A stretch of 64,000 nt of DNA from Nitrospinota bacterium (GCA_022562795.1 JADFOP010000003.1:25197-89196), one strand, 5' to 3'; positions 1-64,000 are shown, counted from the stretch's first letter. Translations and numbers: made by a program. The notes: generated by a model not told the origin, from the sequence alone.

Positions 1-605
1 TCCTGGTGGGCTTGGCGTTGACCAATAATCTGTTTGGCCAGCTTCTCGCGGAAGGAAGGATCGACCGGAAAGCCCAAGTTGCTTGCGGCATCCAGTTCAT
101 CGGCCGCCCGTTTGTAATCACCAAAGTAGCAGTAAACGATAGCCAGGTTGTTTCGGGCGCCGGCGAGGCTTGGCTCGAGCGGCCCGAGTTCCACGGCCCG
201 CTCCAGGGCGGTCTTGGCCATCTGGTAGGCTCGGTTACGGATGTACAGCACGCCCATCCCGGCGAAAGCTTCGGCTCGATTGGGATCGCGTTCAAGCGCC
301 GCCTGGAAGTTCGCTGCCGCTCGGTCTTCGTCGCCATTCTGTAAGTAGGCGTCCCCAAGCTCAACCCACCACGATACCTCGGGATTCTCGGCCACGGCAA
401 TTGCCGCCTCCAGGTCGTCCGCCGCCTCACTCGCGCGCCCTAGCCGAAGCCGGCAGCGTCCCGCCTGCGCCCGGGTCTCGGCGGATTTGTCATCGAGCGA
501 GATGGCCTCCTGGTAGGCCTCCAGGGCATCGGCCCATCGGCCTATCATGAAGGCCCGCCCGGCACGGGCCAAAGCATCAACGGCGCCATCGAGGCTATCA
601 CTCAT
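1..605 (-). CDS. TPR-repeat protein, C-terminus cut by window edge
   Basis: About 201 residues of an open frame that starts at an ATG (MSDSLDGAVDALARAG) and runs off the left edge without a stop. The visible part is a chain of about four tetratricopeptide repeats (W/G-A-Y/F spacing such as GRWADALEAYQEAISLD, then GDAYLQNGDEDRAAANFQAAL). There is no signal peptide, so a cytoplasmic protein-protein scaffold is likely. It lies 60 bp downstream of the alpha/beta hydrolase and may be co-transcribed with it. The partner is unknown. Confidence 0.75.
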   Translation of the reverse strand, partial: MSDSLDGAVDALARAGRAFMIGRWADALEAYQEAISLDDKSAETRAQAGRCRLRLGRASEAADDLEAAIAVAENPEVSWWVELGDAYLQNGDEDRAAANFQAALERDPNRAEAFAGMGVLYIRNRAYQMAKTALERAVELGPLEPSLAGARNNLAIVYCYFGDYKRAADELDAASNLGFPVDPSFREKLAKQIIGQRQAHQ

Positions 606-664
606 CGTAGAAAATTATCTCCTAGTTGAAGGTCCGGGGAGTCTAACGCACCGAGGGCGGGAAA

Positions 665-1420
665 TCAAGGCTCCCCCAAAGGAGCCTGCCCGCTCAGCCA
701 CCGGGTTAGCTTGGCAGAGACCTCGGGATTGACGGGCAGCTCCCCGTGGTTCAACCATCGGGCCAGGTAGGCCGCGATATCTCCCTCTAGCATCACATCG
801 GGGAGTTGATGGAGACTCACTTCGACGAGCTCCGCCTGGCTGAGCTCCCCGGCGACGGCGTCGATGCCTTCAATTAGTGAGGGGATGTCTCCCGCCCCGC
901 GAAGCAGGAGAGTTGGCACCTGCCTGTCCGGCACGGGGCCCAGAGCCTGGAGAAGCATAAGTACGGCCTCGGGAGAGGCCTGGTTGACTTTTGTGGAGGA
1001 GAGCTTCGTCAAGACCTCCCGGCCCTCCAGCGAGGGCTTTGAGGGGACCGCCGGCGAGATGGCCACCAGCAGGTCGGCCTCGCTCATCAATGCGAGCCGC
1101 CCGGCCAGGGAGTGGCCGATGACGGCTACCGGGAGCCCCGGCCATCGCTCTCGGCAGTATCCCACGGCGCCGTTGATGTCGCCTAAGATCTCCTCGCCCA
1201 AGGGAGCTGGGTGCTCGCCGTGTCCTCTGAGATCGATAACCAAGGCGGCCCAGCCGTCTTCGGCCACCTTGACCCCCAGCCCTATAACGGCCTCTTTGGA
1301 CGAGGCGTAGCCGTGAGCGACGACGGCCGCTCCCCTCGTGGGGACTTCGGGAAGGATGAGGTAGGCAGGGACCGCCGCACCGTCGGAAGCTCGGCAGTCG
1401 TTGACGCGTTCAATCTCCAT
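665..1420 (-). CDS. alpha/beta hydrolase (serine esterase/dienelactone hydrolase-like)
   Basis: This 251-residue cytosolic protein has an alpha/beta-hydrolase layout: an early HG oxyanion motif (VVAHGYASS, about 35-41), the nucleophile elbow GHSLAG with Ser104, a candidate acid Asp179 (RGAGD) and a candidate base His204. The substrate cannot be read from sequence. A terminator-like hairpin separates it from the CoA-ligase gene upstream, so it is probably not in the CoA-transferase operon, although a thioesterase or ester-hydrolase role there remains possible. The next gene on the same strand is the TPR protein. Confidence 0.75.
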   Translation of the reverse strand: MEIERVNDCRASDGAAVPAYLILPEVPTRGAAVVAHGYASSKEAVIGLGVKVAEDGWAALVIDLRGHGEHPAPLGEEILGDINGAVGYCRERWPGLPVAVIGHSLAGRLALMSEADLLVAISPAVPSKPSLEGREVLTKLSSTKVNQASPEAVLMLLQALGPVPDRQVPTLLLRGAGDIPSLIEGIDAVAGELSQAELVEVSLHQLPDVMLEGDIAAYLARWLNHGELPVNPEVSAKLTRWLSGQAPLGEP

Positions 1421-1445
1421 GGCGGCCGCCCCTCAAGCTCTTCGT

Positions 1446-1485
1446 AAGAGAAAGGGGCCCCTGCCCTCCGCGGAGCAGGAGCCCC
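1446..1485 (-). terminator. Rho-independent terminator after the CoA-ligase gene
   Basis: An 11-bp GC-rich stem (1454-1464 with 1475-1485, one G-U pair, 10-nt loop) is followed on the minus strand by the T-rich run TTTCTCTTAC. It sits 28 bp past the ligase stop codon and closes the catabolic cluster. Confidence 0.7.
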
Positions 1486-1512
1486 AGTCGCCCTAGAGGG
1501 TATAGATGGAGC

Positions 1513-3177
1513 TCAATTACCCACGCGTTCCTTTTCCCACTCCCTGACGATTCTTCGAAGCAGCTTGCCCGTCGGCGTCTTCGGGAGGCTCTCCACGAAG
1601 TGGAGCTCGCGCGGGAGCTTGTAGACGGCGACGTGGTCCCGGCAGGAATCGACAATCTCCTTTTTGAGCTCATCGCTTTCCTCAGAGCCCTCCGCCAGGA
1701 CGCAGTAGGCGACGGTGTTCTCACCCCGAACGGGGTCGGGCGAGCCGATGACACAGGAGTCGGCCACCGCCGGATGCAAAAGGAGGGCCTCTTCCACCTC
1801 GGCGGGCCCGATGCGGTAGCCCGAGGACTTAATCATGTCGCCCTCGCGGGAGACGAAGAAGATGTAGCCCTCATCATCGCGGTAGACGGCGTCGCCTAGG
1901 ATGTTCCAGCCGTTTCGGACCGCCGACTTCTGGTTCTCAAGCAACCGCTCGTCGTCTACGTACGGCTTCCAGTAACAGATGCCCGTGGGCCCTTTGATGG
2001 CCAGCGAGCCGACCTCCTGGGGCGGACACTCCTCGCCCTCTTCATTGAGGACCCGGATGTCGAAGCCGGGCAGTTTCCATCCAATCGAGGAGGAGTTCGG
2101 CTCTGGAGCGACGGCGTTGGAAGTCACCAGGTGGATCATCTCTGTGGCGCCGAGCCCCTCGTAAATCTCGTGACCTGTCTTCGCCTTCCAGGCATCGAAC
2201 GTCGCCGGGGTCAGAGAGTCGCCCCCGGTGGTGTACATCCGGACGCTGGAGAAGTCGAAATCCGAGAAGTTCTTCTGGGCCAGGAGGACCCTGTAGGCCG
2301 TCGGCAGACCCGTGAAGACTGTAATCTGGTGCTTTGGGACGAGACTGAGCATCTCCTGGGGCTCGAACCTTGGAATGAGGCTCACGGCTGAGCCGAAGCG
2401 AAATGGGATGAGAGCGAATGTGCCGTAGCCGGCGGCGAAGGAGACGGGTGCGCCACCGCCCAGGGTATCCTCCGGGGTGAGCTTCCAGACGTGCTTGCCC
2501 ACGATGTCCGTCTCAATGAGGGTCTGGCCCACGAAGTGGCAGCAGCCCTTGGGGGGACCCGTCGTGCCGGAAGTGTAGAGGATTAAAGCGAGGTCGTCCT
2601 TCTTCATCTTGGTCGGCTCGAGCTCGGGGCTTCCCGCCCCCACGAGCTTCTCAAAAGAGAGCAGGCCCTTGCCTTCAAGCTCCTCCGCATCACCACCCGA
2701 GATGATAATGTGCTTGGTGAACTCCATGGCCTCTCGGGCCTTTTCCACCTCGGGGAGTATGGGGGCGGTGCTGAACAGGCCAACCGCCTCGGCGTTGTTT
2801 GCGGCGAAGGATATCTCGTCTTTCGACCATAGAGGGCTCATTGTAATCGGCACGGCGCCGATCTTCATAATGGCGAAGTTCGCGATTATCGCCGCCGGGC
2901 CGTTTGTCATCCTGAGCGCAATCCGGTCGAGGGATTCCACCCCCAGCTCCTTCAGGCTGTTGCCCAGGCTGTTTACGGATTCGTAGACCTGCTGGTAGGT
3001 CCAGCTTTTGTCCATGAACTTAATCGCAACGTTGTCGCCCCGTCCCTCCTTGATGTGGATGTCCAGCATCTCTTCGGTGAGGTTGATCTCGTCGGGAAGG
3101 TTCTCATACTCGGCAGGTATAAGGTAATCCGGCAGAAGGTCCGGGGGGGGCAGGCAGTCCTCACGAATTTTTGCCAT
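1513..3177 (-). CDS. AMP-forming aryl/acyl-CoA ligase (benzoate-CoA ligase-like)
   Basis: A 554-residue ANL-superfamily ligase that activates a carboxylic acid through an acyl-adenylate to its CoA thioester. Visible motifs are the phosphate loop YTSGTTGPPKG (about 201-211), YEGLGATEM, the hinge region GYRIGPAEVEEALLLHPAV, and the C-terminal catalytic lysine in PKTPTGKLLRR. The N-terminus (CLPPPDLLPDYL) resembles 2-aminobenzoate/benzoate-CoA ligases. The start has GAGGAGGAGG upstream. It is the last gene of the cluster with two family III CoA-transferases, so an aromatic or dicarboxylic acid substrate is inferred. Fatty-acid or other acyl substrates are not excluded. Confidence 0.85.
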   Translation of the reverse strand: MAKIREDCLPPPDLLPDYLIPAEYENLPDEINLTEEMLDIHIKEGRGDNVAIKFMDKSWTYQQVYESVNSLGNSLKELGVESLDRIALRMTNGPAAIIANFAIMKIGAVPITMSPLWSKDEISFAANNAEAVGLFSTAPILPEVEKAREAMEFTKHIIISGGDAEELEGKGLLSFEKLVGAGSPELEPTKMKKDDLALILYTSGTTGPPKGCCHFVGQTLIETDIVGKHVWKLTPEDTLGGGAPVSFAAGYGTFALIPFRFGSAVSLIPRFEPQEMLSLVPKHQITVFTGLPTAYRVLLAQKNFSDFDFSSVRMYTTGGDSLTPATFDAWKAKTGHEIYEGLGATEMIHLVTSNAVAPEPNSSSIGWKLPGFDIRVLNEEGEECPPQEVGSLAIKGPTGICYWKPYVDDERLLENQKSAVRNGWNILGDAVYRDDEGYIFFVSREGDMIKSSGYRIGPAEVEEALLLHPAVADSCVIGSPDPVRGENTVAYCVLAEGSEESDELKKEIVDSCRDHVAVYKLPRELHFVESLPKTPTGKLLRRIVREWEKERVGN

Positions 3178-3253
3178 CTCAGTCCTCCTCCTCTTTAGGG
3201 GGAGAGGTGGAGCGGCACGCGCTTTTAAAGGCCGCCCCGACCTGGAACTCTTC

Positions 3254-3646
3254 CTACTCGGGAAGCCCGTCGGAGATAATCAAGTCGATCGCTTCGTTGA
3301 CTAGGAGCATCTTTGCTAATACCTTGTCGGTCCGCGGAAAGACCTCCGAGGGCTTTTTGTCGTCGCCTTTGTAAAAGCCGCTCAGAGCGGGGACGTCCTT
3401 GCCGAAGTTTTCCTCCAGGCCTCCCTTTGCACCAAAGATGGCCCGCTTGTCCATGGGCGGAGAGTTACAGGCCGCGTGATAATCCCTGAAGACGTCCACT
3501 CCGGAGGCTATGTCGACGATCTCGACCTCCACCCCTTTGCCCTCAAGATCTTTGAGCTGCTCGAGGGCCTTGTCGTTGTCACACGGATAGGTCTCCCCAA
3601 CCTCATCCTGAGTGCTGTAGAAAAACTTCACCTTTTCAAATCGCAT
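3254..3646 (-). CDS. conserved-looking small protein of unknown function
   Basis: A 130-residue acidic protein with no signal peptide or membrane segment. The N-terminus (VKFFYSTQDEVG, then EVEIVDIA) alternates beta and alpha in a thioredoxin-like way, but there is no CxxC; its cysteines lie at YPCDN and HAACN. The start has GGAGG 9 bp upstream. It sits between the CoA ligase and another small unknown protein in the same orientation, so it may be an accessory subunit of the pathway. I do not recognise the family. Confidence 0.6.
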   Translation of the reverse strand: MRFEKVKFFYSTQDEVGETYPCDNDKALEQLKDLEGKGVEVEIVDIASGVDVFRDYHAACNSPPMDKRAIFGAKGGLEENFGKDVPALSGFYKGDDKKPSEVFPRTDKVLAKMLLVNEAIDLIISDGLPE

Positions 3647-3828
3647 AGCCTGAAATCCTCCACATTCGTTTTTCGGATTACCGACAACACCGTCACGGCT
3701 CTGCCTGTGTTTTGTGTGTCCGGTAGGTAGAAATTGTCTACCGTACCGCTATTAATTATTAATGCTTCTCCTGTCCTAGAACTCTCAATAGATTGTCTTT
3801 AGGCCGGTCGAATGGTTAAATAGCGTCC

Positions 3829-4218
3829 TCAATACGATAAGTCCTCGACTTGACGGAGCCGATCGGCCAGGTCCTCCCCTTCTAGCTCGTGGAAATCCAC
3901 CCCCAGGGCTTGCTCCAGATTTGCTATCTCTTTCTCCATAAATTCCTTGGGGGGCGCGGAGAAATCGACCATATTTGTATCTCGATTGAGAGTTGCCATG
4001 GCGGCATTGTCGAGACCCCCGGAGCCCAGTTGGAAGGTGACAAAAATCTTCGTCCCCTCCTCGTTCATGTGAACTCCACGAAACCCTTCAAAGAGGTAGT
4101 CATACTCGACCAGGTAGATTTGCTCCCAGACCAGGCTAAGAGCTTCTTCAACCTCGTGGCGCTCAAGGCGTTCGTCCACGCAAAACAGCCTAGAACTCGG
4201 ATGTTTGGGTTTGGACAT
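3829..4218 (-). CDS. small protein of unknown function
   Basis: A 129-residue protein starting MSKPKHPSSRLF. I chose this ATG because GAAGGG precedes it and because the open frame upstream runs back into the 4333-4369 hairpin with low-complexity residues. The body is predicted alpha/beta (EEALSLVWEQIYLVEYDYLFEG, TKIFVTFQLG) and ends in an acidic helix. No known domain is recognised. It is embedded in the CoA-transferase cluster with the same orientation. Confidence 0.5.
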   Translation of the reverse strand: MSKPKHPSSRLFCVDERLERHEVEEALSLVWEQIYLVEYDYLFEGFRGVHMNEEGTKIFVTFQLGSGGLDNAAMATLNRDTNMVDFSAPPKEFMEKEIANLEQALGVDFHELEGEDLADRLRQVEDLSY

Positions 4219-4332
4219 AATTGCCCTTCGGCCTCCGGCAACTGCAGATGAGATGCCCTCTAACAGCACAAGACGGCAGGCAATAAGGTGATATTGCCCC
4301 TCACCGCCCGCCGTCCGGTGTACCTTGCCCTT

Positions 4333-4369
4333 TGGAGGCGGGGGCAAGTCTTACCTGCCCCCGCCTCCA
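4333..4369. other. perfect 14-bp intergenic hairpin
   Basis: The arms 4333-4346 and 4356-4369 are perfect complements (GGAGGCGGGGGCA core) around a 9-nt loop. There is no T-tract on either side, so it is not a canonical terminator. It lies between the 62-residue Cys protein and the 129-residue protein and could stabilise or attenuate the minus-strand transcript. Confidence 0.6.
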
Positions 4370-4416
4370 GGCATAGGAGGCTTATCGCTACTTCTGTTGC
4401 CTTACGACTCAGCCAA

Positions 4417-4605
4417 CTATGAGACGATCTCTTCCCTCACGTCGCAACTACTAGGCGCGGTAAAAGCCCCGGCTTGCTCCGCCTTGAAGATGGCGAGCGA
4501 GAAGGGCCATTCCAGCTTGAAGCAATACCCGTGGATGTGTGGGATAATGTCAGCAAACGCAGCCTCTTCGTAGTGCGCACAGGTTTGGCATAGTTCAATG
4601 CCCAT
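4417..4605 (-). CDS. 62-residue Cys-rich small protein
   Basis: A very small protein with Cys6, Cys9 (CQTC), Cys28 and Cys54 plus several histidines, a set able to bind Zn or an Fe-S cluster. AAAGGAGG lies 10 bp before the ATG. In size and Cys pattern it recalls the small metal-binding subunits of benzylsuccinate synthase (BssB/BssC) and similar enzymes, but no glycyl-radical large subunit is in this window, so that resemblance is only structural. It sits between two other small genes of the CoA-transferase cluster. Confidence 0.55.
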   Translation of the reverse strand: MGIELCQTCAHYEEAAFADIIPHIHGYCFKLEWPFSLAIFKAEQAGAFTAPSSCDVREEIVS

Positions 4606-4640
4606 TTATGTTAGTCCTCCTTTCGGTCGACACCCGTAAT

Positions 4641-4657
4641 GTGCCTCATCGAGGCAC
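4641..4657. other. short intergenic hairpin
   Basis: The arms GTGCCTC (4641-4647) and GAGGCAC (4651-4657) pair perfectly around a 3-nt loop, between the zinc-ribbon gene and the 62-residue gene. No T-tract follows. This is the second of three hairpins in the gaps of this cluster. Confidence 0.4.
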
Positions 4658-4665
4658 GCGGGGCG

Positions 4666-5082
4666 TTAGCACATGACGTTGCCTAGCTTCTTGGCGTTGA
4701 AAATCTCCGTCCAGATGGAACCCGTCAGCTCTTCCGGCGTAAGAGGCTTACCGGCCTGCAGGTTGCCTCTGACGTTCGTTGTGAGCTCGCGGCAGACGCC
4801 GTCGAAACCGGCTCGTGCCAGCACCGGGGGAGCCACCTTGCCTTTCTCCGTGATGTACGTCCCCTCGGCGATCGTCTCGGCGAACCCCGGGAGGTTGGTT
4901 TGCACGCCCTCGCGGGCATCCTCCGGCCCCACGGTCATCTGACCGTTTTCCTTCTCAATGTAATACACCTTGTCGCATCCCGCGCAGGAGACGTTGCCTA
5001 CGAAGAACAAGAAGGTGTATGGGTCCAGGTAGTTCCTGACTCCACATTCACATTCGATCGTCGACTGGTTTCTTGTCGTCAC
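4666..5082 (-). CDS. small zinc-ribbon-like protein
   Basis: A 138-residue protein from a GTG start with GAGGAGG 8 bp upstream. The N-terminal 40 residues carry paired cysteines (Cys11, Cys13 and Cys33, Cys36) flanking an aromatic stretch, as in a rubredoxin-like or zinc-ribbon knuckle. The remainder is mostly helical, with a C-terminal cysteine. The family is not recognised. It directly follows the two CoA-transferase genes, so a structural or electron-transfer accessory role is a guess. Confidence 0.55.
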   Translation of the reverse strand: MTTRNQSTIECECGVRNYLDPYTFLFFVGNVSCAGCDKVYYIEKENGQMTVGPEDAREGVQTNLPGFAETIAEGTYITEKGKVAPPVLARAGFDGVCRELTTNVRGNLQAGKPLTPEELTGSIWTEIFNAKKLGNVMC

Positions 5083-5119
5083 TCAGCGTTCCTCCTCTCG
5101 ATAACTGTTACGGAGGGCG

Positions 5120-5149
5120 CGGAATAGGTGGCGTGAGCCACCTATTCCG
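5120..5149. other. perfect 13-bp intergenic hairpin with GTGA tetraloop
   Basis: Arms 5120-5132 and 5137-5149 pair perfectly around GTGA (a GNRA loop if read on the plus strand). It lies just after the CoA-transferase stop and before the zinc-ribbon gene on the minus strand. No T-tract is seen, so a processing or stability element is more likely than a terminator. Confidence 0.6.
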
Positions 5150-5172
5150 TCCCTTGAACGTAGAGGTCTTCC

Positions 5173-6552
5173 TCAGATGATCATCTGCTCCTCCAGATCG
5201 CGAATGTACCCCATGGAGAAGCCCAGCACCTTCTGGTAGATGTACTCGTTGTCCGCTCCCACCGGCTTCATCTCCCACTTAATCCGGCGGGGGGTTTCGG
5301 ACATATGGGCGAGGGTGCCCTGGTGGCACAGCTCTCCAAAGCTTGGATCATCCAACCAGATAATCTCACCCCGTTGTAGGTAGTGCTCTTGGTTGGCCAC
5401 CTCCTTGCTGTTCCAAACGGGCTGGCAGTTGATCCCGGCCTCTATCAGGATGGCCTCGGCTTCTTCCTTGGTCTTGTCTGAGGCCCACGCTTCGACCTCG
5501 GGATAGATCTTGTACTGATTCTCAGCATTTACCCGGTCGTCGTGCGTCGGGTACGCCGTGGCCAGGTCGTCTCTGCCTATGACTTTGCAGAGCTTCGCGA
5601 AGTCTTCGTTTTCGTAGGCCGAGATGAAGATGTAACCGTTCTCCAGCTCCTGTGGATTGTCCGAGTCGGGGTAGGAGCTCTTGCCGCACATGATAGTCCC
5701 GTGGACGCAGAGCTGGGTGTCGTAGTTACCCCAGCGCTGGCGGATGACGCCGAAGCGACCCCAAAGCGGCAGGGCGTACTCCATCACTCGCGATACGCCG
5801 TGGACCTGGGAGTACTCGAAGTAGTTACCCTGGTTGGACTGGGTCTCGCGCCAGTAAAGCGCCGCCAAGGAGCCGGTGGCCCCGTACTGGCCTCCCCAGA
5901 AGTCAGCCAGCCAGATGCAGTGCTTGGAAGGATTCCCAATGCCTGCGCCGCCCTCTGGGGCCCCCCTCGGCGAGGGAAATCCGGTGATGGAGAAGGCCCC
6001 TCCCTGGGCCTGCCCCAGGATGTCGTAGCTGGCTCGCTTCCGTCCCTGGCCCCAGCCACCGAAACCGCCCTGCCACACCTGGACTAGGCGTGGGTTGACT
6101 TCCTTGGCGGCGTCGTAGCCGAAACCCCAGCGGTGGAAGGTGCCCGGCCGGTAGTTCCACAGCATGATGTCTGTCTTGCGCATCAACGAGTGCATGATGG
6201 TCTTCGCCTCGTCTTTGCGCATGTCGAGCGAGATGAAGTACTTGTTGACATTGGCCGAGGTTACGCCCAAGCCGAGCCCGCGGTCTGGCACCCATCGGGA
6301 GACGGGGAAGAGGTAGGGCTCGTTGTACGGAGTCGTATGCCGCATGGGCTCGCCAAGGCGGGGCATCTCAATCTTGATTACCTCGGCTCCAAGCTCGGCG
6401 AGGTAGGCGCACGAGCTGGGGCCGAGAATGTACTGCGTCGGCGACATGACCCGGTAGCCTTTCAGCGCTTCGGGCTTTGCCCAGGCGCCCTTAGGGTCGA
6501 ATATCGTCCGACAGTAGTCTTCAAATGACAGTGCGTCGAGATCTACGGACAC
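5173..6552 (-). CDS. family III (CaiB/BaiF) CoA-transferase, catalytic-type subunit
   Basis: A protein of about 459 residues of the CoA-transferase III family, which moves CoA between carboxylates through an enzyme-bound anhydride on an Asp. The family pattern YDILGQAQGG is present, with the Asp at about residue 177 from the chosen start. Also visible is the ELGAEVIKIEMP nucleotide-binding turn near the N-terminus. I prefer the GTG at codon 4 of the longest frame because GGGAGG lies 8 bp upstream; the first GTG overlaps that site. The gene lies 17 bp after its paralogue. Together they resemble BbsE/BbsF-type heteromeric transferases. Confidence 0.85.
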   Translation of the reverse strand: MSVDLDALSFEDYCRTIFDPKGAWAKPEALKGYRVMSPTQYILGPSSCAYLAELGAEVIKIEMPRLGEPMRHTTPYNEPYLFPVSRWVPDRGLGLGVTSANVNKYFISLDMRKDEAKTIMHSLMRKTDIMLWNYRPGTFHRWGFGYDAAKEVNPRLVQVWQGGFGGWGQGRKRASYDILGQAQGGAFSITGFPSPRGAPEGGAGIGNPSKHCIWLADFWGGQYGATGSLAALYWRETQSNQGNYFEYSQVHGVSRVMEYALPLWGRFGVIRQRWGNYDTQLCVHGTIMCGKSSYPDSDNPQELENGYIFISAYENEDFAKLCKVIGRDDLATAYPTHDDRVNAENQYKIYPEVEAWASDKTKEEAEAILIEAGINCQPVWNSKEVANQEHYLQRGEIIWLDDPSFGELCHQGTLAHMSETPRRIKWEMKPVGADNEYIYQKVLGFSMGYIRDLEEQMII

Positions 6553-6569
6553 GTATTTCACCTCCCTTT

Positions 6570-8000
6570 CTATATTACGTTGTTCTCGCGAAGCGAGATC
6601 ATATCGTCACGGGTGAGCCCAACCAGCCTGCGGTAGACATCATCGTTGTCGTAGCCGACAGGCCGTCCCAGGAATCGCACCCTAGCGGGCGTGCGGTGGG
6701 ACTGCAATGGGCTCGTACCGTAAAGGACCGGACCGTAGTGCTCGGTATCGACCATGGCCACGTGAACGCGGTACTTGAAGTGCTTGTACTCGGCGACCTC
6801 GTCGGTGAATAGCACACCGCCGGAGGCCACTTCTTCCTCCAAGAGCGCTCCCTCACTCTCCATCCGGGTCAGGTCCTTGCCCCACTCACTGAGCAGCGTG
6901 TAGGTTTTGACCTGGGAGTAGTAGGGAAGCCGGTCGATAACCACCCGCATATTCTCGTCATCGACCATCATCTCTTCAAGCTCCGGCCGGAGCTTGCCTA
7001 CGGTCTTCCAGATGCGGTACCAGAGGCGGTCGTGACCGCCGCCGACCATCAAGAGACCATCTTTCACCGGGTTGACGGCGTAGATGTTGATGGCGAGGTC
7101 CCAGTTACCGAAACGGGGACGGATGGAGCCATCGTAGCCGTACCAGACCCACTGATAGTCGATGATCCGGATGTTGCCGTTGGCGGCAGTGTTCTCGATG
7201 AACTGACCCTTGCCCGAGAGCGTGTCGCGGTGCAGGAGGGCTGCGATCGCGTTCATCGCCGCTCCCGTGCCGGATACGTGGTCCATGGCCATCATGCCGC
7301 TGCGGGTCGGGTGGCCGCCGAAGGCCTTCGGGGCGCCCGTGCCCCACTGGAATCCGCTGGCCGCCTGGCCGGTGGGCTCCAGCATCCAGGGCGTGTCCTT
7401 CTTCGGACCCCACTGGCCGCGCTGGCCGAGCCAGACGTAAATGAGCCGCGGGTTGATCTTGGAGAGCTGGCGGTAGCCGATGCCCCATTCGTCGAACTGT
7501 CCCGGAGGATAGTTCTCAACAACCACGTCGGCATGGACGGCCAGCTTCTTAAAAATCTCGCGGCCCTCTTCCGTCTCAAAGTTCAGCGTGATGGACTGCT
7601 TGTTTCGACACTCGTGGAGGAAGTGAGGACCACACTCCTCACCCGACCTCTTGTCTTTGAAGTACCACTTCTTGCGTCCGAAGGGCACGTACCGACGGGC
7701 CGGGTCCCCACCGGGGGGCTCCACCATGATGGTCTCGGCGCCCAGCTCGGAGAGCATAGAGCTGAACCATCGGGTCTGCATGCTTTTGATTCCGCAGTCA
7801 AGCACCCGCACACGCTCGAGAGCCATGGCCTTGCCAGGGTCGTCTTTGGGGTGCACGTGGTCCTCAAGGAACCTGGACCAGTTGATTTCCGCCTCCGTTG
7901 AGCCCGCATACGCCGTTTCGAAGTCTTCGATGGGCGAAAGCGGCCAGAGACAGATATCGTCACGGTCCGTTTGTTCATATGCTGGATAAGTATCTGCCAT
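6570..8000 (-). CDS. family III (CaiB/BaiF) CoA-transferase, Asp-lacking subunit
   Basis: A 476-residue CoA-transferase III protein, first structural gene of the cluster, with GGAGGGAG 7 bp before its ATG. The fold signatures are present (ELGAETIMVEPPGGDP, VVVENYPPGQFDEWG, NPRLIYVWLGQRG), but where the catalytic Asp is expected it reads EPTGQAASG, which puts Glu208 in that place. Loss of the Asp in one partner is known for heteromeric family III enzymes such as benzylsuccinate CoA-transferase, so this is probably the non-catalytic subunit of the pair. The substrate is unproven. Confidence 0.83.
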   Translation of the reverse strand: MADTYPAYEQTDRDDICLWPLSPIEDFETAYAGSTEAEINWSRFLEDHVHPKDDPGKAMALERVRVLDCGIKSMQTRWFSSMLSELGAETIMVEPPGGDPARRYVPFGRKKWYFKDKRSGEECGPHFLHECRNKQSITLNFETEEGREIFKKLAVHADVVVENYPPGQFDEWGIGYRQLSKINPRLIYVWLGQRGQWGPKKDTPWMLEPTGQAASGFQWGTGAPKAFGGHPTRSGMMAMDHVSGTGAAMNAIAALLHRDTLSGKGQFIENTAANGNIRIIDYQWVWYGYDGSIRPRFGNWDLAINIYAVNPVKDGLLMVGGGHDRLWYRIWKTVGKLRPELEEMMVDDENMRVVIDRLPYYSQVKTYTLLSEWGKDLTRMESEGALLEEEVASGGVLFTDEVAEYKHFKYRVHVAMVDTEHYGPVLYGTSPLQSHRTPARVRFLGRPVGYDNDDVYRRLVGLTRDDMISLRENNVI

Positions 8001-8027
8001 TCAGCTACTCCCTCCTTATATTGCGTT

Positions 8028-8045
8028 GCGTTACCTTAATAACGC
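8028..8045. promoter_or_regulatory. inverted repeat, candidate IclR operator
   Basis: GCGTTA and TAACGC are separated by 6 bp, 28 bp upstream of the first CoA-transferase ATG. IclR-family regulators bind short palindromes near such starts, and the regulator gene is the next one upstream. The assignment is inference. Confidence 0.3.
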
Positions 8046-8153
8046 GCATTAGATGAGTAACTCCTCTCTTTCCTTTATCAAACGACTGCTTGACTTCCTC
8101 CCCCCCTTTCTCTCCGAGGTTTGTGGATTGGTTAAGGCGGCACTCCTCTTTAT

Positions 8154-8179
8154 GGTATGAAAGGTATGAAAGGTATGAG
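8154..8179. repeat. tandem 9-bp repeat (GGTATGAAA, about 2.8 copies)
   Basis: Copies lie at 8154-8162, 8163-8171 and 8172-8178 (partial), in the gap between the IclR gene and the CoA-transferase operon. Regularly spaced direct repeats next to a regulator gene may be binding sites or simple slippage. Confidence 0.5.
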
Positions 8180-8215
8180 TCGTGCCACCGCCTCTCTTAG
8201 GTCCAAGCAATGTTT

Positions 8216-9025
8216 TTACCTCTCGCCGCCACTTAACGAGACGGCGATACCATAACCCAACCGGCGGGAGAGCTCGTCCCCAGCATCCTTCATGATGCCT
8301 ATGAGCTCAGTTTCAATCCTCTCGTCAGGCATCCGGGACGAGGGTCCGGCGATGCTGATGCCCGCCACCACCTGCTGGGTGTAGTCTCTGATGGGTACCG
8401 CTACACAACTCACGTTGTTTTCAAATTCCTCTCTGTCTACAGCGCACCCCTGCTCTGCCACATCCTTTAGATGGGCTTTTAAGGCTCCCATGTCCGTAAT
8501 TGTGGTTTCCGTGTAGGGATGCAATGGTTCGTCGCCATACAGCTCTTCGAACTTCTCCGGCTCCTGGTAGGCAAGCTGGGCTTTTCCGACGGCGGTACAA
8601 TATGCCTTGAGGCGCCGCCCGATTCGTGGAGCAATACGGACGGCCTGTGTGGTTTCGACCCCGTCGAGGTAGACCACATCGCCGTTCTGCAAGAGCGCCA
8701 GGTATGCAGATTCGTTACAGGCGGCAACGATTTTCTCCAATATGGGCCGGGCCTCTTGAATAAGCTTGAGATGGGCAACGAAGTTCTGACCAAGCTCAAA
8801 AATCCTCAATCCCAGGCGATAGTTTCCCGTCAGTTTATTCTGCTCTACGTAACCTTTGGCCTCCAGGGTCCCTAGCAGCCGTAATATATTGTTTTTGTTA
8901 AGACCCTGACGCTTAGCAAGCTCTGTAACTCCTAGCTCGTCATCGGGACCAGCCAGGTTTTCCAAAATATCCAGAGCGTTGTTGACGGACTGGACGACAT
9001 ACCGGCTCCTTTCCCGTTTGACCAT
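8216..9025 (-). CDS. IclR-family transcriptional regulator
   Basis: A 269-residue regulator with an N-terminal winged helix-turn-helix (ALDILENLAG, then LGVTELAKRQGLNKNNILRL, about 17-50) and a C-terminal IclR ligand-binding domain (about 85-255, with AYCTAVGKAQLA, the acidic Glu/Asp loop and CVAVPIRDY). The family senses small aromatic or organic acids and controls adjacent catabolic operons. It lies directly upstream of the CoA-transferases on the same strand, behind a consensus promoter, and is their most likely regulator. The ribosome-binding site is weak. Confidence 0.9.
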   Translation of the reverse strand: MVKRERSRYVVQSVNNALDILENLAGPDDELGVTELAKRQGLNKNNILRLLGTLEAKGYVEQNKLTGNYRLGLRIFELGQNFVAHLKLIQEARPILEKIVAACNESAYLALLQNGDVVYLDGVETTQAVRIAPRIGRRLKAYCTAVGKAQLAYQEPEKFEELYGDEPLHPYTETTITDMGALKAHLKDVAEQGCAVDREEFENNVSCVAVPIRDYTQQVVAGISIAGPSSRMPDERIETELIGIMKDAGDELSRRLGYGIAVSLSGGER

Positions 9026-9506
9026 TATGATTCAGTCCTACGACGAACCGGGAACGCCGTCAACACGATATAGACTCTCCAGACCTTGCTTGGCCTGGAA
9101 ACGTCGGCTGAGGAAAATCTGTGGTAATTCAGTGAATGGTGCGCATGCTGCTAGTGCTTGTAACGTAGATTATAAAAACCCTGTGGCCTTTGTCAAGCGA
9201 AAAATGCAAAAGGACTGCATTATTTTAAACGTCTTTTGGTTTTTCTGGCTGGGAGAATCGAGGCCTCCGTCGCCCTCCTCGCTTAGGGCCTTAGATATGT
9301 GTGATTTACGGCGAATATGGTCGGTGGATAGGCCCCACCATTTCGTTATGGGATGTCTTAAATGGCTCTCGGAATCCCTACGTGGAGCAGGGATGAACCC
9401 CTCCTCAGGGCTCTTTTAAGATGCTGTTTTAAACCCTATCGTAATGGAATCCGTTTCGCGGGGTCCTGTGACAGGAGGGCTGTGGATTAGTTTTCCACAT
9501 CTTGGG
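9026..9506. other. intergenic region upstream of the IclR gene
   Basis: About 480 bp between larC and the IclR gene. It holds the consensus promoter at 9169-9196 on the minus strand. Otherwise I see no gene, only short unconvincing open frames and no clear terminator for larC. Confidence 0.6.
9169..9196 (-). promoter_or_regulatory. consensus sigma-70 promoter for the IclR gene
   Basis: On the minus strand TTGACA (9191-9196) and TATAAT (9169-9174) are both perfect, with a 16-bp spacer. The predicted transcript starts near 9162, leaving a leader of about 137 nt before the IclR ATG. Confidence 0.85.
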
Positions 9507-10700
9507 TTACTTTTTCCGCGATTTTCCGAATACGGTATTCCAGGCCTCCGTTTCGGCGACGCGCTGGACGGTTCGTAGGGCTAGGTCCTTGTCTTCCGCA
9601 ATCCGGCGGCAATCCTCGTATTCCGGCGCCACATTTAGGAGGCGGCCGGCCCGCCGTCCGACTTTGACGGCCACCGGCCCCCAGGGGGTCTCGACCGTGA
9701 GAAGCTCTCGATCCAACACGATCCGCCTGGTTGTGGTCCGACGGATGCCGAACGTTGTGGTCTCGGCAAAAAGGACGTCGGTGACCGCCTCGGCTGCCTC
9801 CGGCGGGGTGACGGCCGTCAGGGCCACTCCCGGGCGGTTCTTCTTCATCTGAATGGGCGTTAAGCCCACATCGAGCGCCCCGGCGGCGAAGCACCGGTTC
9901 ATGAGGTGGTCGAACACCTCGGGGGAGCAGTCGTCGATGTGAGTTTCCAACACAACGACCGTCTCGCCGGCGGCAAGCGGGTCGCGTTCTCCGAGAATTA
10001 TACGAAGGGCGTTTGGCCGCTCGGCCACATCGGCCTGGCCTGCGCCGTAGCCCACGGCCTGCGGCACCATAGGGGGCATGAGGCCGGATGAGGAGGCGAG
10101 CGTTGTGAGCAGGGCGGCGCCGGTTGGGGTGGCCAGCTCGAGGGGCGGCCCCTCGGCGTAACAAGAAAATCCGGCAAGGAGCTCTATTGTGGCGGGTCCG
10201 GGGACGGGCAAGGTGCCGTGGGCGGCCTTAACTGTGCCGCTGCCGGTGTTTACCGGCGAGGCGATAATCTCATCAACACCTAACCGGTGGAAGCCTGCGA
10301 CGGTGCCGACCACGTCTACGATCGCGTCAATGGCCCCAACCTCGTGGAAGCGGACCTCATCCACCGGGCAGCGATGGACTCGGGCTTCGGCTTCAGCCAG
10401 GCGGGTGAAGACGTGGGCCGCTCCCGCCCGGACCTCCTCGGGGAGGTCGGCCCCATCGACAATGGACAAAATGTCAGACAAGCGGCGGTGAGACTGCTCG
10501 TCGGCGGTAATTTCCACTGTGGCCAAGGTGCAGCCTATTCCGCAACGCTCGACCTCGGTCACCTCCAGACGCCATCCGCCCACGCCCAAGGTCTCGAGGT
10601 CGGCCCGGAGCGTATCCGCTGGCAGGCCCGCATCGAGAAGGGCTCCGAGGAACATGTCCCCGGCCACCCCGCTGAAACAGTCGCAGTAGGCGATAGTCAC
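9507..10700 (-). CDS. larC: LarC, nickel insertion for the nickel-pincer cofactor
   Basis: A 397-residue LarC-type protein with the conserved N-terminus CDCFSGVAGDMFLGALLDAG. LarC is the CTP-dependent cyclometallase that inserts Ni into the pyridinium-dithiocarboxylate cofactor of lactate racemase and related enzymes. In Lactobacillus plantarum larC is split and joined by frameshifting; here it is one frame. The GTG start overlaps the larB stop by 4 bp, so translation is probably coupled. LarE and a LarA-type apoenzyme are not in the window. Confidence 0.9.
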   Translation of the reverse strand: MTIAYCDCFSGVAGDMFLGALLDAGLPADTLRADLETLGVGGWRLEVTEVERCGIGCTLATVEITADEQSHRRLSDILSIVDGADLPEEVRAGAAHVFTRLAEAEARVHRCPVDEVRFHEVGAIDAIVDVVGTVAGFHRLGVDEIIASPVNTGSGTVKAAHGTLPVPGPATIELLAGFSCYAEGPPLELATPTGAALLTTLASSSGLMPPMVPQAVGYGAGQADVAERPNALRIILGERDPLAAGETVVVLETHIDDCSPEVFDHLMNRCFAAGALDVGLTPIQMKKNRPGVALTAVTPPEAAEAVTDVLFAETTTFGIRRTTTRRIVLDRELLTVETPWGPVAVKVGRRAGRLLNVAPEYEDCRRIAEDKDLALRTVQRVAETEAWNTVFGKSRKK

Positions 10701-11476
10701 TCGTCTCCCCCCGAATGCTGTGGCTTTTCTCCCAAGCGGTTTATTGAGTGGGCCATAGTCCCGGCGCCGAAACCGTTATCGATGTTAACTACGGCGACCC
10801 CCGGCGCGCAGGTATTGAGCATGGTGAGCAGGGCAGCCAGGCCACCGAAGCTCGCCCCATAACCGACCGAGGTCGGCACAGCGATGACCGGCGCATCAAC
10901 CAGGCCCCCGATGACGCTAGGCAGCGCGCCGTCCATTCCGGCCACTACGACGATGACTCGGGCCTCATCAAGGCTCTCCCGCGCATCCAGGAGTCGGTGA
11001 ATCCCCGCCACACCGACGTCGTAGAGACGCTCTGTCCGGCTGCCCAAAACTTGTGCAGTTACTGCGGCTTCCTCTGCCACGGGAATATCCGAGGTGCCGG
11101 CGGTAACGACGAGGACTTTCCCGAGGGTGGGAACCACCGCCTCTCGTTGGATGACGACGGTACGGGCCAGCGAATTGTGCTCTGCACAAGTGTCCATGGC
11201 TTTCAGGCGTTCGGCCAGGGTTTCATCCACCCTCGTGGCCAGCACCGTTGAGCCCCCTGCGAGGAGAGAGGCCACGATAGCCTCCACATCCTCGGGCCTC
11301 TTGCCCTCGCAGTAGACCACCTCCGGGGAGCCGGTCCTCAAGGGCCGATGATGGTCGATTCGGGCGAAGCCGAGGTTCTCGAAGGGGAGGTTCCGGAGGG
11401 TTTCCACCGCTTCCTCAGGGCTCATCGCGCCCTGAGCCACGGCCTGGAGCATCTCCCTGAGCCGGGTTGGGTCCAT
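10697..11476 (-). CDS. larB: LarB, pyridinium biscarboxylic acid mononucleotide synthase
   Basis: A 259-residue LarB-like carboxylase/hydrolase that converts nicotinate adenine dinucleotide to the biscarboxylated pyridinium mononucleotide, the first step of nickel-pincer cofactor synthesis. The C-terminal half is PurE-like (VVVVAGMDGALPSVIGGL, then VGYGASFGGLAALL), and the N-terminus has the LarB signature GFARIDHHR. I chose the ATG that gives MDPTRLREM because GGAGG lies 5 bp upstream, while the earlier GTG abuts it. It lies between gpsA (14 bp) and larC (4-bp overlap). Confidence 0.9.
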   Translation of the reverse strand: MDPTRLREMLQAVAQGAMSPEEAVETLRNLPFENLGFARIDHHRPLRTGSPEVVYCEGKRPEDVEAIVASLLAGGSTVLATRVDETLAERLKAMDTCAEHNSLARTVVIQREAVVPTLGKVLVVTAGTSDIPVAEEAAVTAQVLGSRTERLYDVGVAGIHRLLDARESLDEARVIVVVAGMDGALPSVIGGLVDAPVIAVPTSVGYGASFGGLAALLTMLNTCAPGVAVVNIDNGFGAGTMAHSINRLGEKPQHSGGDE

Positions 11477-11490
11477 CGCCACCTCCGCTC

Positions 11491-12495
11491 TTAGTCCGTT
11501 TCCACTTTCGGGTCACGGGCCATGAGCTTCTCCACGGCGACTAAAGGAGCTTTTTCCCGATAGAGTATGGCCGCGACTTGTTCGGCTATCGGAAGCTCGA
11601 CCGCGTATTTCGCTCCCAGAGCCACGATAGCGGGGGTGGTTTTCACGCCCTCGGCGACCTCGTCGGTCTCCTTAAGGATGGCCTCGAGGGACATTCCCTG
11701 CCCGATCTTCAAGCCCACCGAGCGGTTGCGCGACAGAGCCCCCGTGCAGGTCAGGACCAGATCCCCAAGGCCCGCCAGCCCGGCGAAGGTCTCGGCGTCG
11801 CCCCCCATGGCGACACCGAGACGGGACATCTCGGCCAGGCCTCGAGCAATGAGAGCCGACCTCGCATTGAAGCCCAGCTCCAAACCGTCGGAAACCCCAC
11901 AGGCGATGGCCACAACGTTCTTATGCGCTCCGGCGAGCTCCACCCCCAGGATGTCTCGGTTCGTGTAGACTCGGAAGTATGAGGTGTTGAAGAGGGCCTG
12001 GACGGCCGAGGCGGCCTCGGCGTCTGCGCTCGCCGCCACAAGGGCCGTTGGCAGCTTGCCGGCCACCTCCTTGGCAAAGCTCGGACCCGATAGAGCCACT
12101 ATGGCCCGTCGTTTTCCGGAGGGGATCTCCTCGGTCATAATTCCGCCGACAGTCTGGAGGCTATCCTGTTCGATCCCCTTGGAGGCGGTGATGAGCAGGG
12201 TTGATGGGGGTAAGTGAGGCTCAAGAGCCCTAAGGACGGCCCGCGCCCCGAAGGTGGGAACGACCGAGAGCACCGTCGTTGCAGAGCCTGCGAGCGAAAG
12301 GTCGTTGGTCGGGGTAAGGGACTCCGGCAGGGGGTAACCTGGTAAAAACCAACGGTTTTCCCGATCCCGGGCCATCTCCTCGGCAAGTTCAGGCTCACGC
12401 ACCCATAGGGTCACGGCGCGGCCCAGCTCGGCAAGGTGGATTGCCAGGGTCGTGCCCCAACTACCGGCTCCAACGACGGCGATGGGCTCAGTCAC
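11491..12495 (-). CDS. gpsA: glycerol-3-phosphate dehydrogenase [NAD(P)+]
   Basis: A 334-residue cytosolic enzyme that reduces dihydroxyacetone phosphate to sn-glycerol-3-phosphate for phospholipid synthesis. The N-terminal Rossmann motif GAGSWGTTLAIHLAELG, the catalytic-lysine region ELAGAHKNVVAIACG and GLGDLVLTC are clear. The length is normal for the family. GTG start. It sits in a minus-strand run between rtcB (26 bp) and larB, probably one transcript without an obvious functional link. Confidence 0.95.
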   Translation of the reverse strand: MTEPIAVVGAGSWGTTLAIHLAELGRAVTLWVREPELAEEMARDRENRWFLPGYPLPESLTPTNDLSLAGSATTVLSVVPTFGARAVLRALEPHLPPSTLLITASKGIEQDSLQTVGGIMTEEIPSGKRRAIVALSGPSFAKEVAGKLPTALVAASADAEAASAVQALFNTSYFRVYTNRDILGVELAGAHKNVVAIACGVSDGLELGFNARSALIARGLAEMSRLGVAMGGDAETFAGLAGLGDLVLTCTGALSRNRSVGLKIGQGMSLEAILKETDEVAEGVKTTPAIVALGAKYAVELPIAEQVAAILYREKAPLVAVEKLMARDPKVETD

Positions 12496-12521
12496 GGGCT
12501 GAACACCCCCAGTACCGGCAC

Positions 12522-13991
12522 TTAGCCCTTGACCACCCCCAAGGGCCGAACTTTGGCAACCGTAGTGGCGATACCCGCCCCTTGGACCACCCGAACCACA
12601 TCGCTCACGTCCTTGTAGGCCTCCGAGATCTCCTCCACAACGGTGCGGCGGCCCGCGGCTCGAAGAATAATGCCCTTATCCTCCATCTCACGGAAGATTG
12701 ACCGGCCCTTGGCCAGCCGGGTTGCCGCTTTGCGGCTCATGAGACGCCCGGCGCCGTGGCACGAGGAACCCCAGGTCTCTTCCATAGCCTCGGGGGTGCC
12801 GACAAGGATGAAGCTGTATCGGCCCATATCACCGGGAATTAGGACGGGCTGGCCCACATGCCGGTAGGCCTCGGGTACCTCGGGGTGGCCCTTGGGGAAC
12901 GCCCGCGTCGCCCCTTTGCGGTGGACCATGAGGGGGCGCTTCCGGCCCTCGTGCGTGTGCTCCTCGAGCTTGACGATGTTATGAGCCACATCGTAGAGGA
13001 GCTTCATGCCGAGGTCTCGCGGCCCCATGCCGAGGGCCTTCTCGAAGGCCTCCCGTGCCCAATGAGTCATTGCCTGGCGGTTGGCCCAGGCGTAATTGGC
13101 CGCCCCAACCATTGCCCCCAGGTAGTCCTGGCCCTCAGGGCTGGAGTACGGCGCGCAGGCGAGTTGCTTATCGGGCAGTTGGATGTCGTACTTTCGAAGC
13201 GCATGCTCCATAACCACCAGATAGTCGGTGCAGACTTGGTGGCCGAAGCCCCTGGAGCCGGAATGAATCATGAGTGTAATCTGGCCTTTCCATAGGCCGA
13301 AGGCCTTAGCCACGTCCGCCTCATAAATCTCATCGACGACTTGCACCTCGGCGAAGTGGTTGCCACTGCCGAGCGTTCCGAGCTGCTTTCGGCCCCTGTC
13401 GAAGGCCTTCTTCGAGATGGCGTCAGGATCGGCCCCCTCCATCGCGCCGCCGCTTTCGGTGTGGTCCAGGTCTTCCGTCGTCCCGAATCCTTGCTCGACC
13501 GCCCAGCGTGAGCCTTTCGTTACTACCTTCTTAGCGTCGCTTTGCGAAAGGGTGATTTTACCTTTCGAGCCAAGGCCGCTTGGCAGCGCGTGGAAGAGGC
13601 TTTCGATTAAGGGGCGCATATGCTCTTGGACATCTTCTTGTTTGAGATTGGTCGTCAGGAGGCGTACTCCGCAGTTGATGTCGAAACCCACGCCGCCCGG
13701 GGTAATTACCCCGTCGGCGTCAGGGTCGGTCGCTATAACACCCCCTATAGGCAACCCATAGCCAAAGTGAATATCTGGCATGGCAAGGGAGCGGCCGACG
13801 ATCCCCGGCAGAGTGGCGGCGTTTGCCACCTGTTCTACGCAGTCGTCCTTTTCAATGTCGGCCATGAGCTTGTCGTCGGCGTAGATGAGACCGGGGACCC
13901 TCATGCCCTCCTTGTAGTCTATTGGGACCTCCCAACGGTAGGGGTCCAATCGTTTCAAAGGCTTCTTAGTACCTCTATCTTCCATTTTCAT
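12522..13991 (-). CDS. rtcB: RtcB, GTP-dependent tRNA-splicing/RNA-repair ligase
   Basis: A 489-residue RNA ligase joining 2',3'-cyclic phosphate or 3'-phosphate ends to 5'-OH ends. Metal-binding Cys107 lies in VGFDINCGVRLL. HFAEV and MIHSGSRGFGH supply further ligand histidines, and the guanylated His lies in SSCHGAGRLMSRK. GGAGG is 9 bp before the ATG. It follows the archease gene directly, the usual functional pair, and matches archaeal/bacterial RtcB in length. Confidence 0.95.
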   Translation of the reverse strand: MKMEDRGTKKPLKRLDPYRWEVPIDYKEGMRVPGLIYADDKLMADIEKDDCVEQVANAATLPGIVGRSLAMPDIHFGYGLPIGGVIATDPDADGVITPGGVGFDINCGVRLLTTNLKQEDVQEHMRPLIESLFHALPSGLGSKGKITLSQSDAKKVVTKGSRWAVEQGFGTTEDLDHTESGGAMEGADPDAISKKAFDRGRKQLGTLGSGNHFAEVQVVDEIYEADVAKAFGLWKGQITLMIHSGSRGFGHQVCTDYLVVMEHALRKYDIQLPDKQLACAPYSSPEGQDYLGAMVGAANYAWANRQAMTHWAREAFEKALGMGPRDLGMKLLYDVAHNIVKLEEHTHEGRKRPLMVHRKGATRAFPKGHPEVPEAYRHVGQPVLIPGDMGRYSFILVGTPEAMEETWGSSCHGAGRLMSRKAATRLAKGRSIFREMEDKGIILRAAGRRTVVEEISEAYKDVSDVVRVVQGAGIATTVAKVRPLGVVKG

Positions 13992-14050
13992 GAGGTAGGA
14001 CCTCCGCTAAAATGCAGCCTTTTTGCGTTTTCACCTCGCCCCGGCGGCCT

Positions 14051-14473
14051 TCAAACGTCGACTATGACGTAGGCTTCCCACCCTGAGGGACCCTCGACCA
14101 CCCGTGCCAGGTGATAGGTCGCCGCCTTAAGCTCGGTCCCCAGCGTGTGGCGGTCTTCGTCTATTGGCTCTCCCCACGCAGTGGCCTCAATTCTGGAGGG
14201 GTCGAAGGCCGTAATCTCAAACCGCCGAAAGAGAACGTCGTGGACATCGTGAAGGTAGATGAGCTCGTTCAACCATGAGACGAGCAGCCCTTCAAGGCTA
14301 ATGCCCTCACACACGACCGAAAAGGGTTGGGTCGGCTCTATCGCCTCAAGATCGGTGACGAGGCTAAAGAGCCCCTCAGCTGCGTGGATGAATGCTTCCT
14401 CGCAAGTGGCCCCTGTAGCCAGCACCCCCACATCGGCCGTCGTGCCAATAATCTCAAACGGTCGGTCGGCCAT
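14051..14473 (-). CDS. archease, RtcB activator
   Basis: A 140-residue archease that accelerates RtcB guanylation and turnover. Typical features are the N-terminal TTADVGVLATGATCEEAFIHAAEGLFSLV region, a conserved acidic site, and the central WLNELIYLHDV motif. It lies 59 bp upstream of rtcB on the same strand and downstream of a TonB-like gene. Confidence 0.92.
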   Translation of the reverse strand: MADRPFEIIGTTADVGVLATGATCEEAFIHAAEGLFSLVTDLEAIEPTQPFSVVCEGISLEGLLVSWLNELIYLHDVHDVLFRRFEITAFDPSRIEATAWGEPIDEDRHTLGTELKAATYHLARVVEGPSGWEAYVIVDV

Positions 14474-14522
14474 GGATGTACCTATAAGATAAAGGCGTTT
14501 GCTACGCTCTTCAAGATTAAAG

Positions 14523-15383
14523 TTAGCGTAGGGCGCTCAGCGAGGGCATGTAGCTGAAGACGGCGTTAATCTGGAGCCGTCTCTTTGTAATCCGCCTCGG
14601 GAAGGGATTATAAGGGTTAGCCATCTTGACGGCCCGAACGGCCTCATCATCCAAGAGGCGAGACCCGCTGGAACGCAACAGACGCACATCTTCGAGTCGT
14701 CCGTCATGCAGAATGGTAAAACGGAGCATAAGTTCACCAAAGATTCCCGTCCTGGCGGCCTCCTCAGGATAGTTCCAGACGAGCTCGATCTGTCGTTTGA
14801 TAGTGGCGAAGTAGGATATGTAACGGAAATCCCGGGTATCGAGACTCACCACCTCCGCTTCTTCGGCATTCAGGTCGAGGCTGGCGTACCGCTCGAGGTC
14901 GGCCCCGCTCAACAGGGGTAGTTTTCTAAGCTTTGGCACCCCTTGTGGCAAAATTCTCGGCCGCTCGGAGAGCCTTGCCGTCAGCGCCTCTTTCGGTTTT
15001 GGCGGTTCAAGCTTCTGCTTGACGGGCTTCGGGAGGGGCTTCTCAAGCGGAGGGACAATGGGCCGGGTGGGTTTTATTGCCTTGGCCATAATTCGAACCT
15101 TTGGATGCTTTGGCTCACGAACACGTTCCAATACTTTTGGCCCCTTGGCCCGTCGGTCGGCGTTGCTGAGGGCCGCCGTTTTCGTCTTGATGGGGGTTTG
15201 CTCCTTCTTGGGTTTCGGCAGATCGGTGATAATTCGGACCATGACCGGAACATTGGGCTTCATTACGTTTGACGACAGCGACGGGTAGAAGGCAAGGAAG
15301 AAAATGGTGTGAGCCAGGAGAGAAACCAGTATAAAGCGTGGGCCGTGGAGCCCCTGGCGTGGAATACTTTCAAGATTGATCAT
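14523..15383 (-). CDS. TonB-family energy-transducer protein
   Basis: A 287-residue protein: short cytoplasmic N-terminus, one membrane anchor (FILVSLLAHTIFFLAFYP, about 13-30), a Lys/Pro-rich periplasmic linker (about 45-175) and a C-terminal TonB domain (about 185-287, with ELMLRFTILHDGRL and AVKMANPYNPFP). It should couple inner-membrane proton motive force to an outer-membrane receptor. The longer frame back to 15542 is rejected because a good promoter lies inside it at 15453-15481. No exbBD adjoins it, so it may use the pair at 37.3-38.4 kb. First gene of the run leading into archease and rtcB. Confidence 0.85.
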   Translation of the reverse strand: MINLESIPRQGLHGPRFILVSLLAHTIFFLAFYPSLSSNVMKPNVPVMVRIITDLPKPKKEQTPIKTKTAALSNADRRAKGPKVLERVREPKHPKVRIMAKAIKPTRPIVPPLEKPLPKPVKQKLEPPKPKEALTARLSERPRILPQGVPKLRKLPLLSGADLERYASLDLNAEEAEVVSLDTRDFRYISYFATIKRQIELVWNYPEEAARTGIFGELMLRFTILHDGRLEDVRLLRSSGSRLLDDEAVRAVKMANPYNPFPRRITKRRLQINAVFSYMPSLSALR

Positions 15384-15452
15384 CGGTTTCGAATACCCTG
15401 TGGGGGGTTGTAAGCCTCGGGAGGGGCAGGCCAGGCGACTCGTCGAAGAGAT

Positions 15453-15481
15453 ATCATACCATTTCGCTTGACGCGCATCAA
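15453..15481 (-). promoter_or_regulatory. sigma-70-type promoter for the tonB-like operon
   Basis: On the minus strand TTGATG (15476-15481) is followed after 17 bp by TATGAT (15453-15458). It lies about 70 bp upstream of the chosen TonB start and supports that start. Confidence 0.65.
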
Positions 15482-15832
15482 GAAAAAATACCTCTGGCAA
15501 ATATTGATGCTGAGTTTTAAATAACTGGATGTAACTGCTCAATTAAGCAATGAAAACAAACCTACGCCTCCATCCTTTTCCCACTTTGAAAAAGAAGATT
15601 GGTGAAGGGCGCCGGTTCGGCCGGTCGGACCGAGGATCTTCCAACCCTGCTGCCTATTCCTTGAGCAATCTGGATCACCGGGCTGCCTCACTGTAACCCT
15701 TTAGAATCCCGCCATTTATATACTTCCCCTCAGCTACCCTGCCCCACTGGGTAGCATCCATAGCCCCAGCAGAGGAAGATATGGGCGCCCGAAGTTTTTC
15801 ATTATCAAGCCATTAGAGGTCCTTCAGCCCTT

Positions 15833-15848
15833 TGGTATCACTCTTGCT
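15833..15848 (+). promoter_or_regulatory. sigma-54 (-24/-12) promoter for amtB
   Basis: TGGTATCACTCTTGCT fits the consensus TGGCAC-N5-TTGCW, with the invariant GG-N10-GC spacing. It lies 68 bp upstream of the amtB ATG, indicating nitrogen-regulated, activator-dependent transcription. Confidence 0.8.
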
Positions 15849-15916
15849 GTAACGGATGATGTCAGTTGGGAGTCTTGGAGTGCAACATTAACCATTCAAC
15901 TTGCGGGAGAACCTCA

Positions 15917-17230
15917 ATGAGCCGTAGCAAACGCTGGTCATTAGTGAGTGCCCTGGTCACATACGCGATCGTAGCCCTGCCTGCCCTGGCACTGGCCGAT
16001 GAGGCTGCAAAACTCGATTCGGGCGACACCGCCTGGATGCTTACCTCTACCGCCCTGGTGTTATTCATGACCATTCCGGGCCTATCGCTGTTCTACGCCG
16101 GAATGGTGCGTTCCAAGAACGTGCTGTCAGTCTTAATGCAGTGTTTCACTATCACCGCACTGATGACGGTTTTGTGGACCGTCTACGGCTATAGCTTGGC
16201 ATTTACAGACGGCGGCGCCCTCAACGCCTTCATCGGTGGCCTTAGCAAGTTATTTCTGATTGGAGTGACGGTGGATGCCCTAAGCGGCACCATCCCCGAG
16301 AGCGTTTTTATGATCTTCCAGATGACCTTCGCGATCATCACCCCAGCGCTCATCGTGGGGGCTTTCGCCGAGCGCATGAAGTTTACCGCCATGATGCTTT
16401 TCATGGCGGCCTGGGTGACCATAGTCTACGCCCCGGTTTGTCACTGGGCGTGGGGTGGCGGATGGATGGGCAGTATAGGCGTCTTGGACTTTGCTGGCGG
16501 CACCGTGGTGCACATCAATGCCGGGGTCGCCGGCTTGGTCGCCGCCATCTTACTTGGCAAACGCAAGGGTTTTCCGGCCACGCCCATGCCGCCGCACAGC
16601 CTTCCGCTAACGGTAATCGGCGCGGGCATGCTCTGGGTCGGTTGGTTTGGGTTCAATGCCGGCAGTCAGCTGGCCGCGGACGGCACCGCTGGAATGGCTA
16701 TGGTGGTGACCCAGGTCGCTACAGCTACCGCCGCCCTGGCTTGGATGTTCATGGAGTGGTGCAGGCACGGCAAACCAACCGCCTTGGGTATCGTGACCGG
16801 CGCGGTTGGGGGCCTCGTTGCCATCACCCCCGCTTCCGGGTTCGTTGGACCAATTGGGGCCCTGGTCATCGGCGCGGCCTCCGGCGTTTTATGCTTCTTG
16901 GCCTCCACGACTCTCAAAAGCAAGATGGGTTATGACGACTCACTTGACGTCTTCGGTGTGCATGGAATCGGCGGAATCGTTGGAGCTCTTCTCACGGGCG
17001 TTTTCGTATCCTCCAGCTTTGGCGGGGCGGGCCTCAGCGAAGGAATGACCATGGTGGGCCAAGTGGGGATTCAGGTGCTCGGCGTTACCGGCACTATCGT
17101 TTACTGCGGTATCGCCAGTTACGCCATCCTCAAGGTGGTGGATGCCGTAGTGGGCCTTCGGGTCGATGAGGAGGAGGAAACCCTGGGGCTCGATCTTTCC
17201 CTGCACGACGAGCGTGGCTACAACCTGTGA
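15917..17230 (+). CDS. amtB: AmtB ammonium transporter
   Basis: A 437-residue inner-membrane ammonium channel with an N-terminal signal peptide (MSRSKRWSLV to ALALADEA) as in proteobacterial AmtB. About 11 membrane helices follow, with GLSLFYAGMVRSKN, the pore histidines in VVHINAGVAGLVAA and FGVHGIGGIVGALLTG, and the family motif AFAERMKF. The start at MSRSKR has GGGAGA upstream; the longer frame adds an unlikely non-hydrophobic stretch. It faces glnB-glnA, and PII (GlnB/GlnK) is the known partner that blocks the channel. It is controlled by the sigma-54 promoter just upstream. Confidence 0.95.
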   Translation: MSRSKRWSLVSALVTYAIVALPALALADEAAKLDSGDTAWMLTSTALVLFMTIPGLSLFYAGMVRSKNVLSVLMQCFTITALMTVLWTVYGYSLAFTDGGALNAFIGGLSKLFLIGVTVDALSGTIPESVFMIFQMTFAIITPALIVGAFAERMKFTAMMLFMAAWVTIVYAPVCHWAWGGGWMGSIGVLDFAGGTVVHINAGVAGLVAAILLGKRKGFPATPMPPHSLPLTVIGAGMLWVGWFGFNAGSQLAADGTAGMAMVVTQVATATAALAWMFMEWCRHGKPTALGIVTGAVGGLVAITPASGFVGPIGALVIGAASGVLCFLASTTLKSKMGYDDSLDVFGVHGIGGIVGALLTGVFVSSSFGGAGLSEGMTMVGQVGIQVLGVTGTIVYCGIASYAILKVVDAVVGLRVDEEEETLGLDLSLHDERGYNL

Positions 17231-17407
17231 TTGTCAGATCCGACTATACGCTTTCCAGTATGAGGGGTCCGGCCCTATAGCGGGCCGCACCCATCTTTCT
17301 TGCAGGCCCCGAGGTCGGCATCGTACCACGAAAACAGGCCACTCATTGGACCCTGTTCTCCCGCCCGCCACCTCGGGGCTTTCTACTGTTTGATCCACCT
17401 TACAAAT

Positions 17408-17444
17408 ACAAAAAGAAATACCCCGCACCGCTCGCGGTGCGGGG
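17408..17444 (-). terminator. Rho-independent terminator of glnA
   Basis: A perfect 10-bp stem (17421-17430 CCCCGCACCG with 17435-17444), a 4-nt loop and a T-rich tail on the minus strand (TATTTCTTTTTG), 24 bp past the glnA stop. On the plus strand no T-run follows, so it serves glnA and not amtB. Confidence 0.9.
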
Positions 17445-17467
17445 TCATCCTTCCGGTTGATCTGTAA

Positions 17468-18880
17468 CTAGCAATCGTAGTAGAGGGCGAACTCTATCGG
17501 ATGGGGCCTGAGCCGCAGCTCATCGACCTCAACCGTTCGCTTGAAATCCAACCAGGTCTCGATGACGTCTTCGGTAAAGACGTCGCCCTTGAGGAGAAAC
17601 TCGTGGTTGGCCTCCAGGGCGTCGAGGGCCTCGTCGAGCGAGCCAGGGACGCTCGGCACTTTCGCAAGCTCCTCGGGGGGGAGCTCGTAGATGTCTTCGT
17701 CCATCGGCTCGCCCGGGTCCATTTTGTTTTGGATGCCGTCGAGCCCGGCCATGAGCATGGCGCTGAAGGCGAGGTAGCCGTTGCACGACGGGTCGGGAAA
17801 GCGCACCTCAATGCGCTTGGTCTTGGGATTGGGCGAGTACATGGGGATGCGCACACCCGTCGAGCGGTTTCGGCTCGAATAGGCGAGATTAACCGGGGCC
17901 TCGAAGCCCGGCACGAGCCGCTTGTAGCTGTTGGTCGTTGGGGCTACTAAGGCACACAGCGCCGGGGCGTGGTGGAGGATGCCCCCGATGTAGTAGAGGG
18001 CCATCTGGGAAAGCCCCCCGTAGAGGTCGCCGGCGAAGAGCGGCTCGCCGTCCTTCCAGATCGACTGGTGGACGTGCATGCCGGTCCCGTTGTCGTTCCA
18101 GATGGGCTTCGGCATGAAGGTGGCCGTCTTACCGTTTCGGAGGGCTACGTTTTTCACGATGAACTTGTACCACATGAGATTGTCGGCCATTTTCTTGAGC
18201 GAGTCGAACTTTATGTCGATCTCACCTTGGCCCGCCGTGCCCACCTCGTGGTGCTGCGCCTCTATATTCATGCCAACCGACTCCATCACCAGGCACATCT
18301 CCGTCCGGATATCTTGCAGCGTGTCAGTGGGCGAGAGGGGGAAATAGCCCTCTTTGTACTGAGGCTTGTAGCCGAGGTTGGGACCCTCCTCCCGACCCGT
18401 GTTCCAACGGCCCTCCACAGAGTCGATGTAATAAAACGCGTGCTGCTCTCTACAATCGAAGCGGATGTCGTCCAGGATGAAGAACTCCGCCTCTGGACCG
18501 AAGTAGGCAACATCGCCGATTCCGGATGCGACGAGGTATGCCTCGGCCTTCTGGGCTATGTTTCGAGGATCGCGGCTGTACTTCTCCCGGGTGATGGGGT
18601 CCACGATGTCGCATATCATCGACAAGGTCGGCTCTTTGGTGAAGGGGTCCATGACGGCCGTCGCTGGATCTGCCACGGCGAGCATGTCTGAGGCGTGAAT
18701 GGCCTGCCAGCCGCGGATGGACGAGCCGTCGAAACCGTAGCCCTCTTCAAATGCGTCCTCAGAGAGCTCGGAGATCGGAACCGAGAAGTGTTGCCAGAGG
18801 CCGGGGAAGTCCATGAATTTCAGGTCGACCATCTTGGCGCCGTTCTCTTTGGCAAAAGCAATAACCTCTTTCGGCGTCAT
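17468..18880 (-). CDS. glnA: glutamine synthetase type I
   Basis: A 470-residue GSI enzyme making glutamine from glutamate, ammonia and ATP. Motifs include DGSSIRGW, the metal-binding [10 protein letters not shown] and [13 protein letters not shown], and [10 protein letters not shown]. The adenylylation site Tyr398 in [10 protein letters not shown] marks the regulated GSI-beta type. I chose the ATG giving MTPKEV because GGAGGGG lies 8 bp upstream; the longer frame overlaps that site. It follows glnB by 58 bp and shares its sigma-54 promoter. Confidence 0.97.
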
Positions 18881-18938
18881 TCCTATCCCCTCCTTTTTCA
18901 TCTCTCACGTACTGATAAGGAAACAGCGTGGCTGAAAG

Positions 18939-19325
<387 letters not shown>

Positions 19326-19531
19326 TTAACTGTTGAGCGCTAGCAAGCGCTCTCACGAATGGGGCTATCTTCAGGAGGTGCTTGACCGTAACACACCACC
19401 GTGAGCCGTGTAAAGGGGAAAGTTCGGAACGTTTTGTGAGCCACAGGGCCTCACCGGCAGCCCCGTCGAATGCCGGTTTCCTCCCGCCTCACTGCAGGCG
19501 GTCTCCCCATCAACCCTGCAAAATGTGATAA

Positions 19532-19547
19532 AGCAAGAGTCGTGCCA
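19532..19547 (-). promoter_or_regulatory. sigma-54 promoter for glnB-glnA
   Basis: On the minus strand TGGCACGACTCTTGCT matches the sigma-54 consensus TGGCAC-N5-TTGCW at every fixed position. It lies about 255 bp upstream of the glnB start, giving an unusually long leader. Confidence 0.88.
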
Positions 19548-19737
19548 CTTTGGGGGCATCCGGTGTTGTGGTATCGCCTTGATTTTTTGGATGTTACGCG
19601 ATGGTGGCTTGGCGCCGATGATGGGAGAGTGGGGGGGCTGACCGATTTCGCGCCACCTCTGCCGCCGAATGCGTGCGTACCGTTGAAAACAGGGAGTTTC
19701 CACTACTGCTTACCTATCGGGCAGCGTGCTTATTAAA

Positions 19738-19773
19738 CCATCGGCCGGCCCCGAGCTGGGAGCCGGCCGATGG
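19738..19773 (-). terminator. terminator-like hairpin after groEL
   Basis: A perfect 12-bp GC-rich stem (19738-19749 with 19762-19773, 12-nt loop), 31 bp past the groEL stop. On the minus strand it is followed by TTTAATAAG, a short T-tract, so it is a moderate terminator. Confidence 0.65.
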
Positions 19774-19803
19774 GTGAGGAACCAGGCCAGAGGCGTAGGG
19801 ACC

Positions 19804-21447
<1,644 letters not shown>

Positions 21448-21469
21448 TTATGTATCCAGGGTGCTTGCC

Positions 21470-21763
21470 TTATGCAATGATGGCAAAGACGTCTTCCTCG
21501 CGCAGGATGAGGTACTCCTCATCGTCGATCATGACATCGGTGCCAGAGTACTTGCCGAAAAGTACGAGATCGCCGACCTTTACGTCCATCGGCTGACGCT
21601 CGCCGCTTTCCAAGCGGCGGCCCTCGCCAACGGCAACAACCTCGCCCTCCTGAGGCTTTTCCTTGGCGGTGTCCGGGATGATGATGCCTCCCTTTTTGAC
21701 CTCTTGCTCTTCGATCCTTCTTAAGAGGATGCGGTCATGGAGAGGTCGCACTTTTGCGCTCAT
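21470..21763 (-). CDS. groS: GroES co-chaperonin, 10 kDa
   Basis: A 97-residue heptameric lid of GroEL. The sequence [29 protein letters not shown] includes the mobile loop (GGIIIPD), and the protein has the normal length. GAGGAGC lies upstream of the ATG. It is the first gene after the CIRCE-controlled promoter. Confidence 0.97.
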
Positions 21764-21871
21764 ATAAGCTCCTCACTGCCACCTCGCAGTGGCGGATGGG
21801 CCCGGTAGGTTGGGGCCAATTCGTCTCGACGGTTAACGGCTTGATGCGCCGTACCCTAACGTATGGTTTCT

Positions 21872-21910
21872 AACCTATTAGCACTCTCCAGTGGAGAGTG
21901 CTAATAGGTT
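21872..21910. promoter_or_regulatory. CIRCE operator for groES-groEL (39-bp perfect palindrome)
   Basis: TTAGCACTC (21878-21886), 9-bp spacer, GAGTGCTAA (21896-21904) is the exact CIRCE sequence bound by HrcA. The symmetry continues perfectly on both sides and through the spacer to a single central G, making 19+1+19 bp. It lies immediately downstream of the -10 box. Confidence 0.95.
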
Positions 21911-21919
21911 GCAGTAAGA

Positions 21920-21947
21920 TATATACTCATCGCAACCGTTCGGTCAA
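21920..21947 (-). promoter_or_regulatory. sigma-70-type promoter of groES-groEL
   Basis: On the minus strand TTGACC (21942-21947), 16-bp spacer, TATATA (21920-21925). The CIRCE element follows within 10 bp, so HrcA would block the initial transcript. Confidence 0.8.
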
Positions 21948-22096
21948 GAAAAAAATGGCCGGTGGGCAGGAATTTTTTGGAGCCGGTCTCCCCTCCGATA
22001 TCGGGACGCCATCAGTGACCCAACCACGATAGACGTTTAGAAAGTCTCCCTTAAGCCCGCAAAGTGGTATGAGCAAAGGGCGGTGTTGGGTCGGCC

Positions 22097-23692
22097 TCAA
22101 TGCTTGAAGTGGCGGATGCCGGTGAAAACCATCGCAATGCCGTGCTCGTTGCAGGCAGCTATAACCTCCTCATCGCGGATACTCCCACCTGGCTGGATGA
22201 CGGCTGCGATGCCCTGGGCCGCCGCCTCGTCGATGGCGTCACGGAAGGGGAAGAAGGCGTCGGAGGCCATAACGCAGCCGTGAAGGTCGCTTTGGGCCTT
22301 TTCGGCGGCGAGGCGAGCCGAGTCGACCCGGCTCATCTGCCCGGCGCCGATTCCTACGGTCCGGTCGGCGCGCGTGTAGACTATGGCGTTGGACTTAACA
22401 TGTTTGACCACTTTCCATGCAAACCGCAGGGCCGACATCTCCTCATCCGTGGGCTTCCGCTCTGTCGGGACGGTGATTTGCTCAGCCGAGAGGTCTATCG
22501 TGTCGCGCTCCTGGACGAGAACCCCCCCGAGGAGCTTCTTAATCTCCAATCCTTGGGCCACTGGCTCCGTCCCCTCACCTAGGCCGGGGCATCGTATGAG
22601 CCTCAGGGCTTTTTTCTTTGAAAGCAGAACTTGGGCCTCATCGCTGAAGGCCGGGGCGATGAGAGCCTCGACGAAAATTTTAGACAGAGCCTCGGCCAGG
22701 GATGCCTCTATTGGCCGGTTGAAGCCGATTACCCCTCCGTATGCGCTCATCGGATCACAGGCGTTGGCCTTAAGGTAGGCCTCGGTGAGGTCTTCGGCGA
22801 GGCCCACACCGCAGGGGTTGGTGTGCTTGATGATGACGCATGCAGGCACCTCGAACTCCAGGATGCAAAGCAGGGCCGCCTCTAGGTCCACCAGATTGTT
22901 GAACGAGAGCTCTTTACCGTGGAGCTGGTCGGCTTCAAGCAGCGAGGGAGCGAGTCCCGCTTCCGAGGCGTCACGGTAGAGAGCTGCGCGTTGATGCGGG
23001 TTCTCGCCGTAACGTAGCTCTTGGACGAGCTCAAGCTGTAAGGTTTTGCTGGAGGGGAATGTTTCATCCTCTTGACCGTCGGCCTCCCGCTGCTCGGCCA
23101 TGAAGGAGGAGGCGGCCGCGTCGTAGCGGGCGGTGTGGGCGAAGGCTTTGTGGGCGAGGGTGATACGGGTGGATAAGGACAGGCTACCCTCGTTGGCTTC
23201 GAGCTCCTCACCTACTGCTGGGTAGTCATTAGGATCGACTACCACGGCCACATCGCGGAAATTTTTCGCCGCAGCCCGAATCATGCTAGGTCCACCTATG
23301 TCGATCTGCCCAACCGCTTCGTCAACTGTCAAATCGGGCTTGGAGAGGGTGGCTTCGAATGGGTAAAGGTTTACCACGACGAGGTCGATGGGTCGGATGC
23401 CGTGCTCGGCTAGGGCGGACTCGTGGTCAGGGTCACCCCGTCGGGCTAGAATTCCACCGTGAATCTTCGGGTGGAGAGTTTTGACCCGACCGTCTAGAAT
23501 CTCCGGGAAACCGGTGACGTCCGAGACCTGGGTGACGGCGACTCCATTATCGGCCAGCAGCCTCGCGGTCCCGCCCGTGGAGATAATTTCCACGCCCGCA
23601 GCCACCAAGGCCTCGCAGAACTCGACCGCACCCTCCTTATCGGACAAACTGACCAGGGCCCGTGAGACCTTTCTCGGCTCCTCCACGGTCAT
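22097..23692 (-). CDS. purH: bifunctional AICAR formyltransferase / IMP cyclohydrolase
   Basis: A 531-residue enzyme performing the last two steps of IMP synthesis. The N-terminal IMP cyclohydrolase domain (about 1-200: [33 protein letters not shown]) is followed by the formyltransferase domain with the catalytic KHTNPCGVG and the C-terminal TGIRHFKH. I chose MTVEEPRKV because GAGGG precedes it and the domain starts there; the frame opens 14 codons earlier. Last gene of hrcA-grpE-rsmE-purH, 128 bp after rsmE. Confidence 0.97.
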
Positions 23693-23820
23693 AACTCCCT
23701 CTGATTGATTACTTAATGAACGAAGGGTTTGCAAAAGGTGAGTTGCCGCTTCGGCGGCCCAATCTTAACCGAGCCGCCCTTTGAGTGTCAAGCTGCGCTA
23801 AGTGGTCCTCTGGGTTTGGG

Positions 23821-24564
23821 CTAGAGGCCCCCGAAGGCGTGCTGGAGGATGGCCAGAAGGGCCAGGGGAGCCGTCTCAGTCCTGAGAATCCTGGGCCCCA
23901 GGCTTGTTGCTACGAAGCCTGCCTCGGTTGCCTTGGCCACCTCGGGCGCCTCGAAGCCCCCCTCGGGCCCGACCAGGCATACTACCTTCTTCGGCCTGAT
24001 GCCTCTGGCGAGGAGCTCTCGTAGGGGTTCGCTCGCCTCCTCCCATAGAAGAAGCCGCATCTGCGTTGAGGCGGGTGGGCCGAGATCAACCAAAAAATCC
24101 TCAAGCGAGGCCAAAGGGGCGACTTCTGGCACTGATGGGCGGCGGCATTGCTTGGCCGCCTCCACGGCAACGCGACGCCAACGCTCAAGCCTCTTGGCAG
24201 CTCTCTGCCCCGAGAGACGGACCACCGCGCGCTTGGTCGAGATCGGCACGATTCGGGCGGCCCCCAGCTCAACGGCCTTCTGGAGGATAAGCTCGAACTT
24301 CCGCCCTTTTGGAAGCCCTTGGGCCAGGGTGATGGATGGAGTAGTCTCTGGAGGCGCTCCGGCGGCCTCCACCACCGTCCCTTCGACCGTCTCGTCGGCG
24401 ATCCGATCGATCCTAACCCGGCTGAGACGGCCCTCTCCGTCAGAGACCGACACAAAGTCGCCCGGCCCCAGCCGCAGCACCCGCGTTATGTGATGTACGT
24501 CGGGCCCTGTGATAGCGACCCGATTTTCCGTCATCTGCTCTGGTACGACGAAGAAGAGGCGCAC
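23821..24564 (-). CDS. rsmE: 16S rRNA m3U1498 methyltransferase RsmE
   Basis: A 247-residue SPOUT-fold methyltransferase using S-adenosylmethionine to methylate U1498 of 16S rRNA. N-terminal PUA-like part (MRLFFVV to HHITRVLRLGPGD), SPOUT core with TLAQGLPKGRKFELILQKAVELG, then the SAM-knot motifs LVGPEGGFEAPEV and LGPRILRTETAPL. GTG start. In many genomes rsmE follows dnaJ-prmA; here it follows grpE by 24 bp. Confidence 0.93.
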   Translation of the reverse strand: MRLFFVVPEQMTENRVAITGPDVHHITRVLRLGPGDFVSVSDGEGRLSRVRIDRIADETVEGTVVEAAGAPPETTPSITLAQGLPKGRKFELILQKAVELGAARIVPISTKRAVVRLSGQRAAKRLERWRRVAVEAAKQCRRPSVPEVAPLASLEDFLVDLGPPASTQMRLLLWEEASEPLRELLARGIRPKKVVCLVGPEGGFEAPEVAKATEAGFVATSLGPRILRTETAPLALLAILQHAFGGL

Positions 24565-24588
24565 GGCTTTTTATCCTAATAGTGCGAA

Positions 24589-25170
24589 TTATGGCGGCGG
24601 TCCGGAGGAGACGATGACCTTGGCCGGCCTCAAGATACGCTCTTTGAAGCGGTAGCCTTTCTCGATCTGATTGATGACAACTCCTTCGGGGACTTCCGAA
24701 GAGGGCTGGGTTGAGACGGCCTCGTGGATGGTGGGGTCGAAGGGCCCGCCGATGGCTTCTATGGGGTCAACGCCCTCGCGGCGGAGAAACTCTTTAAGCT
24801 CTCGCAGGGTGAGCTCGACACCGGCCACCAGGCCGTCGTGGCCGGCGTCGGACGTTGCGGCTGCCAGTGCACGCTCCAGATTGTCTACAACCGGCAGAAG
24901 CTTCTCCAGGAGCACTTCATTGGCGTAGGCGAGAACCTTCGCCCGCTCCCGCTCCATACGCTTCTTGTGGTTTTCAAATTCGGCCGCTAGTCTGAGGTAA
25001 CGTTGCTCCAGGGGCTCCGCATCTTCCTCGGGCGCCCCCGTTTCCTCTGTACCTGTCTCGGAAGAGGAAGATTCCAGAGCCCCTCCGCCCTCTCCCGGTG
25101 ACGAGGGAGCGGAGGCCTTCTCGCCGCTACGTCTCTCATCGTCGCTCTCAATGGGGATACGGCGCGCCAC
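24589..25170 (-). CDS. grpE: GrpE nucleotide-exchange factor
   Basis: A protein of about 193 residues: an acidic low-complexity N-terminus (about 1-65), a long coiled-coil helix (LRLAAEFENHKKRMERERA) and a C-terminal beta domain with the GrpE signature (GGPFDPTIHEAVS to GYRFKERILRPAKVIVS). It releases ADP from DnaK. I prefer a GTG start because AAGGAG lies 9 bp upstream, after the hrcA stop; the longer frame begins at a TTG inside hrcA. The partner genes dnaK and dnaJ are not here. Confidence 0.93.
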   Translation of the reverse strand: MARRIPIESDDERRSGEKASAPSSPGEGGGALESSSSETGTEETGAPEEDAEPLEQRYLRLAAEFENHKKRMERERAKVLAYANEVLLEKLLPVVDNLERALAAATSDAGHDGLVAGVELTLRELKEFLRREGVDPIEAIGGPFDPTIHEAVSTQPSSEVPEGVVINQIEKGYRFKERILRPAKVIVSSGPPP

Positions 25171-25183
25171 GGCTACGCTCTCC

Positions 25184-26236
25184 TTAGACCGGCTCGCCCG
25201 CAAGCAGGTGGCTCAACCTCTTGGCCGCGTAGTCGACCAGGCCCATGACCCGTGCGTACTCCATCCGCTTGGGTCCCATGATGCCAACAGCCCCCAAGGG
25301 TCCCTCACCCATCCTGTATGATTGGCTTACGACCGATAAATCGTCGAGGCCCTCTATCTCGCTCTCTTCACCGATGAAGACGCTGAGGCCATCGCTCGTC
25401 AGGCAGCGATCGAGCAAGCGGACCAGGCGGCCCTTGTCCTCGAAGGCCTGAAAGATGGTCCGCATCTTCTCGATGTCTCTTTGAATCTCAGGCGAGTTTA
25501 GAATGTTGCTCGCCCCCTCGACGATGACCTCTCCTGGGGACTCATCCATCTCCCGGCCGAAGGACTGCTCATAAAGGGCCATAGCATTCTGGAGGAGAGC
25601 GTCGTACTCGGCTTTCTCCTCGGCCATCTGCTCCAAGACCTTGACCCGGACCTCCCTGAGCGAGAGTCCCTCAAACTGACTGTTGAGGAAGTTTCCCATC
25701 TCCGTGAGTTTATCCTGGAGGAGGTCTTCATCCAACTTCACTACCTTGGTGTGGGTCATCCCCGCCTCGGAGACTAGGACGGCTAGGACCTTCTTGGGCC
25801 CAAGCCTGGCGAAGTTAATCTGCTTGAAGACGATGGTCGGGAGCCGAGGAGCGAAGACGAGCCCGGCGTGCTGGGAGAACTGGCTCAGCAGCAAGCTCGT
25901 CTGCTCGAGGAGCGACTCAATGCGCTCGAACTTGGATGGCGCCGAGAGTGTGAGGGCCTCCAGGTCATTGCTCTGGAGCCGGGGGATGGAGGTCAGGCTG
26001 TCGACGTAGTAGCGGTAACCGAAATCGGTGGGCACCCGGCCGGCCGAGGCATGGGGTTGGGCGACGAGGTCCATCTCTTCGAGATCGGCCATGACGTTGC
26101 GGATTGTGGCGGGGCTGAGGTTCAGACCGCTTTTGCGGGCTACCGTACGGCTGCCGATGGGCTCCCCGACAAGAACGTAATCCTGGATTATTGTAAAAAG
26201 AACGGTCCGTTGGCGCTCGGTAAGGGCAAGGGGCAT
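25184..26236 (-). CDS. hrcA: HrcA heat-inducible repressor
   Basis: A 350-residue CIRCE-binding repressor. Winged helix N-terminus (LTERQRTVLFTIIQDYVLVGEPIGSRTV, then LSPATIRNVMADLEEM, then HASAGRVPTDFGYRYYVD), dimerisation domain, and C-terminal GAVGIMGPKRMEYARVMGLVDY. GroEL is the usual co-factor that keeps it active. It controls itself and groES-groEL through the two CIRCE sites in this window. First gene of the hrcA-grpE-rsmE-purH run. Confidence 0.97.
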   Translation of the reverse strand: MPLALTERQRTVLFTIIQDYVLVGEPIGSRTVARKSGLNLSPATIRNVMADLEEMDLVAQPHASAGRVPTDFGYRYYVDSLTSIPRLQSNDLEALTLSAPSKFERIESLLEQTSLLLSQFSQHAGLVFAPRLPTIVFKQINFARLGPKKVLAVLVSEAGMTHTKVVKLDEDLLQDKLTEMGNFLNSQFEGLSLREVRVKVLEQMAEEKAEYDALLQNAMALYEQSFGREMDESPGEVIVEGASNILNSPEIQRDIEKMRTIFQAFEDKGRLVRLLDRCLTSDGLSVFIGEESEIEGLDDLSVVSQSYRMGEGPLGAVGIMGPKRMEYARVMGLVDYAAKRLSHLLAGEPV

Positions 26237-26257
26237 GATCGATCACACATAGGGGTC

Positions 26258-26284
26258 TTAGCACTCTATACGGTAGAGTGCCAA
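26258..26284. promoter_or_regulatory. CIRCE operator for hrcA
   Basis: TTAGCACTC (26258-26266), 9-bp spacer, GAGTGCCAA (26276-26284): one mismatch from the perfect CIRCE. It lies between the -10 box and the hrcA ATG. Confidence 0.92.
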
Positions 26285-26290
26285 GGTCAA

Positions 26291-26319
26291 AAGATACAGG
26301 GCTGATGTAGTATTGTCAA
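26291..26319 (-). promoter_or_regulatory. sigma-70 promoter of the hrcA operon
   Basis: On the minus strand TTGACA (26314-26319), 17-bp spacer, TATCTT (26291-26296), directly upstream of the CIRCE element. Confidence 0.82.
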
Positions 26320-26391
26320 GCCTCAAGAGGCGGGCGGGCATTGTCGCTCTCTCCCTTCTCGTGCTAGATTGAGCCGGGAGGTCGGCACGCG

Positions 26392-26910
26392 GTGAGCGTT
26401 AGAAAAGCCCCTAGGTTTCTTTGCGATGCCATGCTTGGGAAGCTCTGTAAGTGGCTTCGCATCGCCGGGTACGATTCGGCCTATGCCCGCCGCTCGGTCC
26501 CCCTTCAAATCGTGGACAGAGCCCGCCGGGAGGAACGCATCATCTTGACTCGGAATACAAAGCTCTTGGCCCGCGAGAACCTCCCCACCCACCTATTTAT
26601 TAAGAATAATGGGTGGGATGCCCAACTTGTAGAGGTTGCTGGCGCTTTCGGGCTTGACCTCGAGGCTCGGGCTTTCTCCCGCTGCCTGGCCTGTAACGTG
26701 GAGACAGAGCCGGTAGAGAGGCGAACCGAGGTAGAGGCCGTGGTCCCGGAGTATGTCTACCGTCGGGTGGTGGAGTTCCACTGCTGCCCTGTCTGTGGGA
26801 AGGTATTCTGGTCTGGCACCCACCTGGCAAGCATGGGCCGGCGGCTTAGGGCTGTAGCCGAGCGGGTAGATGAGCTTAAGGAGACGGGAGGCACGGTGTT
26901 GGATAAATAA
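26392..26910 (+). CDS. Mut7-C family RNase-like protein with zinc ribbon
   Basis: A 172-residue protein from a GTG start. The N-terminal half has a Mut7-C/PIN-like fold (FLCDAMLGKLCKWLRIAGYD with Asp12, and RIILTRNTKLL at about 49-59). The C-terminal half has paired cysteines (Cys98, Cys101, Cys132, Cys135) forming a zinc ribbon (RCLACN, CCPVCGKVFWSGTH). Proteins of this family are predicted ribonucleases; the biological target is unknown. It diverges from hrcA and stands alone. Confidence 0.85.
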   Translation: MSVRKAPRFLCDAMLGKLCKWLRIAGYDSAYARRSVPLQIVDRARREERIILTRNTKLLARENLPTHLFIKNNGWDAQLVEVAGAFGLDLEARAFSRCLACNVETEPVERRTEVEAVVPEYVYRRVVEFHCCPVCGKVFWSGTHLASMGRRLRAVAERVDELKETGGTVLDK

Positions 26911-27162
26911 GCAAGAAGGTTTTCGATGCCTACCCAACTGACTATTTCGGACATCACTCATCAATCCGGCTTCCCGTTTGTCCCGCCCATGCCCTGTGAA
27001 GGTTTCTTGGAAGATTTCCCCATTCCTTAAGCTGCTTAACCGACGAGCAAATTATACCGAAAAGGACTAAGGGGATTAGTATGCCCTGGCGGATTCGAGA
27101 CAAAAACGTCCGGAGCGCCGCTTCGGATGGGATCCCATGGCCTAGGAATAAGGTTTTTCATA

Positions 27163-27729
27163 ATGTCCGAACAGAAACGATGCTACGAAATCCTTGGATT
27201 GGAGCCTGGCGCGTCACCTGAAAGGGTGAAACAGGCGTATCGGGACATGGTACAGGTATGGCATCCGGATCGGTTTGAGCACGACCCCCGGCTCCAAAAG
27301 AAAGCTCAGGAGAAGCTAAAAGAAATCAACGAAGCCTACGGGAAACTGACCAACACCAATTCCGGCACAAGGGTTCGTAGAGGCAAGAGGTATGCAAAAC
27401 AATATGTCGGAGCCCAAAGGAGGGAACATTTCAGGGTAGAGTATCCATCGAGGTATAGGCCCAAACTCGTTATAGCTGAAAGTGAGTATGACGTTTTAGA
27501 CCTCTCCGAGAGCGGGGTTAGATTTTCCTGCAGCGGTGGGAGAGGGTTGGAACATAATATACAAGGAACAATAACATTCCATGATGGAGAGGACTTAGAG
27601 ATAGTAGGGGAAGTTTTCCGGTCCGGATACAACGAAATGACATTACGTCTTGTGAAAAGGGTTCCATTACAGAGGATCGTTAAGGAGCAGCGGCATCTTA
27701 TGAACGAATTATGGGTGTATGGAACGTAA
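27163..27729 (+). CDS. J-domain / PilZ-domain fusion protein
   Basis: A 188-residue protein. Residues 1-65 are a DnaJ-type J domain with the essential HPD at 34-36 (VWHPDRF). Residues 85-180 are a PilZ domain with the cyclic-di-GMP signatures RREHFR (86-91) and DLSESG (113-118). PilZ binds c-di-GMP and J domains stimulate DnaK-type ATPases, so the fusion suggests c-di-GMP-gated Hsp70 recruitment. I chose MSEQKR because AAGG lies upstream; 12 codons precede it in frame. Its base composition is more AT-rich than its neighbours. Confidence 0.82.
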   Translation: MSEQKRCYEILGLEPGASPERVKQAYRDMVQVWHPDRFEHDPRLQKKAQEKLKEINEAYGKLTNTNSGTRVRRGKRYAKQYVGAQRREHFRVEYPSRYRPKLVIAESEYDVLDLSESGVRFSCSGGRGLEHNIQGTITFHDGEDLEIVGEVFRSGYNEMTLRLVKRVPLQRIVKEQRHLMNELWVYGT

Positions 27730-27879
27730 GGTGGAGGCGGCATTAGGGCTTCGACCAAATTACCCTCCGGTCGGCTTTATGTGGCTACATAAATTGGGCG
27801 TTATTATCCTTTCCAACACACAACGATGGGTCCATAATATATAGATATAGATAAGGCGATTCGTTTGTAGGGGACCCTC

Positions 27880-28794
27880 GTGCAACGCGTTGTCTCTTTG
27901 ATTGCCAGCAGCACCGAAATCGTATGTGCCCTCGGCTTGGAAGACCGCTTGGTGGGCCGCTCCCACGAGTGCGACTTTCCCGAATCTGTCGCCCTCCTTC
28001 CGGTCTGCACCGAGCCCAAGTTCAACGTGGACGGCACCAGCTATGAGATCGACCAGCGGGTCAAAGCAATTCTGCAAGAAGCGCTGTCCGTCTACCGAGT
28101 CCACGCCGATACGCTGAAGCAGCTCAAGCCCGATCTCATTCTCACTCAATCCCAATGCGAGGTCTGTGCGGTTACCCTTAAGGATGTGGAGGAGGCCGTT
28201 AGCGAATGGCTTGACGCTCGCCCCCAAATTGTTTCTTTGGAGCCGAACGGCCTCTCTGACGTTTGGGCGAGTATAGCTCGGGTGGCCGAGGCGCTTGGGG
28301 CCTCCGAGCGGGGTGGCGAGCTGGTTGGTCGCCTGCAGGACCGGATGTCTGCCATAACAAAGCAAGCTCAAGCGGCGCCGTCCAGGCCGACCGTCGCATG
28401 TATTGAATGGATTGAGCCGCTAATGGCATGCGGCAACTGGGTGCCGGAGATGGTGGAGATGGCCTGGGGCGAGAATCTCTTTGGCGAGTCCGGCAAACAT
28501 TCTCCATGGATGACCTTGGAGGAGTTTTGCAGGGAGGACCCGGAGGTCGTTGTGGTTATGCCGTGCGGCTACGACATCGCCGAGACTCGGGAAAACATGC
28601 CCGCATTGACGAATAAGCCGGAGTGGCCGAGCCTTCAGGCGGTAAGAGACGGGAGGGTCTACCTACTCGACGGCAATCAGTATTTCAACCGACCGGGGCC
28701 GCGCCTGGTCGAGTCCCTGGAAATTCTCGCCGAGGTGTTGCACCCAGGCCTCTTTCAGTTCGGGCACGAGGGAAAAGGCTGGGAGTTGCTCTGA
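27880..28794 (+). CDS. BtuF-like substrate-binding protein without signal peptide
   Basis: A 304-residue protein of the periplasmic cobalamin/iron-siderophore binding fold: RVVSLIASSTEIVCALGLEDRLVGRSHECDFP, then LKPDLILTQSQCEVCAV, and VYLLDGNQYFNRPGPRLVESLEIL. It starts at a GTG directly with the first strand and has no signal peptide. Such cytosolic BtuF-like proteins are common in many bacteria as stand-alone genes of unclear role. No ABC permease or ATPase adjoins it, and no cobalamin riboswitch was recognised upstream. Confidence 0.8.
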   Translation: MQRVVSLIASSTEIVCALGLEDRLVGRSHECDFPESVALLPVCTEPKFNVDGTSYEIDQRVKAILQEALSVYRVHADTLKQLKPDLILTQSQCEVCAVTLKDVEEAVSEWLDARPQIVSLEPNGLSDVWASIARVAEALGASERGGELVGRLQDRMSAITKQAQAAPSRPTVACIEWIEPLMACGNWVPEMVEMAWGENLFGESGKHSPWMTLEEFCREDPEVVVVMPCGYDIAETRENMPALTNKPEWPSLQAVRDGRVYLLDGNQYFNRPGPRLVESLEILAEVLHPGLFQFGHEGKGWELL

Positions 28795-28872
28795 GCGCCA
28801 GCCCCCCTTGACTTCCCCTCCGCCGGTTGCTAGATTATGTAATTCCAAGTACCAGCGAGAACTGGAGATTGG

Positions 28873-29514
28873 ATGGCGACTCGTGCCCGCTACCTGGCGA
28901 TCGAGGGCCCCATCGGAGTGGGAAAAACCTCCCTCGCCACCCGGCTGGCCGAACGCCTGGGCGGTAGGCTGGTTCTGGAGCGGGTTGAGGCGAACCCATT
29001 TCTCGCCGATTTCTACCGCGACCGAGAGCGCCTCGCCTTTCAGACCCAGATCTTCTTTTTGCTGAACCGCTACCGGCAGCAGGAAGAGCTGGCCCAGCAC
29101 GAGCTCTTTGACAGAGTCACCGTTGCGGACTATCTTTTTATTAAGGACCGCATTTTCGCATCGCTGACGTTGGACGAAGCGGAGTTCGCACTCTACACCG
29201 AAATATTCAACCTTCTGCAGGGGAAGCTCCCTCGGCCAGACTTGGCTGTCTTCCTGCAGGCCTCCACAGAGGTCTTGATGGAGCGCATTGCCCAGCGGGG
29301 GGTCGTTTACGAGAGGAACTTCGATCAGGATTATTTAGAGCGCCTCGTGAGGGCGTACAACCACTACTTCTTTCATTACCGGGCCACGCCGTTGCTCGTG
29401 GTCAACACGAACGAAGTCGATTATGTCAATAAACAGGAGGATTTCGAAAGGCTCGTTAAAAAGATAGAGACCCACGAAATGGGGACTGCCTACTTCGTAC
29501 CGCTTGGATCCTGA
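28873..29514 (+). CDS. deoxynucleoside kinase (dGK/dAK family)
   Basis: A 213-residue kinase phosphorylating deoxynucleosides for nucleotide salvage. The P-loop GPIGVGKT is at 12-19. RLAFQTQIFFLLNRY, the DR(V/T) motif before ADYLFIKDRIFA, and the Arg-rich LID (MERIAQRGVVYERNFD) are typical of the dCK/dGK fold. In other bacteria a similar kinase next to panB is often co-annotated with HPPK (folK), but no folK domain is here. A terminator separates it from panB. Confidence 0.88.
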   Translation: MATRARYLAIEGPIGVGKTSLATRLAERLGGRLVLERVEANPFLADFYRDRERLAFQTQIFFLLNRYRQQEELAQHELFDRVTVADYLFIKDRIFASLTLDEAEFALYTEIFNLLQGKLPRPDLAVFLQASTEVLMERIAQRGVVYERNFDQDYLERLVRAYNHYFFHYRATPLLVVNTNEVDYVNKQEDFERLVKKIETHEMGTAYFVPLGS

Positions 29515-29664
29515 GAGAGGGACCGAGACGGAAGCCCCGAGGTTACGGGCCCTTAAGGAGCGTCGAGAGGCCGTCGGGAGGGTTATTTCCTCTAAGGAGG
29601 AGAAGCCCAGCCCGCTAAAGGCGGCCGGCCCGACGACGAAGGGCTCCGAAGACTCAACAAAGGG

Positions 29665-29696
29665 AAACCTTCCGGCTCGACCGGAAGGTTTTTTTG
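29665..29696 (+). terminator. Rho-independent terminator
   Basis: An 11-bp stem (29665-29675 with 29681-29691), a 5-nt loop and a run of T after the stem. It separates the deoxynucleoside kinase gene from panB, 150 bp downstream of the kinase stop. Confidence 0.88.
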
Positions 29697-29733
29697 TTGC
29701 GTCCGCCCACCCCGGAGGCGAAGGGAGGAGGAT

Positions 29734-30543
29734 ATGACCGAACGGAAGAAAGTGACCGTCCCACGGGTGGTGGCCAAGAAGGCCGCTGGCGAGAAAATAA
29801 CGATGGTGACGGCTTACGATTACCCTGCGGCCCGACTGGTCGACCGAGCCGGGGTCGACATTATTCTCGTCGGCGACAGCCTGGGTATGGTGGTGCTCGG
29901 CTACGAGGACACTACCAAAGTGACCATGGACGAGATGCTTCACCACAGCCGGGCCGTGGCCCGGGCCCGCCCTCGGGCCCTAGTGGTGGGGGATATGCCG
30001 TTCGGCACCTTCCAGGCCTCGGCCGATGACGCCGTTAGAAACGCCGTTCGCTTCGTTCAAGAAGGGGGCGCCGAGGCCGTCAAGCTCGAGGGGGGCCAGG
30101 CCGTGGCGTCCGCAGCAGCCAGTATCGTCGCCGCCGGCATCCCCGTCATGGGCCACATCGGGCTCACCCCACAGAGCATTCATGCCTTGGGAGGCTACCG
30201 CGTCCAAGGTCGCACGAGCGAGGCCGAAAGCCGGCTGCTCCGCGACGCCGCCTCCCTAGAGGCCGCCGGGGTATTCGCCGTGGTGCTCGAAGGCATGCCT
30301 TTGAAGCTCGGCCGCCGCATCACCGAAGCGCTCCGGGTTCCCACAATAGGCATCGGAGCAGGGCCTCACTGCGACGGCCAGGTGCTCGTACTACATGACT
30401 TGCTGGGCTTCTTCGACGGCTTCGCCCCGAAATTCGCAAAGGCTTACGCCGATCTCAATACGGTCATCGTTGAGGCGGTCGAGCGCTTCCGCGCCGAGGT
30501 GGAGGCCGGCGCCTTTCCAGACCGCGAGCACAGCTACGAGTGA
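29734..30543 (+). CDS. panB: 3-methyl-2-oxobutanoate hydroxymethyltransferase
   Basis: A 269-residue ketopantoate synthase transferring a hydroxymethyl group from 5,10-methylene-tetrahydrofolate to alpha-ketoisovalerate. It has a TIM barrel with MVTAYDYPAARL, VGDSLGMVVLGYEDT, GDMPFGTF, VKLEGG and HIGLTPQS. The Shine-Dalgarno GGGAGGAGG precedes the ATG closely. First gene of panB-panC-panD, overlapping panC by 4 bp. Confidence 0.97.
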   Translation: MTERKKVTVPRVVAKKAAGEKITMVTAYDYPAARLVDRAGVDIILVGDSLGMVVLGYEDTTKVTMDEMLHHSRAVARARPRALVVGDMPFGTFQASADDAVRNAVRFVQEGGAEAVKLEGGQAVASAAASIVAAGIPVMGHIGLTPQSIHALGGYRVQGRTSEAESRLLRDAASLEAAGVFAVVLEGMPLKLGRRITEALRVPTIGIGAGPHCDGQVLVLHDLLGFFDGFAPKFAKAYADLNTVIVEAVERFRAEVEAGAFPDREHSYE

Positions 30544-31418
30544 GGGCAACAGAGGTGAGTGTGGAGATTATCGAGACGGTTCGCGCCATGCAGGCCCGCT
30601 CTGAGGAGTGGCGGGCGGCGGGGGAGACCGTCGCCCTGGTTCCCACCATGGGGGCCTTTCACGAGGCCCACCTAAATCTCATGCGGGAGGGTAGACGCCG
30701 GGCCGACCGGCTAGTTGTGAGCCTATTCGTAAACCCCACCCAGTTCGGCCCGGGTGAGGACTACGAGGCCTATCCACGGAATCTTGAAGCGGATCTTAAG
30801 GCCACTGAGGACATCGGGCTTGACGTCCTCTATCACCCCACCGCCGAAGAGATGTACCCGGAAGGCTACGCCTCTTACGTTGAGGTCGAGGGCCTGACCG
30901 ACACTCTTTGCGGGCCGAGCCGGCCGGGCCATTTTCGGGGAGTCGTGACCGTCGTGATCAAGCTCTTCACCGCGGTAAAGCCTCATGTGGCCATCTTCGG
31001 CGAAAAGGACTTCCAGCAGCTTGCTGTGATACGCCGCATGGTGGCCGATCTTCACTTAGAGATCGAGATTGTCGGGATGCCCATCGTCCGGGAGGCCGAC
31101 GGGCTGGCCATGAGCAGCCGCAACCTCTACCTCTCGGCCGAGGAGCGTCGGACGGCCTTGGGTTTGAGCAGCTCCCTGGTCATCGCCCGACAGATGATTC
31201 TCGACGGCGAGAGAGATGTCCAGACGATTGAGGAAAAGCTCCGCTCTCACATAGAAGCGGCTGGGCCGTGCACGATCGATTACGTGGCCGTGGCAGACCA
31301 AGAGACCATGGCCCTCAAAGAGACAATTGACGGCCCGCTCCTTATAGCGCTGGCCGTCAGGGTGGGCCCCGCCCGCCTCATCGACAATACGGTCATTGAA
31401 CCACCGGCCTCATCATAG
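30540..31418 (+). CDS. panC: pantothenate synthetase
   Basis: A 292-residue ATP-dependent enzyme joining pantoate and beta-alanine. It has the HxGH-type motif PTMGAFHEAHLNL, SLFVNPTQFGPGEDYEAYPR, GHFRGVVTVV, FGEKDFQQLAVIRRM and the KMSKS-like MSSRN. The frame starts at a GTG overlapping the panB stop (GTGA). A second GTG 15 bp later, with AGAG upstream, gives a protein five residues shorter and is equally plausible. Confidence 0.97.
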   Translation: MRATEVSVEIIETVRAMQARSEEWRAAGETVALVPTMGAFHEAHLNLMREGRRRADRLVVSLFVNPTQFGPGEDYEAYPRNLEADLKATEDIGLDVLYHPTAEEMYPEGYASYVEVEGLTDTLCGPSRPGHFRGVVTVVIKLFTAVKPHVAIFGEKDFQQLAVIRRMVADLHLEIEIVGMPIVREADGLAMSSRNLYLSAEERRTALGLSSSLVIARQMILDGERDVQTIEEKLRSHIEAAGPCTIDYVAVADQETMALKETIDGPLLIALAVRVGPARLIDNTVIEPPASS

Positions 31419-31438
31419 GAAAGAGGGAGAGGGAGACT

Positions 31439-31798
31439 ATGCGACTGATGCTATCGTCCAAGCTTCACCGGGCCGTCGTTACCGACTCAAACGTCGACTA
31501 CGAGGGCTCGATCACCATTGATGCCGCGCTTATGGCCTCTGTGGACATCCTGCCGTACCAGCAGGTGGAGGTCTACAACATCATCAACGGAGACCGCTTC
31601 ACCACGTACGCCATCGAGGGCACGGCCAGCAGCGGCACTATCTGCATCAACGGGGCCGCCGCCCACCGGGCGAAGGTCGGCGACCGGATCATCATCTGCG
31701 CCTACCGGCCCGTTAGGGACGAAGACGCCCACGCCATCGCTCCTAAGGTCGTCGTCCTCGATGAGGCCAACCGGCCTCGGAAGGCTGTTGTGGCATAG
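31439..31798 (+). CDS. panD: aspartate 1-decarboxylase
   Basis: A 119-residue pyruvoyl enzyme making beta-alanine from aspartate. It is made as a proenzyme that self-cleaves between Gly23 and Ser24 (DYEGSITID) to form the pyruvoyl group. Family residues YEVYNIINGDRF-like and GAAAHRAKVGD are present. It completes panBCD as a 20-bp-spaced operon, so all dedicated pantothenate steps except ketopantoate reductase are here. Confidence 0.97.
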   Translation: MRLMLSSKLHRAVVTDSNVDYEGSITIDAALMASVDILPYQQVEVYNIINGDRFTTYAIEGTASSGTICINGAAAHRAKVGDRIIICAYRPVRDEDAHAIAPKVVVLDEANRPRKAVVA

Positions 31799-31805
31799 CC
31801 TTTCG

Positions 31806-31835
31806 TTGACAGACCCGCTGTCTGTCGGGTACCAT
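31806..31835 (+). promoter_or_regulatory. possible sigma-70 promoter before the Ada-like gene
   Basis: TTGACA (31806-31811) is perfect; 18 bp later is TACCAT (31830-31835), 23 bp before the next ATG. It overlaps a short inverted repeat (GACAGA/TCTGTC) that may act as a weak hairpin after panD. Confidence 0.45.
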
Positions 31836-31858
31836 CACCCCAGACTAAGGGAGGACCG

Positions 31859-32215
31859 ATGCGCATCGGCGCACTGGTCGAGTACACCGTCTACGGGGTC
31901 TTGTGGCTTCTTTGGAAGGGAGGCACGTGGCTCGGCCTGACCGACGACGGCTTGGCCTTTGGCCCCGGCACCCCCATGGTGATGCCCGATGAGTTCGCCC
32001 CGGTCGTGCCAGCGCCGCCGCCAGAGGCAACTCGGGCAGTGGCCGGCGAACCCGATGCCCGGCCCCTCGGCTTGGTGGGCCACCGCCGCTCCAGGACACT
32101 CCATCGCTCAACCTGCCGCCACGCCCCCCCACCGGAGCTTGCCCAGCCCTTCGCAGAGAGGTCCTCGGCCGAGGCCGCCGGATTCCGCCATTGTAAGGTC
32201 TGCACCCCCGATTGA
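31859..32215 (+). CDS. small protein with Ada-type zinc-binding domain
   Basis: A 118-residue protein with a hydrophobic N-terminal segment (about 6-24) and a Pro-rich linker. The C-terminal domain resembles the metal-binding module of Ada and of some nuclease-associated proteins: TLHRSTCRH (His82, Cys86), then AEAAGFRHCKVCTP (Cys112, Cys115). It is likely a small membrane-anchored zinc protein. It directly precedes the TPR gene of the envelope operon (7 bp). Function unknown. Confidence 0.6.
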   Translation: MRIGALVEYTVYGVLWLLWKGGTWLGLTDDGLAFGPGTPMVMPDEFAPVVPAPPPEATRAVAGEPDARPLGLVGHRRSRTLHRSTCRHAPPPELAQPFAERSSAEAAGFRHCKVCTPD

Positions 32216-32222
32216 AGGCCCC

Positions 32223-34262
32223 TTGCTCCTTCAGCGTATTGCCACCCCCGTCCTGGCTCTCCTCCTCTTGGTTACCCCGGCCTGGGGATCGGAGAAGCCC
32301 GAGCGCATCTACATATTCGCCTTAAAAGCTTACCAAGACGGACTTTATGAGGTCTCCGCCGATGCATTCCGCGAGTATCTGGCCTCGCCGGGACCGGGGA
32401 AGCAGCAAGCCGAGGCAGGCCTATTTCTCGGCCAAGCACTATTGGCCTTGGGGCGTGATGAAGAGGGCCTCGCCGCCCTCGAGGTCGCCGCCAAGACCGA
32501 CTCTAAAGCCAGCGTCGCTCCTCTGGCGCGTATGATTAGAGCCCAACGCTACCTCGACCTGGTCCGATATGGAGAGGCGGAGGCCGAATCTGGACGGTGG
32601 CTGCGCTACTTTCCCCGCCATCCTCTCCGATGGGAGGTCCGGCTCCTCAGGGGCCGAGCCCTGTCGGGGCTGAAGCGCTGGGACGAGGCGGCAGCCCTCT
32701 TCAAGGAGGTGGCCGAAGCTGAGAAAACGCCCGGTGATCTCCCGGTGGAGGCCTTATCCAGGCTCGCCGCCATTTGGACCCATCAGGGAAAGCCTGAGGA
32801 GGCGGCCGCAGCATGGGCGGCGCTCGTCGAGCGCGCCCCCGCAGACCCCCGGGCGGCCAAGGCCCTCCTCCACCTCGCGGCCCGAACGGAGCAGGCGGGC
32901 CGATTTGACGAGGCGCTGGCCCACGTCGAGGCCCTTACCGCGACTTTTCCCGAAGCTCCCGAGGCAGGTCTGGCAAAGCTCATTCGCGCCGATAGCCTCT
33001 TCGGTCTGGGGCGATGGTCGGAGGCCGCGGACGAATACCGCGAGGCGGCTCAAGGTGAGGGCGCGGTGGCCTTCAGCCCCTCCAAATGGGAGCGGGCCGG
33101 GCTTGCCGCCTACCGGGCCGAGCGCTTTCAGGAGGCGGCGGACGCCCTGGCCAGAGCCGGCGATGGCCCCGATGGGTCTAATCTCGCTCTTCGGATCCGG
33201 TCGCTTCGTAAGGTCGGAAAGCCTGTCGAGACTTTTAAGGCGTCTACCAAGCTACTGGCCTCATATCCGCGCAGTCCGTGGGCCGCAGAGGCTCTTTGGC
33301 CGACAATCACGCTTGCCCGAACGACCGGGCGTTGGGAAGAGGTCCGAAAGGCTGTTTCAGACTATGTGAGCGGGGCCCCGGCTGCTAAGGAGATGGAGGC
33401 CCGATACGGGCTGGCCCACGTGGAGCTTTACGGCGGCCGACCGGGTGAGGCCGCGCGGCTCTTCGGGGCATTGGCGGAGGCCGAAGGCGGGCTGGACCGA
33501 TTTAGAGATGTACGGTATAAACGGGCCGTGGCGCTCGTCGCCGCAGGCCGTCACATAACGGCCGTGGAGCTCGTAGAGGACTTGAGCGAGCAGGAGCGCG
33601 CCGCTGCAGGGTCAGAGTCGATCCTAGCATTGGAGGCCCATATACAGCGGGCTCAAGGGCACTACAGTGCAGCCGCCGACCGCTACCAATCCCTCTTGGC
33701 CCAGTGGCCCGAGGCGGGGGCGGCGGGTCGATGGCTGTTGGCTCTTGCCGAGATGGAGCAGGCCCGGGGGCGCTCGAGCGAGGCGCTCGAGGCATACGAG
33801 AAGTGGCTTGAGAGCCGCGCTGGAGACCCTGAGGCCCCTACAGTGCAGCTCGCAACTGCCCGGCTCATGGTCGCCGTAGGCCGACGCGACGATGCATGGG
33901 CGAGCCTCGAGGCGCTAGGCGCCGGCGATGATCCTGAGCTTGCCGCCCAAGCCTTCCTCCTGCAGGGGCGCATCGCCTTCGAGGAGCACGACTACGAAGC
34001 GGCGCTCAAGGCGGCCGCCAAGGCGCTGGAGGGTCTTTCGGCCGAGAGTCCAGCCCACGCCCTCGCACGCTGGCGGATGGCCCGAACCCTTGAGGAGGCC
34101 GGACGGCCTTCCGATGCGGCAACCCACTATCGGTGGCTGGCCGAGCATGTCGAGGATGATGAGGTGCGAGAAGCGTCCGAAGAGGGCCTCACACGCGTAA
34201 CCGAAGTTCGCAGAAACGCGGAAAAAGCCAAAATTAAGAAAAAGGTGGAAAAGGTTCCATGA
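32223..34262 (+). CDS. secreted TPR-repeat protein
   Basis: A protein of about 679 residues: signal peptide (LLLQRIATPVLALLLLVTPAWG) then roughly 12-15 TPR units through to a Lys-rich C-terminus. I chose a TTG start at 32223, with GAAGG upstream, since the signal peptide begins there; the frame extends left inside the Ada-like gene without one. It overlaps the next TPR gene by 4 bp. It probably acts as a periplasmic scaffold for the ExbB/ExbD/TonB complex encoded downstream. Confidence 0.8.
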   Translation: MLLQRIATPVLALLLLVTPAWGSEKPERIYIFALKAYQDGLYEVSADAFREYLASPGPGKQQAEAGLFLGQALLALGRDEEGLAALEVAAKTDSKASVAPLARMIRAQRYLDLVRYGEAEAESGRWLRYFPRHPLRWEVRLLRGRALSGLKRWDEAAALFKEVAEAEKTPGDLPVEALSRLAAIWTHQGKPEEAAAAWAALVERAPADPRAAKALLHLAARTEQAGRFDEALAHVEALTATFPEAPEAGLAKLIRADSLFGLGRWSEAADEYREAAQGEGAVAFSPSKWERAGLAAYRAERFQEAADALARAGDGPDGSNLALRIRSLRKVGKPVETFKASTKLLASYPRSPWAAEALWPTITLARTTGRWEEVRKAVSDYVSGAPAAKEMEARYGLAHVELYGGRPGEAARLFGALAEAEGGLDRFRDVRYKRAVALVAAGRHITAVELVEDLSEQERAAAGSESILALEAHIQRAQGHYSAAADRYQSLLAQWPEAGAAGRWLLALAEMEQARGRSSEALEAYEKWLESRAGDPEAPTVQLATARLMVAVGRRDDAWASLEALGAGDDPELAAQAFLLQGRIAFEEHDYEAALKAAAKALEGLSAESPAHALARWRMARTLEEAGRPSDAATHYRWLAEHVEDDEVREASEEGLTRVTEVRRNAEKAKIKKKVEKVP

Positions 34263-37200
34263 TGCGGTTCTGGAGAGCCGTTGCCCTAGGGGCGTTGGTC
34301 GCGCCCCTTTCGGTGGCCTGGACGGCCCCCGAGGGACGTCCTCCCATCCGTCTGCCGGAGGTCGTCATCGTCGGCCTGCCTGTTGCCGAGCCGACCGAGG
34401 CCAAAGAGCCGATTGGGTTTCCGACGACAGGGCCCGAAAGAGAGATGCCACGCGAGGTTAAAGAGCCGGTCGATGTAGCTTCCCTCCAGGAGGCGGGCCG
34501 TACGCTACCGGTCTCCCCGGCCCCGGGATGCGCCTACAGAAGCAGTGTGACCACGGCGGTGGCAAAGGTCTTCCTGAAAGACGAAGCCCAGTACAAGCTC
34601 GGCCTCTACCGCATCCAGCATGGCCAGCCCGCCGAGGCTATCGGGGCCTTTGAAAGCCTCCTCGCCAACTACCCGGCGAGCCTGTGGCGGACGGGTGCCC
34701 GATATTGGATCGGTGAGGCCCGCCTCGCACTGGGAGATGCGGATCGGGCCATGGCTTCCTTCGAGGCGGCCGAAGCCGAGCCACCACGTCAGCGTTTGGC
34801 CGATTACGCCATTTACGCCAGCGCATGGCTCCACGTTAGGCGTGGGGAGCACGCGCTTGCGCTGGAGAAGCTCGACCGCCTCTCCGCTCAGTACCGGACA
34901 AGCCCTGTGATGCCGGCGGCCCTTGAGCTCAGGAGCATCGCTCACGCGAATCTCGGCGAGTTTGACCTCGCATCGAAGGCCTCTCGTCATATTGCCCAAA
35001 TTTATCCCGGAAACCGCCGGGCTGCTGTAGCCCGCTTCTGGCAGGCTGAGAGCGCCTACCGGGCGGGCGCATTCGAGGAGGCCTGGGAGGCATACCAGGC
35101 CTTCCTCGCGCGCCATCCGGGACACCCGCGCTCTGCCGAGGCCCTATACGGACTCGCCTGGACGGGCTTGGCGCTGGGAGACGGCCATCGAGCCCTTGAT
35201 GCCTTTATGCGCTTTGAGGAGAGATACCCAGGGCATCGGCTTCTGCCATCGGTCCGATACGGGCTGGTCCGCTCCGCTCTGGCCTCGGGCCGGCCTGATT
35301 TAGCCCGCTCGCGCCTTGCGTTGATTAAAAAAACGGCGCCCGGCCATTGGGCCACTGCGGCCCTGGCTGCCTTAGCGGACGCGGACTTCAACTCCGGGAG
35401 GCACGAAGAAGCCCTAGCGGCCTACAGAGCAATTGCGGCCGCGGGCTCAGGCGGGCCCTACGAGCTCGTGGGGCTTCTCAGGGGCGCCGAGAGCGCCCTG
35501 GCCCTGGAGCGATACGACGAGGCCCTATCCATCTACGACACCGCGCTGCTGAGGCCCCTGGATGAGGAGGTCTACATGACGCTCCTTGTAAAACGCGGCG
35601 TGGCCCTTTACGAGAGCGCCCGCTATCGGGAGGCGGCCGTCACTTTCGGCGAGGCGGCGGATCTCGACCGTGAATCACCCGCAGGGGGGGAGGCCCGCTG
35701 GCTGCAGGCCGAAAGCCTCTACCAGGCCCGCGAGCTCGGACAGGCCAGGGCGATCTTCCGGGCTCTCGAGCCCGACGGGCCTCGCGGCGCCGAAGCCCTC
35801 TTCGGCCTGGCGTGGGTTGAGGCCGACATGGGCCATCTTAATGAGGCTCGGGCCTTGCTCGACCGTGTTGCCCTGGGGCGGCCAGACCATCCACTCGCAC
35901 CAGCGGCTCGTCTCAAGGCCGCTTCACTGGTGGCTGATGCCAAGGGCTACGTCGAGGCGGCTGAGCGGCTTAAGGCCCTGCTCGTCGCCTACCCCGAAAG
36001 CGACGAGGCCCCTCGGGCCGCATGGAGGATTGGGCTCATGCTCGCCCGGGCAGGGGAGTTTCGAAAAGCCGCAAACGCCCACGCCGCTTTCCTCGGTCGC
36101 TACCCGGACCACGACTTGGCCGACGACGCCCAGTTCGAGCTCGCCATGAATCTCTACCGAACGGACGCCTTCGGGCGGGCCCGGGTGGCTCTGAAGCGAC
36201 TCATCGGCGACTACCGCACCTCGCCCCACTTGCCCAAGGCCTTCCTCACGCTAGGGGATACCTACTACAACGAGAGTGACTACGCGTCGGCCGAGGACGC
36301 CTATCGCCAGGTGGTGAAGCTTTATCCCACCGATGCGGCGGCCGTGGAGGCGGACTACGGCATCGTGCTGACCCATCTGAGACGGGATGCCTGGGAGGAA
36401 TTCCTCACCGGGGCCGAACGATTTCTGGCCGCTCACCCCGACCATCCTCTCTCTGTGACATTGGCTTTTCAGGTGGGAGACAGCGCTGCCAGCCGCAATG
36501 AACGGGCCCAAGCCATAGGCGCCTTCGAGCGGGCGGTGAGACTGTTCCCGAAAAGCGAATTGGCCGACGATGCCCTCTTTCGCATTGGCGAGCTCACCAG
36601 GGCCGAGGGCCGAGAGAGCGAGGCCGCCGAGGTATTCGGGCGGCTGCTGTCCGAGTACCCAAAAAGCAACTTGGCCGTGGACGCCCACTTTGCCCTGGCC
36701 GAGCTCTATGAGGGGCAGCGGCGGTGGGAGGAGGCGCTGACCCACGCCCGGGGGGTTATCGCCGCTGGGGCGGGTTCAGGCAGGCTCCAGGCGGCCGCTA
36801 TCATCCAAGGACGCTCATTGGTCCACAGTAGAAAGCCCTCGGCGGCCGCGGAGGCTTTTCAGATGGCCGTCAACGCCGGGCCTGAACAACCCATAGGCCG
36901 CAGGGCGGCCCTCGAACTCGGCGACTTGCAGGTAGGCCGCAAACGCTATAGCAAGGCCCTGATCGCCTACCAGGTTGCGGCCCAGGCGGACGAGCCCTCC
37001 GTGGCCGTGCAGGGAAATTACGGAACGGCCCGCATGCTAGAAGCCACGGGCGATAGGCAAGCCGCCGTGGCGGCTTACCTTAAGGTCTTCTACCTCTACC
37101 CCAAGTTTCGAAGCTTAGGGGCTAAATCGATGCTTTCCGCCGCAGACGGGTATGCGGCCCTCGGACGTCAAGACCTCGCCCTGTCCTTGTACAAGAAGCT

Positions 37201-37288
37201 TCTCGCCGAGTACCCTAAAGAGCCGGCGGCCCAAGAGGCCAGAACAAGCCTGAAGGCGGCAGGCGAAGCCGTGGGAGAGGAGAGATAA
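34259..37288 (+). CDS. large secreted TPR-repeat protein (about 1009 residues)
   Basis: N-terminal signal peptide (MMRFWRAVALGALVAPLSVAWTA), a Pro/Glu-rich stretch to about residue 85, then about 20 CpoB/YfiO-like TPR units (motif YxxGE-A, F-xx-YP, P-A, GD). It is similar in style to the upstream TPR protein but longer. Overlap with the upstream gene and a 4-bp gap to ExbB indicate one operon. Such TPR proteins next to ExbB/TolQ resemble CpoB/YbgF of Tol-Pal or gliding-motor scaffolds, though no Pal or TolB is present. The role is inferred. Confidence 0.82.
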   Translation: MMRFWRAVALGALVAPLSVAWTAPEGRPPIRLPEVVIVGLPVAEPTEAKEPIGFPTTGPEREMPREVKEPVDVASLQEAGRTLPVSPAPGCAYRSSVTTAVAKVFLKDEAQYKLGLYRIQHGQPAEAIGAFESLLANYPASLWRTGARYWIGEARLALGDADRAMASFEAAEAEPPRQRLADYAIYASAWLHVRRGEHALALEKLDRLSAQYRTSPVMPAALELRSIAHANLGEFDLASKASRHIAQIYPGNRRAAVARFWQAESAYRAGAFEEAWEAYQAFLARHPGHPRSAEALYGLAWTGLALGDGHRALDAFMRFEERYPGHRLLPSVRYGLVRSALASGRPDLARSRLALIKKTAPGHWATAALAALADADFNSGRHEEALAAYRAIAAAGSGGPYELVGLLRGAESALALERYDEALSIYDTALLRPLDEEVYMTLLVKRGVALYESARYREAAVTFGEAADLDRESPAGGEARWLQAESLYQARELGQARAIFRALEPDGPRGAEALFGLAWVEADMGHLNEARALLDRVALGRPDHPLAPAARLKAASLVADAKGYVEAAERLKALLVAYPESDEAPRAAWRIGLMLARAGEFRKAANAHAAFLGRYPDHDLADDAQFELAMNLYRTDAFGRARVALKRLIGDYRTSPHLPKAFLTLGDTYYNESDYASAEDAYRQVVKLYPTDAAAVEADYGIVLTHLRRDAWEEFLTGAERFLAAHPDHPLSVTLAFQVGDSAASRNERAQAIGAFERAVRLFPKSELADDALFRIGELTRAEGRESEAAEVFGRLLSEYPKSNLAVDAHFALAELYEGQRRWEEALTHARGVIAAGAGSGRLQAAAIIQGRSLVHSRKPSAAAEAFQMAVNAGPEQPIGRRAALELGDLQVGRKRYSKALIAYQVAAQADEPSVAVQGNYGTARMLEATGDRQAAVAAYLKVFYLYPKFRSLGAKSMLSAADGYAALGRQDLALSLYKKLLAEYPKEPAAQEARTSLKAAGEAVGEER

Positions 37289-37292
37289 GCTA

Positions 37293-37934
37293 ATGGTGGA
37301 GGCGTTGCGTACCGTGGTCGGATACTTCCCCTTGGGCACGACCCTCGTAAAAGGGGGCATCCTCATGGTGCCAATCGGGATATGCTCGCTCCTTGCGGTG
37401 GCCATCGTCCTGGAGCGCTTCTTCATGCTTCGCCAACCCAGGGTTATCTCGCCCGAGGTCCTTCGCCGGGTTGAAAGCCATCTTCGAGAGGGTGAGACGG
37501 ACGAGGCGCTCTCCCTTTGCCGCCACCGACCGTCCGCCATTACCCGGGTCCTCCACGTCGGGATCGCCAACCACCAAAGGCCCAAAGGCGAAATCAAGGA
37601 GATTATCGAGGACGCAGGGCGCCACGAGGTTCCCAGCCTCGAGCGATACCTGGGGGTCCTGGGGACCATCGCGTCAATCTCGCCGCTCCTTGGGCTGCTG
37701 GGGACGGTGACCGGAATGATTAAGGTCTTCAATGTCATCGCAGTCAGGGGTGTCGGCCACCCGGGAGCCCTGGCCGGTGGGATCAGCGAGGCTCTAATCA
37801 CTACCGCCGCAGGCCTGTCCGTCGCCATACCATCGTTGGTCTTTTACAACTATTTCGTTACCAAAGCCGACGGGCTCGTTATCGAGATGGAGAAGGCCTC
37901 GTTGCGTATGCTCGACATACTGAAGAGCGACTGA
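37293..37934 (+). CDS. ExbB/TolQ/MotA-family proton channel
   Basis: A 213-residue inner-membrane protein with three predicted helices (about 20-42, 130-150, 170-190) and the family motif LGLLGTVTGMIKVFNVIA, then GGISEALITTAAGLSVAIPSL. It forms the stator pentamer around an ExbD dimer and converts proton motive force to torque or pull. It precedes ExbD by 10 bp. Whether it serves TonB-type uptake or a Tol/Agl-type motor cannot be told. Confidence 0.93.
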   Translation: MVEALRTVVGYFPLGTTLVKGGILMVPIGICSLLAVAIVLERFFMLRQPRVISPEVLRRVESHLREGETDEALSLCRHRPSAITRVLHVGIANHQRPKGEIKEIIEDAGRHEVPSLERYLGVLGTIASISPLLGLLGTVTGMIKVFNVIAVRGVGHPGALAGGISEALITTAAGLSVAIPSLVFYNYFVTKADGLVIEMEKASLRMLDILKSD

Positions 37935-37944
37935 GGGGGGACCG

Positions 37945-38358
37945 GTGGAGTTTGCCAGCAGACGTCGCGTAAACGCGAGCCTCAACATCACGCCGCTAAT
38001 CGACGTGGTCCTGCTCCTTCTAATCTTCTTCATGATATCGACGACATTCGTCGTCCAGCCTGGCATCCCCATCCAGTTACCGGAGGCCGTCTCGGCTTCC
38101 GGCCAGATACAGCGCGAATGGGTGGTGGCGGTCACCGCCCAGGACGAAATCTACCTGAACGAAGTCCGGGTGACCCTGAAAACCCTCCAGCGTCAGCTTG
38201 AGGCGGCGGTCGGAAGGGGCGAGATCGAAGTCCTGATAATCAAGGGTGACGAGGTGGCTCGTCACGGTCGAATCGTGAAAGTGATGGACGCCGCCAAGCT
38301 GGCCGGCGTCAAGCGTCTGGCCATCGCCACGGCGCACAAATCGACCGGTCGGCCATAA
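37945..38358 (+). CDS. ExbD/TolR-family protein
   Basis: A 137-residue protein from a GTG start: short cytoplasmic N-terminus, one membrane helix carrying the proton-carrying Asp20 (NITPLIDVVLLLLIFFMIS), then a periplasmic domain with VTLKTLQRQLEAAV and KVMDAAKLAGVKRLAIAT. It partners the ExbB protein encoded just upstream. Confidence 0.93.
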   Translation: MEFASRRRVNASLNITPLIDVVLLLLIFFMISTTFVVQPGIPIQLPEAVSASGQIQREWVVAVTAQDEIYLNEVRVTLKTLQRQLEAAVGRGEIEVLIIKGDEVARHGRIVKVMDAAKLAGVKRLAIATAHKSTGRP

Positions 38359-38365
38359 AATCCCC

Positions 38366-39268
38366 ATGTCCAACGCTATTGAGATCGAGAGCTTCCTGGA
38401 CCCCCCGGCGACCCGCGGGCCCCTGGCGGCAGCTCTCGCGTGGTCGGTCGTCCTCCACGGCCTGCTCGTCTACCTCTCACCTCCTCTAGGCCAGGCGCAT
38501 ATCCCCAACAAAGTCGTCTACACGGAAGTTGAGCTCCTCCGGATGCCAGAGGCGCCTCCAATCGTGCGCCGTGCCCCTCCCCCTGCGCCGGCGACCACGC
38601 CTGCCGTCCAGCAGAAGGTCTGGAAGTCCGTCGAGGGCGAAGCCGCCGCCGTCCTGGAGCGCCGGGCGCTGGAGGCGCTGCGCCGGGCCCGGACAGAGAG
38701 CCTGGGAAGTACCCTGGCCTACCCGGGTCTAGACCTTACGTTGCCTAAGACGCCCGCCGAGGAGCCCGCTAAGCGGGGTGAGGAGCCCGAGGCCATGTTG
38801 CTCCAGGAGTCCCTCGCCCGGGCCGGCCGGGCTGTGGCAATGCCGGGGGTCCCCACGGGTGAAGAGCTCCGCGCAGAGCCGGGAATTCCGGGCGAGCGGA
38901 AGCCCTTTGCCTTAGCTAGCGAGACCGCCCGGCGTCTGGCCCGCAACCTAATGGAGGCGGAGCTAGCCAGGAAGCCCTCGCCTGCGCCGCCACCCACATC
39001 AACGGGGATCGCGGGCCCGGCGGCCAGCAGGCAAGTTCTCTACCGTCCACCCCTGCCGAAAGTTACCGTGGAGCGCGAGACGGCCGTTCTCCTCAAGTTC
39101 TGGGTACGACCAGATGGAACGGTGGGCCGGGTCGTGCCGCTGCGCAAGGGCGATCCCAGGCTGGAGGCTGTGGCGGTTCGCTTCCTCAAGGGATGGCGAT
39201 TCGATCCGCTGACGGAGAAGACGCCAGAGCAGTGGGGCACGATCCCTATCGTCTTTCGAAGGCCGTAA
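38366..39268 (+). CDS. TonB-like energy transducer
   Basis: A 300-residue protein: an N-terminal helix (AALAWSVVLHGLLVYLSPP), a long Pro/Ala/Glu linker (about 50-210) and a C-terminal TonB domain with AVLLKFWVRPDGTVGRV and the final WRFDPL-type strand. It is third gene of ExbB-ExbD-TonB and follows ExbD by 7 bp. The TonB domain is divergent and lacks the classical YP box, so its receptor need not be a siderophore protein. Confidence 0.83.
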   Translation: MSNAIEIESFLDPPATRGPLAAALAWSVVLHGLLVYLSPPLGQAHIPNKVVYTEVELLRMPEAPPIVRRAPPPAPATTPAVQQKVWKSVEGEAAAVLERRALEALRRARTESLGSTLAYPGLDLTLPKTPAEEPAKRGEEPEAMLLQESLARAGRAVAMPGVPTGEELRAEPGIPGERKPFALASETARRLARNLMEAELARKPSPAPPPTSTGIAGPAASRQVLYRPPLPKVTVERETAVLLKFWVRPDGTVGRVVPLRKGDPRLEAVAVRFLKGWRFDPLTEKTPEQWGTIPIVFRRP

Positions 39269-39369
39269 GGGGAGCTCTAAGACGGGACCCCCTTTCCCTA
39301 TTTACACTCCCGGGGCCCTTTCGTAGACTAAGGCATCATCATCGCGCCTCAGCGCCGGGGCTTGCAAAC

Positions 39370-40968
39370 ATGAGCCGACAACTCCTTCGGATTCTCACAT
39401 CCTGCGCCCTTCTGCTTGTGGCCTCGGGCGCTTCTGTTTCCTTGAGCGCCGAGACCAAAGAGATTTTGGCCATTCCTGTGGACCCATTCGGCGTACCAGG
39501 CTTCATCAGATTGCTCCACGACCCCGTGGCTGACGAGATAATTCTTGCAGTCACCCCTCAGGACCTGCGCTCCACCGCGTATGACCGCTTCTTCGCCACC
39601 TGGGAGGTGTCGACACCCGAGGGGGTCCAGACCCAGCCTTCACCACCGGCGAGCCTCTCGACCTTTGGACCCTGGTCAGAGACCGTACGCCACCCGGTTA
39701 GTGGCCGTTACAGAGCTGATCTCGTCTTGGAGCGGCCCCGGCCCGACGGCCGCCTGGAAGCCTCACGGCGCCTCTCCATCAATTTCGTCTTCGACGCCGA
39801 ATCCTCTACCGCTGAACTTGACGCCAAAGCACCCCCGCGTGCCATGCCCCGGGCTGGTCGGGCGGGGAGCCTCGCCTCGCTCCGCCGGGCTGGGGCTCTA
39901 GAGATAGTTCGGGTTAAGGCCGTGGGAGCTTCCGCAGTCCATCCTGCAGCAGGTCTTTTTCGGCCCGAGGAGCGGGCTGTCACCATCAACTACGCCTGGC
40001 GAGGCGCCAGGCCGGGCACCCCGCTGGTCGCCACGTGGTATTACCTGGAGGGGATGGAGCGGCTTCAATGGTTGACCCAAAGGGAAATCCTTCAGGCTAT
40101 CGAGGGCAAAGGCCGGTTTACCTTCGTTATCGACGAGGAAGAACAGTGGTTTACGGGTGATTACGTGGTGGAGATAACAGCCGCCGGCCAATTGCTCCGG
40201 GAGGTCTTTTTCGCCGTGCGTCCGTGGGAGAAGCTCGACGCCGGCCGATCGCTCGTGGTCGTGGCGATGAGCGTCACCGCATCAGGGGCTGTCCCCCAAC
40301 CGGTGGGCCCGGGGGCAGTAGTGTCACCAGACGCCCAGCAGGTAGACCTGCGGGTAGCCTACAGGGGCGGAACGCCGGGTCAGCGCCTCACCTCCAGTTG
40401 GCATTTCGTCGAAGGGGCCCTTCGCCGTCCGTTCAGCAAGTCAACAGTCGAAATCCTAAGGCCCGATTACGAGGCAGCGTTCTCGTTTACCTTGCGACCT
40501 GGAGAGAAGTGGCTACCGGGAACCTACGAGGTGGACATTTTCTCTGGGACCGATTTGGTGGCCACAGCGACCTACCGGGTCAGTGCACCGGCAGATAGGG
40601 CCGCATGGCCAGCTGCAGAGCCCGCCCGCGTGGCGCTTCGGCCCGACCTGGTCCCCGCCGGTGAGGAGTGCATCGTCGAGGGACGGGGCTTTTCCGCCAA
40701 CGGCCGTATCTCCCTGGAAGGCATTGTGTTGATCGACGCCTCGGGCCGGACCGAGCGCTTTCAGGGGGCGCCCCTGAGGCTCTCGCCTCAGGGGACCTTC
40801 GCCTTCCGCTTCCGGATACCCCCGAACACTGCTCCGGGAGTTGCCTCTATATCCGTGACCGATCAGGCTCACCGCACGGCCACTGTGAGCTTTCAGGTGG
40901 CGCGGCCTCAGACGGTCAAGGAGCAGATTAAAGAGATCGAGCGCCAGTGGAAAGGTATTTTCCGTTGA
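39370..40968 (+). CDS. secreted protein with two repeated Ig-like domains
   Basis: A 532-residue protein. The start at ATG 39370 gives a signal peptide (MSRQLLRILTSCALLLVASGASVSLSAE); the frame opens 59 codons earlier inside the tonB-like gene. After an N-terminal region of about 180 residues come two related beta-sandwich units: VTINYAWRGARPGTPLVATWYYLEG and VDLRVAYRGGTPGQRLTSSWHFVEG, each ending in a VVEITA/EVDIFS strand. A C-terminal IPT/TIG-like domain ends near 515 (GVASISVTDQAHRTATVSFQV). Probably an envelope component; function unknown. Confidence 0.75.
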   Translation: MSRQLLRILTSCALLLVASGASVSLSAETKEILAIPVDPFGVPGFIRLLHDPVADEIILAVTPQDLRSTAYDRFFATWEVSTPEGVQTQPSPPASLSTFGPWSETVRHPVSGRYRADLVLERPRPDGRLEASRRLSINFVFDAESSTAELDAKAPPRAMPRAGRAGSLASLRRAGALEIVRVKAVGASAVHPAAGLFRPEERAVTINYAWRGARPGTPLVATWYYLEGMERLQWLTQREILQAIEGKGRFTFVIDEEEQWFTGDYVVEITAAGQLLREVFFAVRPWEKLDAGRSLVVVAMSVTASGAVPQPVGPGAVVSPDAQQVDLRVAYRGGTPGQRLTSSWHFVEGALRRPFSKSTVEILRPDYEAAFSFTLRPGEKWLPGTYEVDIFSGTDLVATATYRVSAPADRAAWPAAEPARVALRPDLVPAGEECIVEGRGFSANGRISLEGIVLIDASGRTERFQGAPLRLSPQGTFAFRFRIPPNTAPGVASISVTDQAHRTATVSFQVARPQTVKEQIKEIERQWKGIFR

Positions 40969-41047
40969 GTTGCCCGGAGAGGGGCGCCTCGTCTGCGACG
41001 CCTGTAGGTAGGCCCAAGTCACGCCGACCCGGCTCTGAGGGGAGACG

Positions 41048-41365
41048 GTGATGTACAAACTCAACTGGAAGGGCCTGGGAGATGCCCTCTACTCTCAGGA
41101 CGGCATGGTGACAGCGGTCAAGGGAGCGATTATTCTGGCTCTTTGGGGGGCCGCGCGGGTCCTCCACCATTACTACGGCCTAAAGCCTCCAGAGGGAATG
41201 GGCATCGTGGAGGCTGTAAAACGCGGAAAGATGCGCCCGACCAAGCGGTTCTTGGCCTTGCCGCATCCCAGGCGCCGCGTCGTGCGGAACGCCGAAAACA
41301 CCCTTTATACGGTGCTGACCATCCTGGGTATCCTCTTCGTCCTGACCTATTTTCAGATTCTCTAG
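41048..41365 (+). CDS. small membrane protein
   Basis: A 105-residue protein with two hydrophobic segments (about 20-38 and 85-103) flanking a basic cytoplasmic loop. It lies between the Ig-like gene and the TPR-TonB gene in the same orientation, with GGGGAGACGG before its ATG. No known family is recognised; it may be part of the same envelope complex. Confidence 0.55.
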   Translation: MMYKLNWKGLGDALYSQDGMVTAVKGAIILALWGAARVLHHYYGLKPPEGMGIVEAVKRGKMRPTKRFLALPHPRRRVVRNAENTLYTVLTILGILFVLTYFQIL

Positions 41366-41462
41366 GTGGGGTGAAGGGTCTCAAATCGGGGAGGACCGAT
41401 TTCTTGTTGCCCCTCCTTCCTGGCCTCGTGATAGGCTGTCTTGTAAATGTCTCCAATAGGGG

Positions 41463-42935
41463 ATGCCGCGAGCCGTGATGAATCGTCGTCGCTCCATATG
41501 CCTCCTGGCTTCTGCCCTGCTGGCGCTCGCCCTTATGCTGGGGTCCGCCTTGGGCGCGGAGCCCTCACCGCAGCCTGAGGTATCCCAGAGGCTCCTTGGC
41601 GCTGGACGGGATGCTGCCGATAGAGGGGACTATGGCGAAGCGGATTTAGCTCTGCGTGGAGCGCTGGCCTCCTGTCGGGCCGTGGGGGATGAAGGCTGTA
41701 TGTGGACGGCGCTCGCCTCGCTGGCCGCCGTGGCCCAGGCCCGTGGAAAGCTCGATGAGGCGAGGGGCTTCGCCAACGAGGCGCTGGTGGTCGCCCACCG
41801 GATGGGCGACCGGCCGGCCGAAGCCGAGAGCTACCACATCCTGGCGTCGGTGTTGGCCGAGACGGGAAATTCGGAAGAGGCCTGGGCAGCCGCGGTACGG
41901 GTCCTGGCCGTGGGCAACGAGCTTGAGCGGGCCGACTTCCAAGCAAGGGCCCTGAATGTCTTCGGTAGGTTGGAGCTGGCCGCCGGTAGAACGGATGAGG
42001 CCTGCGGGGCCTTCGAGGAGGCCTCGGTCCGAGCCAAGCTGTCGGGTATCGTCTCCCTGGGGATGAGGGCGCTGATGGGCGTCGGGCGCTGTCGCCTCGC
42101 CCGGGGCGAACTTAAAGAGGCAGACGCCGCCTTCGAGGAGGCCTTCACCGAAGCGGTCGGTTTGGGGGATGAGCTTTCGGTGGCTCGGCTCATGCAGGAG
42201 ATGGGACGGCTCGCCTCCGCTCGCGGTGAGCCCGCCCGAGCCGAGGAGCTCTTGGACGAGGCCTTGAGGAAGTTCCGCGCATTGGGGGCCCCGACCTACG
42301 CAGAGAGGGCGGCCGCCGACCTGGAGAAGCTGCGGGCCGAGGCCCGCCTTCCGACTGCGTCCGAGAAGGCCGAGAGGGCCGCCGATGCCCTACGCCGGGG
42401 CCTGGAGCGCTTCGAGGCGGGCAACTTGGAGGCGGCGGTCCGGGAGCTAAAGGAAGCCGTAACCCTCGCCCCATACGATCTGGAGGCCCATCAGGCTCTG
42501 GGGCGGGCCTACCTCGACCTCGGCCTCCAAGCGCTGGCCGATGAGGAGAGCCGATATTCCTCGGCTTTGGCGGCGAATAACTCCACCCTCGGCCTCGACT
42601 CCCCAAACCCTCTCTACCGCGATTACTTCTCTAAGCTGCACCGCCAGATCGACAGGGTCTACGTCGTCCCAGCCGAGGTATCGAGCGGAGAGCTGGCCGG
42701 CGCCGTCAAAGTGACCTTTACGCTGGAGCGGACGGGCCGACTCGCCGATGCCTCTGTAGAGAGTTCGGACGGCTCGACCCTCCTCAGCGAAGCAGCCCTT
42801 ACCACGCTGAGGCTCGCCGATCCATTCAATCCATTTCCTGACGGTATGCCCCAAGAGCGAGTCACAATCACGGCCCGGTTCGTGTACGATAAAGATTTAG
42901 CTAAGGGGCCTACTTCATCCCCGTGGAAAAAGTAA
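41463..42935 (+). CDS. secreted TPR protein with C-terminal TonB domain
   Basis: A 490-residue protein, or 485 if the second ATG (MNRRRSICLL) is used. Signal peptide to about residue 30, TPR repeats through about 360, then a TonB-like C-terminal domain (about 390-485: LAGAVKVTFTLERTGRLADASV, then ALTTLRLADPFNPFPDG, then ITARFVY). TPR and TonB domains are thus joined in one exported chain without an inner-membrane anchor beyond the signal. It lies at the end of the ExbBD/TonB operon. Function unknown. Confidence 0.75.
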   Translation: MPRAVMNRRRSICLLASALLALALMLGSALGAEPSPQPEVSQRLLGAGRDAADRGDYGEADLALRGALASCRAVGDEGCMWTALASLAAVAQARGKLDEARGFANEALVVAHRMGDRPAEAESYHILASVLAETGNSEEAWAAAVRVLAVGNELERADFQARALNVFGRLELAAGRTDEACGAFEEASVRAKLSGIVSLGMRALMGVGRCRLARGELKEADAAFEEAFTEAVGLGDELSVARLMQEMGRLASARGEPARAEELLDEALRKFRALGAPTYAERAAADLEKLRAEARLPTASEKAERAADALRRGLERFEAGNLEAAVRELKEAVTLAPYDLEAHQALGRAYLDLGLQALADEESRYSSALAANNSTLGLDSPNPLYRDYFSKLHRQIDRVYVVPAEVSSGELAGAVKVTFTLERTGRLADASVESSDGSTLLSEAALTTLRLADPFNPFPDGMPQERVTITARFVYDKDLAKGPTSSPWKK

Positions 42936-43072
42936 ATGCGGCGGTGGCTTTGAAGCCCTTTCGCTCCCTCCTGACTTAGTCCTAACAAGGCGCTGCCCGC
43001 TGGAAAGAAGGGTTTGAAATAGGATAGGATAAGAAAAAATATTTCTTTTTTAATATCTACATGAAAAAACAC

Positions 43073-43101
43073 TTGACAACCTTCCTCTCAGGTGTTAAAT
43101 A
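43073..43101 (+). promoter_or_regulatory. sigma-70 promoter for the TadG-like gene
   Basis: TTGACA (43073-43078), 17-bp spacer, TAAATA (43096-43101), in an AT-rich patch of an otherwise GC-rich region. It lies 85 bp before the ATG at 43186, which has a near-perfect GGAGGTGA ribosome-binding site. Confidence 0.6.
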
Positions 43102-43185
43102 TTATTATGTAAGCCAGCGACCCGGCCGGCCCCTCACACCTCATCGGGGGCTAGGAGCCACAAGTCGCATGGAGGTGATACTCAG

Positions 43186-44496
43186 ATGCAGAGGCGGGAC
43201 ACATTAGGAAATCATTCTTCGGCCCGGAGAGCGTCCTTTCTAGCGTGGCGAGGCGACGAACGGGGGGCTGTTGCCGTTCTTGTAGCGGTGCTCCTGGCTG
43301 TTCTGATCGGTTTTGCAGGCCTCGTCATCGACCTTGGCCATCTGTTCGTCGTCCACTCCACGCTTCAAAACGTCGCCGACTCGGCCTCCCTAGCCGCCGC
43401 CTCAAGCCTGAGCTACGGCCCCGATGAGGCCAGAGGCCAGGCTCAGCTCCTAGCCCATAAGCACGCTGTAGACGGCACTCCAGTCGCCCTCGCTCTGGTG
43501 GACATCGAGCTTGGCACCTGGGATAAGGAGACCAAGACTTTCACCGTCTTGGAGCCAGCCCAAGAGGCAAACGCCAACAGTGTCCGGGTCATGGCTCAGC
43601 GCTCCCAAGACCGCAACAACCCCATATTTCTCATCTTCATGCCCTTGTTCGGGCACCAGGCATCGGACGTGAGAGCGATCTCCGTGGCGTACCAGGCGGG
43701 TTCGTGTATGGGGGGCATTATCGGCGGGAGACGGATAACCCTCAACAGCTCAAGTGTCACCGATAGCTACAATTCCGACTTCGGGCCGTACAGCCCCGCT
43801 ACAGCGAATCAAAATGGGGATGTCTGCAGCTGCGGAGACATCGAGCTCAACTCGTCGGCCGGCGTAAATGGCGATGCGGGGCCTGGCGATGGTCATGAGG
43901 TTATCCTGAATAGCTCCGCCTACGTCACAGGCTCCACTACCCCCGGGGGCTGCCCGGTATTACCCGACGTCGAGCTCGGTGACATCGCCACAAACAACGA
44001 CAACGGCAACATCCCGACAATGACGGACGACGGCAATGATCCTTTTGAGGATGGGCCTTACGATCTCGCACTTAATAGAGGCGACAGTATCACTTTGCCC
44101 GGTGGCCGGTACTACTTCAACTCGGTCGTGCTTAACAGCTCCTCGACGCTAAGCGTTGCGGGTCCGACCGTCATATACGTTACCGGGGAGTTCGCTGTGA
44201 ATGGTTCGGGCATCATGAATCCAGGCCTAAATCCGCAAGACCTCGTTGTTATGATCTCCTCCACCTTGGAGGTGCAACTTAACAGCAGCGTCGATTTCTA
44301 CGGCGTCATCTACGCGCCCAACGCGCGTGTCGTCAATAACAGCGGCGTCGAATTTTATGGGTCAATAATGGCAGATGAGGTCACCTTCAACAGTTCGGTC
44401 CAGTTCCATTACGACGAAGCGCTAAGCGATCTGGCGTTCCTCGACGGCGTGGAGATCGTCTTCAATAGCACTTTGAGCTCCACTCTCGTCCGGTAG
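43186..44496 (+). CDS. TadE/G-like pilus/surface protein with LNSS repeats
   Basis: A 436-residue protein. Residues 25-75 match the TadG/TadE-type N-terminus (DERGAVAVLVAVLLAVLIGFAGLVIDLGHLFVV, then ADSASLAAASSL), the class of membrane-anchored proteins exported by Tad/Flp systems. The C-terminal half (about 180-436) carries seven [LF]NS[ST] repeats in a beta-helix-like spacing (ITLNSSS, IELNSSA, VILNSSA, VVLNSSS, VQLNSSV, VTFNSSV, IVFNSTL). Two cysteines (CSCGD) lie at the repeat start. No Tad secretion genes are nearby. Own promoter and strong ribosome-binding site. Confidence 0.72.
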   Translation: MQRRDTLGNHSSARRASFLAWRGDERGAVAVLVAVLLAVLIGFAGLVIDLGHLFVVHSTLQNVADSASLAAASSLSYGPDEARGQAQLLAHKHAVDGTPVALALVDIELGTWDKETKTFTVLEPAQEANANSVRVMAQRSQDRNNPIFLIFMPLFGHQASDVRAISVAYQAGSCMGGIIGGRRITLNSSSVTDSYNSDFGPYSPATANQNGDVCSCGDIELNSSAGVNGDAGPGDGHEVILNSSAYVTGSTTPGGCPVLPDVELGDIATNNDNGNIPTMTDDGNDPFEDGPYDLALNRGDSITLPGGRYYFNSVVLNSSSTLSVAGPTVIYVTGEFAVNGSGIMNPGLNPQDLVVMISSTLEVQLNSSVDFYGVIYAPNARVVNNSGVEFYGSIMADEVTFNSSVQFHYDEALSDLAFLDGVEIVFNSTLSSTLVR

Positions 44497-44551
44497 CTCA
44501 ATATCCCGGAGGGCTTAGGAAACGTAGGACGAAGAGGAGGCACCAAGGTTC

Positions 44552-45424
44552 ATGCCAACTAATGATTCGACAGCCAATGAGCTAACTGGAAGCCTGATCC
44601 GCATCCGATCTTCTATGGAGGGGCTCCATACAGCCGAACGGAGGGTGGCCGAGGCCGTCCTATCCAACCCCGAATCGATTCTGACGAGCTCTGTCACTGA
44701 AGTCGCAAACAGCGCCGGCGCGAGCGAGGCCACCGTTGTCCGTTTCTGCCGGTCTTTGGGCTACAAAGGCTACCAGGACTTTAAAATTTCTCTCGCCAGA
44801 GACCTTGTGTCTCCCATCAAGAGCCTCCACGAGGAGTTGGAAGAAGGCGATGAGCCGCCGGATGTGGCGGCCAAGGTCTTCCGATCCCACATCCAGGCCC
44901 TGGAGGAGACCCTCGCCGTGCTCGACCCCGCCCATTTCGCCAAAGCCGTGGAGCTCCTCGTCGGCGCTCGGCAAATCTTCTTTATCGGGGTTGGAACCTC
45001 GGCGCCCAACATCCTCGATGCACAGAACAAGTTCTTCCGGCTGGGCTATGCGACCTCTGCGCAGAGCGACAGCCACCTGCAGGCCATGCAGGCGGCGCTG
45101 CTGGAGCCGGATGACGTGGTGGTGGCCATCTCCCACTCGGGACAGACCCGCGACACCATCGAGACGGTCCAGGTCGCTAAGGCCAGAGGGGCGAGCGCCA
45201 TTGCCATCACCAACGCGGCCCTCTCGCCGCTGGCAAAGCTCTGTGACATCACCCTGGTGACCGCCTCTCGCGAAACTCGGTTCCGTATGGAGGCCCTCGC
45301 CAGCCGTATAGCTCAGACCACTATTATCAACGCCCTCTTCATGGCCTGCAGCCTGGCAGATATGGAGCGCACCTTACTGCTTCGCGAGGTCATCGAAGAG
45401 GCAGTTGTCGGCAAGCAGTACTGA
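44552..45424 (+). CDS. RpiR/MurR-family regulator (HTH + SIS domain)
   Basis: A 290-residue regulator with an N-terminal HTH (EVANSAGASEATVVRFCRSLGYKGYQDFK) and a C-terminal SIS phosphosugar-binding domain (about 125-260: ARQIFFIGVGTSAPNILDAQNKFFRLG, then VVVAISHSGQTRDTIETV). RpiR-type proteins sense sugar phosphates. It is the first gene of the microcompartment block, with GAGGAGG upstream, which suggests the compartment handles a phosphorylated sugar or sugar acid. Confidence 0.9.
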   Translation: MPTNDSTANELTGSLIRIRSSMEGLHTAERRVAEAVLSNPESILTSSVTEVANSAGASEATVVRFCRSLGYKGYQDFKISLARDLVSPIKSLHEELEEGDEPPDVAAKVFRSHIQALEETLAVLDPAHFAKAVELLVGARQIFFIGVGTSAPNILDAQNKFFRLGYATSAQSDSHLQAMQAALLEPDDVVVAISHSGQTRDTIETVQVAKARGASAIAITNAALSPLAKLCDITLVTASRETRFRMEALASRIAQTTIINALFMACSLADMERTLLLREVIEEAVVGKQY

Positions 45425-45500
45425 GGAGGGAACGGGAGAAGAGGGTGGACGATAGAGCGACGCTCGCTCTTTCACTAGCCCCAGATTGGGAGTTCAACCG

Positions 45501-46160
45501 ATGATGATCGAACAGACCACGAATGGCATAGACCTTCGCACCTTTATCGTTCTGGATAACCTGCAGTACCAGCTCGCCTCCTTTATTGGCACGACCGCCC
45601 GTGGGTTTTTGCCCATCGGGGGGATGGCGAGCCTATTCGTCGAGATCGCCCCAGGGATCGCCATCAACCGGCTGACCGACGTGGCCCTCAAGGCCACCAA
45701 CGTCAAGCCCGCCATGCAGATCGTGGAGCGTGCCTACGGGCTTCTGGAGGTTCACTCCGAAAGCCAGGCCGACGTACGCCAGGCGGGCCAGGCCATCCTC
45801 GATGACTTGGGCCTCCAGGAAAGAAACCGCCGCAAGCCCCGCACCGTCTCGACCCAGATCATCCGCAACGTAGACGACTATCAGGCCCAACTCATCAACC
45901 GGGAGCGCCACGGTCAGATGCTCATACCTGGCCAGACCCTTTACATCCTGGAGGTGGAGCCAGCGGGCTACGCTGCGCTGGCCGCCAACGAGGCTGAGAA
46001 GGCAAGCAACGTCAACCTGGTAGACGTGAGGCCCTTCGGGGCCTTTGGGCGACTCTACCTGGGCGGTGAGGAGCGCGACGTTGTGGTCGGCAGCGAGGCG
46101 GCCCTTCGGTCCCTGGAGATGGTGGATGGCCGCGAGGTCGCCGAGGGGACTGAGAGATGA
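45501..46160 (+). CDS. tandem-domain BMC shell protein (BMC-T)
   Basis: A 219-residue shell protein containing two BMC-type units: residues about 42-105 ([27 protein letters not shown]) and 146-210 ([25 protein letters not shown]). BMC-T trimers are pseudo-hexagonal tiles, often with gated pores. The N-terminal 40 residues are an extra extension. The sequence is divergent from the second BMC-T at 49.6 kb. The start is the first of two adjacent ATGs, with GGGAG upstream. Confidence 0.75.
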
Positions 46161-46240
46161 GCCGAAGAAGAAAAGGAAAAAATGGATCGCCGGCCAAGCG
46201 AACCCGCGATTTCAATAAAGGAGGGGGAGGAGGTGAGGTC

Positions 46241-47413
46241 ATGAACGAACTCGAGCAGACCGAAATCCTGGAACGCTCTCGGACTATGACACCCGATTTG
46301 GCATCCGTGTCATCCAGAGTAGCATCCCCATCGGAGTCGTATCAATTACCCATCGGCTCGACCATGACCGCGAAGGATTTGCTCATGGAGCCTGAAATTG
46401 GCGGCACCACAAAGCGGGGCGGGCGGAACGGAGCAAGCGTACGCGAAGATTGGATCGCCCTGGAGCAGGTCGTGGTGACCAGCCCCAAGATGAAGCAGGT
46501 ATTCAAGCTTGCCAGAACCCTCGGCCGTGCCGACCGGGCGACGGTGCTTATTACCGGCGAGACGGGCACTGGCAAAGAGGTGATAGCCAGGACCATTCAT
46601 CTTATGAGCCCCCGGCTCGACCAGCCCATGGTAGTGGTCAACTGCGGGGCCATCCCGAAGGAACTCATGGAGGCCGAGCTACTGGGCTACGCGAAGGGGG
46701 CCTTCACGGGGGCGGCCACGGGCGGCAACAAGGGCAAGGTGGAGTTGGCGCATAAGGGCACCCTCCTTTTAGATGAGATTGCCGAGCTGCCTCATGGAGC
46801 CCAGACTATCTTGTTGCGTATTCTGGACGGCCAGCCCTTCTACCCGGTGGGTTCCAACCGGGAGGTTAGAGCCGACGTACGGGTCATTGCCGCTACGAAC
46901 CGAGACCTTGAAGCCGCCGTGTCCGAAGGCTCCTTCCGCGAGGACCTTTTCTACCGGCTGAACGTGGCCCATATGCATCTGCCGCCGCTTAGGGAGCGGG
47001 CCGATGATATTTTGCCCCTGGCCAAAAGCTTCCTGAACGAGTTCAACCAGCTATACGGCAAGGCATTTCGGGAGATCACCCAGCAGGGGGCTGCTCGTCT
47101 GCTTTCATACCCCTGGAAGGGGAACGTCCGGGAGATAAAAAACGCCATCGAGCGGGTTGTGGTTTACGAAGATGACACAAAGGTAAGGGCCGAGCACTTA
47201 ACTTTTCTGGAACCCGGCCCGGCAGAAACGACCAACGGGGCCTCGGCATTCACTCTGCCGCGCGAGGGCGTTGATATTGAGAGCGTCTTCAGAAGCCTCA
47301 TCGTTCAGGCCCTCGATAGAACCGAAGACAATCAGTCAGAGGCCGCCCGCTTGCTGGGCATCTCGCTGCCCACGCTCCGATACCGAATGGCGAAATACGG
47401 TCTGAAAAACTAA
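46241..47413 (+). CDS. sigma-54-dependent transcriptional activator
   Basis: A 390-residue AAA+ activator with Walker A GETGTGKE (106-113), the sigma-54-contact loop GAFTGA (153-158), Walker B LLLDEI (175-180), and a C-terminal Fis-type HTH (about 360-385: NQSEAARLLGISLPTLRYRM). The N-terminal 75 residues have no recognisable GAF, PAS or receiver domain. The start is the ATG preceded by AAAGGAGG; 28 codons of open frame precede it. It sits inside the BMC operon and presumably activates a sigma-54 promoter there, though none is evident in the gaps. Confidence 0.93.
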   Translation: MNELEQTEILERSRTMTPDLASVSSRVASPSESYQLPIGSTMTAKDLLMEPEIGGTTKRGGRNGASVREDWIALEQVVVTSPKMKQVFKLARTLGRADRATVLITGETGTGKEVIARTIHLMSPRLDQPMVVVNCGAIPKELMEAELLGYAKGAFTGAATGGNKGKVELAHKGTLLLDEIAELPHGAQTILLRILDGQPFYPVGSNREVRADVRVIAATNRDLEAAVSEGSFREDLFYRLNVAHMHLPPLRERADDILPLAKSFLNEFNQLYGKAFREITQQGAARLLSYPWKGNVREIKNAIERVVVYEDDTKVRAEHLTFLEPGPAETTNGASAFTLPREGVDIESVFRSLIVQALDRTEDNQSEAARLLGISLPTLRYRMAKYGLKN

Positions 47414-47538
47414 GAGGGAGCAAGGGGTATGACGTGGTGCTCGGCAGTGGGGTGGCCTGAATATAAACCGATGGGTAGCAAGGAACGCCGGCCAATCTCG
47501 CCGGCAATTTCAAGGACCAATAGAGAGGAGGTAAAACC

Positions 47539-47844
<306 letters not shown>

Positions 47845-47852
47845 GGCAGCCC

Positions 47853-48152
47853 ATGCTTATCGGCCGCATTGTAGGCACGGTCGTGGCCACCCAGAAGGAG
47901 CCGCGACTTGAAGGCCTCAAGTTACAAGTGGTCAAGCGGGTGGAAATCGAAGGCAGCCTCTCGGAGACCTTCGTGGTGGCGGTCGACGCCGTGGGGGCAG
48001 GTCAAGGTGAAACAGTCCTCTACGCAACCGGCAGCGCCGCCCGCCAGACCCCCCTGACTGATGGACGACCCGTCGATGCGGTGGTCATGGCCATCGTCGA
48101 TACCTGGGACGTGGACGGACGGGTCGTCTATGACAAGCAGAAGGAAGGGTAA
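47853..48152 (+). CDS. BMC-P pentameric vertex protein (EutN/CcmL)
   Basis: A 99-residue EutN/CcmL protein (MLIGRIVGTVVATQKEPRLEG, then VAVDAVGAGQGETVLYATGSAARQT, then PVDAVVMAIVD) that caps shell vertices. It is the first of three BMC-P genes in this operon, closely packed between BMC-H and the aldehyde dehydrogenase. Confidence 0.93.
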   Translation: MLIGRIVGTVVATQKEPRLEGLKLQVVKRVEIEGSLSETFVVAVDAVGAGQGETVLYATGSAARQTPLTDGRPVDAVVMAIVDTWDVDGRVVYDKQKEG

Positions 48153-48163
48153 GGGAGATAGCC

Positions 48164-49594
48164 ATGCAGATGTCAGAGGCTCAGGTGGCCTCCATTGTTG
48201 AGAAGGTGCTTCAGAGGATGGAGAGCCCCCCTAGGGCCGAGCCCGCTCCTGCCTCGGCCGGAACGGAAGGCCCCGGAATTTTCGCCACCCTCGACGAGGC
48301 AGTCTCGGCTGCTGAGAAGTCCCAGCGGGACCTCGTGGCTCTCGGCCTCGCGGTTCGGGTAGCCATGGTGGAGTCGATCCGCCTGGTCTGCCTCGAGCAC
48401 CTCGAGAGCCTCGCCCGGATGGCCGTTGAGGAGACGGGATTCGGCCGCCTCGAGGACAAGGTAGTCAAGAACCGCCTTGTGACCGAGCTCACACCGGGGC
48501 CCGAGTTCTTAACAACTGAGGCGTTTAGCGACGACTCCGGCCTCACGATTCAGGAGCGGGCCCCATACGGGGTATTGAGCGCTATCACCCCTTCGACGAA
48601 CCCCTCTTCCACCATCATAAACAACGCAATCGCCATGGTATCGGCCGGCAACGCGGTCGTCTTCAACCCCCATCCGGGGGCGGTGGGCGTCTCGCTGCGA
48701 ACCATTGCGCTGATGAACGAGGCTGCCGTCTCGGCCGGAGGTCCCCCGACCTGCTTTACTTCCCCGGCAGAGCCATCGGTCGAGACGGCCCAGTCTCTCA
48801 TGCGCCACCCCAAGGTGGCCCTCAACGTGGTAACCGGCGGGCAGGCCGTCGTAGAGGAAGCCCGCCGGGCCGGAAAGCGGGTCATCGGCGCCGGGCCCGG
48901 CAACCCCCCCATCGTGGTGGACGAGACGGCGGAGATCGACCGGGCCGCCCGCGACATCGTGGCCGGGGCGAGCTTTGACAATAACGTCGTCTGCACAGAC
49001 GAGAAGGAACTCTTTGTCGTGGCCTCCGTGGCCGATGAGCTCAAGGACCGGATGAAGGCCCACGGAGCGTACGAGCTCAGCCCTCACCAGACCGAGCGGC
49101 TCTCTAGGCTCGTGATCGAGCGGGAGGCCCCGACGCGGCAGTCCTCGGCCATTAACCGGGCCTTGGTGGGCAAGGACGCCCAGGTGATCCTGAGCGAGAT
49201 CGGCGTGGATGCGCCCGAGACGGTGCGGCTTATTCTCTGCGAAACCGACCGGGACCACCCCTTCGTCTGGACTGAGCTCCTCATGCCCATCCTGCCCCTT
49301 GTGCGGGTGGAAGATGTGGAGGAGGCCATCGGCCTGGCCGTCCAGGCCGAACACGGCTTTGGCCACACGGCAGTGATTCACTCGACCAACGTGGGCGCCA
49401 TGGACAAGATGGCCAGGGATATCAAGACCGCCCTCTTCGTCAAGAACGGCCCGAGCTATGCCGGCCTAGGTGGGGGCGGGGCGGGATACACGAGCTTTAC
49501 CATCGCCACACAGACCGGCGAAGGGCTCACCACCCCCTACACCTTCACCCGCGAGCGTCGATGCACGCTTGTGGGTTCGTTTCGAATCGTATGA
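48164..49594 (+). CDS. CoA-acylating aldehyde dehydrogenase (EutE/PduP-like)
   Basis: A 476-residue enzyme oxidising an aldehyde to its acyl-CoA with NAD+. The catalytic Cys277 lies in SFDNNVVCTDEKE, and the NAD-binding and core motifs YGVLSAITPSTNPSSTIINNA and GAGPGNPPIVVDETA are intact. The N-terminus (about 1-20: SEAQVASIVEKVLQRME) is an amphipathic helix followed by a Pro/Ala-rich linker, typical of an encapsulation peptide. The stop overlaps the next BMC-T start. Its substrate aldehyde presumably comes from the class II aldolase. Confidence 0.95.
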   Translation: MQMSEAQVASIVEKVLQRMESPPRAEPAPASAGTEGPGIFATLDEAVSAAEKSQRDLVALGLAVRVAMVESIRLVCLEHLESLARMAVEETGFGRLEDKVVKNRLVTELTPGPEFLTTEAFSDDSGLTIQERAPYGVLSAITPSTNPSSTIINNAIAMVSAGNAVVFNPHPGAVGVSLRTIALMNEAAVSAGGPPTCFTSPAEPSVETAQSLMRHPKVALNVVTGGQAVVEEARRAGKRVIGAGPGNPPIVVDETAEIDRAARDIVAGASFDNNVVCTDEKELFVVASVADELKDRMKAHGAYELSPHQTERLSRLVIEREAPTRQSSAINRALVGKDAQVILSEIGVDAPETVRLILCETDRDHPFVWTELLMPILPLVRVEDVEEAIGLAVQAEHGFGHTAVIHSTNVGAMDKMARDIKTALFVKNGPSYAGLGGGGAGYTSFTIATQTGEGLTTPYTFTRERRCTLVGSFRIV

Positions 49595-50253
49595 CGCCCG
49601 CGCGCCCGACACCTCGACCCATCTACCCAGGCCAGGACTTCCGTCCTGTCCTGACGCGCCTGCCTGAGCCCTACCTGGTGGAGGAGTGGGCCGTGGCGGC
49701 CGTGGAGCTCAACCGGATCGCCCCTGGATTCACCGCGTGTGACGCCATGCTGAAGGCCGCTCCGGTAACGCTCATAGAGGCCGCGCCCCTCTGCCCGGGC
49801 AAGTACCTGATCATTGTCGGCGGCGAGGTGGCGAGCGTGGAGAGCGCGTACGAGGCGGGCCTCGCCGTTGGCGGGACGGCCGTCATCGATCGGCTCCTGC
49901 TCGCCAAGGCCGATCGGCAGGTCTTTCCGGCCCTCGTGGGCGAGTCCAAACGGTCGGTGACCTTCACCGAGGGCGACAGCTTGGGGGTCATTGAGACCTG
50001 CTCGGCCGCCTCGGCCATCCTCGCCGCCGACGCCGCCTGCAAGGCCGCCGGAGTGCGTCTCTACGAATGCCACATCGCCCAGGGCCTCGGCGGAAAGGGC
50101 TATCTTTACTTCTTCGGAGAGCTCAGTGCCGTGGAGGCGAGCGTGGAAGCAGGAGGGGCCATCGTATCACCGGATGGACTCCTCGTCGGCACCGAGGTCA
50201 TACCCGACCCGGATGCAATTCTCGTTGAGCGTCTTATGAGAGAGGTTCCCTAA
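49591..50253 (+). CDS. tandem-domain BMC shell protein (BMC-T), second copy
   Basis: A 220-residue BMC-T with two BMC domains: about 35-105 (AAVELNRIAPGFTACDAMLKAAPV) and 128-200 (SLGVIETCSAASAILAADAACKAAGV). The ATGA overlap with the aldehyde dehydrogenase stop favours this start over the longer frame beginning at 49561. It differs clearly from the BMC-T at 45.5 kb, so the two probably form different trimer types. Confidence 0.9.
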   Translation: MTPARPTPRPIYPGQDFRPVLTRLPEPYLVEEWAVAAVELNRIAPGFTACDAMLKAAPVTLIEAAPLCPGKYLIIVGGEVASVESAYEAGLAVGGTAVIDRLLLAKADRQVFPALVGESKRSVTFTEGDSLGVIETCSAASAILAADAACKAAGVRLYECHIAQGLGGKGYLYFFGELSAVEASVEAGGAIVSPDGLLVGTEVIPDPDAILVERLMREVP

Positions 50254-50256
50254 GCG

Positions 50257-50613
50257 ATGTTCCTCGCTGATGTTCTCGGCAGAGTCGTGGCCACCCGCCG
50301 ATACGATAAAACTATAGGCTACCGGCTACTTTGGGTTCAGCCTTTGGACCACCACGGGGAGGCGGCAGGCCAGCCCGAGGTGGCACTCGACACCGTCTTG
50401 AGCGGAAGCGGCGACCGGGTCATCTGCGTAATCGGTCGGGAGGCCTCCATGGCCATGGACCTCCCCGGCCGGTTCAGCCCCGTGGACCTGGCTATTGTTG
50501 GTATCGTCGACCGGGTAGACGTGGATAATGGTGAGCCGGACAACGGGAATGCCAACGGTAATTCCAATGGACATGCCAACGGTAATTCCAATGGGAATGC
50601 CAATGGGCATTAA
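50257..50613 (+). CDS. BMC-P vertex protein with Asn/Gly-rich repeat tail
   Basis: A 118-residue EutN/CcmL protein. Residues 1-90 are the pentamer domain (MFLADVLGRVVATRRYDKTIG, then VDLAIVGIVDRVDVD). The C-terminal tail of about 25 residues is a run of NG-x-[AS] units (NGNANGNSNGHANGNSNG), encoded by 24-bp tandem DNA repeats. Such a tail is unusual for this family and may be surface exposed at the vertices. Its neighbours on both sides are shell genes. Confidence 0.9.
   Translation: MFLADVLGRVVATRRYDKTIGYRLLWVQPLDHHGEAAGQPEVALDTVLSGSGDRVICVIGREASMAMDLPGRFSPVDLAIVGIVDRVDVDNGEPDNGNANGNSNGHANGNSNGNANGH
50551..50610. repeat. 24-bp coding tandem repeat in the BMC-P gene
   Basis: Copies at 50551-50574 and 50575-50598 differ at only two positions and a 12-bp partial copy follows. 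The unit encodes NANGNSNG-type residues. Repeats like this change length by slippage without breaking the frame. Confidence 0.85.
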
Positions 50614-50637
50614 TCGAGGAAGAGGGTTCTCAAGCTG

Positions 50638-50910
50638 ATGCTCCTCGCTCAGGTAGTCGGTACGGTGAACTCAACGGTCAAGCAACCTGCATTGATCGGA
50701 CACACCGTTCTTTGCGTGGAGCCCCGCGACGAGGCCTGGCAGTCGACGGGAGAACCCTCCTTCCTCGCGATCGATTTCGCACTGGCCGGGGTGGGCGACC
50801 GGGTGCTGGTGGTGCGCGAGGGCGGGGCGAGCCGTCTCACCATGGGGGTGGAAGACGCCCCCGTCCACGCCGTCGTCGTAGGCATCGTGGATGCCGTCGA
50901 AGGGAGATAG
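50638..50910 (+). CDS. BMC-P vertex protein, third copy
   Basis: A 90-residue EutN/CcmL protein (MLLAQVVGTVNSTVKQPALIG, then IDFALAGVGDRVLVVREGGASR, then PVHAVVVGIVDAVEGR), near the minimal length of the family and without the repeat tail of its upstream neighbour. Three distinct BMC-P genes in one operon imply at least three vertex types or mixed pentamers. Confidence 0.92.
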   Translation: MLLAQVVGTVNSTVKQPALIGHTVLCVEPRDEAWQSTGEPSFLAIDFALAGVGDRVLVVREGGASRLTMGVEDAPVHAVVVGIVDAVEGR

Positions 50911-50917
50911 TGAGGTT

Positions 50918-51724
50918 ATGGGAATGGCCATCGCCGCACCCTGGCAGACCGAGAAAATGCTCCGAGAGGAAATGTGCCGCATAGGACGGCTCATCTATGA
51001 GCGGGGCTTCATCGCCGCCACCGACGGCAACCTCTCGGTGCGTCTCGACGACGAACGGGTCCTCTGCACTCCGTCTGGCCTCTGCAAGGGATTTCTCGAG
51101 CCGTCAGACCTGGTGGTGGTGGACTTTGATTTGAAGCTGCTGAAGGGGGTCGGTCAGGCTAGCACTGAGATACTTATGCACTTGGGGGCATACCGGGCCC
51201 GGCCCGAAGTTCGCGCCGTCATTCACGCTCACCCGCCCACGGCGATCGCCTTCTCCATCGGGGGGCGGTCTGAGGCTCTTGCCGGGGCTTTCTTGCCGGA
51301 GGTCGTCTACACCCTTGGGGCCATCCCGACGGCCCGCTACGCGACCCCCGGCACGGCTGATGTCCCGGCGAGCCTCGAGCCCTACTGGGCCAAGTGCGAC
51401 GCCATCATCCTCGACCGACACGGCTCCATCACGGTGGGAGAGACCCTGTTGGAGGCCTACCTGAAGCTCGACAAGGTGGAGCACGCCGCCAAGGTGACCT
51501 TCATGGCTACGCTGCTGGGAACGCCCCGGCCCCTTCCGGCCAAGGAGGTTGAAAAGCTCGCCCTTCAGGGAGCGGCCAGGGGCTACCCGACCGAGTGCTC
51601 GGCCTGCGCCGACGGCGGGGTCTGCGATCGGGAGGCGCCCGAGGGTGATCGCGGCCTATCCGATGCGGTCGAGGAGTCTATCGTCGAAGAGGTGCTTCGG
51701 GCTGTCCGGAAGGCGGCAGGGTAA
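50918..51724 (+). CDS. class II aldolase with C-terminal encapsulation peptide
   Basis: A 268-residue zinc aldolase of the fuculose/rhamnulose-phosphate type. Phosphate-binding loop TDGNLSVR, catalytic Glu84, zinc ligands His103, His105 (VIHAHPP) and His168 (LDRHGS). The C-terminus has a Cys-containing linker (Cys227, Cys230, Cys236) and then an amphipathic helix (about 246-266: LSDAVEESIVEEVLRAVRKA) that looks like a cargo-targeting peptide. GAGG lies near the chosen ATG; the frame opens 9 codons earlier within the BMC-P gene. It would generate an aldehyde for the neighbouring dehydrogenase. Confidence 0.92.
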   Translation: MGMAIAAPWQTEKMLREEMCRIGRLIYERGFIAATDGNLSVRLDDERVLCTPSGLCKGFLEPSDLVVVDFDLKLLKGVGQASTEILMHLGAYRARPEVRAVIHAHPPTAIAFSIGGRSEALAGAFLPEVVYTLGAIPTARYATPGTADVPASLEPYWAKCDAIILDRHGSITVGETLLEAYLKLDKVEHAAKVTFMATLLGTPRPLPAKEVEKLALQGAARGYPTECSACADGGVCDREAPEGDRGLSDAVEESIVEEVLRAVRKAAG

Positions 51725-51775
51725 AGGCGACGAACTCTACCCCCTCCGCCCAGGATACCTGAGGGCCGTGCTTGC

Positions 51776-54700
51776 CTATCCCCCCTCCTCCATTAGCTTG
51801 ACGACCTGGCCCTCCAGGACCGATTCACCCCGTTGATTCACGATCTCAATAGAGAGCGGCACGATGGGAGGCCCCTGGCCTTTCTTCGAGCGGCGAATGT
51901 CTGACGGCTCAGGAGCAGTCACTGTCACGGTGAGGTCGTCGCCCGCCTCGATGGGGGCACCGAAGGCCGAGACCTCGGCGCTTAGAAGGAGGTGGCCCGG
52001 TGCGCTCTCGGCTGAGGCCATGGCCATGGTTCCGATAGCGAGCAGGGCGCTCAGCTGGTGCAGGTCGAGCGCCCCGAAGAGGGCTCTGGTCGCACGGACG
52101 ATCTCGTCGGTGATGGGTTTGGTTATGCTTTGGACGCGGGGGCTTGCCGGGTTGGTGAAGTCGTGAATGACGTCGGGCACTGATGGGGCGACGTCGTCGG
52201 CCCACGCCCTCACCCAGGGAAGCTCCGCTGGGGCCGGGACAACCGGCTCTGGGCGGGCCTGGCGCCGGATGGTCGTCTCGCCCTCGCATACCACCGTCCC
52301 CGCCTGGTTGAGGGCCTTTAGAGCCAGGCGGGCTCGGCCGTCGTCGGAGACCTCCTCGACGTAGGCCACGGAGGTCAGCGTGTCGTCGAAAGCCACCGGG
52401 GCGCGGAAGCGCACCGTTAGGGTTTCTTCCGTATCTCCGGGCAGCAGCCGCCCCAGGCTCGCGAGCATAAGAGAGGTGGTGAGCAGCCCGTGGGCCACGA
52501 GCCCGCCGAAGCGGGAGGCATCGGCGTAGGCCTTATCGAGATGGTAGCGGTTCCGGTCGCCCGAGGTCTTTGCGAAGGTCTGAACCATCCATTCCCTAAC
52601 CGGGGTTGCGTAGCCGACCAGTGTCTGGCCGGGGAAGACGGCTGTGCCCAGCTGCTCCGTGCCGCCGGGCCTCAGGGCGAGCAGGAGCCGCTCGCGGGCG
52701 GTGACGTAGCGCTCGGCCTCATCGTCGGTGAGGTGGTCGGCCTTGAAAGCCCTCTCAAGCTGGCCGTAGTATATACGCGCCGTGGCGGCGTCCACGAGCT
52801 CAGGCTGGTTGGTCACCGGGTCGTTGTAGGCCACCGCCCCGAGCTTCCGCTCCTGGTCGGCCGTGGCGTATAGCTCGAGTATCTCCAGCGCCCTCTCGAC
52901 CGAGTTGGTCCACCGGGAAAGGAACGCGGCCCCTTCAGGGGTTGAGAGGTCCTCCGGGGGGGTCCCGGCCCTGGGCGGGTTCATGATGGCGGCCACGGCG
53001 TCGGCCTGCTCAGGGGTGACGAGCTTGCCGTGAAAGCCGAGGTTGGCAACGAAAGAAGCCTCGTCCTCGACCTTTTCCGGCTCACTCGGCCCGTCGATTG
53101 CGTCGATGTCGGCCTGTGCAGTGGCGGCGACCAGCGCCGAGTGGTAATAGAGGTAGCCCTTGGTTGCGGGGTCAGCGAGGTCCTCTTTAGGCATGTCTTG
53201 GGCGAGATCGAGGATGAGCCACATCATGCGGCGGCTCGCCTCTGCGATGGCCTCTGAGTCCCGCTCCACGCTTTCGGGCTTCGTAAGCCTCACCCCTAGG
53301 GCCAGGGCGCCCACCTCCAGGCCCACCTCGCGCTCGGCTTCGGTAAGCAGCCCTGCGGCCTCGCGGACCGTGGCGACATCGTCCACCTCAGGGAGGACGA
53401 TGCCGTGGATGGTCTCGCCGAGGGCTCCAAGGAGGCTGGCCAGCCCGGATGCGGCCCCCTCGCCGCGTAGGTCGGCCTGGCAGGCTACCACCTTTCCTCC
53501 TCCCTCCGATTTCAAGGCCTCGGCCAAAGCCTCGTGGGTGGCTTCTTGTCCGGGCGCGAGGAGCCCATCGACGTCGCAGATGATCATGTCGGCCCTAGAA
53601 GCTACGGCCACTCGGACGGATTCGAGGTCGTCGCCTTTGGCTTCGACCACCGAGCGGGCGAGGACGACGGGCCGGGGGATGAAGACGGTGGGGGGCAAGA
53701 TGGGCCGGGCCTCTGCGGCAAGCCGCTTGAGCTCCTCGAGGTCGAAGGGCTCGATGGGCTCGTATTCCAGCCGCCTTCGGACCGGCGACGGGAAGTGCGA
53801 GGCGTGTCGGGCGATGCCTTCGATGTGGGCCGGATGGACGCTCCATTTGCGGTGGATGCCGATGGAGATGGCCTTAGTGGTGTCCTGCTCCGTATCGTCA
53901 GCGTTGAGCTTTACCGTGATACCCGTGCCGGCGACCTTCCCGGTTGCGCGGGCCGCCTCGACGATGGTCAGCAGCGGGAAGCGCATGTAGGTGTACTGCT
54001 GCTGCTGGACGATGCTTCGGCCCCCCGTGGCCGCCGTGTAGTCGACGACACCCAGGTTTATCTCCTCAACTTCGGGCGCCGCGGCGAGTATCTGGCGGGC
54101 CTGGAGAATGGCCCCCGGCAGCTCGGTAAGGACGAAGACCTTGTGGCGAGCGGGCCGCCAGCCCCGCTCGGCCTGGATGGCTCTGAGTATTCTGACTGCC
54201 ACGAGCACGTCGTCCGCATCCTTGACCTTCGGCAGATAGATGCCGTCGATTAAGTCCCCCACCTCCCGGATCACATGGATGTAGTCGCCTGCCGACCAAC
54301 TCGTCCGAAGGTTGTTGGGCCTCACAAGGATCATCTGGTCGGGGGGAAGGCGGAGGTCTGGCTTGAGGGCGAGGCCGCCTTCGGTTGGCTCGAAGGCTTC
54401 GGCCAGCTGGTCGGCCCGGCCCTCGGGCATGGCGTGCTCCTGGAGGAAGGCTACGTCCTCAGGGGTCAAGACCTGGCCGCGGAAGGCCCTAATCAGCAGT
54501 GCGATGACCGGGCGGGCGATCTCCTTGCGGGTGGTCGCTACGGCATCTTCGATGTCTAGCAGAAGAATGTGAGCATCCGATTGGGCCGCCTTGTGCAAGA
54601 AGTACCAGTTGTCGCCTGGGAAGACGTGCTCGATGGTCCGGGGGCGGAGCTCCCAGCTCAAACGATCTATGACCGCCTCTCGGCTCGCCTTAGGGTCGAG

Positions 54701-54799
54701 GGCCTGCAAGGCCTCCAACCGCTCGGCGACCTCTGCCTCAGCTTCGGCGTCGTGGCCACCGTACGCCTCAACAATCTCGCTCCAGGCTTGATCCGTCAT
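51776..54799 (-). CDS. CitE-CitE-MaoC-hotdog fusion protein (malyl-CoA lyase/hydratase-like)
   Basis: A 1007-residue four-domain protein. Domain 1 (about 55-360) is a HpcH/HpaI-CitE lyase (LLLDIEDAV, VRPNNLRTSW, INLGVVDYTAATGG, then KWSVHPAHIEGIARHA). Domain 2 (about 375-650) is a second, more degenerate CitE unit (MIICDVDGLLAPGQE, GIVLPEVDDVATV, GFHGKLVTPEQAD). Domain 3 (about 690-860) is a MaoC (R)-hydratase with the motif SGDRNRYHLDKAYADASRFGG and AHGLL. Domain 4 (about 870-1007) is another hotdog fold without the motif. It suggests coupled malyl/methylmalyl-CoA cleavage and enoyl-CoA hydration. The start has AAGGA upstream; 104 longer-frame codons look non-coding. It converges on the BMC operon. 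Confidence 0.83.
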   Translation of the reverse strand: MTDQAWSEIVEAYGGHDAEAEAEVAERLEALQALDPKASREAVIDRLSWELRPRTIEHVFPGDNWYFLHKAAQSDAHILLLDIEDAVATTRKEIARPVIALLIRAFRGQVLTPEDVAFLQEHAMPEGRADQLAEAFEPTEGGLALKPDLRLPPDQMILVRPNNLRTSWSAGDYIHVIREVGDLIDGIYLPKVKDADDVLVAVRILRAIQAERGWRPARHKVFVLTELPGAILQARQILAAAPEVEEINLGVVDYTAATGGRSIVQQQQYTYMRFPLLTIVEAARATGKVAGTGITVKLNADDTEQDTTKAISIGIHRKWSVHPAHIEGIARHASHFPSPVRRRLEYEPIEPFDLEELKRLAAEARPILPPTVFIPRPVVLARSVVEAKGDDLESVRVAVASRADMIICDVDGLLAPGQEATHEALAEALKSEGGGKVVACQADLRGEGAASGLASLLGALGETIHGIVLPEVDDVATVREAAGLLTEAEREVGLEVGALALGVRLTKPESVERDSEAIAEASRRMMWLILDLAQDMPKEDLADPATKGYLYYHSALVAATAQADIDAIDGPSEPEKVEDEASFVANLGFHGKLVTPEQADAVAAIMNPPRAGTPPEDLSTPEGAAFLSRWTNSVERALEILELYATADQERKLGAVAYNDPVTNQPELVDAATARIYYGQLERAFKADHLTDDEAERYVTARERLLLALRPGGTEQLGTAVFPGQTLVGYATPVREWMVQTFAKTSGDRNRYHLDKAYADASRFGGLVAHGLLTTSLMLASLGRLLPGDTEETLTVRFRAPVAFDDTLTSVAYVEEVSDDGRARLALKALNQAGTVVCEGETTIRRQARPEPVVPAPAELPWVRAWADDVAPSVPDVIHDFTNPASPRVQSITKPITDEIVRATRALFGALDLHQLSALLAIGTMAMASAESAPGHLLLSAEVSAFGAPIEAGDDLTVTVTAPEPSDIRRSKKGQGPPIVPLSIEIVNQRGESVLEGQVVKLMEEGG

Positions 54800-55038
54800 C
54801 ACAGTTCCTTCGGGTAACACGTCATGGGGATACCCAATCGGCCTGTGCCGTCGTGCGCTACGCTCGGTGAAAAGGTCTCGAAGCGGTGACGCGGTTGCCC
54901 CGGCTTTACTGTAACCGAGGTTTTCAGGTGGTTGACCCAAATTATAACCCGAATCCGAGGCGCTTTCAAGCGCTAGAGCCTTGACGGACCCCCAAGGCGT
55001 CCGTATAGTGGGCCTTTGCCACATCGAGGAGGTCGTGC

Positions 55039-55509
55039 ATGGAGCGTGGGGCATTGAGGTTTTGGCGGTGGGGCGCTGTCGCCCTGTTTGCTCTCGGACT
55101 GCTAATACCATTCCCCTCTGCGGCAGCCGACCTCTCGAAGGAAGAGGCGGTTAAGAAAGTCATCGAGAAGGTTGTTCTGCCGAGCTCCAATCGAGAGACC
55201 CTCCGGGCGCATTTTTGGCCCCATCCCCTCCGTCCTGGTGATGTGATAACCGTATTCAGACCTGATGGCGAGCGCTGGCCCATCAAAGAGCCGACATGGT
55301 TCTTCTGGATCGACGACCTGCCCGAGGCTCTCTTCGGCCACCCCGCACGTTTTGTCTACGTCGATGTTGCGACGGGGGCCATTACCGTTCAACGTGCGGA
55401 TTCCTGGCCGGCCCTGAACGGCGAGACCTTGTGGGGATTTGCCGAGGAGCGAGAGGACCCACGGTTCGTTATCTATCCGCTTAAGCGCCCTGGGGGTCCA
55501 GGGAAGTGA
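55039..55509 (+). CDS. secreted protein of unknown function
   Basis: A 156-residue protein with a signal peptide (WGAVALFALGLLIPFPSAAA, cleaved near residue 30). The mature part has a helical start (SKEEAVKKVIEKVVLP) and several Trp/Pro-rich strands (PTWFFWIDDLPEALFGHPARFVYVDVATG). No known domain recognised. It overlaps the next gene by 4 bp (GTGA), so it is probably a partner of the caspase-like protein. Confidence 0.65.
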   Translation: MERGALRFWRWGAVALFALGLLIPFPSAAADLSKEEAVKKVIEKVVLPSSNRETLRAHFWPHPLRPGDVITVFRPDGERWPIKEPTWFFWIDDLPEALFGHPARFVYVDVATGAITVQRADSWPALNGETLWGFAEEREDPRFVIYPLKRPGGPGK

Positions 55510-57170
55510 GCGGGGTGCGTTGTTCACAGGGACTGGTTCTGCTGCTGGCTTTGGCGGTGGGCCTGCCGACTTCGGCGTGGGCAGGGAAACACTGCCCAAA
55601 GGTACCCTGCATTGATGGGGCTCCGCCGAAGAAATTCGCCCTAATCATTGATGGACATAACACTCTCGACTTTAACCCTAACTCAGTCGGACTGTATGAC
55701 ATCCTCAAGGGTTTGGGCTACGAGGTCACCTTCCTCTCCCCGCGGTTCCAGGAGACAGGCTATAAGGGCAAGGCCAATGGAACCACGACTCTTCCTGCTA
55801 TCAAGGCGGAATTCGAGGCCCTGGGGGCTAAGGCCCGCTGCTGCGATGATGTTGTCATCGCTTTCTTTGCCCATGGTTGGTCCGGCCTTTCGATCTATCC
55901 TCCTGACAAGGCCGCTGAGGAGGCAAAGAAGTGGAACCCGGACAAGGACCCAGGAAAGTGGCACCCCAGCCTTTCGTTGAACCCCTACGAGAAAAGCAAG
56001 ACCAGCGGAAAAGAAGCCGGAGATAAAAAAGGGGGTTCCCTCACTTTCAACAAGCTTGCGAAATGGCTCGATCTGGTCAAGTCGTGCGACGTCAAGATCT
56101 ACATCAATTCCTGCTACAGTGGGTCGTTCCAAGGCTTGAAGAACTCTAAGCAGCGGGACAACTGCTACTGTCGAACGGTGTATACTAGTTCAAAACCAGA
56201 GCTGGTTTCTTATGGGCCTAGTAGCTTCATCTCAGGCTACGGCGAGGTGCCAAATAAGAAGGGAGATCCTACGTCCTTTCACGGGGTCTTTGTCAAGGCG
56301 GTAAAGAGTCAAAAGGATCTAATAAAAAAGTTAGAGAAAAGAACGGGGAAAAAGCTACGGATTATCGATACACCGCAGATATATGAAGGAGACATAGTGC
56401 TTTGTTTAGACGGCGACGGCGACAACCTCTGCGACGGGCTGGAGAGTTTCTATGGCACCGACCCGCTGGTGGCGGATTCGGACGCTGATGGAGTGAGTGA
56501 CGGTCAGGAGGTGAGTGACGGCACCAAGCCCCTTATTCGCGACAGCGACGGGGACAAGCTCTCGGACGGCGAAGAGAAAAAGATGGGAACTAATCCCAAT
56601 AAGAAAGATACCGATGGCGACGGCCTGAACGATAAATATGAAATGTTTGCAGGGACCAACCCCCTCCTCTCAGACACAGACGGAGACGGCATCTCAGACG
56701 GGGAGGAAGTGCTGCGCCTCCACACGAACCCGCTACGTGCGGATACCCCCGCTAAGAAGAAGACCGCCGGGCTCATCCCCAGCGATGTAGAGTCCATGGT
56801 CGCTGTCATCCCTCCTGGGCCCATGGTCGAGGCGTACATAGCCATGGCGGTGGAAGCACACGACCGGTTCCGCGACCTCGACGCGGCCCACGACTGGCTG
56901 GAGAGGGCGTTGGAGCTCGATCCGGATAACTATGTGGCCAAGGGTATCCTTGACAGGGTTAAGGCAGAGGAGCAGCAGGTAGGCCTCCAGCGGGCCGGCG
57001 TGGTCTTGGGCGCCCTTCAGCAGATGCTGGCCGAACAGGCACGGAGAGAGCAAGAGCAGCAGGAACATGAGGAGTACAAGGAGAGCCACCCAGGGGGGGA
57101 GCGCCATCCGGGCGGCGGGGAGCGCCCTCCCGTTGAGGAGTGGGACCCGCCACCAAAGGAGGACTACTGA
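55506..57170 (+). CDS. secreted caspase-fold peptidase with thrombospondin type 3 repeats
   Basis: A 554-residue exported protein. Signal peptide (VLLLALAVGLPTSAWA). Residues 43-290 form a legumain/caspase-like domain: KFALIIDGHNT, catalytic-type His123 (FFAHGWSG) and Cys203 (INSCYSGSF). Residues about 302-420 carry five DxDxDG calcium-binding repeats (DGDGDNLCDG, DSDADGVSDG, DSDGDKLSDG, DTDGDGLND, DTDGDGISDG), then a TPR-like helical pair and a Glu/Pro-rich tail. Probably a calcium-dependent extracellular or periplasmic peptidase. It overlaps both its neighbours, so the three genes look like an operon. Confidence 0.8.
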   Translation: MSGVRCSQGLVLLLALAVGLPTSAWAGKHCPKVPCIDGAPPKKFALIIDGHNTLDFNPNSVGLYDILKGLGYEVTFLSPRFQETGYKGKANGTTTLPAIKAEFEALGAKARCCDDVVIAFFAHGWSGLSIYPPDKAAEEAKKWNPDKDPGKWHPSLSLNPYEKSKTSGKEAGDKKGGSLTFNKLAKWLDLVKSCDVKIYINSCYSGSFQGLKNSKQRDNCYCRTVYTSSKPELVSYGPSSFISGYGEVPNKKGDPTSFHGVFVKAVKSQKDLIKKLEKRTGKKLRIIDTPQIYEGDIVLCLDGDGDNLCDGLESFYGTDPLVADSDADGVSDGQEVSDGTKPLIRDSDGDKLSDGEEKKMGTNPNKKDTDGDGLNDKYEMFAGTNPLLSDTDGDGISDGEEVLRLHTNPLRADTPAKKKTAGLIPSDVESMVAVIPPGPMVEAYIAMAVEAHDRFRDLDAAHDWLERALELDPDNYVAKGILDRVKAEEQQVGLQRAGVVLGALQQMLAEQARREQEQQEHEEYKESHPGGERHPGGGERPPVEEWDPPPKEDY

Positions 57171-57811
57171 TGCGCCAACGCGTCCTTGTCCTCGTTGCCC
57201 TCGCGGTTTCTCTCCTTTGGCCGGCCTCGGCTCTGGCCGGGCGACCGGCCGTCTGCCTGCCTACATTCACCGACGCTCGACCCGTCAAGAGCCCTGATTC
57301 GGTGCCATACAACGTGAAGGCCGAGAATACTCCTAAACCCTTACGGGCACATCCTCGCGAGGGCCCTGCAGAGGTGCGCCGCATGGTCTTAAGAGCCCTG
57401 AAAGCGGAGCGCGGGATTGAGGTAATTGACCTCGCCGACGCCGACCTCCAACACCTGGCCGACGACCCCAACTTCAACCGTTGCTCCATCGTCGTAGGCG
57501 GTGCGGTCTTCCACTACGAGGGCACCGTGGCCGTGGACATCTACGGCACAAAGCTCTTTACGGGCCTTGTGGGCTTTGAGCTCGTCGCCGCAGATTCGCG
57601 CCGGGGCCACCTGACCTTCCCTCCGGTCGCCTTTGCGGGCCGGCGCCAGAGCGAGCCGGTTAAGGCCGACGACGATTTCGGGACGAACGACCGCCAGACC
57701 TTCAAGGAGTGGATTGGCGAAGCCCTGAAGACCGCTTCGGCGAGCCTGCCCGCCCGGTTCGTCCGGCCGGCTGTTGCCGCTGCCCGCCGGGACGCCCCAC
57801 CTCCCCAATAG
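57170..57811 (+). CDS. secreted protein of unknown function
   Basis: A 213-residue protein with a signal peptide (MRQRVLVLVALAVSLLWPASALA). The start ATG overlaps the previous stop (TGATG), and GGAGG lies upstream. The mature part contains an alpha/beta region around EVRRMVLRALKAERGIEVIDLADADLQHLA and VVGGAVFHYEGTVAVDIYGTKLFTGLVGF, which resembles lipoproteins of the CsgG/LpoB style, but this is not certain. Third gene of the caspase-like operon. Confidence 0.65.
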   Translation: MRQRVLVLVALAVSLLWPASALAGRPAVCLPTFTDARPVKSPDSVPYNVKAENTPKPLRAHPREGPAEVRRMVLRALKAERGIEVIDLADADLQHLADDPNFNRCSIVVGGAVFHYEGTVAVDIYGTKLFTGLVGFELVAADSRRGHLTFPPVAFAGRRQSEPVKADDDFGTNDRQTFKEWIGEALKTASASLPARFVRPAVAAARRDAPPPQ

Positions 57812-57834
57812 AGAGCCTTTCCTCCCTTCTCCCC

Positions 57835-57863
57835 TTGCCCAGCCTCGTGGGCGGTGGTATATT
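57835..57863 (+). promoter_or_regulatory. sigma-70-type promoter for the transaldolase gene
   Basis: TTGCCC (57835-57840), 17-bp spacer, TATATT (57858-57863), about 90 bp before the ATG at 57952. The transcript would include the FmdB-like and pyrE genes downstream. Confidence 0.6.
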
Positions 57864-57951
57864 CTTGGGTATAAAGACCCTGCTGGGCCTACACAGAAGG
57901 GAATGGGAGTGACAATTCGTTTCCTATAAACGCACGCGGGGGGAAGACCGT

Positions 57952-58602
57952 ATGAAGCTCTTCATCGATAGCGCCGACATTGACGAGATAACCGAGGCCC
58001 AGGCCCTGGGGGTCCTCGACGGGGTGACGACCAACCCCTCTCTCATCGCCAGGACGGGGAAGCCCTTCGAGCAGGTGGTGCGCGAAATTCTAAAGGTCAT
58101 CGATGGCCCGGTGAACCTTGAAGTGGTTGGGACCGACGCCGAGACCATGGTGGCCGAGGGGCGAAAGCTCGCCGCCTTCGGCGAAAATGTGGTTGTGAAA
58201 ATTCCCATGCTGCCCGAGGGCCTAAAGGCCGTGAAGCGTCTGACCTCCGAGGGGTTCAAGACCAACGTGACGTTGATATTCTCCCCCTCCCAGGCGTTGC
58301 TCGCCGCAAAGGCCGGGGCGAGCTACGTGAGCCCCTTCGTCGGCCGCCTGGACGACATCAGTCACGAGGGCATGGAGATCGTCGCCCAGATTCGTGAGAT
58401 CTACGACAACTACGACTACGGAACCGAGATTCTCGCGGCCTCTCTTCGCCACCCTATCCACTTTATAGAGGCGGCCCGGCTCGGGGCCGATGTGGCGACG
58501 CTGCCGCTCAAGGTCATTCTCAGCCTCACCCAGCACCCTCTGACCGACAAAGGCTTGGCAACCTTCCTGGCCGACTGGGAGAAGGTGCAGGATAAGTTTT
58601 AG
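57952..58602 (+). CDS. transaldolase / fructose-6-phosphate aldolase-like (TalC)
   Basis: A 216-residue short transaldolase of the TalC/FSA subfamily. The Schiff-base lysine is in VVKIPML, and the family start [13 protein letters not shown] plus [41 protein letters not shown] are intact. It acts in the non-oxidative pentose phosphate pathway or as an aldolase on fructose-6-phosphate. It is 28 bp behind a good ribosome-binding site and has its own promoter. Confidence 0.95.
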
Positions 58603-58634
58603 CGGAGCGCCCTTAAGGGCAAACGGAGAGCATC

Positions 58635-58835
58635 ATGCCCATATATGAGTTCACATGCCCCGGCTGCGGGAACGAATTTGAAAAGCTCGTCATGGGGGGC
58701 TCGGTGGCTGTGGCCTGTCCCGCGTGCGGGGCCGACGAGGTGGAGCGCCGCATGAGCATCTTCGGCGTGGGTGGCGGGGCGGCGGCGTCCTCGAACCCTG
58801 GGTCCGGCAACGGCCCGACCTACTCCGGCGGCTGA
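58635..58835 (+). CDS. FmdB-family zinc-ribbon protein
   Basis: A 66-residue protein with Cys8, Cys11, Cys28 and Cys31 (MPIYEFTCPGCGNEFE, then VACPACGADEVERRMS). FmdB-type small zinc ribbons are putative regulatory proteins; their role is poorly defined. A Gly/Ser-rich tail follows. It lies 32 bp after the transaldolase gene. Confidence 0.9.
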   Translation: MPIYEFTCPGCGNEFEKLVMGGSVAVACPACGADEVERRMSIFGVGGGAAASSNPGSGNGPTYSGG

Positions 58836-58962
58836 CGGAGCTGCGCCTGTCGGTGAGCGGGCCGGTCGGCCCGACGCCCCTTCCGAGACTTCTTCCGCAC
58901 ACAGAGCCTCGACGTCTCTTACCCTCTCCCTAACTTAGAAGGTGGTGAAGGAGACCGCGCCG

Positions 58963-59580
58963 ATGGAGCGTAGGGAAACACCTGAGAGTCGCCTGGAGCG
59001 CCTGACGGACCTATTTCGAGAGAAATCCTTCAAACGCGGGACCTTCAAGCTTGCCAGCGGCATCACCAGCCGGTACTACTTCAACGCCAAGCCCACGCTC
59101 TTCACCGCCGAGGGCTCCCGCCTGGTGGGCGAGCTGGTGTGCGACGAGGCCGCCCGCCTGCAAGCGACGGCCCTGGGGGGCCTTATGGTGGGAGCGGTGC
59201 CCATTGTCCACGCCGCCCTTGCCGTGGCCGCCGAGCGCGGCTTAGCCCTCAAGGGCTTCTGGGTCCGTAAAGAACCCAAGGACCACGGCACCGAGCGGCT
59301 CATCGAGGGCGAGCTTGAGGCGAGCGACAGAATACTCATCGTCGATGATGTCATCACGACGGGCAACTCCATCCGGCGGACCGTCGAGGCCCTCGCCGAG
59401 GCTGGCTGCAGCGAGATCGCCGGCGTCTGTGTCCTGCTCGATCGCCGCCAGCGCTCGCCCGCCGAAAGCGCCGAGCTCGAGGCCCTTGGGCTTGTGAGCC
59501 TCATGGATCTGGCCAGCTTCCTTGAGGCGGAGGAGATCGCCGCGATGGAGGCAGAGGCGGCGAATCGGCCCGCCTCCTGA
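58963..59580 (+). CDS. pyrE: orotate phosphoribosyltransferase
   Basis: A 205-residue enzyme of UMP synthesis that adds PRPP to orotate. The PRPP-binding motif ILIVDDVITTGNSI, the substrate-hood loop KFPKDHGTERLIEG-like (RKEPKDHGTERLIEG), and the start KLASGITSRYYFNAKPT are clear. I chose the ATG that has AAGGAG 9 bp upstream; GTG codons seven and six residues earlier overlap the site. It lies 127 bp after fmdB. Confidence 0.95.
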   Translation: MERRETPESRLERLTDLFREKSFKRGTFKLASGITSRYYFNAKPTLFTAEGSRLVGELVCDEAARLQATALGGLMVGAVPIVHAALAVAAERGLALKGFWVRKEPKDHGTERLIEGELEASDRILIVDDVITTGNSIRRTVEALAEAGCSEIAGVCVLLDRRQRSPAESAELEALGLVSLMDLASFLEAEEIAAMEAEAANRPAS

Positions 59581-59673
59581 CGGAGGCCCCCTCTAGATGG
59601 TGTCGGGGTTCCGCCTGAGGTGGACGCCCCTGCCTCCTCATCGTGCTCGCTCGCCGCCCTTCACTATTACTAG

Positions 59674-59871
59674 CTAGTAGCCTTTCTCATCTGTCCGCTC
59701 TTTCGCAGCGTCTTCCGTCGTCCGGCGGCCAACCTGTTTGATGTGGCCCTTGGGCCATTTCTTCTGGTGCTCGCCCTCGCGCCGCTCCAGGTCGTCGGTG
59801 ATGCCTCCGTGGACGATCTTGTTTCCAATCTTGAATTGGTACTTGTACGTGTCACGAGGTTTCTTAGCCAT
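59674..59871 (-). CDS. small GIY-YIG-like protein
   Basis: A 65-residue protein with the beta-turn pattern YKYQFKIGNKIVHGGITDDLERREGEHQ, matching GIY-YIG nuclease starts but shorter than a full domain of about 90 residues. A strong AAGGAGG lies 9 bp before the ATG. It is co-oriented with, and 22 bp behind, the antitoxin gene, which makes a three-gene toxin-antitoxin arrangement; its role there is unknown. Confidence 0.7.
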   Translation of the reverse strand: MAKKPRDTYKYQFKIGNKIVHGGITDDLERREGEHQKKWPKGHIKQVGRRTTEDAAKERTDEKGY

Positions 59872-59893
59872 TGACACAATCCTCCTTCTTCTC

Positions 59894-60307
59894 TCAGATG
59901 AGTTCGGTGATGTCTACACCGAGGGCCTTAGCGACCCGCCTGTAGGTCTTGATCGTCGGGCGATAGTCGGGATCTTCGATCTGACTGACCCGAGTCTGAC
60001 CCACGCCAAGCCTCTTGGCGAGTTCTTTCTGAGTGATTTTTTTCCGCTTCCGCACCCTCTTGATACGATTATCGAGGATTGTCTTACGGGCCTCCTCGAG
60101 GGAAATCACATCGTCCTTCTGGTCGGCCATAACGGCTTTAGCCTCGCGCAAATCTGTATAGTCTTCGATGAGCTCTATAATCTCTTCCCACACCTCAGCG
60201 GGGATGACCACCATCTGGTGTCCCTTAATTTCCACCTGGCCGACCGGCTCTGGAACCTCAAACCCATGACGCGGTTGCGCCTGTTTTTTTGTCTTCGTTG
60301 TTCTCAT
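59894..60307 (-). CDS. antitoxin with Phd-like and XRE HTH parts
   Basis: A 137-residue antitoxin. The N-terminal two-thirds contain a Phd/YefM-style strand-helix region (VEIKGHQMVVIPAEVWEEIIELIEDY) and an acidic patch; the C-terminus (about 84-137) is an XRE helix-turn-helix (KITQKELAKRLGVGQTRVSQIED). The start has GGAGGGG upstream. It follows the RelE-like toxin gene by 39 bp and would bind both the toxin and the operator. Confidence 0.85.
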   Translation of the reverse strand: MRTTKTKKQAQPRHGFEVPEPVGQVEIKGHQMVVIPAEVWEEIIELIEDYTDLREAKAVMADQKDDVISLEEARKTILDNRIKRVRKRKKITQKELAKRLGVGQTRVSQIEDPDYRPTIKTYRRVAKALGVDITELI

Positions 60308-60346
60308 GCTGTCCCCTCCTGTTTAATGCCCTTTAAAACCTAAATA

Positions 60347-60619
60347 TCAATATGCGCCCTCCCTAGTTTTTGCTATGACGACTGTCACAGTCCTTTGCTT
60401 ATCGTCAATCTTGTAAATTACTCTGTATCGACGCCCTATCCAAATTCGCCAGTAGTCGTCCTCGAGCTTCTTGCAACCTGGTGGGCGGGGGTTGTTCGCC
60501 AGCCTTTCGATGGCATCGAGAACCCGCTCCCCTATATTTTTTGGAAACCTTGCAATACTCTTTTCTGCGCTTCTCTTTACGATGACCGTGTATCGTTTCC
60601 TTTTCATCTTGTCTTTCAT
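60347..60619 (-). CDS. RelE/ParE-family toxin
   Basis: A 90-residue ribosome-dependent or gyrase-type toxin of the RelE/ParE fold: KRKRYTVIVKRSAEKSIARFPKNIGERVLDAIERL, then CKKLEDDYWRIWIGRRYRVIYKI, ending in IAKTREGAY. Arginines and a Tyr near the C-terminus match the catalytic positions of RelE-like nucleases. Toxin-first order is as in HigBA-type systems. Translation may start at the ATG at 60619 or the one at 60607. Confidence 0.9.
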   Translation of the reverse strand: MKDKMKRKRYTVIVKRSAEKSIARFPKNIGERVLDAIERLANNPRPPGCKKLEDDYWRIWIGRRYRVIYKIDDKQRTVTVVIAKTREGAY

Positions 60620-60640
60620 CTCCCGTTGCCTCTTACTTGT

Positions 60641-60669
60641 AATATAAGGGTTATCATGGTATTTATCAA
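60641..60669 (-). promoter_or_regulatory. promoter of the toxin-antitoxin operon
   Basis: On the minus strand TTGATA (60664-60669), 17-bp spacer, TATATT (60641-60646), only about 15 nt before the toxin start codon. An ATGATAA half-site lies inside the spacer. Confidence 0.75.
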
Positions 60670-60677
60670 GTTCATAT

Positions 60678-60690
60678 TATGATAATCATA
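60678..60690. promoter_or_regulatory. candidate antitoxin operator
   Basis: TATGATAATCATA is a perfect 6+1+6 palindrome just upstream of the -35 box. The same ATGATAA half recurs within the promoter spacer. This spacing fits autoregulation by the XRE antitoxin. Confidence 0.5.
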
Positions 60691-60814
60691 GTATTATTTA
60701 TTATGCTTTGCAAAAAAATCCCCCATCATCTGTCTCCATACCATGAGGCGATTTCTAAGAAGCCTTGGGTGTCTACCGAAGGTAGCTTGCTGTCTCGTTC
60801 TCTTGTTCGGTGCT

Positions 60815-60840
60815 GTCCGCCTCAGGCGGACCTGAGGCGG
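60815..60840. other. two alternative overlapping hairpins
   Basis: GTCCGCC/GGCGGAC (60815-60831) and CCGCCTCAGG/CCTGAGGCGG (60817-60840) share bases, so only one can form at a time. It could be a short palindromic interspersed element or an RNA switch remnant. Confidence 0.35.
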
Positions 60841-61209
60841 AATGTACCTGCATGGTAATTCATACGCGTTAAATCAATTAGGAGAAATACCGAATATTCA
60901 AGTAGAGGTGAAAGTGTTCTTGGGAAGGGACTTTCGAAGCCTTATCGGCTTCATAACCCTTACCGCCATCGACCTCATAGCTCTGCTAATCGAACAAATG
61001 GAATCAAACAGTTCCTAAAGCGGCAACGTAGAGGTTCAGCAGCTTGACCGTAGCACAATCACCCCGTCACACCGTATGTATATTTGCCAGAGGGTTTAAT
61101 TTAGCCCGCTCCACGCTCAATGTGATGCCCGAAGCCCCGCTGGGGCGGTTGCAAAGAGGACCGTCCGGGCTGTATGATGGGCCCTGGATAGCTAGCCGTG
61201 AGATGACCC

Positions 61210-62319
61210 ATGCCCCGACCATACATGACGGCCCGCCGCGCACTCCCACCTGTTCTTGCCCTCGTACTTGCGATGGGAGGGGGCTGCGGAGCCCCGTATT
61301 TATTGCACCTCGCCCAAGGCCAGGCCAACATCCTCTTGACCAGCAAACCCATAGAAGAGGTTATCGCCGACCCCGGCGCCGGGCCTGACATTAAGGCAAA
61401 GCTCGAGCTGGTGCGGACGGTCAAGCGTTACGGGGAGGATGTGGTAGGGCTCAAGGCCGATGGGAGCTTCACCACCTTCACCCCTGTCGAAGGCCCGGCG
61501 GCCCTCTACGTAGTGACCGCCGCCCCGAAGCTGAAGCTGGAGCCCCACACCTGGACCTTCCCCCTGGTTGGGACCTTCCCATACAAAGGGTTTTTCGACA
61601 AGTCTATGGCCGAGGCTGAGGAGGCTCGCCTGGCAAGAGCGGGCTTCGACACGTATCTAAGGCCGGCTGCCGCCTACTCGACCCTTGGCTGGTTCACCGA
61701 CCCGGTCCTCGAGCCGCTCCTGGCATCCGGGGAAGTCTCCATCGCCAACGTCATCCTCCACGAAAAGACCCACTCCACGATCTTCGTTCCCAACCACGTG
61801 GCGTTTGACGAGGGGCTCGCGACTTTCGTCGGGAGGCAGGGGGCCATTGATTTCTTCGCCGCCACCGACGGGCCTGGGTCGCCTCATCACGTGGAGGCCA
61901 TAAAGCGCATGGAGGACGAGCTCCGGTTTGGGCGTTTTCTGCAAGTGGTTATAGCCGAGTTGGAGGGGCTCTACGGCTCGGACATTCCCAGTTCAGAAAA
62001 GCTCGAGCGGCGCGAACGCATTTTTGAGAAGAGCCGCCTTAAGATGCTGAAAGAGCGAGACGGCTACAATTACCCTACTCTGGCGGAGTTTTACACCGAG
62101 ACTCCGCTCAATAACGCCTTCCTAGTAACCCTTAAGCTCTACACGGTTGATGTGGAGACTTACGTGATGGTCTATGAGCGCCACGGCCGCGATTTGGCCA
62201 AGACGGTTGAGTTCTTCAAGGGCGTGGAGCGTCTTGGCGATGACCCGGCCGCGTATGTGCGACGATGGCTTGATACGGGCGGAGCACGGGCGGCCGCCGC
62301 CGCAGGACCGACGCTGTGA
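61210..62319 (+). CDS. predicted zinc aminopeptidase (DUF2265/Aminopep family)
   Basis: A 369-residue exported protein. A signal peptide with a weak lipobox-like GGGC ends near Cys26. The metal site HEKTH has His184, Glu185 and His188 ([13 protein letters not shown]), and a downstream DEGLATFVG supplies a possible Glu ligand. The family is known as putative aminopeptidases anchored on the envelope. It overlaps the cyclophilin gene by 4 bp, so the two are translated together. Confidence 0.85.
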
Positions 62320-63209
62320 ACCGCCGCTTCTTACTCCCCGTGCTCGCCTGGCTCATGCTGGGATTGTTCCTTCCACCGATTCCTGATCGGGCGGCGACAG
62401 CCGTGCTCGTCCTTCCAGGCGGCGATAAGGTGGAAGGCCGCGTTATCGTTCGAGACGGCACAGTCACGGTCGTCGGCGAAGGGCTGTTTCAGTTTCCCGC
62501 CGGGAGGGTAAAACACGTCGAAGCCAATTCCCCTAAGGAGTGGGTCCTCCCGTTCAACGGCACGCCGCTCTATTCAGGTTCAGACCTCGATGAGGGCTTG
62601 CCTGCTCTGACCCTCGATGCCGGCTCCTCGGTTGTGGTCGTGGACTCGTTAGAGGGAGCCAGACAGGTGGAGACCTACGCGGGGCCTTTGTGGGTGGCGG
62701 CGGGACAGCTTGCCAAGCGCTACACTTTTGAGAACAAGGAGGTTTTGCCCATGGTGGACATGGAGACCGAAAAGGGGACCATCTCGTTGGAGCTGTTTGA
62801 GGACGACGCCCCCAATACGGTGGCCAATTTCGTATCATTGGCCGAGAAGGGCTATTATGACGGGCTTACGTTCCACAGGGTCCTCAAAGACTTTATGATC
62901 CAAGGCGGCGACCCCAGGGGAGACGGCTCCGGTGGACCCGGCTACCGCATTCGCGACGAGATAAACCCCCGCAAACACGACCGCGGGGTCCTCAGCATGG
63001 CCAAGACCCAAGCTCCTGACTCTGGCGGCTCGCAGTTCTTCATCACCCACAAGGCGACCCCCTGGCTCGACGGAAAACACACAGTCTTCGGGCGCGTGAC
63101 CGAAGGGATGGAAGTGGTCGACGCCATCGAGCAGGGCGACAAAATCATATCGGTCAAGGTAACCTCCAAGCGCGACCATCCCTACGAGCCTGAAACCCTC
63201 CCGGAGTGA
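62316..63209 (+). CDS. secreted cyclophilin-type peptidyl-prolyl isomerase
   Basis: A 297-residue protein: signal peptide ([18 protein letters not shown]), an N-terminal beta region (about 30-140, [21 protein letters not shown]) and a C-terminal cyclophilin domain (about 145-290: [62 protein letters not shown]). It isomerises X-Pro bonds in the periplasm. Paired with the aminopeptidase gene upstream. Confidence 0.93.
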
Positions 63210-63315
63210 GAACGGAAAAGCTCTCCGAACGGGCATCGCGCCCGTTATTACCGGCAGGGAGGGCATTTAGAATTGTCCCGGAAAGCGGGAAACCCTGCCC
63301 ACTACAATAGCAGAT

Positions 63316-64000
63316 TTACTTTAATTCATTATGAGGAAGAATCCACGTTGCCGGTGGCCAAAGCCGAGCATTAACCTTTGCAAGATTCACATTAGGATCA
63401 ATCAAGAGCTGGGACGGCCTATGATTCAAGGAGACTGGCGCATGGGCCCTTACCTCAACGTTAGGATAACCCTTTTTTTTGAAGAGCTTGGCTAGATGAT
63501 GACTAAACTGTAATATCATATCCGGGCTTGCGGTCATTTTGCTGTATTGAGGGGTTGTTAAGAGCTTCAAAGACCTTTGAAGAGAAAATACCCAAGTTTT
63601 GTAACTATCGGGGTCAGTCACATAGAATGTCACCAGACCTTCTTTGCGATTAAGCTTCATATTCCAAGAGAAAAGGTATCCCTCTCGATTCCAGCTTGAG
63701 GTGCCGGGGTAAAGGGCCTGCCTGAATGGCATGAGTAGTTGGAAGGATAGATATAAAACAAGAAAATATGTTGTTAATAAACGAGTTAATGGGGTGATCT
63801 CCGGCATGGAGACCTCTTCTTCTTCCGGACGCCATTCCTTTCGTTGAACTCTTGCCAGCAATTGACGAGGCCAACTCGGAGGGAAGAAGATTAAGGTTGC
63901 CGGTATCATCATCCAGGGGAAAATCCCAATCTTAAATAACTGGGAATTCATTATATGAGACATTACCGCCCCGATGTACGCAAGTAGCCGCGTTCTACGG
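63316..64000 (-). CDS. vitamin K-dependent gamma-carboxylase/HTTM-like protein, N-terminus off window
   Basis: About 228 residues of open frame reaching the right edge without a start; the frame continues past 63963 (RTRLLAYIGAVMSHIM). The part seen contains two membrane segments and the bacterial VKGC signatures FKIGIFPWMMIPATLIFF, PFRQALYPG, REGYLFSWNMKLNRKEG, then ILQFSHHLAKLFKKKGYPNVEVRAHA and SLNHRPSQLLIDP. Vertebrate homologues carboxylate Glu in secreted proteins; bacterial substrates are unknown. Its base composition is more AT-rich than its neighbours. Confidence 0.75.
   Translation of the reverse strand, partial: RRTRLLAYIGAVMSHIMNSQLFKIGIFPWMMIPATLIFFPPSWPRQLLARVQRKEWRPEEEEVSMPEITPLTRLLTTYFLVLYLSFQLLMPFRQALYPGTSSWNREGYLFSWNMKLNRKEGLVTFYVTDPDSYKTWVFSLQRSLKLLTTPQYSKMTASPDMILQFSHHLAKLFKKKGYPNVEVRAHAPVSLNHRPSQLLIDPNVNLAKVNARLWPPATWILPHNELK

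What the first reader, a model, noticed from the sequence alone, without database searches (positions are those of the whole stretch)
44552..51724. Microcompartment operon of an unfamiliar type: class II aldolase plus CoA-acylating aldehyde dehydrogenase, two BMC-T, one BMC-H, three BMC-P
All genes are on one strand with overlaps. Unlike Pdu/Eut loci there is no B12 diol/ethanolamine enzyme or alcohol dehydrogenase. Unlike the PVM-type sugar compartments I know of, there is no PduL-like phosphotransacylase here, and regulation is by an RpiR-SIS regulator plus a sigma-54 activator. The chemistry inferred is sugar-phosphate cleavage to an aldehyde, then acyl-CoA. Without a local phosphotransacylase, CoA recycling must occur elsewhere.
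Basis: partly seen in the sequence, partly recalled or inferred. Interest (0 to 1): 0.8.

Follow-up and report, generated by a model that had tools for sequence, protein, structure and literature searches.

The report
HO-type aldolase microcompartment, divergent variant
The operon encodes a protein-shelled bacterial organelle that probably splits a sugar phosphate and turns the resulting toxic aldehyde into acyl-CoA; its layout matches a catalogued type (the Haliangium "HO" type, subtype II) whose function is still unknown, so it is a distinct variant of a known kind and not a new kind.

Summary
44552-51724 encodes, on one strand, RpiR-SIS, a CcmP-like BMC-T, a sigma-54 activator, BMC-H, BMC-P, acylating ALDH, a PduT-like BMC-T, two more BMC-P and a class II aldolase. 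It is the only place in this 97%-complete genome with BMC-domain genes, and the genome has no PduL. "Unfamiliar type" is not supported. The order T-H-P-ALDH-T recurs in all 20 myxobacterial loci read. One such genome carries the remaining P-P-aldolase as a satellite, as Sutter et al. 2021 describe for HO type I; here the two halves are fused, as they describe for type II. BMC-H is about 80% identical to HO-5815. Two features, shared with one genome of the same class, make it a divergent variant. First, the second BMC-T has the pore cysteine that holds PduT's [4Fe-4S] cluster; other HO-order loci have Ser, Thr, His, Asp or Glu. Second, its aldolase is not of the HO-satellite clade (AU p = 0.015). 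Both enzymes carry encapsulation-peptide-like helices. Likely chemistry: ketose-1-phosphate to DHAP plus a short aldehyde, then acyl-CoA. No DeoC, and glycerol kinase as the only clear FGGY kinase, disfavour the DNA-salvage and canonical fucose/rhamnose readings. Substrate unknown.

The parts
44552..45424 (+). RpiR-family HTH + SIS regulator
   Evidence: Pfam HTH_6 and SIS; 60% identical gene starts the same-class locus L097
45486..46160 (+). BMC-T, double-layer type (BMC-Tdp), CcmP / HO-5816-like; start TTG 45486 or ATG 45501
   Evidence: NCBIfam CcmP 313 bits; PDB CcmP 276 bits, HO-5816 260 bits
46157..47413 (+). sigma-54 activator without recognised sensor domain (AAA+ and Fis HTH); likely start ATG 46241
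   Evidence: Pfam Sigma54_activat, HTH_8; absent from L097
47539..47844 (+). BMC-H
   Evidence: Pfam BMC; best natural PDB match HO-5815 (5djb/5v74), about 80% identical over 93 residues
47853..48152 (+). BMC-P 1, nearest to the pentamer of the HO shell
   Evidence: Pfam EutN_CcmL; best PDB match is the HO shell pentamer 5v74_A1
48164..49594 (+). CoA-acylating aldehyde dehydrogenase (EutE/PduP family) with N-terminal encapsulation-peptide-like helix
   Evidence: NCBIfam NF011927 638.7 bits over cut-off 403; PDB aldehyde dehydrogenases 5jfl, 4c3s
48164..48226 (+). N-terminal encapsulation-peptide-like segment MQMSEAQVASIVEKVLQRMES
   Evidence: similar N-termini in most related BMC ALDHs; hydrophobic moment 0.45, 6% of shuffles as high (weak)
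49591..50253 (+). BMC-T, single-layer, PduT-like
   Evidence: Pfam BMC, two stretches; PDB PduT-family 3nwg, 3pac
49792..49794 (+). cysteine codon (LCPGKY) at the PduT [4Fe-4S] ligand position
   Evidence: aligned with ICPGKF of 3pac; PduT chains 3n79, 3vcd, 4nwn have Ser there; survey of residues
50257..50613 (+). BMC-P 2, with Asn/Gly-rich C-terminal tail
   Evidence: Pfam EutN_CcmL
50638..50910 (+). BMC-P 3
   Evidence: Pfam EutN_CcmL
50918..51724 (+). class II (FucA/YgbL-family) aldolase; catalytic Glu and metal-ligand His residues conserved
   Evidence: Pfam Aldolase_II; invariant E84, H103, H105, H168; AlphaFold model matches YgbL, FucA and B. thuringiensis 6btd/6btg folds
51596..51625 (+). 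cysteine-containing linker of the aldolase (C227, C230, C236)
   Evidence: Cys-containing linkers also in Eisenbacteria, Ruminiclostridium and GRM5-like BMC aldolases; absent in HO-satellite aldolases
51662..51718 (+). C-terminal encapsulation-peptide-like helix of the aldolase
   Evidence: low-confidence linker 222-247 then helix 249-267 in the model; equivalents in related aldolases

Best explanation
This is a catabolic bacterial microcompartment built on the HO (Haliangium) plan in its one-locus form (type II): a shell of one BMC-H, two BMC-T and three BMC-P around a class II aldolase and an acylating aldehyde dehydrogenase, both targeted inside by terminal helices. A ketose-1-phosphate enters (probably through the CcmP-like double-layer pore), the aldolase cleaves it to dihydroxyacetone phosphate plus a short aldehyde, and the dehydrogenase traps the aldehyde as acyl-CoA. 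There is no PduL and no local alcohol dehydrogenase, so CoA and NAD+ are not recycled by the usual internal pair: acyl-CoA or CoA must exchange with the cytosol (Pta, or assimilation by the ethylmalonyl-CoA route, key genes of which are present), and some electrons may leave through a [4Fe-4S] cluster held by the PduT-type cysteine in the second BMC-T. RpiR-SIS senses the sugar phosphate. Shown: gene content and order, absence of PduL and DeoC by homology search, presence of Pta, MtnA, crotonyl-CoA carboxylase/reductase and RpoN, targeting-helix pattern, conserved catalytic residues, the cysteine. Inferred: reaction, substrate class, pore traffic, Fe-S occupancy, electron export, regulation.
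For: Gene order T-H-P-ALDH-T(-P-P-aldolase) shared with myxobacterial HO-like loci: all 20 read have T-H-P-ALDH-T, and the type I satellite P-P-aldolase is seen in G041. BMC-H about 80% identical to HO-5815; BMC-P1 best matches the HO pentamer. Same-class genome has the identical set and order minus the sigma-54 gene. HO definition and type I/II satellite statement. Terminal targeting-like helices. Catalytic residues. No PduL, Pta present. Cysteine. Crotonyl-CoA carboxylase/reductase and mutase on C28; HpcH/MaoC protein beside the operon.
Against: The aldolase is not in the HO-satellite aldolase clade (AU p = 0.015, long branches); ALDH grouping with myxobacterial HO is borderline (p = 0.0525); BMC-Tdp falls outside the myxobacterial HO clade. 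Sutter's supplement with per-type gene lists could not be read, so another catalogued type with a CcmP-like BMC-T (MIC3) is not excluded. No expression, imaging or biochemistry.
Confidence: 0.65

Rival explanations
1. It is a fucose/rhamnose compartment of the PVM or PVM-like kind: L-fuculose/L-rhamnulose-1-phosphate cleaved to DHAP and lactaldehyde.
For: PVM and GRM5 use a homologous class II aldolase; structural matches to FucA; the Eisenbacteria aldolase/PduL/PduS loci are among the closest ALDH relatives.
Against: The only over-cut-off FGGY kinase hit in the genome is glycerol kinase, so the usual fuculokinase/rhamnulokinase is missing; no PduL, no lactate/malate-type dehydrogenase, no DeoR regulator and no acetate kinase in the operon, unlike PVM; BMC-Tdp and gene order are HO-like.
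Confidence: 0.12
2. Its substrate is 5-deoxyribulose-1-phosphate (or methylthioribulose-1-phosphate) from 5'-deoxyadenosine or MTA, giving DHAP plus acetaldehyde (or methylthioacetaldehyde): a compartmentalised DHAP shunt. (A substrate-specific form of the best explanation.)
For: Genome and the BMC-bearing same-class genome both carry MtnA well above its cut-off, whose product is such a ketose-1-phosphate; the BMC-less same-genus genome shows none. The model matches B. thuringiensis 5-deoxyribose-pathway aldolase 6btd/6btg (pathway PMC6079011, abstract). No FGGY sugar kinase is needed.
Against: MtnA sits in a housekeeping neighbourhood (YggS-ProC-YggT-DivIVA-like genes, read by eye), not with the BMC; three genomes are no statistic and the same-genus genome is 85% complete; fold matches do not separate substrates (YgbL scores best); the other methionine-salvage genes were not searched.
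Confidence: 0.2
3. DNA/deoxyribose salvage as proposed for HO and SPU (DeoC aldolase with targeting peptide elsewhere in the genome).
For: Sutter et al. propose it for HO; HO-like shell order also occurs in DeoC+RpiB loci.
Against: No DeoC-family (PF01791) match in this genome, although 13 of 14 control genomes ring; the locus carries its own targeted class II aldolase.
Confidence: 0.05
4. It is a separate catalogued or uncatalogued type (for example MIC3-like, or a fusion of HO shell genes with the PduS/PduT aldolase lineage), not HO.
For: Cys-type PduT-like BMC-T, Cys-containing aldolase linker, and trees placing window and L097 outside the myxobacterial HO clades.
Against: Gene order, BMC-Tdp type, BMC-H, BMC-P1 and the P-P-aldolase block all match the HO plan; the trees place the window lineage deep but not firmly elsewhere (ALDH with Eisenbacteria loci neither shown nor rejected, p = 0.47).
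Confidence: 0.25

Closest known systems
HO-type BMC (Haliangium ochraceum), type II (Sutter et al. 2021, PMC8217296; MIC in Axen et al. 2014, PMC4207490)
   Same: BMC-Tdp, one BMC-H, BMC-P, ALDH, second BMC-T in this order; BMC-P triplet; [quoted passage not shown] no PTAC/AlcDH in the locus; BMC-H about 80% identical to HO-5815.
   Different: Second BMC-T has the PduT Fe-S cysteine (other HO-order loci have Ser/Thr/His/Asp/Glu); aldolase from a different clade with a Cys-containing linker; RpiR regulator present, and a sigma-54 activator inserted; a lineage outside the myxobacterial HO clade.
Aldolase loci of Candidatus Eisenbacteria and similar (L021, L024, L041, L058; resemble Axen's SPU-like/PVM-like)
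   Same: ALDH, Cys-type PduT-like BMC-T, BMC-P2, BMC-P3, then class II aldolase with Cys-containing linker and C-terminal targeting-like helix.
   Different: They have PduL, PduS and two BMC-H and no BMC-Tdp hit.
PVM / GRM5 (fucose/rhamnose)
   Same: Class II aldolase plus acylating ALDH; BMC-P genes outnumber BMC-H in PVM.
   Different: PVM/GRM5 carry a DeoR regulator and an alcohol/lactate-type dehydrogenase, PVM an acetate kinase, GRM5 a PduS homolog; none found in this operon.
SPU with HO-like shell order (L047, L052, L062, L074)
   Same: Shell order T-H-P-ALDH-T-P-P.
   Different: DeoC aldolase and RpiB in place of class II aldolase.

Membership tests
HO-type BMC | Main locus order BMC-Tdp, BMC-H, BMC-P, ALDH, BMC-Ts | tested here: met
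   Same order as 20 of 20 myxobacterial loci read
HO-type BMC | BMC-P triplet | tested here: met
   Three EutN_CcmL genes; the clade membership of each in Sutter's BMC-P tree was not tested
HO-type BMC | CcmP- or CsoS1D-like BMC-Tdp | tested here: met
   NCBIfam CcmP 313 bits; HO-5816 260 bits
HO-type BMC | Type II: two BMC-P plus aldolase in the main locus | tested here: met
   50257-51724; type I satellite form seen in G041 as L113
HO-type BMC | ALDH of the HO clade (near SPU5/SPU7) | tested here: inconclusive
   Outside the myxobacterial HO clade; holding it there p = 0.0525; with Eisenbacteria loci p = 0.47
HO-type BMC | Aldolase of the HO-satellite clade (my criterion, not one of Sutter's) | tested here: not met
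   AU p = 0.0154, long branches present
HO-type BMC | Match to Sutter Supplementary Data 2 gene list | not testable with these tools
PVM / PVM-like | Class II aldolase signature enzyme | tested here: met
PVM / PVM-like | PduL, DeoR regulator, lactate/malate-type dehydrogenase, acetate kinase | tested here: not met
   PduL absent genome-wide; none of the others among the operon's ten genes; not searched elsewhere in the genome
SPU | DeoC (PF01791) and RpiB in the locus | tested here: not met
   No PF01791 match in the genome; neither family in the operon
ACI | Class II aldolase with C-terminal targeting peptide plus hydroxyacid dehydrogenase, ALDH on a satellite | tested here: not met
   ALDH is in the locus; no hydroxyacid dehydrogenase in it
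PDU/EUT/GRM | B12-dependent or glycyl-radical signature enzyme | tested here: not met
   None in the operon

The most novel reading that the evidence does not exclude
A distinct HO-plan subtype of an under-sampled bacterial class in which the shell carries a natural [4Fe-4S] pore (the property others engineered into a BMC-T by a pore Ser-to-Cys change), so that electrons from the enclosed ALDH leave through the shell without PduS, no PduL is needed because acyl-CoA is handed to the ethylmalonyl-CoA pathway, and the substrate is a 5-deoxypentulose-1-phosphate from 5'-deoxyadenosine.
Probability: 0.1. Interest if true: 0.6.

Novelty: new variant of a known kind. Interest (0 to 1): 0.35.

Why it matters
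The HO shell is the main structural model of BMC shells, yet the function of HO compartments is described as enigmatic (PMC8217296). A type II locus that carries its own targeted class II aldolase, in a small genome without DeoC and with glycerol kinase as its only clear FGGY kinase, narrows the candidate chemistry and gives a compact aldolase/ALDH pair to assay. The naturally Cys-bearing BMC-T on an HO-plan shell is a possible native counterpart to the engineered Fe-S shell protein.

Tried and rejected
Sigma-54 promoter scan: nothing near consensus on the + strand upstream of the operon's genes; one bare GG-N10-GC at 47443 in the sigma-54/BMC-H gap, expected by chance. No tRNA or Rfam family in the window. 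An early quick ALDH tree grouped the window with Eisenbacteria loci (97 SH-aLRT); the careful tree did not keep this, so it is not claimed. An early BMC-T tree put the window on the PduT side; with L097 added it moved to the border, so its placement is unresolved and only the cysteine itself is claimed. The same-genus genome lacks BMC genes, but at 85% completeness and 780 contigs this is not evidence of loss. The Cys-containing aldolase linker as a metal site: no test possible, left as an observation. DNA-salvage and canonical fucose/rhamnose readings disfavoured. A first pattern-based read of the pore residue and an early alignment misread some loci; the alignment replaces both.

Full report
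Observation. In order: RpiR-SIS (44552-45424), CcmP-like BMC-T (45486-46160), sigma-54 activator (ORF 46157-47413, likely start 46241), BMC-H (47539-47844), BMC-P (47853-48152), acylating ALDH of the EutE/PduP family (48164-49594), PduT-like BMC-T (49591-50253), BMC-P (50257-50613), BMC-P (50638-50910) and class II aldolase (50918-51724). Nothing about this is chance: the ALDH scores 638.7 bits against a 403-bit cut-off, BMC-H 104 bits against 24.5. The BMC-domain matches of the genome (2.15 Mb, 97.1% complete) all lie here.

What it is. The closest solved relatives are mostly HO shell proteins: BMC-H is about 80% identical to HO-5815 (counted from the printed alignment), BMC-P1's best match is the HO shell pentamer, and the first BMC-T matches CcmP and HO-5816 about equally. 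I compared gene order in 80 loci found through the ALDH and in 20 myxobacterial loci found through HO-5815. All 20 myxobacterial loci have T-H-P-ALDH-T in this order; a BMC-H close to HO-5815 occurs in 144 of 377 genomes of that phylum. In one myxobacterial genome (G041) the block BMC-P, BMC-P, class II aldolase lies on another contig (L113). Sutter et al. [quoted passage not shown] The window is therefore an HO plan of type II. A Spirochaetaceae locus (L054) has the same order including the aldolase, and G002, of the same class as the window's genome, has the same set and order without the sigma-54 gene. L161 and L164 are looser cases, with the aldolase near the locus but not directly adjoining, or on the other strand.

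How it differs. (1) The second BMC-T has Cys in an LCPGKY motif aligned to ICPGKF of the PduT-like structure 3pac; chains 3n79, 3vcd and 4nwn have Ser there. In PduT this residue from each subunit holds a [4Fe-4S] cluster in the pore (PMC6325248). In the alignment survey the HO-order loci have Ser, Thr, His, Asp or Glu; only the window and G002 among them have Cys. Cys is the rule in loci with a PduS hit (17 of 17) and also occurs in SPU-like loci of Bacteroidota without a PduS hit, so PduS is not strictly required for it. (2) The aldolase groups away from the HO-satellite aldolases (AU p = 0.0154), though branches are long. (3) The BMC-Tdp of window and G002 lies outside the myxobacterial HO clade, and the ALDH forms its own pair with G002 (98/94), with placement in HO borderline (p = 0.0525) and with the Eisenbacteria aldolase loci neither shown nor rejected (p = 0.47). 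I read this as a deep, separate lineage of the HO plan, not as a proven hybrid.

Cargo. Both enzymes carry the usual targeting architecture. The ALDH begins MQMSEAQVASIVEKVLQRM, matching the N-termini of most related BMC ALDHs. The aldolase ends in a low-confidence linker (222-247) and a helix (249-267) in the AlphaFold model (mean pLDDT 72.9), and homologous BMC aldolases end likewise. Amphipathicity alone is only weakly above shuffles. Catalytic Glu and the metal-binding His residues are invariant (roles assigned from FucA by my knowledge of that enzyme). Foldseek places the model with YgbL, FucA and the B. thuringiensis 5-deoxyribose-pathway aldolase, which does not settle the substrate.

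Metabolic context. No PduL. A Pta-type phosphate acetyltransferase above its cut-off lies on C16 beside a glycerate 2-kinase-like gene. No DeoC-family match. The only over-cut-off FGGY hit is glycerol kinase by sequence reading, so the usual fuculokinase/rhamnulokinase route is not apparent. MtnA is strong, in a housekeeping neighbourhood. Crotonyl-CoA carboxylase/reductase (564 bits, cut-off 378.55) and a methylmalonyl-CoA-mutase-family subunit on C28 suggest an ethylmalonyl-CoA pathway; the 1111-residue HpcH/HpaI plus MaoC protein convergent with the operon could be its mesaconyl-CoA hydratase/malyl-CoA lyase step. If so, acyl-CoA made in the compartment could be assimilated directly, and an internal phosphotransacylase would be dispensable. 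This is inference.

Regulation. RpiR-SIS is shared with G002. The sigma-54 activator is not, and G002 also shows no RpoN while the window's genome has one. No near-consensus -24/-12 site lies on the + strand upstream of the operon's genes. Transcription as one unit is plausible but untested.

Verdict. It is a new variant of a known, functionally unsolved kind. Limits: single draft genome (84 contigs); Sutter's supplement not readable; the genomes of the genome search are unnamed, so the host's phylum is not stated and H. ochraceum itself was compared only through its solved shell proteins.

Noticed in passing
51776-55111 (-): 1111-residue ORF with HpcH/HpaI (CitE-like) and MaoC domains, convergent with the operon; possibly a fused malyl-CoA lyase / mesaconyl-CoA hydratase of an ethylmalonyl-CoA pathway. 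No match above the threshold in the two nearest genomes.
   Followed up: partly
19532-19547 (-): Exact sigma-54 consensus TGGCACGACTCTTGCT upstream of ORFs that look like glnB and glnA (18939-19277, 17468-18901), suggesting sigma-54 is in use in this organism.
   Followed up: no
L177 (G000:C28): Crotonyl-CoA carboxylase/reductase, acyl-CoA dehydrogenase and mutase genes next to electron-transfer-flavoprotein-like ORFs.
   Followed up: partly
L098 (G000:C16): Pta-type phosphate acetyltransferase directly downstream of a glycerate 2-kinase-like gene.
   Followed up: partly
50257-50613 (+): BMC-P2 ends in an Asn/Gly-rich repeat tail (NGNANGNSNGHANGNSNGNANGH), absent from the G002 homologue.
   Followed up: no
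L021, L024, L041, L058: Aldolase metabolosomes with PduL, PduS, Cys-type PduT, two BMC-H and class II aldolase in Eisenbacteria and unnamed bacteria; which catalogued type they belong to was not settled.
   Followed up: partly
43186-44496 (+): Tad-like protein (Pfam Tad and DUF7305) with recurrent NSS motifs, immediately upstream of rpiR on the same strand.
   Followed up: no
G001: The only other genome of the genus found shows no BMC domain, no MtnA and a DeoC-family gene; 85% complete, 780 contigs, so not conclusive.
   Followed up: partly
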